IMG/VR virus record: IMGVR_UViG_3300028802_000063
Coordinates: 1-21,514 of that record
Length of the DNA: 21,514 bases
DNA from: a virus
Strand: one strand, 5' to 3'
In this document: positions 1 through 21,514 of the stretch, in pieces
Layout of the letters: every line of letters starts with the position of its first letter
Position numbering within the stretch: position 1 is the stretch's first letter
Made by a program: the position numbers and the translations under genes
Notes under the pieces: model-generated
Told to the model about the DNA's origin: nothing
Seen by the model: the letters and a program-made list of their open reading frames with translations, nothing else
Databases searched by the model: none

Positions 1-108
1 AGAAGGATGCACGCGGACCACTCGAGCGAAGTCGTCTTGCGTGAGCTTGGCGGCTTCACGTGCGCTTTGTAGCCGCTCCGCCAACGGCGGGGGCAAACGT
101 CGGGCCAT
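1..108 (-). CDS. XRE-family helix-turn-helix regulator, C-terminus cut by window edge
   Basis: Reading leftward from an ATG at 108-106 the frame stays open to base 1, giving 36 residues that begin MARRLPPPLAERLQSAREAA and continue KLTQDDFARVVRVHPS. The pattern of an arginine-rich first helix, then K-L-T-Q and a turn into V-H-P-S, is the start of a Cro/CI-type XRE DNA-binding domain. It matches, residue for residue in spacing, the domain of the rightward gene at 227 (GLTQQALAEVITVHAS). The two genes diverge from a shared ~118-base gap, as in lysis-lysogeny switches of temperate phages. Its role as a repressor is inferred; the wing and any C-terminal domain lie outside the window. The family call is firm for so short a piece; which of the two is the CI-like partner cannot be told. 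Confidence 0.72.
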   Translation of the reverse strand, partial: MARRLPPPLAERLQSAREAAKLTQDDFARVVRVHPS

Positions 109-226
109 AAGCCGCTACGTGCCTTGGCCTAAGCAAAAATGCAAGACAAGGTGAAAACCTACCAGCGGATGACTCGGCGAAAATGACGTCTTGCCAAACT
201 CGTCATATTTGCCTAGTTTGCCGTGC
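109..226. promoter_or_regulatory. Divergent control region between two XRE regulators
   Basis: This gap separates the two divergent regulator genes and is more AT-rich than its surroundings. It holds short symmetric or repeated words that could be operators: TGACG at 184-188 faces CGTCA at 201-205; CAAACT at 195-200 faces AGTTTG at 215-220; and TTTGCC occurs twice, at 208-213 and 217-222. Promoters must lie here if the two genes are expressed divergently, but I could not assign convincing -35 and -10 boxes. The region's role is inferred from gene arrangement. Confidence 0.45.
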
Positions 227-664
227 ATGTCGTCGCCCGAGTCGTCGTCGTCGCCGCAGGTGTCGTTTGCTGATTGGCTGACCGAGCGGCGCGGCGCGGC
301 GGGCTTGACGCAGCAAGCGCTGGCCGAAGTGATCACCGTGCACGCGTCCACGGTGTCGCGATGGGAGCGTGGCGAGGCCGAGCCGTCCGTGAGCGAGCTC
401 CGCGGGCTGATCGTGGCGCTCAAGGCACGGGCTGACGATGCGCTGCAGCTACCCGACGCGCCCGCCGCTGCGGGCGGCGCGGCGTTTCAAATCATAGGAG
501 GCGTCGAAAAGCATGCCGACACTGGGTCAGACGGAAACGCGGTCGTGTCAGGTGAAGCTAAGCGCGTCGGAGCGCGTCGAGCTCGGCCACGAAATGGGCA
601 AGCACGAAGTGCAGATCGAGGGCCTCAAGGTCGAAAGGGCCGGCGTAAGCAAGCGCATCCGTAA
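227..664 (+). CDS. XRE-family helix-turn-helix transcriptional regulator
   Basis: The protein has a serine-rich start, then a clear XRE DNA-binding domain at about residues 15-58: F-A-D-W-L-T-E-R-R, G-L-T-Q-Q-A-L-A, V-H-A-S-T-V-S-R-W-E-R-G-E-A-E-P-S. The W-E-R-G-E-A-x-P-S motif is diagnostic of the family. I chose the ATG at 227; a TTG at 191 in the same frame would add twelve residues but sits in the control region. It is likely a phage regulator opposing the leftward gene. The last ~50 residues are odd: from 513 on they overlap, in a different frame, the next gene, which has its own strong ribosome site, and they turn into an Arg/Gly-rich string typical of out-of-frame translation. Either the stop was lost or the tail is a true dual-coding extension. 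Confidence 0.8.
   Translation: MSSPESSSSPQVSFADWLTERRGAAGLTQQALAEVITVHASTVSRWERGEAEPSVSELRGLIVALKARADDALQLPDAPAAAGGAAFQIIGGVEKHADTGSDGNAVVSGEAKRVGARRARPRNGQARSADRGPQGRKGRRKQAHP
496..501 (+). promoter_or_regulatory. Ribosome binding site AGGAGG for the coiled-coil gene
   Basis: A perfect AGGAGG lies 11 bases before the ATG at 513, inside the 3' part of the upstream regulator gene. It fixes the start of the next gene and shows that the ~150-base overlap is not an artefact of choosing too early a start. Confidence 0.65.
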
Positions 665-1109
665 TCACGAAGTCGAGCGCAACAAGCTCGGGCACTGGCT
701 CGACACCGGCGAGCGCGAGCAAGATGTCGAATGCTGGTGGCGGCGCGACGACACCGCGCGCGAGTGGTATTTGCAGCGCCCCGACACCGGCGAAACGGTC
801 GAGACGCGGCCGTTCAGCCCGCGCGACATGGTGCACGAGCTGCCCTTCCACGACGGCCCGCGCGACGACGATCAGGGCGAGTACACGATCACGGCGGATG
901 GCGAAGTGCTGACCGCGGTCGGGCGTGATTTCGTCGTCACCGTGATCGGTTCCGATCCTGCCGCGCCCGAGCAGGCGGGGAACCTCGAGGTTACGCCCGA
1001 GCAGCCCGCCGCACCGGTCGTGCAGCTGCTGTCGACGCCCCCTAGACGGCCCGCCACCGCTCCCAGCAAGCGCAAGCGCAGCAAGGCTAAGGCGACGGCG
1101 GCGACGTGA
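513..1109 (+). CDS. Hypothetical coiled-coil phage protein
   Basis: The 198-residue protein is of unknown function. Residues about 15-60 are rich in E, K, R, L and V in heptad-like spacing (for example V-E-L-G-H-E-M-G-K-H-E-V), suggesting a short coiled coil. It is followed by a compact segment with E-C-W-W-R-R-D-D and L-Q-R-P-D-T-G-E-T-V-E-T-R. That layout (EC-x-W, then L-x-R-x-DTGE-x-V-x-x-R) resembles small proteins often seen beside phage replication genes, but I cannot name a family. The C-terminus is Pro/Ala-rich and ends in a basic tail (S-K-R-K-R-S-K-A-K). The start is supported by an AGGAGG; the stop overlaps the primase GTG start in a GTGA junction, implying translational coupling and perhaps a role in replication. 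Confidence 0.65.
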   Translation: MPTLGQTETRSCQVKLSASERVELGHEMGKHEVQIEGLKVERAGVSKRIRNHEVERNKLGHWLDTGEREQDVECWWRRDDTAREWYLQRPDTGETVETRPFSPRDMVHELPFHDGPRDDDQGEYTITADGEVLTAVGRDFVVTVIGSDPAAPEQAGNLEVTPEQPAAPVVQLLSTPPRRPATAPSKRKRSKAKATAAT

Positions 1110-3229
1110 CCGCGCCCGACGCGTCAGCTGCCGCCGTCTGCATGTTGCAGGCGGCGCTCGACTACGCGGAACAAGGCCTGCGCGTCTTTCCGGTATGGCA
1201 TGTCGACGCGGATCGCTGCGTTTGTCCCGCCGGCGGCGAATGCCCAGATCCAGGCAAGCACCCGCACGTGTCGCGGTGGCAGGTGGCCGCGACCGATGAC
1301 ACTGACACGCTGCGCGAGTGGTGGGCTCAATGGCCCCGCGCCAACATCGGCTTGATCACGGGCGCCACGAACGGCTTCGTGGTCGCAGACTTCGATCCGC
1401 GCAACGGCGGCGATCAAACACTCGCGCAGCTCGAGGCGGCGAACGGCGGGACGTTTCAGACTGTCACGGCGCTGTCCGGCGGCGGTGGGGTGCACCTGTT
1501 TTTCGCCGTGGGGGCGGACAGTCGTTTACGTAACGGCCGCGGGATACGGCCCGGACTCGACCGTAGGGGTAACGGCGGCTACGTCGTGTCGGCGCCGTCC
1601 ATGCACGCGAGCGGGCACCGTTACGTGTTCGCGGCGGGGCTTGGGCTTGGCGCTCCACTGCTGCCCGTGCCGGATTGGCTCGATGAACGCGCGATCGATC
1701 GCGGTGAGCCGGATGTCGTGCCCGTGGTGCTGCCGGTCGGACCGCGTGATCTCGCGCGCATCGATCGGTACGCGCGGCGCGCGCTCGATCTCGAGTCGAA
1801 CGCCGTGCGCACTGCGCCCAAGGGCACGCGTAACGATCGACTGAATGAAGCCGCTTTCTGTCTTGGTCAGCTCGTAGGCAGTCGAGCGCTTGATCAAGGC
1901 CTCGTTGAAAGTGTGTTGTTCGGAGCGGCCAAAGCGGCGGGGCTTGGCGTTCGCGAGATTCAAAAGACGATCCGCAGCGGACTCGAGACGGGGATCAAAC
2001 GTCCGCGCGCAGTGCCCGAGCGCACAGCGAATACACGCGCAGTGCCGGGGGCCAACATGGCGCATGACTCAGACCCACCTACGCCCGGCGCCGTGCTCGC
2101 AGCGCCCGCGCAGCAAGTCCCGGCGTATCGCTTGCTCGCCGATGGCATCGAGCACGAAATGCGGTCGCTTGGGCCGCGCGTCGCTACGGGCTTTCGCTCG
2201 CTCGACAAGTGGACGGGCGGCGGCATCCCATGCGGAACGCTGGTCGTGCTGCTCGCCCCGCCGAACGTCGGCAAGTCGTCGCTCGCAGCCTATCTCGCGC
2301 ACGCAATGGAAGCTGATAGCGGCTGCGCTTGCGTCTACTTCGCGGCCGATGAGGCCGCGCGGGGCATCTATTTGCGCATCGGTCAAATGATGGGATTCGA
2401 GCGCGAAGACTTGGAAGCTGACGGCGATTTCGGCGCGGCGCGGCGTGCCGCGTATGCGGAACGCGCGCGCGATCCATCTCGGAAGCTCGCGATCATCAAT
2501 CCCTATGTCGACGGTGCATCGACGGTCGAGGCGGCCCACGCCGCGCTGCTAGACTTCGCCGCGGACCGACCGCGGGTGATGTTCGTGGACAGCCTGCAGT
2601 CCGCGAGTTTCGACGTGGACGCGGGCGTCGATATCGTCAGGGAGCGCATCGACGCGCGGCTCAAGCAGTGCGTGGGTATCGCGCGCACGGGAACGAGTGT
2701 CGTGCTGATCAGCGAAATGCCGCGTGCTGCGTACGCCAATCGTACGGGCAGCGCCGATCGCGATCCCATCGCGGGCGGCAAAGAATCGGGCGGCATCGAG
2801 TTCCGCGCAGACTTGCAACTGACACTCAAGCCCGTGCAGGGGCAGCGGGGATTCGTCGATCTGAGTGTCGACAAAAACCGCATCACGCCGATCAAGCACG
2901 TGTCGCTGCGGCTGCGGCAAGACTTTTGTTCGGCTGCGTTTTCGGAAGTCATGCTGCCGCACGCGTCCACGCCCACCAAAGACGAACGCGACGCGGCGGC
3001 CGATGCGCAGCGGGACGCGCGGCAGTTCGCCAAGCTTGTCGACGCAGAGCGCAAGGTATTGGACGCGGTAAGAGCGGTCGCCGCGCTGCGCACGATGGGC
3101 GATGTCGTAGCGGCCACCAGTGCTCGCAAGCAGGACGTTCACCGCGCGATCCGGGCGCTCGAATTGCGCGGAGAGCTAACCAAAGCAGGCGGGGTCTACG
3201 CCGTCGCCGGGAGCGCCGCCCATGCGTGA
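1106..3229 (+). CDS. Primase-polymerase fused to RepA/DnaB-like ATPase (replication protein)
   Basis: This 707-residue protein probably primes and drives phage DNA replication. The N-terminal third is a primase-polymerase (archaeo-eukaryotic primase type): cysteine/histidine-rich C-P-A-G-G-E-C near residues 32-42, metal-binding D-F-D at 95-97 and S-G-G-G-G-V-H with H130. The middle holds a RepA/AAA_25-like or RecA-fold ATPase: Walker A A-P-P-N-V-G-K-S-S with K390, then R-V-M-F-V-D-S with Walker B aspartate 495. The last ~60 residues (V-L-D-A-V-R-A-V-A-A-L-R-T onward) look like a winged helix that could bind the repeats just downstream. It starts with GTG in a GTGA overlap with the upstream gene. 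The assignment of domains is firm; helicase activity is inferred from the ATPase and its context. Confidence 0.88.
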   Translation: MTAPDASAAAVCMLQAALDYAEQGLRVFPVWHVDADRCVCPAGGECPDPGKHPHVSRWQVAATDDTDTLREWWAQWPRANIGLITGATNGFVVADFDPRNGGDQTLAQLEAANGGTFQTVTALSGGGGVHLFFAVGADSRLRNGRGIRPGLDRRGNGGYVVSAPSMHASGHRYVFAAGLGLGAPLLPVPDWLDERAIDRGEPDVVPVVLPVGPRDLARIDRYARRALDLESNAVRTAPKGTRNDRLNEAAFCLGQLVGSRALDQGLVESVLFGAAKAAGLGVREIQKTIRSGLETGIKRPRAVPERTANTRAVPGANMAHDSDPPTPGAVLAAPAQQVPAYRLLADGIEHEMRSLGPRVATGFRSLDKWTGGGIPCGTLVVLLAPPNVGKSSLAAYLAHAMEADSGCACVYFAADEAARGIYLRIGQMMGFEREDLEADGDFGAARRAAYAERARDPSRKLAIINPYVDGASTVEAAHAALLDFAADRPRVMFVDSLQSASFDVDAGVDIVRERIDARLKQCVGIARTGTSVVLISEMPRAAYANRTGSADRDPIAGGKESGGIEFRADLQLTLKPVQGQRGFVDLSVDKNRITPIKHVSLRLRQDFCSAAFSEVMLPHASTPTKDERDAAADAQRDARQFAKLVDAERKVLDAVRAVAALRTMGDVVAATSARKQDVHRAIRALELRGELTKAGGVYAVAGSAAHA

Positions 3230-3268
3230 AGTGATCGGGGTCGAAAAACCTGTAACCCCTCTAGAGGC

Positions 3269-3515
3269 GGTTCCCGCGATCACGCGAGTTCCGCCTCGGT
3301 TCCCGTCCAATTCGGCGTCACCAGTTAGGATGATTGGTTCCGGGTTCCCGCGGTTCCCGGTCGGTTCCCGGCGGTTCCCGCGGTCGGTTCCCGTTTTGCG
3401 TGCGATGCAAAGCGGCGTGGTTCCCGTGGTTCCCGCACCCCTTAAGGGGGCGGGACCATCGGGAACCGCGCTGCGAATCGCACTGCCGTTTGGTGTAAGC
3501 GGGCGAGCGGGAACC
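3269..3515. repeat. GGTTCCCG iteron-like cluster with palindrome (candidate replication origin)
   Basis: Nine exact GGTTCCCG boxes begin at 3269, 3298, 3343, 3352, 3363, 3373, 3386, 3419 and 3428, and two inverted copies CGGGAACC begin at 3460 and 3508. A near copy GGTTCCGG is at 3336. The five central boxes are 9 to 13 bases apart, close to one helical turn. Between the direct and inverted copies sits the 12-base palindrome CCCCTTAAGGGG at 3438-3449, extended by CCCG and CGGG arms. Known plasmid and phage origins use such iterons bound by their Rep protein; the cluster lies 40 bases behind the replication gene. An origin function is inference. No convincing gene covers 3230-3651; the open frame across it encodes the repeat as a Phe-Pro/Val-Pro string. 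Confidence 0.68.
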
Positions 3516-3560
3516 AAGGGTCCGCTAGCCATCGGGGACTATTCCGCGGCTGCCCGGCTT

Positions 3561-3600
3561 GGCAAGCGTGCTCATGGGCTCATGGGCTCATGGACAAGCG
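3561..3600. repeat. Octamer-period repeat array A
   Basis: Five consecutive 8-base words occur in strict phase: GGCAAGCG, TGCTCATG, GGCTCATG, GGCTCATG, GACAAGCG. Less regular words may continue to about 3616. It belongs to the dispersed octamer family also found at 4571, 11992, 12352, 13837 and 17899. It sits about 50 bases ahead of the zinc-ribbon gene and just behind the iteron cluster. Confidence 0.7.
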
Positions 3601-3651
3601 GTTCTGCAGCCATCCGCTGCGGGCGCGACTGTCACACCGGAGAGGATCTAT

Positions 3652-3885
3652 ATGCCTGATGCACCGGACTGCCGGCGCTGCAATCGCGCTGACACGCGTT
3701 ACTACCGGCATACGTTCGACGGTGGTTTTCACGTCGGTTTATGGTGCTTGAGCTGCCACGCACACGCGCAGACCGGGCGCGCTTGGTACGCGAAAGGCGA
3801 TTTCACCGCCGAGGAACTCAAGGCGCTGCCCGATCTGGCTCGGGTCGAGGGCACGGCAGATCCACGACAGACCCGCCTCTTTTAG
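3652..3885 (+). CDS. Small zinc-ribbon protein
   Basis: The 77-residue protein has two knuckles, C7-R-R-C10 and C32-L-S-C35, 21 residues apart, as in zinc ribbons. The rest includes G-R-A-W-Y-A-K-G-D-F and a short acidic helix. Function is unknown; small zinc-ribbon proteins near phage replication and modification genes commonly bind nucleic acid or act as adaptors. I chose the ATG at 3652 because GGAGAGG lies about ten bases upstream and because an earlier TTG at 3559 would translate the octamer array. Its stop lies two bases before the start of the RuvC-methyltransferase gene, so both are probably translated from one message. Confidence 0.62.
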   Translation: MPDAPDCRRCNRADTRYYRHTFDGGFHVGLWCLSCHAHAQTGRAWYAKGDFTAEELKALPDLARVEGTADPRQTRLF

Positions 3886-3887
3886 TT

Positions 3888-5327
3888 ATGCGAATGAACG
3901 ATAAGCAACCAAGTCGAAGCAAGGCCCCTAGGCGCCGTCGTGCGGCTAGCGCCGTCGTCACACGTGGGTCAGGGCGGAAGCGCCGTCGCGAGCCGACACG
4001 CGCACAGCTCGTGCAGCGGCGGGGCTATGCGGCGCGACCGTGGCGCTGCGCCGTGCTCGCCGTGGACACCGCGGGGCGGTCTGGCTGGTCATTCCGCGTG
4101 GCAGGCGTTCAGTCTGCTTTCGGGGAAGTCGAAACCAAGGACGGTGAGTCCGTTGCCCACATTGTGCGGTGGGCGGAGCAAGAATCTCACAGCCTCGATT
4201 TGGTGCTCGTGCTCGAGGCCCCCTACGGCGGCGGACGCGAAATGCTGCTCGCGCTCGGGGCCGCGCGCGAGCGCTGGCTTGCCGCGTGGCGGCAGGTTGG
4301 CTTATCAGAAAAGCGCGTAGTGCCGATCATGCCGTCGCGCTGGCGGCGCTTCGTGCTTGGGCCTGCGTATGTGCGCATGCAGCGCGACGACATACGCGCT
4401 GCAGAGCAGGAGCTCGCCGCGCGGATCGTCGGTGAAAAGTGCGCGGCGGATGAGTCGGCGGCGATTTTGATCGGGCTGTGGGCTGAACGCGCGCCGGAAG
4501 TCGGCGAGGCTTTAGGCACAAATGCGCGGCAAATCGGGGCCGGCGACGACTCGAGCGGGGCCGCCCGTGCTGCCAATGACGTCGCTTGCACGGATGCCAG
4601 TGTGCAAGCCGACACGCTTGCAAGCGTGCCAGTGAGCACGGGTGCAAGCGTGCTCATGAGCAGCCCCGTACGGCAGCTCGAGGCCGTATATGCCAAGGCC
4701 GCCGCGGACAAGCGCGCGGAGTGGTCTCAGTGGTATACGCCGCCGTGGCTCGCTGCGGCCCTGTGGGAGTGGGCGTCGCGCGGCGATCGGCCCGTGCGCA
4801 GCGTGATCGAGCCGTCGTCGGGGGAAGGTGCGCTGATCTTGCCGATACTCGCGGATCCGCGCGGCTGCATGGCGATCACGTGCGTTGATATCGACCAAGA
4901 CAACGTGCGCAAGCTCGCCAAAGTGTGCCGTGATCGGCAGGTGCCGGCGGGGCTCGTGATCACTGCGCATCACGGCGATTTTATGTGTGGCAAGTCGACC
5001 AATGCCGGGGCGCTATTCGACCTGTGCTTGATGAATCCACCCTATGAAAACGGGCAAGCGGAAGACTTCATTTTACACGCGCTCACGATGGCACGGCGCG
5101 TGTGCGGGATATTCAAAGCGTCGATCCTGCACGGTCAGGGTAGGTACGACACGCTATGGCAGCACGCGCAGACGACGCGCGAAGTACGGCTGAAAAAGCG
5201 GCCATCTTTTGGCAAGTCGAGCCGGGGTACGACGTCGCCGAAAAACGATTACGTCGCACTCGAGATCGTGCTGCGCACGGCTGACGCACCTAGCGAGCGC
5301 ATGGTCGAGGTTGAGTCGTGGGGTTAG
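3888..5327 (+). CDS. RuvC-like nuclease fused to N6-adenine DNA methyltransferase
   Basis: The 479-residue protein has two enzymes in one chain. After a very basic ~50-residue head, residues 54-200 look like a RuvC/RNase H-fold Holliday-junction nuclease: V-L-A-V-D60-T-A-G-R-S-G-W, then V-L-V-L-E110-A-P-Y-G-G-G, then C-A-A-D188-E-S-A-A-I-L-I-G, giving a plausible D-E-D metal site. Residues ~265-479 form an adenine methyltransferase: W-Y-T-P-P near 282-286, SAM-binding E308-P-S-S-G-E-G and catalytic N383-P-P-Y. Residues 228-260 are the linker and are encoded by an octamer repeat array. In the phage it could resolve recombination or packaging intermediates and methylate DNA against host restriction; both roles are inferred. 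ATG at 3888 or 3894 is possible; an upstream extension would only overlap the zinc-ribbon gene. Confidence 0.78.
   Translation: MRMNDKQPSRSKAPRRRRAASAVVTRGSGRKRRREPTRAQLVQRRGYAARPWRCAVLAVDTAGRSGWSFRVAGVQSAFGEVETKDGESVAHIVRWAEQESHSLDLVLVLEAPYGGGREMLLALGAARERWLAAWRQVGLSEKRVVPIMPSRWRRFVLGPAYVRMQRDDIRAAEQELAARIVGEKCAADESAAILIGLWAERAPEVGEALGTNARQIGAGDDSSGAARAANDVACTDASVQADTLASVPVSTGASVLMSSPVRQLEAVYAKAAADKRAEWSQWYTPPWLAAALWEWASRGDRPVRSVIEPSSGEGALILPILADPRGCMAITCVDIDQDNVRKLAKVCRDRQVPAGLVITAHHGDFMCGKSTNAGALFDLCLMNPPYENGQAEDFILHALTMARRVCGIFKASILHGQGRYDTLWQHAQTTREVRLKKRPSFGKSSRGTTSPKNDYVALEIVLRTADAPSERMVEVESWG
4571..4666. repeat. Octamer-period repeat array B, inside the coding region
   Basis: Twelve consecutive 8-base words occur in strict phase, among them TGCCAATG, TGCACGGA, TGCCAGTG (twice), TGCAAGCG (twice), AGCACGGG and TGCTCATG. 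The same words make up the intergenic arrays. Here they lie wholly inside the open frame, exactly between the RuvC-like and methyltransferase domains. Twelve octamers make 96 bases, a multiple of three, so the frame is kept. The encoded linker is rich in A, S, T and V. Confidence 0.8.
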
Positions 5328-5647
5328 TGCTCGCGATCATCGGCGTGTCACCGCTGCGCGTGCAGCTCGTGCGCAAACGGATCGGCATGTGGCGTCACCA
5401 CGCCGCAGACACGCTTAGCCGGTGGTTTTTCGGCGAGCCGATGCCGCGCACGGCTGCGGGCGGGCCGTGGCGGCTTGCGAACTGGTTCGACGGTGAGCAC
5501 TGGATTGCGTACGTGTGGCGCGGCGATGAGTGGCACGGGGCAGGGTTTGGCGTCGATCGCGAGGCCGCGTGTGTACAGGCCTTGACCGAGGCGCGGCGCA
5601 ACGTGCGTAAACGACGAGTCGGGCGGAAAAGCGGAGCGAATACATGA
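5318..5647 (+). CDS. Hypothetical protein
   Basis: A 109-residue protein that I do not recognise. It has a short hydrophobic start (L-V-L-A-I-I-G-V), then a basic stretch. A Trp-rich core follows, with G-P-W-R-L-A-N-W-F-D, H-W-I-A-Y-V-W-R-G-D-E-W and F-G-V-D-R-E-A-A, and finally a strongly basic tail. The alternating W/Y residues suggest a small beta-rich fold. Two GTG starts fit: 5318, overlapping the methyltransferase end by ten bases, or 5327, sharing the last base of its TAG. Either way it is coupled to the upstream gene. No ATG is available in the early part of the frame. Confidence 0.5.
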   Translation: MGLVLAIIGVSPLRVQLVRKRIGMWRHHAADTLSRWFFGEPMPRTAAGGPWRLANWFDGEHWIAYVWRGDEWHGAGFGVDREAACVQALTEARRNVRKRRVGRKSGANT

Positions 5648-5686
5648 TGAATTGCGCGGAAATCGTAACAGGTTTCGGGGTCGACC

Positions 5687-6892
5687 ATGGTTGACGCCGC
5701 CGCCGAATGGGTCGACCCCGCCACGCTCAAGCCCTGGGCAAAAAACCCGCGGAAAAACGACGGCGAACCGGTGGTCAAAGTCGCCGAGTCGATCAAGCGC
5801 TTCGGCTTCGCATCGCCGATCGTCGCTCGCCTCGAGACGCGCGAGATCATCGCGGGGCACACCAGGTGGAAGGCCGCGCAGTCGCTCAAGCTCGACCGCG
5901 TGCCGGTGCGTTTCGTCGACTTGTCGGAGCGCGAAGCGCACCTTCTAGCGCTCGCCGATAACCGTCTAGGCGAGCTCGCCGAATGGGATACGCCCGAGCT
6001 GCACGACCTGCTGCGGTCTTACGACCTTGGCGATCAAATGCTCGCCGGTTGGGGCGACAAGGATCTGCGCGAGATGGAACGGCTCATCAGGTCGAATGGC
6101 GACCTAGCCGACGACGACGCGCCGGCACCGCCCGAGACTCCGATCACGCAGCCGGGCGATCTGTGGCTGCTCGGGCGGCATCGGCTCGTGTGCGGGGATG
6201 CGACGGATCCCAAGGTGGTGCAGCTCGCGCGGGCGAAGCTCGAGCCGTTTTTGATGGTGACGGATCCGCCGTATGGCGTGGCGTACGACGCGAAATGGCG
6301 CAAGGGCCCCGTGGGCAATGGGGATCCGTCCAGTCTAGGGAAGGTCGAAAACGACGATCGGGGATCTTGGCCTGCGGCTTACAAGCTGTTTACGGGTGTA
6401 GTCGCGTACGTGTGGCACGACGCTAAAAGCGTTGCGACCGTTGCGGGTGATCTACTCGCGGCGTCAATGCGGATTCGGTCTCAGATAATATGGAAGAAAA
6501 ACGGGCTAATAGTGGGCCGTGGCCACTACCACTGGCAGCACGAGCCGTGCTTCTACGCCGTGCGTGAGGGCCACTCCGCGCGCTGGTCCGGCGACCGTAC
6601 GCAGTCGACCGTATGGGATATCAGTAACCGCCCCACCGACCCCACCGACGAAACCACGCACAGCGCGCAAAAGCCGATCGAATGCATGGCCCGCCCGATC
6701 CGCAACCACGGCAAGGCCGGCGACGTCGTCTACGATCCTTTCTGCGGCTCGGGCACGACGCTGATCGCCGCCGAGCAGCTCGATCGCACATGCGTCGCGA
6801 TCGAGATCTCGCCGGCGTACTGCGACGTAATCGTTGAGAGATGGCAGAAAGTCACGGGACACAAGGCGCAGCGACAAACGGCGACGCCATGA
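5687..6892 (+). CDS. ParB-like domain fused to beta-class DNA methyltransferase
   Basis: The 401-residue protein begins with a ParB/Srx-type domain at about 5-100 (L-K-P-W-A-K-N-P-R-K-N, S-I-K-R-F-G-F-A-S-P-I-V, I-I-A-G-H58-T-R-W-K-A-A). It then has the typical hinge W-L-L-G-R-H-R-L-V-C-G-D-A-T. The methyltransferase has its catalytic motif first, D193-P-P-Y, and the SAM-binding motif later, D350-P-F-C-G-S-G-T-T, the order seen in N6-adenine/N4-cytosine enzymes such as CcrM and M.HinfI relatives. Phages often carry this ParB-methyltransferase pairing without a cognate restriction enzyme. It probably modifies phage DNA to evade host restriction; target base and site cannot be told. The ATG at 5687 lies 39 bases past the upstream stop with only a weak G-rich ribosome site. 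Confidence 0.88.
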   Translation: MVDAAAEWVDPATLKPWAKNPRKNDGEPVVKVAESIKRFGFASPIVARLETREIIAGHTRWKAAQSLKLDRVPVRFVDLSEREAHLLALADNRLGELAEWDTPELHDLLRSYDLGDQMLAGWGDKDLREMERLIRSNGDLADDDAPAPPETPITQPGDLWLLGRHRLVCGDATDPKVVQLARAKLEPFLMVTDPPYGVAYDAKWRKGPVGNGDPSSLGKVENDDRGSWPAAYKLFTGVVAYVWHDAKSVATVAGDLLAASMRIRSQIIWKKNGLIVGRGHYHWQHEPCFYAVREGHSARWSGDRTQSTVWDISNRPTDPTDETTHSAQKPIECMARPIRNHGKAGDVVYDPFCGSGTTLIAAEQLDRTCVAIEISPAYCDVIVERWQKVTGHKAQRQTATP

Positions 6893-7410
6893 CGACGACA
6901 CCGGAAACGCTACACCGCTATTTTGCCGCACTTCTGCGGGCCGCAGGTCAGCAAGACGCTGTTGTGTGGCGCAGTCAAAACGCCGTCGTGTGGGCGCTGG
7001 ACAAGCCGTGGTGTCGATCGCTGTGCTTTCACTGGTATTCTTACGAAAGCAAAACGATGCGGGCGCAGGTCGAGCGAAGCAGTCTGCGCTGGCCGCGGAC
7101 GAACCAGCTAGCTTGCCCATACGCGGATGCGCATCAGTTCGAGTTCACCTTCCACGTGGACGAATCACCGATCGCGCTGCAGTGGCTGTGTGACCTGTGT
7201 CTGCGGCGCGACACGCCACTGCTCGAGGCGCACCACGTCGAGTGCCTCAAGCACATACGGGCCGGCTCGCACTATGAGTGGACTGACCGCGCGTGGACGG
7301 CCTGCGAAGCGGTCTACGTGGCCCGAGCTCGGGCGCGCGGTGAGGTGCGTGTTGCGCGGCCGAATCGACCGCGCGACCGGGTTTACAGGCACAAGCTGGG
7401 CGAAGGCTAG
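6889..7410 (+). CDS. Hypothetical protein
   Basis: A 173-residue protein of unknown function. It contains several Cys/His/Trp positions (P-W-C-R-S-L-C-F-H-W-Y, L-C-D-L-C-L-R-R-D, H-H-V-E-C-L-K-H) that could bind a metal, including a C-x2-C near the middle, and a basic C-terminus. I chose ATG at 6889, which forms an ATGA overlap with the methyltransferase stop; an in-frame ATG at 6841 would overlap it by 52 bases. It sits between the modification genes and the small terminase. Confidence 0.55.
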   Translation: MTTTPETLHRYFAALLRAAGQQDAVVWRSQNAVVWALDKPWCRSLCFHWYSYESKTMRAQVERSSLRWPRTNQLACPYADAHQFEFTFHVDESPIALQWLCDLCLRRDTPLLEAHHVECLKHIRAGSHYEWTDRAWTACEAVYVARARARGEVRVARPNRPRDRVYRHKLGEG

Positions 7411-7416
7411 GGAGTC

Positions 7417-7917
7417 ATGGCGACAAGCAAGCGCGGCCGCGGACAGCCGACCAAGCTGACCAAAGAAGTGCAGGAGCGGATCGTCAGTCAGATCCGCATC
7501 GGCGGCTATTTGCGCTACGCGGTCGAGGCCGGCGGCATCGGTTACACGACCTTCCAAAACTGGCTGCAGCGGGGCGAGAAGTACGAGGCCGGCGACGGGC
7601 CCGAGCGCGATCGGGTCTACTTCGATTTCGCGACCGCGGTGCGTCAAGCGCAAGCACAAGACGCGCTGCGCATGCAGTCGATCATCACGCGTGCAGCTGT
7701 CGGCGGCGACTGGAAAGCTGCTAGCTGGTCGCTCGAAAAGAAATACCCGCACGCGTACGGCCAGCAGCCGCAGGGCGGGGCGTCGATCACGATCCGCGGG
7801 GGTGGGGGCGGCGGCTCAAGCGGCGGCACTGATGACAGCGTAGCGCGTGTCGAGTTTTATCTGCCCGACAACGGCAGGCGTCCGGATGAGCCGGCGAAGG
7901 GCAACGGCACGTCATGA
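7417..7917 (+). CDS. terS: Phage terminase small subunit
   Basis: The 166-residue protein matches small terminases: a basic start (K-R-G-R-G-Q-P-T-K-L-T), a helix-turn-helix at about 20-50 with G-G-Y-L-R-Y-A-V-E-A-G-G-I and T-F-Q-N-W-L-Q-R-G-E, a helical segment (F-A-T-A-V-R-Q-A-Q-A) and W-S-L-E-K-K-Y-P. It has a Gly-rich hinge at about 127-137 and an acidic tail. Small terminases recognise the packaging site and recruit the large subunit. A GGGAG lies just before the ATG at 7417. Unusually, the large subunit is more than 2 kb away, with repeat modules in between. Confidence 0.78.
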   Translation: MATSKRGRGQPTKLTKEVQERIVSQIRIGGYLRYAVEAGGIGYTTFQNWLQRGEKYEAGDGPERDRVYFDFATAVRQAQAQDALRMQSIITRAAVGGDWKAASWSLEKKYPHAYGQQPQGGASITIRGGGGGGSSGGTDDSVARVEFYLPDNGRRPDEPAKGNGTS

Positions 7918-8432
7918 CTTGGACGCGCACAACCAAGTTTGATCGCGAATGTGCGCTAGTGGCCGATCGGCACTACTCACGGCGCACGGTTGGCAGTCAC
8001 CAGTTCATGCCGCCCGGGCAGACGGTCGTGCTCAAGACGTCCGGCGCGATTTGGGGCTGGTGGCGTCCGCACCCTGACGCAGGATTCGAGGCGCTCAACG
8101 GGCTGGACGGCTGGACGTGCACGATCTTCCGCAACGAAGCGTCGGGCATTCGGTCGTCGCAGCTCGTGCTCGACGCAGAGTCTGCGCTTGTCGACGCGGG
8201 CTACGGCTGCGGGTCGGATGGCATGTTGACGTACGTATGGGATGGGAAGATCAAGTCGAGTAATCCGGGCTACTGCTTTCAGTGCGCGGGATGGAAGCGC
8301 ATCGATCGGAGCGCTGACGGTCGCAAGACACTGCTTTGGAAAAGCTTCGCGTTTGCAGGTCAACAGTTGATGAAAGGGCCACTGACATGGGCAGGCGTGA
8401 CTACGTCGACAGCGACAGCGGGACAGCCGTGA
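7914..8432 (+). CDS. GNAT/Mom-like candidate DNA-modification protein
   Basis: The 172-residue protein has C-A-L-V-A-D-R-H-Y-S-R-R near the start, P-P-G-Q-T-V-V-L-K, C-T-I-F-R-N-E and L-T-Y-V-W followed by N-P-G-Y-C-F-Q-C-A-G-W. This layout (D-x-H-Y-S-R, then F-R-N-E, then N-P-G-Y-x-F-x-x-A-G-W) resembles GNAT-fold proteins of phages, among them Mom-type modifiers, where the last motif would correspond to the terminal strand-helix. The catalytic residues cannot be confirmed by eye. If correct it would modify phage DNA and so add to the two methyltransferases. The start forms an ATGA overlap with the small terminase. Alternative: an unrelated acetyltransferase-like phage protein. Confidence 0.5.
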   Translation: MTWTRTTKFDRECALVADRHYSRRTVGSHQFMPPGQTVVLKTSGAIWGWWRPHPDAGFEALNGLDGWTCTIFRNEASGIRSSQLVLDAESALVDAGYGCGSDGMLTYVWDGKIKSSNPGYCFQCAGWKRIDRSADGRKTLLWKSFAFAGQQLMKGPLTWAGVTTSTATAGQP

Positions 8433-8632
8433 TCGACCGCGCGGAGTGCATCGCGGAAACCGGGATCGCGATGCTGGTGCGCTTCGCTCCGCCTAACAGG
8501 GCGATCCGCACGGTGTGGATACCTAAGGCGGTTGTGCACGACGATTCAGAGGTGTTTGATTCGCGGGAAAACGCGCGCGGCAAGCTGGTGTTGCAGGCTT
8601 GGTGGGCTGATCAAGAGGGGATCACGACGTGA
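8387..8632 (+). CDS. Small conserved-looking phage protein of unknown function
   Basis: The 81-residue protein has the pattern V-W-I-P-K-A-V-V-H-D-D-S-E-V-F then G-K-L-V-L-Q-A-W-W-A-D-Q-E-G-I. Short phage proteins with I-P-K-S-x-x-x-D-D-S-E-V-W and a W-W-A-x-x-x-G-L ending are common and have no known role. I chose ATG at 8387, overlapping the upstream gene by 46 bases; an in-frame ATG at 8336 would overlap by 97. It is the last gene before the repeat modules, whose first pentamer starts seven bases after its stop. Confidence 0.6.
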   Translation: MGRRDYVDSDSGTAVIDRAECIAETGIAMLVRFAPPNRAIRTVWIPKAVVHDDSEVFDSRENARGKLVLQAWWADQEGITT

Positions 8633-8638
8633 GATTTT

Positions 8639-8748
8639 GGCAGGGCCGCGCGTGGCGAGGCCGGGCCAGGCGGGGCAAGGCATGGTGGGGCGGGGCAAGG
8701 CATGGGTCTGTTGGTCGATCGGACACTGAAACTAGTCGACCAGTTTTC
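8639..8748. repeat. Pentamer/hairpin module 1
   Basis: Fourteen 5-base words run in phase from 8639 to 8708, mostly GGCNN, ending GGCAA, GGCAT, GGGTC. They lead into a hairpin with arms TGGTCGAT (8712-8719) and GTCGACCA (8735-8742). The 15-base loop ends in GACACTGAAACTA and a short T-tract follows. Modules 2 and 3 repeat the design. No convincing gene lies in 8633-9084. Confidence 0.8.
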
Positions 8749-8751
8749 CAC

Positions 8752-8873
8752 GGCTTGGCGAGGCGAGGCTGGGCATGGCCTCGGCCGGGCGGGGCGAGGC
8801 GCGGCGGGGCGAGGCAACGCATGGGTCCGTTAGTCGACATGACACTGAAACTAGTCGACTGTTTGTTTTTTTT
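8752..8873. repeat. Pentamer/hairpin module 2
   Basis: Pentamers of the GGCNN type run from 8752 to 8827 with one extra base at 8782, ending GGCAA, CGCAT, GGGTC. The hairpin has arms AGTCGAC (8832-8838) and GTCGACT (8854-8860) around the conserved loop. Relative to module 1 the pair G-C has become A-T, a compensatory change. A long T-tract follows. Confidence 0.8.
8831..8873 (+). terminator. Terminator-like hairpin with T-tract (module 2)
   Basis: A 7-base stem (AGTCGAC with GTCGACT, plus one possible T-G wobble) is followed directly by GTTTGTTTTTTTT. The layout is that of a rightward rho-independent terminator, though the 15-base loop is long and the stem short and only moderately GC-rich. 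It would separate the modification/small-terminase genes from the late genes. Weak as a terminator call on its own. Confidence 0.35.
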
Positions 8874-8998
8874 GGCCCGGTCAGGCTAGGCGCGGCAAGC
8901 CATGTCCAGGCATGGCGGGGCGCGGCAGGACGCGGCCGGGCTAGGCAACACATGGGTCCGTTAGTCGACATGACACTGAAACTAGTCGACTGTTTTTC
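8874..8998. repeat. Pentamer/hairpin module 3
   Basis: Seventeen 5-base words in unbroken phase run from 8874 to 8958, mostly GGCNN, ending GGCAA, CACAT, GGGTC. The hairpin arms are AGTCGAC (8963-8969) and GTCGACT (8985-8991), with the same loop as module 2 and then TGTTTTT. From CATGGGTC at 8951 to the second arm it is identical to module 2. Confidence 0.8.
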
Positions 8999-9084
8999 TG
9001 CGATGAGCAGAGCAAAGCAACGTGCATTGGTGCACACCGCGAAACGCTCTCAGATATCGCGAGTAACAAAGGACACGGTTACAG

Positions 9085-9666
9085 ATGGCCGATCTAGAGA
9101 TATTCAAGGCGAGGTTACACGGCAAGGCACCGATCATGCTGCATAACGGGCAGCTAGCGAATCCGCGATCCGAGGCGGCGAAGGCGTTGTCTGCGGTGTC
9201 GAAAGGTCGAGCGAAAGATCACGACAAGCTAGCCCGCGCTGAGTTCATGGGTTCGCTATACTTGGACGCTAACGTCGAGCCGTGCATACCGGTCGACAAT
9301 GTCTTGTCGACGATCTGCGAAGGTGCAGCGGCCTTCAAGAAACGAAAGCAAGCGCGAGCCGGGATCTACGACCTGCCCGAACACCCGACGTTTCCGCTGC
9401 TCTACAAGGGGCCGCGCGATCCGGTCAAGCTCTACGAGTCGGACGCGCACGTAGACACGCGCGGCGTGCGCGTGCAGCAGTCTCGCATCATGCGAACGCG
9501 GCCGATCTTCCGAGGTTGGCAGCTCGTGATGATCGTCGAATACGATCCCGAGCTGATGCCACTCGACGACCTGCGGCTTGCTCTCGCACGCGCAGGCAAG
9601 GCGATCGGCCTCGGTGACTATAGGCCGCGCTATGGGCGTTTTTCGTATGAGGAGCTGCGATCATGA
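9085..9666 (+). CDS. Phage protein of unknown function, weakly RAMP/Cas7-like
   Basis: The 193-residue protein begins with F-K-A-R-L-H-G-K-A-P-I-M-L-H-N, a strand-like segment, has I-P-V-D-N-V-L-S-T-I-C-E-G-A-A and ends with L-A-R-A-G-K-A-I-G-L-G-D-Y-R-P-R-Y-G-R-F. Phage proteins with an opening S/A-P-x-x-M-H-N and a closing A-G-x-x-I-G-x-G-D-x-R-P-x-x-G-R-F recur in tailed phages without a named function. The Gly-rich ending recalls the loop of RAMP-fold (Cas7/Cas5) RNA-binding proteins, but that is only a visual hint. AAAGGA upstream of the ATG supports the start; it lies in the loop of a small GTAAC/GTTAC hairpin. It is the first gene after the repeat modules. Confidence 0.6.
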   Translation: MADLEIFKARLHGKAPIMLHNGQLANPRSEAAKALSAVSKGRAKDHDKLARAEFMGSLYLDANVEPCIPVDNVLSTICEGAAAFKKRKQARAGIYDLPEHPTFPLLYKGPRDPVKLYESDAHVDTRGVRVQQSRIMRTRPIFRGWQLVMIVEYDPELMPLDDLRLALARAGKAIGLGDYRPRYGRFSYEELRS

Positions 9667-10136
9667 TCACTTCATACAAGGCCGAACTGTGGCCGCTCCA
9701 ATATGACGCGCTGCGCAAGGGCGACGTGATCCCGGCTGAGGCGATCGAGCGCTACGCGTCAGCGGCGTTTGCAAAGCGCGTTGTGCGTGGCACTGATGAC
9801 TTTGGGCTGGCTTGCATGCAGCTGGTAGGGCTGATCCTCGATCATCGTGCCGAACTGCGCGCGCGCCGTGACGGGCACGATATCCGCATTTTGACCGATG
9901 TCGAGTATGCCGCTGACACGCAGCGCCGCTTGCGCGCAGGCGTCAAGAAAGTGTTGCGGACGGCAACGCTTCCGTCACCCGAGCTGCGGGCGTTGTCGCA
10001 GTCGCAGCGCGACGAATGGGATCGCTCGCAAGCACGATCGATGCGTCACGCAGAATCGGCAGCCGCTCGCGAGCAAGACTTGCGACGCGAGCAGCGGATC
10101 CTAACAGCTGGTGCAAAGCGGGGCCTCACGCCGTGA
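9663..10136 (+). CDS. Hypothetical helical protein
   Basis: A 157-residue protein that I do not recognise. The first half is mixed (W-P-L-Q-Y-D-A-L-R-K-G-D-V-I-P, F-G-L-A-C-M-Q-L-V-G-L-I-L). The second half is a long charged helix rich in R, Q, E and A, likely coiled coil. It starts in an ATGA overlap with the upstream gene and its stop overlaps the GTG of the large terminase, so it is embedded in the packaging operon; a packaging accessory role is possible but unproven. Confidence 0.6.
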   Translation: MITSYKAELWPLQYDALRKGDVIPAEAIERYASAAFAKRVVRGTDDFGLACMQLVGLILDHRAELRARRDGHDIRILTDVEYAADTQRRLRAGVKKVLRTATLPSPELRALSQSQRDEWDRSQARSMRHAESAAAREQDLRREQRILTAGAKRGLTP

Positions 10137-11548
10137 CCGCGCTCGCCCCCGTCACCCGCATCGGCCCGCAACCAGGATCGCAAGAGCGATTCTTGGCGTC
10201 GTCGGCTGACATCGTGTTCTACGGGGGCGAAGCGGGCAGCTCGAAAACCGCGGGCCTCGTGCTCGAGGGCCTACGGTGCCACGACGTGGCCCGCAGCGGC
10301 GGGATCATCTTCCGCCGCACGTCGCCGCAGCTCATAGGCCCCGGCTCGCTGTGGGAGCTTGTGAAAGAGTGGTATCCGCGGCTCGGCGCGCGCTGCACCG
10401 AGTCGCCCATGTACTTGGCGACCTTCCCGAGCGGCGCGACGGTGCAGCTGGGTCACCTGCAATACGAGACGTCAAAAACCGCTCACCAGGGCAAGGGCTA
10501 CAGCTTTATCGGCTTCGACGAACTCACGCACTTCACCGAGGGTCAGTTCTGGTACCTGTATTCACGTTGTCGTTCGACGTCAGGCGTCAAGTCTTACATA
10601 CGCGCTACGATGAATCCCGACCCAGATTCGTGGGTCAAGACGATGATCAAGTGGTGGCTCGACCGCAAAGGCGAGTACGCGCGGCCCGAGCGCTCGGGCG
10701 TGATCCGCTACTTCTACCGCATCGGCGACACGCTGCATTGGGCCAAGACGCCGGACGAACTGATCGAGCAGTTCCCCGATCAAGGCGTCGCTCCAACGTC
10801 GTTCACGTTCATCTTGGGCCGACTGTCAGACAACAAGATCTTGCTGCAGATCGATCCCGGCTACCGCGCGCGGCTGATGTCGCTCCCAATGGTCGAGCGC
10901 GAGCGGCTGCTAGGGAAAGGGCAGGGGGGCAACTGGGCCATCAGGCCTGCGGCGGGCCTGTACTTCCGGCGTGCGTGGTTTCGCACGATCGCGGCGCCGC
11001 CTACAGACTTCGTGCAGGTCGTGCGGGCGTGGGATAAAGCGGCGACGCAGCCGAGCGTCGACAATCCCGATCCGGCGTGGACGCGAGGCGTCAAAATGGG
11101 GATCACGCGCAGCGGGCGCATCGTGATCTTGCACCTCGAGTCGCTGCGCGGCAGCCCCGCTGCGGTGTTGCAAGCGATGCTGAACACCGCCGCGCAGGAT
11201 GGGATCGGGGTGAAGGTCTGCATATGGCAAGACCCCGCGCAGGCCGGCAAGGTTGACGTGGCGCTGACCAAGTCGTTTTTGAGCGGCTATTGGGTCGAGT
11301 CCGAAGTCGCGCGCGAAGACAAGCTCGTGTACGCGGGGCCGTTCAGCACGCAGGTCGAGGCGGGCAACGTGGACATACTGCAGGGGCCGTGGAACGAGAC
11401 GCTGCTATCCGAGCTCGAGGGCTTTCCGGACGGCAAGCACAAAGACATCACCGACGCGTGCTCGCGTGCGTTCATGGCGATCAGTAAGGCGGGCGTGCGG
11501 GTTTACCAGGATGCGATGGCACTGCTGGCGAAGGAAATGCACACATGA
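10133..11548 (+). CDS. terL: Phage terminase large subunit (packaging ATPase/nuclease)
   Basis: This 471-residue protein pumps DNA into the prohead and cuts concatemers. The ATPase half shows V-F-Y-G-G-E-A-G-S-S-K38-T (Walker A) and Y-S-F-I-G-F-D129-E130 (Walker B plus catalytic Glu). Between them lies the typical I-I-F-R-R-T-S-P-Q segment. The nuclease half (RNase H fold, Terminase_6C-like) has V-R-A-W-D301-K-A-A-T and later D-I-T-D-A-C-S-R-A-F with further acidic residues. I chose the GTG at 10133, overlapping the upstream stop as GTGA, because the family normally begins just before Q-E-R-F-L; a longer frame from 10016 would only retranslate the previous gene. Confidence 0.92.
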   Translation: MTALAPVTRIGPQPGSQERFLASSADIVFYGGEAGSSKTAGLVLEGLRCHDVARSGGIIFRRTSPQLIGPGSLWELVKEWYPRLGARCTESPMYLATFPSGATVQLGHLQYETSKTAHQGKGYSFIGFDELTHFTEGQFWYLYSRCRSTSGVKSYIRATMNPDPDSWVKTMIKWWLDRKGEYARPERSGVIRYFYRIGDTLHWAKTPDELIEQFPDQGVAPTSFTFILGRLSDNKILLQIDPGYRARLMSLPMVERERLLGKGQGGNWAIRPAAGLYFRRAWFRTIAAPPTDFVQVVRAWDKAATQPSVDNPDPAWTRGVKMGITRSGRIVILHLESLRGSPAAVLQAMLNTAAQDGIGVKVCIWQDPAQAGKVDVALTKSFLSGYWVESEVAREDKLVYAGPFSTQVEAGNVDILQGPWNETLLSELEGFPDGKHKDITDACSRAFMAISKAGVRVYQDAMALLAKEMHT

Positions 11549-11991
11549 CAGACATCAAGGATCTAATGCCGTGGCCGTCGCCCGGCGACGAGCGCGACCT
11601 TGCCCGCGACCTACCTCCGCGACAGACGATCGAAGAGTTCGCCCCACTGGTTGAGGCCCTCGAGCCACTGCCCGACGACGAGCGCGCCCGCGTGCTGCTG
11701 TATTGCCTGCTCAAGTACGTCCCCGGCGAGTTCTGCAACGTTGATTTGTACGGGCTTATGGAGCGAGCGCGCGGCAAGCCGAACGGGCGCAAGAGTCTGC
11801 TCGAGGCCGCCCGAGCCGTGTCGACCGACGTCTGCGGCGATGGCCCCAACTGCCCAGATCCCCAAGTGCACGACGTCGAGGCCGCGCTTCAAAACGCCGT
11901 CAACGCGCAGGGCTGGATTATCGAAGACAAGGTGATCCGGCTGCTCGCGGACGTGGCCAGTCACGAGCTAGGGGCACGCATCAGCCGCTGA
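11545..11991 (+). CDS. Hypothetical protein
   Basis: A 148-residue protein of unknown function, helical by composition, with L-P-D-D-E-R-A-R-V-L-L-Y-C-L-L-K-Y and A-H-E-L-like ending S-H-E-L-G-A-R. It begins in an ATGA overlap with the large terminase and ends directly at octamer array C. Position between terminase and portal is common for small packaging or head proteins, but nothing in the sequence fixes the role. Confidence 0.6.
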   Translation: MTDIKDLMPWPSPGDERDLARDLPPRQTIEEFAPLVEALEPLPDDERARVLLYCLLKYVPGEFCNVDLYGLMERARGKPNGRKSLLEAARAVSTDVCGDGPNCPDPQVHDVEAALQNAVNAQGWIIEDKVIRLLADVASHELGARISR

Positions 11992-12047
11992 CACCAGCGT
12001 GCACACGTGCAAGCGTGCCAGTGTGCAAACGGAACCATGAGCAAAGG
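11992..12047. repeat. Octamer-period repeat array C
   Basis: Seven words in strict 8-base phase begin on the base after a stop codon: among them TGCACACG, TGCAAGCG, TGCCAGTG, TGCAAACG. The array runs up to the ribosome site of the next gene; its last word AGCAAAGG contains the AAAGG of that site. Confidence 0.75.
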
Positions 12048-12054
12048 ACACCGC

Positions 12055-12321
12055 ATGTCAGAAGAAAAAGAGCTGCAGACGATCACGGCCGCCGATGTCG
12101 GTGCGCTGCCCCCCGCCCCGCCGCCGCAAGCACTCGAGCCGATCCTGCAGTATTTCAGTTACGGCCACCTGCCGCCCACGCTGGCCACCGTGAGCGCGCA
12201 ATTCGCGGTGCTTGCCGAGTTCATTGTCGATCACCTGCCGCGCTGCGCAGAGCGCACGGTCGCGCTCCGCAAGCTGCTCGAGGGGAAAGACGCAGCGGTA
12301 CGGGCCGCACTCGGGAAGTGA
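12055..12321 (+). CDS. Small helical phage protein (two-helix hairpin; weak Acb2/Tad1-like hint)
   Basis: The 88-residue protein has a Pro-rich first third and then Y-F-S-Y-G-H-L-P-P, two likely helices (V-S-A-Q-F-A-V-L-A-E-F-I-V-D and E-R-T-V-A-L-R-K-L-L-E-G-K-D-A-A-V-R-A-A) joined by H-L-P-R. This Y-G-H-L-P-P then L-R-K-L-L-E-x-K-D-x-x-V-R-A pattern is common in small phage proteins. The helical-hairpin layout recalls the Acb2/Tad1 sponges that bind cyclic-nucleotide signals, but this is only a hint. I chose ATG at 12055, with AAAGGA seven bases before it, over upstream in-frame starts that lie in the repeat array. Confidence 0.6.
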   Translation: MSEEKELQTITAADVGALPPAPPPQALEPILQYFSYGHLPPTLATVSAQFAVLAEFIVDHLPRCAERTVALRKLLEGKDAAVRAALGK

Positions 12322-12351
12322 CCACGGGGGCACGCGTAGCGGCTCGCGTGG

Positions 12352-12407
12352 CGCTCATGATACCGTGTGCCCATGGGCAAGCTTGCAAGTGAGGCCATGA
12401 GCACATG
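12352..12407. repeat. Octamer-period repeat array D
   Basis: Seven words in strict 8-base phase: CGCTCATG, ATACCGTG, TGCCCATG, GGCAAGCT, TGCAAGTG, AGGCCATG and AGCACATG. Weaker words may extend back to about 12320. The ATG ending the last word is the start codon of the portal gene. Confidence 0.75.
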
Positions 12408-13838
12408 AGCGGCGACGGCGCGACGGTCGAGCGGCTAGACGGCTGGATGAACGTGGTCACGGGCCTCGGGACGGCCCGCGATAAGCTGACCTATGCGAAG
12501 GTGTCGCCCGGCGAAAAGCTCGGTGATGGGTCGCTCGAAACGCTTTTCAATGAGGATGACACCGCGCGGCGTATCGTGTCGAAGCTGCCCCGCGAAGCGA
12601 TGCGGCGCGGCTTTGAAGTCGAACTCGAGGCCGACGACGGCGACGACAGCGGGGCCGATGTCGAGCGCGAGCTGCAGGACGCGCTACGCAAGCTAGGGGC
12701 CGACGCTGCGCTACGTGATGGCTGGACATGGGCGCGGCTATACGGCGGCGGCTCGGGCCTATTCGTTGGCGCCGACGACGGTCGCGAGCCACACGAGCCG
12801 CTGAACGAGTCTGCGATCCGCTCGATACGTTTCGTCAACGTGATCAAGCGGCCGCAGCTGGTGGTCAAGTCGCGGAAGGTCGACGTCACACAGCCCGACT
12901 ACGGCAAGCCCGAGCTCGTGACGATCTATCAGACTGGCATGATCAGCGGCGTGCAGCGGCTGGGCGTGAGCGTCGATGTGCACATAAGCCGCTTGATCTT
13001 GTTCGACGGCGTGCTCACCGCTCGCACCACGCAGCCCAGCACGAACGAATGGGATGATTCGGTATTGCAGTCGGTGTATTCGGCGCTGCAGCAGTCCGCT
13101 ACGGGCTGGCAGTCGACCGCGCACCTGATGACAGATGCCGCGCAAGGCGTGCTCAAGATTCAGAACCTGATCGACTTGATCGCCGCAGGCCGATCCGAAG
13201 TGCTGACGGCACGCATGCAGGCCATGGACATTGCGCGCTCGGTTGCGCGCGCAATCGTCGTGGACGCTGAGAAAGAATCTTTCGAGCGGATCGCTACGTC
13301 ATTCGCGGGGCTGCCCGAAGTGTTGGACAAGCTCATGACGCGTGTCGCATCGGCGGCTGAAATGCCGGTCACGCTGCTTTATGGCAGGTCGCCGGCAGGC
13401 ATGAACGCGACCGGCGAAAGCGATATACGCGGCTGGTACGACACCGTAGCGGACGCGCAGACAGACATCCTCGAGCCGCGGCTGATGCGGCTGCTTACGC
13501 TGATGTTTCTCGCCAAAGACGGCCCGACGCGCGGCGTAGTGCCCAAGCGCTGGTGCATCGAGTTCAAGCCGCTATGGCAGCCCACGGATAAGGAACTCGC
13601 AGACACGCGCAAGGTCAAAGCAGACACCTATGTAGCGCTGGTCGGGGCGCAGATCGTCACCGAGTCGGAAGCGGCGATCGGCCTAGCGCCCGACTTCCCC
13701 GTGATCGACGTCGAGCAGCGCCGGCAGCTGCAGGAGGATCAAGCGGATGTCCACGCCGAGGCGCTGCTGAACCCGCCGCGGCCGCCCGATCCGAACGCAG
13801 ATCCGGAAGCCGATCCCACGGAACCAGCCCCCGGTTGA
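12405..13838 (+). CDS. Phage portal protein (DUF1073 family)
   Basis: The 477-residue protein is a portal: the ring through which DNA enters the capsid and to which the tail attaches. Recognisable DUF1073 features are T-A-R-R-I-V-S-K-L-P-R-E-A-M-R-R-G-F near residues 50-67, W-T-W-A-R-L-Y-G-G-G-S-G-L-F, the F-V-N-V-I-K-R-P segment and, at about 325-345, E-M-P-V-T-L-L-Y-G-R-S-P-A-G-M-N-A-T-G-E. The C-terminus is acidic and Pro-rich. The same Pfam entry (PF06381) is also named for an N-terminal domain linked to the anti-CBASS protein Acb1; no Acb1 enzyme domain is visible here. Its ATG is formed by the last octamer of array D and its stop starts array E. Confidence 0.85.
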   Translation: MSGDGATVERLDGWMNVVTGLGTARDKLTYAKVSPGEKLGDGSLETLFNEDDTARRIVSKLPREAMRRGFEVELEADDGDDSGADVERELQDALRKLGADAALRDGWTWARLYGGGSGLFVGADDGREPHEPLNESAIRSIRFVNVIKRPQLVVKSRKVDVTQPDYGKPELVTIYQTGMISGVQRLGVSVDVHISRLILFDGVLTARTTQPSTNEWDDSVLQSVYSALQQSATGWQSTAHLMTDAAQGVLKIQNLIDLIAAGRSEVLTARMQAMDIARSVARAIVVDAEKESFERIATSFAGLPEVLDKLMTRVASAAEMPVTLLYGRSPAGMNATGESDIRGWYDTVADAQTDILEPRLMRLLTLMFLAKDGPTRGVVPKRWCIEFKPLWQPTDKELADTRKVKADTYVALVGAQIVTESEAAIGLAPDFPVIDVEQRRQLQEDQADVHAEALLNPPRPPDPNADPEADPTEPAPG

Positions 13839-13932
13839 CGCGCTTGCACGGCGGCACCCGTGCTCATGAGCACGGGCACACATGTGCACATGAGCACGGA
13901 TGCACGGCGGCACATTGACTGCCGTGCATGTG
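13837..13932. repeat. Octamer-period repeat array E with 20-base palindrome
   Basis: Twelve words in strict 8-base phase, starting inside the portal stop codon: TGCACGGC twice, GGCACCCG, TGCTCATG, AGCACGGG, CACACATG, TGCACATG, AGCACGGA and others. It contains the perfect 20-base palindrome CCCGTGCTCATGAGCACGGG at 13857-13876 and a 16-base run of alternating pyrimidine-purine at 13877-13892. Confidence 0.8.
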
Positions 13933-13951
13933 GGGGCGTATCACGGGCGTC

Positions 13952-15646
13952 ATGGCCATTACCCGCCGCCACGATGCACAGTTCGCCGCCCGGCTCGCCG
14001 CGCTGATCGCCGATCGCTACGACGCGCAAGCCCGCGTGCCGGCAGGGCAGCACGGCGGCGGTCAGTTCGCCTCGAGCAGCGGCGGCGGTGGGGGGCCGAG
14101 CAAGGCTAAAGAGCGGCGGGCTGCGGCCAAGTCGTTTACGAACGCCGCAGTCGAGCGGGCGATCAAGTCGGGCGCGACGCATAAGCAGGTCAAGGCGATC
14201 CGCGAGATCGAGCACCGCGCACACTTGAAGGTGCAGCGCGCATCGGCCCGGCTCGCGCAGGGCACACAGCAGACGCTGTTTACCAAGGCGCCCAAGCAAG
14301 CCGGCAGCTATCGGCTAAGCAAGGCCGTGGGCGGCGGCACGGCGGTCGGCATCGCGAACAAGGCGCTGGTGCACGCCGCCGCGCAGAAAGGCCTTGCCGA
14401 GCACGCCGCGCGTGTGGCTGCTCGGAAGTCGACGCCGCCACCAGCTGCAGCGCCGCATGCGGCATCGGCTGCGGCGGCATCGTTGCAGACGCCGGCACGC
14501 TTGACGCCGGACATCACGGTCAAGGGCCGCATGCCAACCAAAGGGGAATACGCGCAGCATCTAGAAATTCTAAAGAATGCTGCGGCGGGTCGGGCATCAA
14601 AGCACCTCGAGCGCGACATGAGCAACGATGAACACGCGGCTTGGGGGGCGCTGCATCAACATGGGCTGATGCACCAGAACGCAGCCGGCGAGCACCGGCT
14701 TACGGCCAAGGGGCAGGAATACTTGTCGCAGCGGACGGCTGCACCTGCGGCGGCATCGTTGCGGCCGGCCGGCAAGACTGCGGAGCACAGCGCCGCCGAG
14801 CAGCGGCTCACCAAGGCGAAAGGTGATTTAGAGAAAATGAACACGACCGGCTACGGGGCTGCCAATCGGCGTTATGTGGAGTCAGACGTTGCACGGCTGA
14901 CGACCGAAGTGCAGGGCCACGAACGCGCCGCCGCTAGCGGCACGGCATACCGACCGCATGAGCCGGCGATGGTTGGTTTTGGTCCGATAGCGACGCCGCC
15001 GACAGCTGCAGCGCAGCCCAAGCCGGCACCGACTAAACCGGAAAGGCCGCTCGGTGGGGTCAGCAACTACGATCTGGAAGCCGCCCAGAACCAGCACATC
15101 AGCACCTTGACGCAAATGAGTCATGACATCAGCATGCGTGCACGTCGCGCAGGGGTGAGTGCTGCGGATTTCGAGCGTGACGTCGCGGATCCGAGTCACC
15201 CGCAGCATGAATTGCATAAGCGGTTTCAGTCGGCGAAACAAAACGTGCGATCGCATGTCGAGGAAACCGAGCACCGCAGGGAAACGCGCCAGCGGGAAAC
15301 GGAAGCGACGGCGGCCCGTGAAGGTTCCGCCCGTGCCGCAGGTATGACCGAGCGTAAGTATGCGCGCCCAGTGGAGCGCCCCTTGACCAAGGGTGAGCGC
15401 GACACGAACAAGCAGATCGATCAGCATGATCGGGAAGTCGAGCGCCTAACGTCGTCGATGGATAAGCACAAAGATCCCGCTCGGCGGCGCGAGGTAAACG
15501 CCCAGATTGATCGGGTACATCGCGAGCGTGAAAGGCTAGAACTAACATTGGCACCCGGCGTGCGGAATGCGCACGAGACGAATCAGGCAGTCGCGCATCG
15601 GGCGAAGCTGGCAAAGGCTGCAGAGCGCCGGGCTAAAAAGGCGTGA
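13952..15646 (+). CDS. Long Ala/Gln-rich phage protein of unknown function
   Basis: The 564-residue protein opens with F-A-A-R-L-A-A-L-I-A-D-R-Y-D and R-V-P-A-G-Q-H-G-G-G-Q-F-A-S, a V-P-x-G-x-x-x-G-G-Q-F-A signature common in phage head-region proteins. A Gly-rich hinge, basic helices, Pro/Ala linkers and a winged-helix-like segment (about 200-265, with A-W-G-A-L-H-Q-H-G-L-M and H-R-L-T-A-K-G-Q-E-Y-L) follow. The last ~180 residues are strongly charged, R/E/Q-rich and likely coiled coil. Its place between portal and MuF suggests a virion or internal head protein. I chose the ATG at 13952; an upstream ATG at 13928 would lie in array E. The stop overlaps the next GTG. Confidence 0.6.
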   Translation: MAITRRHDAQFAARLAALIADRYDAQARVPAGQHGGGQFASSSGGGGGPSKAKERRAAAKSFTNAAVERAIKSGATHKQVKAIREIEHRAHLKVQRASARLAQGTQQTLFTKAPKQAGSYRLSKAVGGGTAVGIANKALVHAAAQKGLAEHAARVAARKSTPPPAAAPHAASAAAASLQTPARLTPDITVKGRMPTKGEYAQHLEILKNAAAGRASKHLERDMSNDEHAAWGALHQHGLMHQNAAGEHRLTAKGQEYLSQRTAAPAAASLRPAGKTAEHSAAEQRLTKAKGDLEKMNTTGYGAANRRYVESDVARLTTEVQGHERAAASGTAYRPHEPAMVGFGPIATPPTAAAQPKPAPTKPERPLGGVSNYDLEAAQNQHISTLTQMSHDISMRARRAGVSAADFERDVADPSHPQHELHKRFQSAKQNVRSHVEETEHRRETRQRETEATAAREGSARAAGMTERKYARPVERPLTKGERDTNKQIDQHDREVERLTSSMDKHKDPARRREVNAQIDRVHRERERLELTLAPGVRNAHETNQAVAHRAKLAKAAERRAKKA

Positions 15647-16056
15647 CGCCCGGCACGATCGCAATCATCGGCGCCCCCCGCGCCGGCAAGACCACGCTTG
15701 CCAATGAGCTAGCGTGCACGCTTGCACTGCCGGTCGTGCACGCCGACGACATGATCGCGCTTGGATGGTCGAACGTCAGCGACACGCTAGCCCGGCTCAT
15801 GATCCAAGATCCGACACCCGCGATCTACGAAGGTGTCGCCGTGGTGCGTGCGCTCCGCAAGCTGCTACTGATGCTGACGGCGGCGGATAGTCCGATGATG
15901 CCGCTGCAGCGGTGCATCGTGCTCGACCGTCCGCGCCTCGTGCTCACGCCGGGGCAGGACCGCATGCGCCGCGGCTGTGAAACGGTGCTCGCCGGCATCG
16001 CGCCCGAGCTCGCACGCCGTGGCGTGACCATGGAGCGGCACCCGTGGACGCTCTAA
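15643..16056 (+). CDS. Small P-loop NTPase / kinase-like protein
   Basis: The 137-residue protein begins T-I-A-I-I-G-A-P-R-A-G-K16-T-T-L, a textbook Walker A, followed by V-V-H-A-D-D-M where nucleoside or adenylate-type kinases place a substrate-binding aspartate. R-C-I-V-L-D-R-P-R may be a Walker B-like strand with a following basic lid (R-M-R-R-G-C). The length fits a minimal P-loop kinase. Substrate is unknown. It is unusual between a head-region protein and MuF. The GTG start overlaps the upstream stop as GTGA; its own stop lies thirteen bases inside the MuF gene. Confidence 0.65.
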   Translation: MTPGTIAIIGAPRAGKTTLANELACTLALPVVHADDMIALGWSNVSDTLARLMIQDPTPAIYEGVAVVRALRKLLLMLTAADSPMMPLQRCIVLDRPRLVLTPGQDRMRRGCETVLAGIAPELARRGVTMERHPWTL

Positions 16057-17900
16057 TCAGCGCGCTACGCACGCAAGCCGCAGCTCGAGGTGCGCGGTAC
16101 GCGCGCGACGTCGCGCGACGCAAGTCACCGAGGCCGCGCTACCCGCACAAGGAAGTGCTGATCTATCACCGCCGGATCCGCTATCTCGTGCATCAAGCGC
16201 AGTACGTGATCGAGCGTGACCTGCTGCCGCAGCTGCCGACACTGCTCGATGAGCAGTCGCAGGTGTCAGCCGTCGTCATCCGTCGCGACTCGGCGGACGA
16301 TATCGACCGCGCGATCGCAAAGACGGCAGCGGCGACCGTGCAGACAGTGCCCGATCGCGAGATCGAAGCGGCGGCGACGCAAACGGCCTTGCGTGTGTCG
16401 GAGTGGCACGCCGACGAGTTCGGCAAGCAGATCGAAAAAGTCGCGCGCATCAACCTTCACGACAATACGACCGGTCTAGCGGGTGCGATCGACTTGTTCG
16501 TCTCGGATAACGTGGCGCTGATCAAGTCGATCAACGCGCAGCAGCTCGAGGCCGTGAAAGGCGTGATCCTGCGCGGCGCGCGCGCGGGCAAGTCGCACCT
16601 CGAGGTGCGGGACGAAATCGTCGCGCAGTTCGGCAAATCGAACAAGCGCGCGGCGCTAATCACCACGGATCAGATCGGCAAATTGAACGGGCAGCTAACG
16701 CAGCTGCGACAAACCAATATCGGGATCCGTCGCTACCGATGGTCGACGGCACAGGATGAGCGTGTGAGGCCTGCGGAAGGTGCCAACAAAGAAAGGCTCG
16801 GGCACCGCAAGCTGAACGGCACGATTCAGGAGTGGACGAAACCTCCGCTGACCGATGAACGCACCGGCGAGCGTGCGCATCCGGGCTATCCGATCCGCTG
16901 CCGGTGCGTGGCGATCCCGATCGTCGACGATCTGCTAGTCGAGGCCGGCTTGCTCGCGCCCGAAGACGTCGAGCTGCAGCAGCCCACACCGGGGCGTGTC
17001 GTCACCGTGCCGGGCGCACCGCCGCCCGCGAACACGCAACGCCCGCCGCCGGCACCGCTGCCGCCCACGCCGCCGCCGCCGGCACCGCCGCCGGTCACAC
17101 GGCCCCGATCGCCTACAGCCCCGCCCATATCCGGGGTGCTGCCCACGCCGAGCGTGTCAGATCGCGAGCTCGAGGCCGCAGCGTTCGCCCGGCTGCAGCA
17201 GCAGGCGTCCGAAGCGCTGCAGCGCAAAGCGGCCGCCGAAGTCACCCGCAAGCGGGCCGAGAAAGCGCTAGCCGCCGCGCTGGCCAGCTCGGAACGTGCC
17301 GCCGCAGCCACGGCGCAAGCGGAGCTCGAGGCCGCGCAAGTCGCAGAAACGGCAGCTGCCGGGGCGTACGCACGAGCCGTGCAGGAGGCCGCGGCCCCGA
17401 TCGTGCGGGTGCCGCCTGCGGTGGGGGCTGCGCCGCCCGCGCCCATGCGTAAACCCAAGGGCACGCCAGCACCAGGCCGCAAGCGCCCGCCCGTGCCGCT
17501 CGAGCCGCCCCGCAAGCCGGCGATGGCCAAGCCGCGCAAGGGTGTTGGCCCGCGCATACCGGCTGCCGACCGCGCGCTACTCGCGCCGATCGAGGCCGGC
17601 TTGGCGGACGCGCAGCTGTCGTATTTGCGTGAAGGCATGCGCGACTTGACCGCCATCAGCAGCGCATACGCCGGGGCTACGGCGGCGGAAGTCGATCTGA
17701 TCGCCACTGGGCAAAGTCGGACGAAAACGGGGCAGGCCTTCGAGCCGATCCGTATATCAGCCGAGCCTGGTTACCTAGAGCTCACAGACGGTCGGCACCG
17801 CATGGCAGCGGCTCGGGCAGCCGGGGCGACGCGGATCCTTGCTCGAATCAAGACGCCGGGCGGGGCCGAATACCTGCGGGTGATTCCGATTCCGCGCTAG
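16044..17900 (+). CDS. MuF/SPP1 gp7-like head morphogenesis protein with C-terminal ParB-like domain
   Basis: The 618-residue protein starts with a helical minor-head region and, at about 200-300, the MuF core: R-Y-R-W-S-T-A-Q-D-E-R-V-R, then H-P-G-Y-P-I-R-C286-R-C288-V-A. Such proteins attach to the portal and enter the virion. From ~315 come a Pro-rich linker and an Ala/Glu-rich helix (about 375-455). The last ~100 residues end in Y-L-E-L-T-D582-G-R-H-R-M-A-A-A-R-A-A-G-A-T-R-I, the ParB/Srx motif also seen in nuclease-like and Srx-fold domains. MuF proteins of temperate phages are known to carry variable C-terminal toxin domains; a ParB-like tail is therefore a candidate effector. GTG start at 16044; alternatives were not better. 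No catalytic activity is shown. Confidence 0.82.
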   Translation: MDALISALRTQAAARGARYARDVARRKSPRPRYPHKEVLIYHRRIRYLVHQAQYVIERDLLPQLPTLLDEQSQVSAVVIRRDSADDIDRAIAKTAAATVQTVPDREIEAAATQTALRVSEWHADEFGKQIEKVARINLHDNTTGLAGAIDLFVSDNVALIKSINAQQLEAVKGVILRGARAGKSHLEVRDEIVAQFGKSNKRAALITTDQIGKLNGQLTQLRQTNIGIRRYRWSTAQDERVRPAEGANKERLGHRKLNGTIQEWTKPPLTDERTGERAHPGYPIRCRCVAIPIVDDLLVEAGLLAPEDVELQQPTPGRVVTVPGAPPPANTQRPPPAPLPPTPPPPAPPPVTRPRSPTAPPISGVLPTPSVSDRELEAAAFARLQQQASEALQRKAAAEVTRKRAEKALAAALASSERAAAATAQAELEAAQVAETAAAGAYARAVQEAAAPIVRVPPAVGAAPPAPMRKPKGTPAPGRKRPPVPLEPPRKPAMAKPRKGVGPRIPAADRALLAPIEAGLADAQLSYLREGMRDLTAISSAYAGATAAEVDLIATGQSRTKTGQAFEPIRISAEPGYLELTDGRHRMAAARAAGATRILARIKTPGGAEYLRVIPIPR

Positions 17901-18010
17901 CACGTTTGCACATTTGCTCATGAGCACATGAGCAAGCGTGCACGCCAGTACGCCGATACGTGAGCACCCGTGCAAGCGTATCAATGGGCAAGCGTGCCAA
18001 TGTGCTCTTG
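17899..18010. repeat. Octamer-period repeat array F
   Basis: Fourteen words in strict 8-base phase, starting inside the MuF stop codon: TGCTCATG, AGCACATG, AGCAAGCG, TGCAAGCG, GGCAAGCG, TGCCAATG, TGCTCTTG and others. The first part contains a hairpin with arms GCTCATG and CATGAGC around AGCA. It is the longest array of the family and fills most of the gap before the protease/scaffold gene; 18011-18042 shows no clear ribosome site. Confidence 0.8.
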
Positions 18011-18042
18011 ACGGCTGGCATGACCCGTGCGTATCAACGTTC

Positions 18043-19230
18043 GTGCAGCCCGAGATCGTCAGCCGCTACGACGTCGCCGTACTTGGCAACGCTGAGAAGA
18101 CGTCGCAGGGTTTTTTGCGCATGCCGGCGCACCTCACGCGGGCAGGGATCCTCGAGTACCGGCGAGCGGACGGCACCACGATCCGCGAGCTGCGCCCGGC
18201 GGCGGAAGTGTTCGCGCCGCAGTCGCTCGCGACGCTGCGCGCTGCGCCGCTGACCGATCTGCACCCGACCGAAATGATCAGCCCGGCGAACGTCCGCAAG
18301 CTGTCGATCGGCATCGTGTCCGAAGATGTCCGCGCGGACGGCGAGCTAGTCGCGGCGGCCGTGACCGTGCAGGAGGCCGACGCGATCGCTGCGGTCGAAC
18401 GTGGCGAGCGGCGCGAGATCTCCTGCGGCTACCGCTGCCGGATCGACGCGACGCCCGGCACCTTCCGCGGCCAAAAGTACGACCAAGTACAGCGCGACAT
18501 TGTCTACAACCATGTCGCGCTTGGGCCGCGCAATTGGGGGCGTGCAGGCCGTGACATCGCGCTGCGCATAGACGCGGCTGAGGGTGAAGCGCAGCCCGAT
18601 GCGACCGTATTCAGGCTGGACGCAGCCGACGCCTTGAGTATTTCGACGCCGCTTACGGCGGCAGGAAAGCAACGTGCACGCATGGATATGACGACGATCG
18701 ACCTAGACGGCGCGCACGTTGAGGTGCCGCGCGAAGTAGCTCCGAAGATCTTGCAGGCCTTGTCGGTGCGTACGGACGCACTGGGCGAAGTCGTGATCGA
18801 GCGCGACGAACGCGACGAAAAGATCAAGACGCTGGAAGATCGCATCGATCAGCTCGAGGCCGCGCTGCGCGAGGCCCCCGCCAAGATCGAGGCCGCCGCA
18901 CGCGAGCGGTCGGCCGTGATCGAGCGCGTCAAGCCGGTATTAGGCGATGACGCAACGCGCATGGACGGCATGAGCGTGCGCGACATGCAGGTCGCTTTCA
19001 TCGCCAAGATCAATCCGGCCTTCGTAGCGAAGGATCGCACCGACGATCAGATTTCTACCGCATTCGACGCGCTAGCGAGCGTCGAGCCACGCGCGGACGG
19101 TCCGGGCAGCATCGGTGCCGCGCGTGCGACGATCGCCCCGGTGCGGCAGCCCGTGACGCGCACCGATTCCAAGTGGGTGCCTGAGTGGCGCAAGCCGCTG
19201 TCCTACAGCGCACCGGATTTCAAGCCGTAG
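18043..19230 (+). CDS. DUF2213 phage protein (prohead protease/scaffold candidate)
   Basis: The 395-residue protein is the DUF2213 type found before capsid genes: G-F-L-R-M-P-A-H-L-T-R-A-G near 23-35, E-L-R-P-A-A-E-V-F, T-D-L-H-P, V-R-K-L-S-I-G, G-E-R-R-E-I-S-C-G-Y-R-C and V-Y-N-H-V-A-L-G-P-R-N-W-G-R-A-G. The C-terminal half has a long coiled coil (E-R-D-E-R-D-E-K-I-K-T-L-E-D-R-I-D-Q-L-E) as expected for a scaffold. Protease activity is inferred from family context (conserved His and Ser), not shown. The frame is open further back to a GTG at 17938 inside array F; I chose GTG 18043, which begins shortly before the conserved region. No clear ribosome site is visible, so the start is uncertain. 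Confidence 0.78.
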   Translation: MQPEIVSRYDVAVLGNAEKTSQGFLRMPAHLTRAGILEYRRADGTTIRELRPAAEVFAPQSLATLRAAPLTDLHPTEMISPANVRKLSIGIVSEDVRADGELVAAAVTVQEADAIAAVERGERREISCGYRCRIDATPGTFRGQKYDQVQRDIVYNHVALGPRNWGRAGRDIALRIDAAEGEAQPDATVFRLDAADALSISTPLTAAGKQRARMDMTTIDLDGAHVEVPREVAPKILQALSVRTDALGEVVIERDERDEKIKTLEDRIDQLEAALREAPAKIEAAARERSAVIERVKPVLGDDATRMDGMSVRDMQVAFIAKINPAFVAKDRTDDQISTAFDALASVEPRADGPGSIGAARATIAPVRQPVTRTDSKWVPEWRKPLSYSAPDFKP

Positions 19231-19264
19231 GGCCTCGAGCACACCGAAAGGGATTACGACCGAC

Positions 19265-19753
19265 ATGCAAACGTCATACACGAATCTAGCGCCCGATGGC
19301 CTGCTCGGTCTCATGACCGAGGATTTCACGCGGTACGTCGACACGACCGTGCCCGGCGTGTCGGTCAAGATCGGCAAAATGCTCTGCGTCGACAAGACGG
19401 CAGGCAAGCCGCGCGGTGCTGCGAAGCTGCCGGCTGCAGCCACCGACGTCACCAACAAGACGAACCTGTATGGCGTGGTGCCGTGGGATCAATCGCGGGA
19501 AGGTGGCGTCGACTGGCCCGCGCTGCGGCCCACGCCCGTGCTGCGCCGCGGTCGCATTTGGGTGCTCGCAGAAAGCAACGTGCTGCGCTTTACGCCGGCC
19601 TTCGTGCGGTATGCGGCAGGTGCGGGCGGCACTGAGATCGGCTCGTTCCGGGCTGACGTCGACACTGCGTCAGCCGCGCAATGTGACTGGGCGATGTTCA
19701 TCACGGACGCAACGGCGGGCAGCTTGGCGCTGCTCGAGGTGTCGATCTTCTAA
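19265..19753 (+). CDS. DUF2190-like head structural/decoration protein candidate
   Basis: The 162-residue protein has a beta-rich look, with G-V-V-P-W-D-Q-S-R-E, V-L-R-R-G-R-I-W-V-L and a hydrophobic ending L-A-L-L-E-V-S-I-F. It is placed between the DUF2213 gene and the major capsid gene, where tailed phages of this type usually encode a small structural, cement or decoration protein (DUF2190-like). The position and the R-R-G-R-I-W-V pattern support that role; the family match is by eye only. GAAAGGGA precedes the ATG by about eleven bases. Confidence 0.6.
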   Translation: MQTSYTNLAPDGLLGLMTEDFTRYVDTTVPGVSVKIGKMLCVDKTAGKPRGAAKLPAAATDVTNKTNLYGVVPWDQSREGGVDWPALRPTPVLRRGRIWVLAESNVLRFTPAFVRYAAGAGGTEIGSFRADVDTASAAQCDWAMFITDATAGSLALLEVSIF

Positions 19754-19801
19754 GGGTGACTGCAGGGGCGGCAACGCTCGAAAGGACTGAGAAGCGGAAC
19801 C

Positions 19802-20884
19802 ATGCTCTATTTGCAACCACCTCCCATGCCTGCGATCCGCCGCGATCATCTCGCGGCCGAGCTCGGCAAGCTGTCGAACGATCGGCTAGATGCGCAGGCG
19901 ATCGATCGCGTGCTCGCGCACCTGATTCTGCACCGCGCGAGCGTTTACGGTGAAGATCGCCTCGACGCGAACGAAACCACGGTGCTCACGCAGCAGCTCG
20001 AATACATGCGAGCTCGCACCGCGGATATTGAACGCCCGCCTTTCAAGGCGCGGCAGTTCGTGCCGATCACGTCCGAAGTCGATCCCGGCGCTGAGACGTG
20101 GGCCTATTCGCAATGGGATCGCACCGGCATGGCCAAGATCGTCGCGAACTACGCAGACGACATCCCGAAGGTAGCGACGTTCGCGAAGAAATTCGTAAAC
20201 ACGGTCGAGACGATCGGCCTCGGCTATGGCTGGTCGTGGCTCGACCTGCAGCGCACGGCTCGAGCGGGCGTGCCGCTGCAAACACGACTCGCGCAGGCGG
20301 TGCGTGATGGTTTCGAGCAAAAGATCGAAGTGATCGGCGCGATCGGCATCACCGAAACCGGTGCGACGGGCCTGTTGAATAACGTCAACGTGCCGCAGAT
20401 CTCCGCTGCGCCACCTGCAACGGGCAGCTCTACAGCATGGGGCGGCGGCGACAAGCTCGCGCAGGAAGTTCTAAACGACCTGCACGCGATGGAAGACGCG
20501 GTGATCAACAATACCAAGGGCACGCGCTTCCCGGATACATTGCTGCTGCCGCTTGCCAAGTATCGCTATATCGAGAAAACGCCGGTCAGCACCGCGGGCG
20601 GAGCGTCGCCGCGCGACACGATTCTGCGCGTGTTCACGGAGAAATCGCGGACCGTGAAATCTGTCGACTGGTGGCAGTTCCTCGACACGATCAACACGGG
20701 CGCGACACCGCGCGCGATCATGTACTCGCGCAGCCCGATCGTCGTGCACCTCGAGCTGCCACTCGAGCAGCAAGAGCTACCGCCGCAGGCCAAAAACTTG
20801 ATCCTTGAGATCAATTCCGTTGGCCGCATTGGTGGCGTCGCGTGGGAATACCCATTGGCCGGCGTCTACATGAACGGAATCTGA
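19802..20884 (+). CDS. Major capsid protein (DUF2184-like)
   Basis: The 360-residue protein resembles DUF2184 capsid proteins: A-R-Q-F-V-P-I-T-S-E-V-D-P-G-A-E-T near 80-97, then W-D-R-T-G-M-A, Y-A-D-D-I-P-K-V, G-Y-G-W-S-W-L-D-L and a glutamate-containing G-I-T-E-T-G-A-T-G-L-L-N. The C-terminus has R-I-G-G-V-A-W-E-Y-P-L-A-G-V-Y. It should self-assemble into the HK97-fold head shell. The length fits the family. A purine-rich AAAGGA and GAAGCGGA lie before the ATG. A protease-scaffold, decoration, capsid order is seen upstream. I am confident in the role, less so in the exact family. Confidence 0.85.
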   Translation: MLYLQPPPMPAIRRDHLAAELGKLSNDRLDAQAIDRVLAHLILHRASVYGEDRLDANETTVLTQQLEYMRARTADIERPPFKARQFVPITSEVDPGAETWAYSQWDRTGMAKIVANYADDIPKVATFAKKFVNTVETIGLGYGWSWLDLQRTARAGVPLQTRLAQAVRDGFEQKIEVIGAIGITETGATGLLNNVNVPQISAAPPATGSSTAWGGGDKLAQEVLNDLHAMEDAVINNTKGTRFPDTLLLPLAKYRYIEKTPVSTAGGASPRDTILRVFTEKSRTVKSVDWWQFLDTINTGATPRAIMYSRSPIVVHLELPLEQQELPPQAKNLILEINSVGRIGGVAWEYPLAGVYMNGI

Positions 20885-20885
20885 C

Positions 20886-21158
20886 ATGCCGCGCGTAGTC
20901 ACATTGGCGCTGCAAAACGCGTCCACGCACGTGATGAATATTCACCTCGGTACGACCCGCGTGATTTCGATCCCGCCGCCGCCACCTGCGCCGCGATCGG
21001 GGCTGCCGTTTACGCTGATCGGGCTGAATCAGACCGAGTCAGTGACATGGGCAGCCGCGGTCAAGTCGCCGCAGGTCGCGCAGTGGACGGGCGACGGGCT
21101 GCTGATCATCACCGACATACCTCAAGCGCCGGAAGACGGCAGACGCGAGATTATCTAA
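20886..21158 (+). CDS. Small hypothetical structural-region protein
   Basis: The 90-residue protein has beta-strand-like segments (V-V-T-L-A-L-Q-N-A, M-N-I-H-L-G-T-T-R-V-I-S-I) around a P-P-P-P-P turn and a C-terminal acidic tail. I do not recognise it. It starts one base after the capsid stop and ends in a TAATG junction with the next gene; the position suggests a head or connector accessory protein. Confidence 0.55.
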   Translation: MPRVVTLALQNASTHVMNIHLGTTRVISIPPPPPAPRSGLPFTLIGLNQTESVTWAAAVKSPQVAQWTGDGLLIITDIPQAPEDGRREII

Positions 21159-21514
21159 TGCGGATCTTACTGCCGGGCGAACTGCCACGCGCGGACGAAA
21201 CGACGACGGTATTTCAAAACACGGCGCCACACGTCAAACACATTGGGATCGGCGAAGGTGCGTTCGCCACGGTGCCGCCGACAGTCGGTATGGCCACGGT
21301 GACGATCGCGTGCACGGCGACCGAGCAAGTGGGCCTCGACAAGGCGCTGACCACTGACACGTGCCTCGAGTGGGTCGCACAGGGCGAGCTCGTGGTGGTG
21401 CCGCCCGTGCCGCCGCCGCCCGAAGGTGGCGAAGGTGGCGAAGGTGAAACCGGCGGCGAAGGTGGCGTGACCGCGCGGGCAGGTAGACGCGGGTCGCAGC
21501 AACCTGCCGACGAC
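21158..21514 (+). CDS. Hypothetical structural-region protein, cut by window end
   Basis: The frame is open from the ATG at 21158 (sharing one base with the previous TAA) for 119 codons to the last base, so the stop is outside the window. It begins M-R-I-L-L-P-G-E-L-P and has I-G-I-G-E-G-A-F-A-T-V-P. A Val/Pro run leads to an E-G-G repeat at about residues 88-101, encoded by the tandem GAAGGTGGC at 21421-21468. A short beta-rich domain plus a Gly/Glu-rich linker suggests a virion surface or connector protein; function is unknown. Confidence 0.6.
   Translation, partial: MRILLPGELPRADETTTVFQNTAPHVKHIGIGEGAFATVPPTVGMATVTIACTATEQVGLDKALTTDTCLEWVAQGELVVVPPVPPPPEGGEGGEGETGGEGGVTARAGRRGSQQPADD

Follow-up and report, generated by a model that had tools for sequence, protein, structure and literature searches.

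In the window (the whole 21,514-base stretch of DNA analysed here) a gene for a 707-residue protein is followed by an array of short repeats in both orientations, which contains a large stem-loop; the coordinates are collected in Table 1. The protein combines a Prim-Pol domain (residues 17-191, PF09250, E 7.9e-39) with a RecA-fold ATPase resembling DnaB_C, KaiC and AAA_25 (residues 359-607; Pfam values of 2.8e-8 for DnaB_C and 9.2e-7 for KaiC, and a weak match to AAA_25), and its PHROG matches are DNA primase and DnaB-like helicase. The initial annotation had described the C-terminus as similar to a winged helix, and modeling agrees with this description: in an AlphaFold2 model built on a 13-sequence alignment (the last 78 residues and 12 C-termini of other initiators) residues 630-707 adopt the helix-helix-helix-wing order (H-H-H-beta-beta) with a mean pLDDT of 85. 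The Foldseek matches of this model in the PDB include winged helices of the IclR and Z-alpha types, all with E > 0.001, and the MarR_2 matches to the domain are weak. A structure of the full 707-residue protein predicted from the single sequence was discarded (pLDDT 36). The motif G-R-R/K-x-x-V opens the recognition helix in many of these initiator C-termini; since not all array-bearing proteins have it (one, L365, has boxes without the motif), we regard it as a lead that is suggestive only.

Table 1. Features of the putative origin region, and blocks of palindromic words, in the 21,514-base window.
Feature	Position	Strand	Remarks
Proposed initiator, 707 aa	1106..3229	+	Prim-Pol + RecA-fold ATPase + C-terminal winged helix
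C-terminal winged-helix domain, proposed box reader	2993..3226	+	residues 630-707, AlphaFold2 model
Box 1, GGTTCCCG	3269..3276	+	exact match; core identical in L009
Box 2, GGTTCCCG	3298..3305	+	exact match; core identical in L009
Box 3, GGTTCCCG	3343..3350	+	exact match; core identical in L009
Box 4, GGTTCCCG	3352..3359	+	exact match; core identical in L009
Box 5, GGTTCCCG	3363..3370	+	exact match; core identical in L009
Box 6, GGTTCCCG	3373..3380	+	exact match; core identical in L009
Box 7, GGTTCCCG	3386..3393	+	exact match; core identical in L009
Box 8, GGTTCCCG	3419..3426	+	exact match; core identical in L009
Box 9, GGTTCCCG	3428..3435	+	exact match; core identical in L009
Box 10, inverted GGTTCCCG	3460..3467	-	exact match; core identical in L009
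Box 11, inverted GGTTCCCG	3508..3515	-	exact match; core identical in L009
Palindrome CCCCTTAAGGGG, pyrimidine-rich CTWWAG-centred hairpin core	3438..3449	.	conserved in L009
Large dyad/stem-loop (boxes 8-9, palindrome, inverted box 10)	3412..3474	.	inverted repeat 29 nt, 79%
Palindromic-word blocks	3561-3592, 4580-4677, 12001-12042, 12369-12410, 13839-13922, 17885-18010		

The octamer GGTTCCCG occurs nine times on the plus and twice on the minus strand within positions 3269-3515 (247 bp), which confirms the counts given earlier, and the rest of the 21,514-base record has no further copy. Sequences simulated 30 times with a Markov-2 model have at most 3 to 6 copies of any 8-mer per 250 bp (the maximum of 6 belonged to CGCGCGCG); the 11 copies of GGTTCCCG are beyond chance. 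The first box lies 40 bp past the stop codon of the 707-codon gene, at 3229, and the array directly follows a primase-polymerase/ATPase gene, as stated in the initial annotation. The gaps between direct boxes are 29, 45, 9, 11, 10, 13, 33 and 9. The spacing of about one helical turn that had been noted earlier holds for five of these eight gaps, but it is not constant: close copies are irregularly spaced at 9-13 bp, which is shorter than the 19-22 bp of classical iterons. Since the repeats of many iteron origins, but not of all, are spaced regularly at about two helical turns (19-22 bp), we take such regularity to be variable and not a defining feature. A search of Rfam gave no match.

The direction of the boxes flips across the palindrome CCCCTTAAGGGG, which confirms the earlier observation of an orientation switch at this point. 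The palindrome caps a stem far larger than itself, with inverted boxes on either side; as single-stranded DNA this dyad has a folding energy of −31.8 kcal/mol, against −15.3 ± 2.5 in shuffles (z −6.5). Its TTAA core is a minority form, the commonest being TAAA/TTTA. No AT-rich stretch that could serve as a melting element is evident near the array: the lowest GC content over 40 bp is 50%, and 973 of the 21,475 segments of this size in the record are at or below this value. Other repeats are found elsewhere in the window. Three direct repeats of 82 nt (82-90% to the reference copy, with spacings of 119 and 131, ending in GTCGACATGACACTGAAACTAGTCGAC) occupy a non-coding stretch at positions 8664-8995, which precedes gene 9085 and lies about 1 kb short of the gene for the large terminase, and are possibly a packaging or regulatory site. 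The short palindromic words GCAAGCGTGC, GCTCATGAGC and GCACGTGC form dispersed blocks, mostly intergenic.

A protein search of viral contigs returned one close relative of the 707-residue initiator (92% identity), on a 37.6-kb record designated L009, while a search of genome contigs with the same protein returned no relative. The array of L009 aligns with that of the window with zero indels. All 11 GTTCCCG boxes of the window are identical in L009: 0 of the 77 box bases are changed, against 30 of the 178 other bases in 3267-3521 (hypergeometric p = 9e-6), and as far as the window and L009 are compared the boxes are under purifying selection relative to the spacers. L009 has one box more than the window, and all of its 12 GTTCCCG copies in 37.6 kb are inside its array; an even spread of the boxes is therefore refuted in both records. 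The base ahead of GTTCCCG varies in L009, with C in several boxes. Because the leading G of the octamer is not conserved there, the conserved core is GTTCCCG, and GGTTCCCG, earlier taken as the repeat unit, is exact in the window but as a conserved unit must be shortened to this core.

We also scanned viral contigs for three GTTCCCG in a short span, and divided the matches listed into coding repeats locked to a reading frame and arrays that are not. Among these matches, a gene scoring over the cut-off for AAA_25 is present in 14 of 32 frame-unlocked records, versus 1 of 17 locked controls. In several of them (L130, L039, L097, L081, L090/L043, L054) the array begins 2-7 bp past the stop codon of the AAA_25 gene, and in two (L080, L113) it lies inside the last 250 bp of this gene; these AAA_25 proteins are about 20% identical. 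The apparent preference for G as the base after GTTCCC is biased, because this base was set by the search pattern. A pattern of mixed orientation identifies at least 119 loci in viral contigs, and at least 55 of these carry five boxes or more per 250 bp. For the reversed motif, as a control, the entire collection contains 65 loci, and 8 of these have at least five copies. Among the matches listed, the 39 ORFs beside mixed-orientation GTTCCC arrays include 11 with AAA_25, 9 with DUF927 and 4 with Prim-Pol; replication families account for none of 39 ORFs neighbouring clusters of the reversed motif. Similarly, AAA_25 scores over the cut-off in 20 of 50 array records versus 6 of 50 control records, and the AAA_25 genes of the latter have no GTTCCC arrays. 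In a related group of records (L318, L321, L337, L345, L347, L358) a GTTCCC array stands 4-13 bp past a gene of about 570 aa; this group is probably included in the DUF927 matches. Overall, the same box array is found in unrelated phages just 3' of replication genes with a winged-helix (wHTH) tail. The pattern scan of genome contigs was noisy, with many arrays away from replication genes. An array of the GTTCCC type is absent from the prim-pol phages vir555, H40/1, Vibrio 1.005 and prophiGD05-1; the array is therefore not universal among prim-pol phages.

Two Rhizobium phages can serve as examples. RHph_Y3_1 (MN988490) resembles the window in that a primase/helicase gene is directly followed, within 190 bp, by nine GTTCCC boxes pointing in both directions, with a CCCTTCTAAAGAAGGG hairpin between inverted boxes; it differs in that the protein is of the AAA_25 type, with little sequence similarity, and the box is followed by A and not by G. 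In phage 16-3 (DQ500118) an array with boxes of either orientation and a CACTCCTTTAGGAGTG hairpin likewise follow the Prim-Pol/ATPase gene p101, but here the box is CGTGACA. Within 900 bp this word has 15 copies, again of both orientations. The array and its hairpin, right after p101 (L259, 6109-6470), are a likely origin that uses a different iteron word.

The boxes could alternatively be operators through which an HTH_3 protein (191-664), or an autorepressing initiator, controls downstream genes. An Xre-type HTH gene does lie upstream of the array, and iteron arrays often double as operators. However, the array stands after the rep gene and comprises 11 boxes and a large stem-loop; a promoter scan of the region gave one weak promoter-like site, on the opposite strand; and the arrays found elsewhere follow replication genes of different families, with no shared regulator. 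We consider control of transcription improbable as the explanation of the boxes. A parS-like partition centromere is very improbable: clusters of short repeats can serve as parS sites, and the protein encoded at 5687-6892, which would be the one to use it, has a ParB_N domain, but this domain is fused to an N6/N4 DNA methyltransferase (phrog_498), the gene is 2.2 kb from the array, and the other arrays track replication genes 2-200 bp upstream.

The hairpin recurs as well. Of 48 independent arrays, 10 contain a perfect palindrome that has CTWWAG at its centre and extends it by three or more pairs, versus 0.22 expected from flanking DNA, while any other palindrome centre occurs in at most 2 of the 48. 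Since the CTWWAG centre had been chosen after some arrays had been inspected, an independent test was made. Inverted GTTCCC around YYCTTTAGRR is found at 71 loci (32 distinct), versus 9 for a CATTTG core, and AAA_25 is recognized in 16 of the 27 ORFs adjoining CTTTAG dyads. When the 14-mer CCCTCTAAAGAGGG is searched for by itself, an AAA_25-like ORF ends near it at 28 of the 90 distinct loci listed, versus 0 of 147 random positions drawn within the same loci (p = 8e-14, an optimistic value because some of the 28 loci are mutually related). The iterons around the CCCTCTAAAGAGGG loci differ, and include GGTTCA, GTGACA, CAGACA, CGCGCC and others. In the arrays the CTWWAG hairpin is mostly bracketed by oppositely oriented boxes, and a T-run after it is usually absent. 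These features bear on the possibility that only the hairpin has a function, that of terminating transcription of the rep operon, with the boxes as an unrelated binding site: a strong stem-loop just past the rep gene would suit a terminator, and the analogous hairpin of phage 16-3 has TTTT after it, but the systematic bracketing by inverted boxes does not fit. With no T-run after the window hairpin, and T-runs exceptional among related hairpins, this reading was rejected as highly unlikely. Finally, an ORF of 145 aa (3222-3659) spans the array, overlaps the rep stop codon and is open without indels in both the window and L009, so that the repeats could be codons of a low-complexity protein. 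The ORF has no family match in Pfam or PHROG, its differences between window and L009 are even over the codon positions (18/16/16, versus 29/16/131 in the rep gene), and the boxes occupy all three of its frames on both strands: the constraint therefore acts on DNA, and, judging from this pair of sequences, the array region is not evolving as coding DNA. Lacking a third-position bias while the box bases stay unchanged, the ORF was rejected as a coding sequence, and we give this explanation almost no credence.

These results lead us to interpret positions 3230-3520 as very probably an iteron-type origin of phage replication, for which the neighbouring gene encodes the primase-helicase initiator. 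The proposal of an iteron origin with its initiator encoded beside it, made in the initial annotation, is supported by the conservation of the boxes, the modeled winged helix, the recurrence of the arrays and the likeness to plasmid pWTY27 described below. Cumulative GC skew, which had been suggested as a check, was calculated for the 37.6-kb record of L009; there is no switch at the array, and the skew is uninformative. The skew, the short irregular spacing, the GC content beside the array and the prim-pol phages in which no such array was found are the points that fit the origin reading less well. As for the mechanism, the C-terminal winged helix of the 707-residue protein would bind the GTTCCCG boxes, and the crowded, opposed boxes would assemble the initiator around the 3412-3474 dyad, with the CCCCTTAAGGGG core extruded or melted; the RecA-fold ATPase would next encircle or unwind the strands, and the Prim-Pol domain would prime at the dyad, possibly on a single-stranded hairpin. 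The hairpin itself may be a priming site, a cruciform for assembly, or have some other role.

On balance we favor, if only modestly, a broader interpretation, according to which the locus represents a widespread and undescribed class of tailed-phage origins. In this class a pyrimidine-rich CTWWAG hairpin (typically CCCTCTAAAGAGGG), bracketed by inverted iterons, would stand just 3' of a gene for a wHTH-tailed initiator of the AAA_25, Prim-Pol or DUF927 type; the hairpin would be the constant site of loading or priming, while the iteron word would depend on the initiator, with GTTCCC as a frequent case. If this is true, sequence alone suffices to locate the origin in many uncultivated phages that have Prim-Pol or AAA_25 replication genes, and the locus is a definite place at which to ask two questions: how primase-helicase initiators are loaded, and where the first primer is made.

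These results can be compared with what is known of other origins. Origins of the iteron kind are already known; what looks new is that the GTTCCC word and the CTWWAG hairpin are common to divergent phage initiators. In P4 alpha a single protein primes, unwinds, and binds the short ori/crr repeats by a C-terminal winged helix (PMC4234260). The initiator proposed here would likewise unite priming, helicase activity and winged-helix reading of repeats, but P4 alpha has a TOPRIM-type primase and an SF3 helicase, its repeat sequence is another, and the parts are not homologous. In pRN1 the origin, which is experimentally supported, is a stem-loop directly 3' of the PrimPol-SF3-wHTH gene (ORF904), a system that its authors compare with P4 alpha (PMC4234260). 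ORF904 and the protein of the window share the combination of Prim-Pol, ATPase and C-terminal winged helix in one chain, and both genes have a large stem-loop on their 3' side; unlike the window, with its DnaB_C/KaiC/AAA_25 ATPase, pRN1 has an SF3 helicase, and no iterons are reported for it.

The box itself is shared with pWTY27, a theta plasmid of Streptomyces. In the openly accessible literature this was the only case of GTTCCC/GGGAAC iterons that a search found, and neither a GTTCCC array in phages nor the CTWWAG hairpin was described there. Its origin region of 300 bp contains five GTGGGAAC and five TTCCCAC repeats; RepA binds the array, as determined by EMSA and DNase I footprinting, the cloned region is a proven origin, and RepB is a predicted primase/polymerase in the minimal locus (PMC3583192). 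Array-bearing Streptomyces plasmids with a prim-pol gene also include pFP11 (L395, GCGTCCC x9 at about 8277) and a plasmid of S. rubiginosohelvolus (L402, GTTCCCA x6 at 6938). As in the window, a long inverted repeat is surrounded by boxes of both orientations (GTTCCCAC in pWTY27), and a prim-pol is part of the locus. The two systems differ in the base after GTTCCC, and in that the pWTY27 array precedes repA, its RepA and Prim-Pol are separate proteins, and it belongs to a plasmid and not to a tailed phage. If our interpretation is true, the box footprinted in one Streptomyces plasmid extends to phage initiators of several families.

What the first reader, a model, noticed from the sequence alone, without database searches (positions are those of the whole stretch)
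8639..8998. Three pentamer-array plus hairpin modules with compensatory base changes
Each module has 14 to 17 mostly GGCNN words in 5-base phase followed by a ~48-base conserved block. In the block the stem pair is G-C in module 1 (TGGTCGA/TCGACCA) and A-T in modules 2 and 3 (AGTCGAC/GTCGACT), and an inner pair is T-G versus C-G. The 15-base loop ends identically in all three, GACACTGAAACTA, and a T-tract follows. Covariation with a conserved loop points to a selected hairpin, as RNA or single-stranded DNA. No convincing gene covers it. It could be a terminator/antiterminator cluster, a small RNA or a protein-binding site.
Basis: partly seen in the sequence, partly recalled or inferred. Interest (0 to 1): 0.82.

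Follow-up and report, generated by a model that had tools for sequence, protein, structure and literature searches.

The report
Three phage VIPR guide-RNA genes
The three repeats are genes for gapped-code guide RNAs (vrRNAs) of a VIPR system, a CRISPR-related weapon that phages use against rival phages; the system was first described in 2026, so this is a new member of a known kind whose target is still unknown.

Summary
At 8639-8998 there are three modules, each a 5-nt-phased GGCNN array followed by a structured tail. They are three vrRNA (guide RNA) genes of a VIPR system (preprint PMC13142463, 2026).

Evidence: the next gene (9085-9666) is a Vipr protein. It matches the solved SUSP1 Vipr (PDB 36pp) at E=2.4e-19, and its confident model folds like Cas7/Csm3. 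The gene after it (9663-10136) falls in the family of the SUSP1 accessory gene (vap). Across public viral contigs, 98 of 132 loci with GGCNN arrays carry a vipr gene; 368 of 378 arrays there lie on its strand, at a median of 284 nt.

Its stem differs among eight tail types yet always pairs: native arms 100%, swapped arms 38%. It is the second helix of an H-type pseudoknot plan shared with SUSP1; the first helix is short and weakly supported. A terminator reading is not supported.

The expected function is to guide Vipr to DNA through the NN dinucleotides, read with a one-base skip. That is inferred from SUSP1 and was not shown here. No target was found. Novelty: new member of a known kind.

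The parts
8639..8701 (+). Array of vrRNA 1. NN series AG CG GT GA CG CA GG AA AT GG GG AA (the AT after the last GGC is counted with the tail)
   Evidence: sequence; in-phase count
8702..8746 (+). Tail of vrRNA 1 with T-run. S1 8706-8710 with 8720-8724; S2 8711-8719 with 8735-8743
8752..8820 (+). Array of vrRNA 2, with a six-base unit GGCCTC at 8777-8782. NN series TT GA GA TG AT CT(C) CG GG GA GC GG GA AA
   Evidence: sequence
8821..8873 (+). Tail of vrRNA 2 with T-run. S1 8825-8827 with 8841-8843; S2 8831-8838 with 8854-8861
8874..8951 (+). Array of vrRNA 3, with GCC, GTC and GAC departures. NN series CC CA TA GC AA AT CA AT GG GC AG GC CG TA AA
   Evidence: sequence
8952..8998 (+). Tail of vrRNA 3 with T-run. 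S1 8956-8958 with 8972-8974; S2 8962-8969 with 8985-8992
9085..9666 (+). vipr gene, 193 aa, Cas7-like RAMP protein (phrog_4652)
   Evidence: PDB 36pp E=2.4e-19; model pLDDT 95.9 and Csm3/Cas7 folds
9663..10136 (+). vap accessory gene, 157 aa, family of SUSP1 vap; fold unresolved, perhaps winged helix
   Evidence: iterated profile search

Best explanation
The three modules are three vrRNA genes of a VIPR system of the SUSP1-like (vap1, 'type II') branch, carried by a tailed phage next to its terminase genes. Shown here: the array-plus-tail anatomy, the compensated tail hairpin, a Vipr protein and an accessory protein immediately downstream on the same strand, and tight linkage of such arrays to vipr across many phages. 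Inferred from the published experiments on SUSP1 (PMC13142463): each module is transcribed as an RNA of about 105-125 nt; Vipr subunits coat the GGY words; the NN pairs stay free and together recognise double-stranded DNA with one skipped target base per repeat; bound Vipr blocks transcription of a gene in a competing phage, prophage or satellite. The tail would be the handle that ends the guide. How the three adjacent guides are cut apart or separately transcribed here is not known.
For: Window Vipr against PDB: 36pp 'SUSP1 Vipr protein', E=2.4e-19 by single sequence, 1.5e-39 by profile. AlphaFold model pLDDT 95.9; best folds are Csm3/Cas7 subunits, VIA Z 11.3, Foldseek E 6e-5. SUSP1 found with profile A1 at E=8.7e-42, with a neighbour gene, GGT arrays and the same tail plan. 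SUSP1 vap recovered at E=2e-10 in an iterated search seeded with the window and L004 genes. Vipr tree: loci with this vap fall in one 40-row clade with SUSP1 (support 86/83), the window with L004 at 100/99. Linkage: 98 of 132 array loci hold vipr; 368 arrays on its strand, 10 against; median distance 284 nt; 0 of 19 contigs fetched for other reasons. Tail: S2 native 100% paired, swapped 38%. The three arrays share GGY but differ in their NN series, as programmable guides should.
Against: No expression data. No natural target found: the central eight NN pairs of guides 1 and 3 hit viral contigs only at chance level with no extension; guide 2 was not scanned in a collection. Guide 3 has several degenerate GGY words and guide 2 a six-base unit, so one or both could be decayed. 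Single tails do not fold better than shuffles (z -1.28, -0.01, -0.13), so the structure rests on comparison. Helix S1 is only 3 bp in two modules and varies little.
Confidence: 0.94

Rival explanations
1. The modules are a cluster of transcription terminators or antiterminators: the hairpin and T-run stop or modulate transcription before vipr.
For: Each hairpin is followed by a run of T.
Against: Loops of about 15 nt; no terminator on the + strand by scan; T-run not conserved in L004 modules; does not explain the phased array or its linkage to vipr.
Confidence: 0.03
2. The arrays are cis leaders that Vipr binds to regulate its own mRNA (a TRAP-like phased-triplet site), not guides acting on other DNA.
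For: Arrays lie close to vipr, on its strand; all three window modules are upstream of it.
Against: Most arrays in relatives lie downstream of the vipr domain (272 downstream, 96 upstream); the NN positions vary freely between modules; SUSP1 vrRNAs act in trans on DNA (PMC13142463).
Confidence: 0.04
3. The window's guides are decayed remnants of a VIPR locus and no longer work.
For: Degenerate GGY words in guide 3, slip in guide 2; no target found.
Against: vipr and vap are open and conserved; tail pairing is kept; L004, whose arrays also have departures, keeps seven modules.
Confidence: 0.1

Closest known systems
VIPR system of Escherichia phage SUSP1 (type II; PMC13142463, PDB 36pp)
   Same: Single small RAMP protein, accessory gene next to it, guides of GGY/NN repeats on one strand, tail beginning (A/G)TGGGT with the same H-type pseudoknot plan, two tail sequences per locus.
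   Different: The window uses mostly GGC rather than GGT; all three guides lie upstream of vipr (SUSP1: one upstream, three downstream); tail stems are different sequences; the Viprs are only distantly related (E=2.4e-19).
VIPR of uncultivated phage IMGVR_UViG_3300028281_000002 (locus L004)
   Same: Vipr about 70% identical, vap 47% identical, seven modules with the same tail plan, and the loop GGACACTGAAAC in one of them.
   Different: Four modules upstream and three downstream of vipr-vap; two tail classes (GGTCCG against GGTGACC/GGCGACC stems).
Class 1 CRISPR effector backbone (Cas7/Csm3)
   Same: Fold of the backbone protein (Z 11.3), and the idea of a protein filament on a guide RNA.
   Different: No CRISPR repeat-spacer array and no Cas domain found by family search; 5-nt phase with gapped reading instead of a contiguous spacer.

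Membership tests
VIPR | Vipr protein: single-domain RAMP homologue | tested here: met
   36pp E=2.4e-19; model pLDDT 95.9, Csm3/Cas7 folds Z 11.3
VIPR | vrRNAs with 9-16 repeats alternating GGY and variable NN | tested here: met
   about 13-16 words per module, GGY in phase, NN series differ between modules
VIPR | Structured 3' tail after the repeats | tested here: met
   hairpin S2 pairs in all eight tail types, swapped arms 38%; same plan in SUSP1
VIPR | Pseudoknot in the tail (SUSP1 clade) | tested here: inconclusive
   S1 can form in all types but is 3 bp in W2, W3 and some L004 tails, with few changes
VIPR | vap accessory gene beside vipr | tested here: met
   9663-10136 joins the SUSP1 vap family in an iterated profile search, SUSP1 at 2e-10
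VIPR | vrRNA expressed and bound by Vipr | not testable with these tools
   needs RNA sequencing and pull-down
VIPR | NN code with one-base skip recognises DNA | tested here: inconclusive
   no targets for guides 1 and 3; slight excess for skip 1 among 326 guides: 17 matches at E<1 against 7, 10 and 8 for skips 0, 2 and 3
VIPR type II | Vipr in the SUSP1 branch with vap1 | tested here: met
   tree clade of 40 rows, support 86/83, holds window, SUSP1 and the vap1 loci; the paper's own type definitions are in supplements that could not be read
CRISPR-Cas | Cas proteins and repeat-spacer array | tested here: not met
   no Cas family among the ten window proteins scanned in Pfam nor for any of 75 Vipr relatives, none in PADLOC for vipr or vap; array phase is 5 nt
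Intrinsic terminator | short-loop GC stem followed by a T-run | tested here: not met
   none on the + strand; loop about 15 nt; T-run not conserved in L004
Known Rfam RNA | match at gathering score | tested here: not met
   0 matches in the window

The most novel reading that the evidence does not exclude
This branch uses two tail classes per locus with one Vipr (window: module 1 against modules 2-3; L004: GGTCCG against GGTGACC stems; SUSP1: upstream against downstream tails). The two classes could be a functional division, for instance different loading, timing, or protection from recombination between guides, which the main text of the VIPR preprint does not describe.
Probability: 0.2. Interest if true: 0.55.

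Novelty: new member of a known kind. Interest (0 to 1): 0.5.

Why it matters
VIPR is a very recently described RNA-guided DNA recognition system, proposed as a relative older than CRISPR. This window gives an independent, sequence-first rediscovery of it, a GC-rich member with decoded guides, and a linkage of GGCNN arrays to vipr in a large set of uncultivated phages. The covarying tails offer direct tests of how a guide is recognised by its protein.

Tried and rejected
TRAP-like phased-triplet leader: considered first, dropped when the linked protein proved to be a Cas7-like Vipr.

Rfam: no hit. Exact tail sequence in viral contigs: none. Window DNA against phage records: none. Array plus tail pattern in bacterial genomes: none.

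Close relatives of the window vap: none confirmed in viral contigs or phage records by single sequence. Close relatives of the window Vipr: only L004; the host was therefore not identified (searches show only distant structural-gene relatives).

Targets: guides 1 and 3 in viral contigs, chance hits only; no self target in the window or L004; among held loci the one-base-skip excess is only suggestive.

Fold of vap: model of moderate confidence (pLDDT 86.8), no PDB match better than E 0.9; weak sequence hints of an OmpR-type winged helix (E 0.064). Thermodynamic folding of single tails: no better than shuffles. Covariance model: not built, since the tool cannot hold a pseudoknot.

Full report
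Observation. The three modules lie at 8639-8998 as described. Each is a run of GGY words, almost all GGC, in 5-nt phase, then ATGGGTC, a hairpin and a run of T. In-phase counts far exceed chance for modules 1 and 3 and for the window as a whole, and are strand specific. Modules 2 and 3 have nearly identical tails, so the covariation visible inside the window is slight.

Surroundings. The window is a phage fragment (a 21,514-base virus record) with primase-helicase, methyltransferase, small and large terminase, portal, protease and major head protein. The modules fill the gap between an ORF ending at 8632 and the gene at 9085. That gene belongs to phrog_4652, of unknown function in PHROGs; a relative, 71% identical, occurs in one other contig, L004. 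L004 has seven modules of the same plan around its two homologous genes.

From DNA pattern to system. A scan for array plus tail end gave unrelated phages with arrays. Most of these loci encode a homologue of the 9085 protein: 98 of 132 in the final count. 368 arrays are on its strand and 10 are not, with a median distance of 284 nt. Of 34 array loci without it in the DNA held, two have it elsewhere on the contig; many contigs are fragments. None of 19 contigs fetched for other reasons has it; as a control this is small.

Identity. A profile of 75 homologues matched PDB 36pp, 'SUSP1 Vipr protein', at 1.5e-39, and the window protein alone at 2.4e-19. The AlphaFold model (pLDDT 95.9) resembles Csm3/Cas7. 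The preprint PMC13142463 describes VIPR: Vipr, an accessory vap gene and vrRNAs of 9-16 YNNGG repeats with a structured tail, recognising DNA through the NN pairs with a one-base skip and silencing genes of competing phages. Every anatomical feature testable here is met, except that the pseudoknot is only weakly tested. In SUSP1 itself the profile finds vipr, and the record shows the neighbour gene and GGT arrays.

Branch. An iterated profile search from the window and L004 accessory genes recovers the SUSP1 vap at 2e-10; 35 of 37 family members sit in loci that also have vipr. In a tree of 101 Viprs, the vap1-bearing loci, SUSP1 and the window lie in one 40-row clade (support 86/83); the window pairs with L004 (100/99). 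This places it in the SUSP1-like, type II branch; the supplementary type definitions could not be read.

Tail. Laying out the tails as an H-type pseudoknot gives the same order in the window, L004, SUSP1 and wV8: S1a, S2a, S1b, loop, S2b. S2 differs among the eight tail types and always pairs; arms swapped between types pair at 38% over the five inner positions. S1 is 3-5 bp in the window and L004 and largely the same GTC/GAC core; against SUSP1 it changes partly with compensation. The layout was made by hand from the structure, which favours it. Single-sequence folding energies are unremarkable.

Targets. Guides decoded as NN series are given under parts. The central eight pairs of guides 1 and 3, with one-base skips, gave 7 and 9 stretches in viral contigs; none extends convincingly into the remaining pairs. 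No self target stands out. Across 326 guides and 2.7 million held bases (both strands counted), skip 1 has 17 matches at E<1, against 7, 10 and 8 for skips 0, 2 and 3: consistent with the published rule, but not proof.

Verdict. Three vrRNA genes of a VIPR system, a new member of a known kind. Function in this phage is inferred from SUSP1. The terminator reading is not supported.

Noticed in passing
L147:2165-3870 (Mycobacterium phage LittleE), L145:2893-3030 (Gordonia phage MakoManhole), L031, L085: Directly after the VIPR arrays stand tRNA-like minihelices (acceptor stem plus T-arm with TTCGANY loop): 10 clear cases plus one doubtful in L022 among 465 array tails, 3 in 2325 control windows. 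They could be RNase P/RNase Z punctuation of guide precursors. The VIPR preprint's main text mentions hammerhead-interspersed arrays but no tRNA. Gordonia phage Trine (L148) looks similar by eye; ARAGORN calls 'tRNA-???' there and in L094.
   Followed up: partly
window 13839-13925, 17893-17995, 11994-12045, 12365-12405, 4587-4662: A second phased repeat class with 8-nt period (NGCANNNN words), mostly between genes or just before gene starts, and once inside ORF 3741-5327. No other locus held here has an 8-nt run at the same threshold. Function unknown.
   Followed up: partly
L006, L012, L013, L020 (array tails on the - strand): Arrays in these phages end in a mini hairpin whose stem differs but pairs (GTCCC/GGGAC, GCACC/GGTGC, GCGCC/GGCGC, GACCC/GGGTC), apparently a second covarying tail type.
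   Followed up: no
L146:2094-3573: Pseudomonas aeruginosa LESB58 prophage 2 (vB_Pae_LESphi2) carries vipr, vap and three GGY arrays; the two genes are annotated only as hypothetical proteins.
   Followed up: no
L149 (Escherichia phage wV8) and many more enterobacterial phage records: Felixounavirus-type phages carry an unannotated Vipr homologue (130 phage records in all match); wV8 has two GGY arrays with SUSP1-like tails.
   Followed up: no
L024:6310-7008, L062, L067, L056: Very long or staggered GGC arrays (up to about 140 words; runs shifted as GGCAGGC), which may be the staggered arrays named in the preprint.
   Followed up: no
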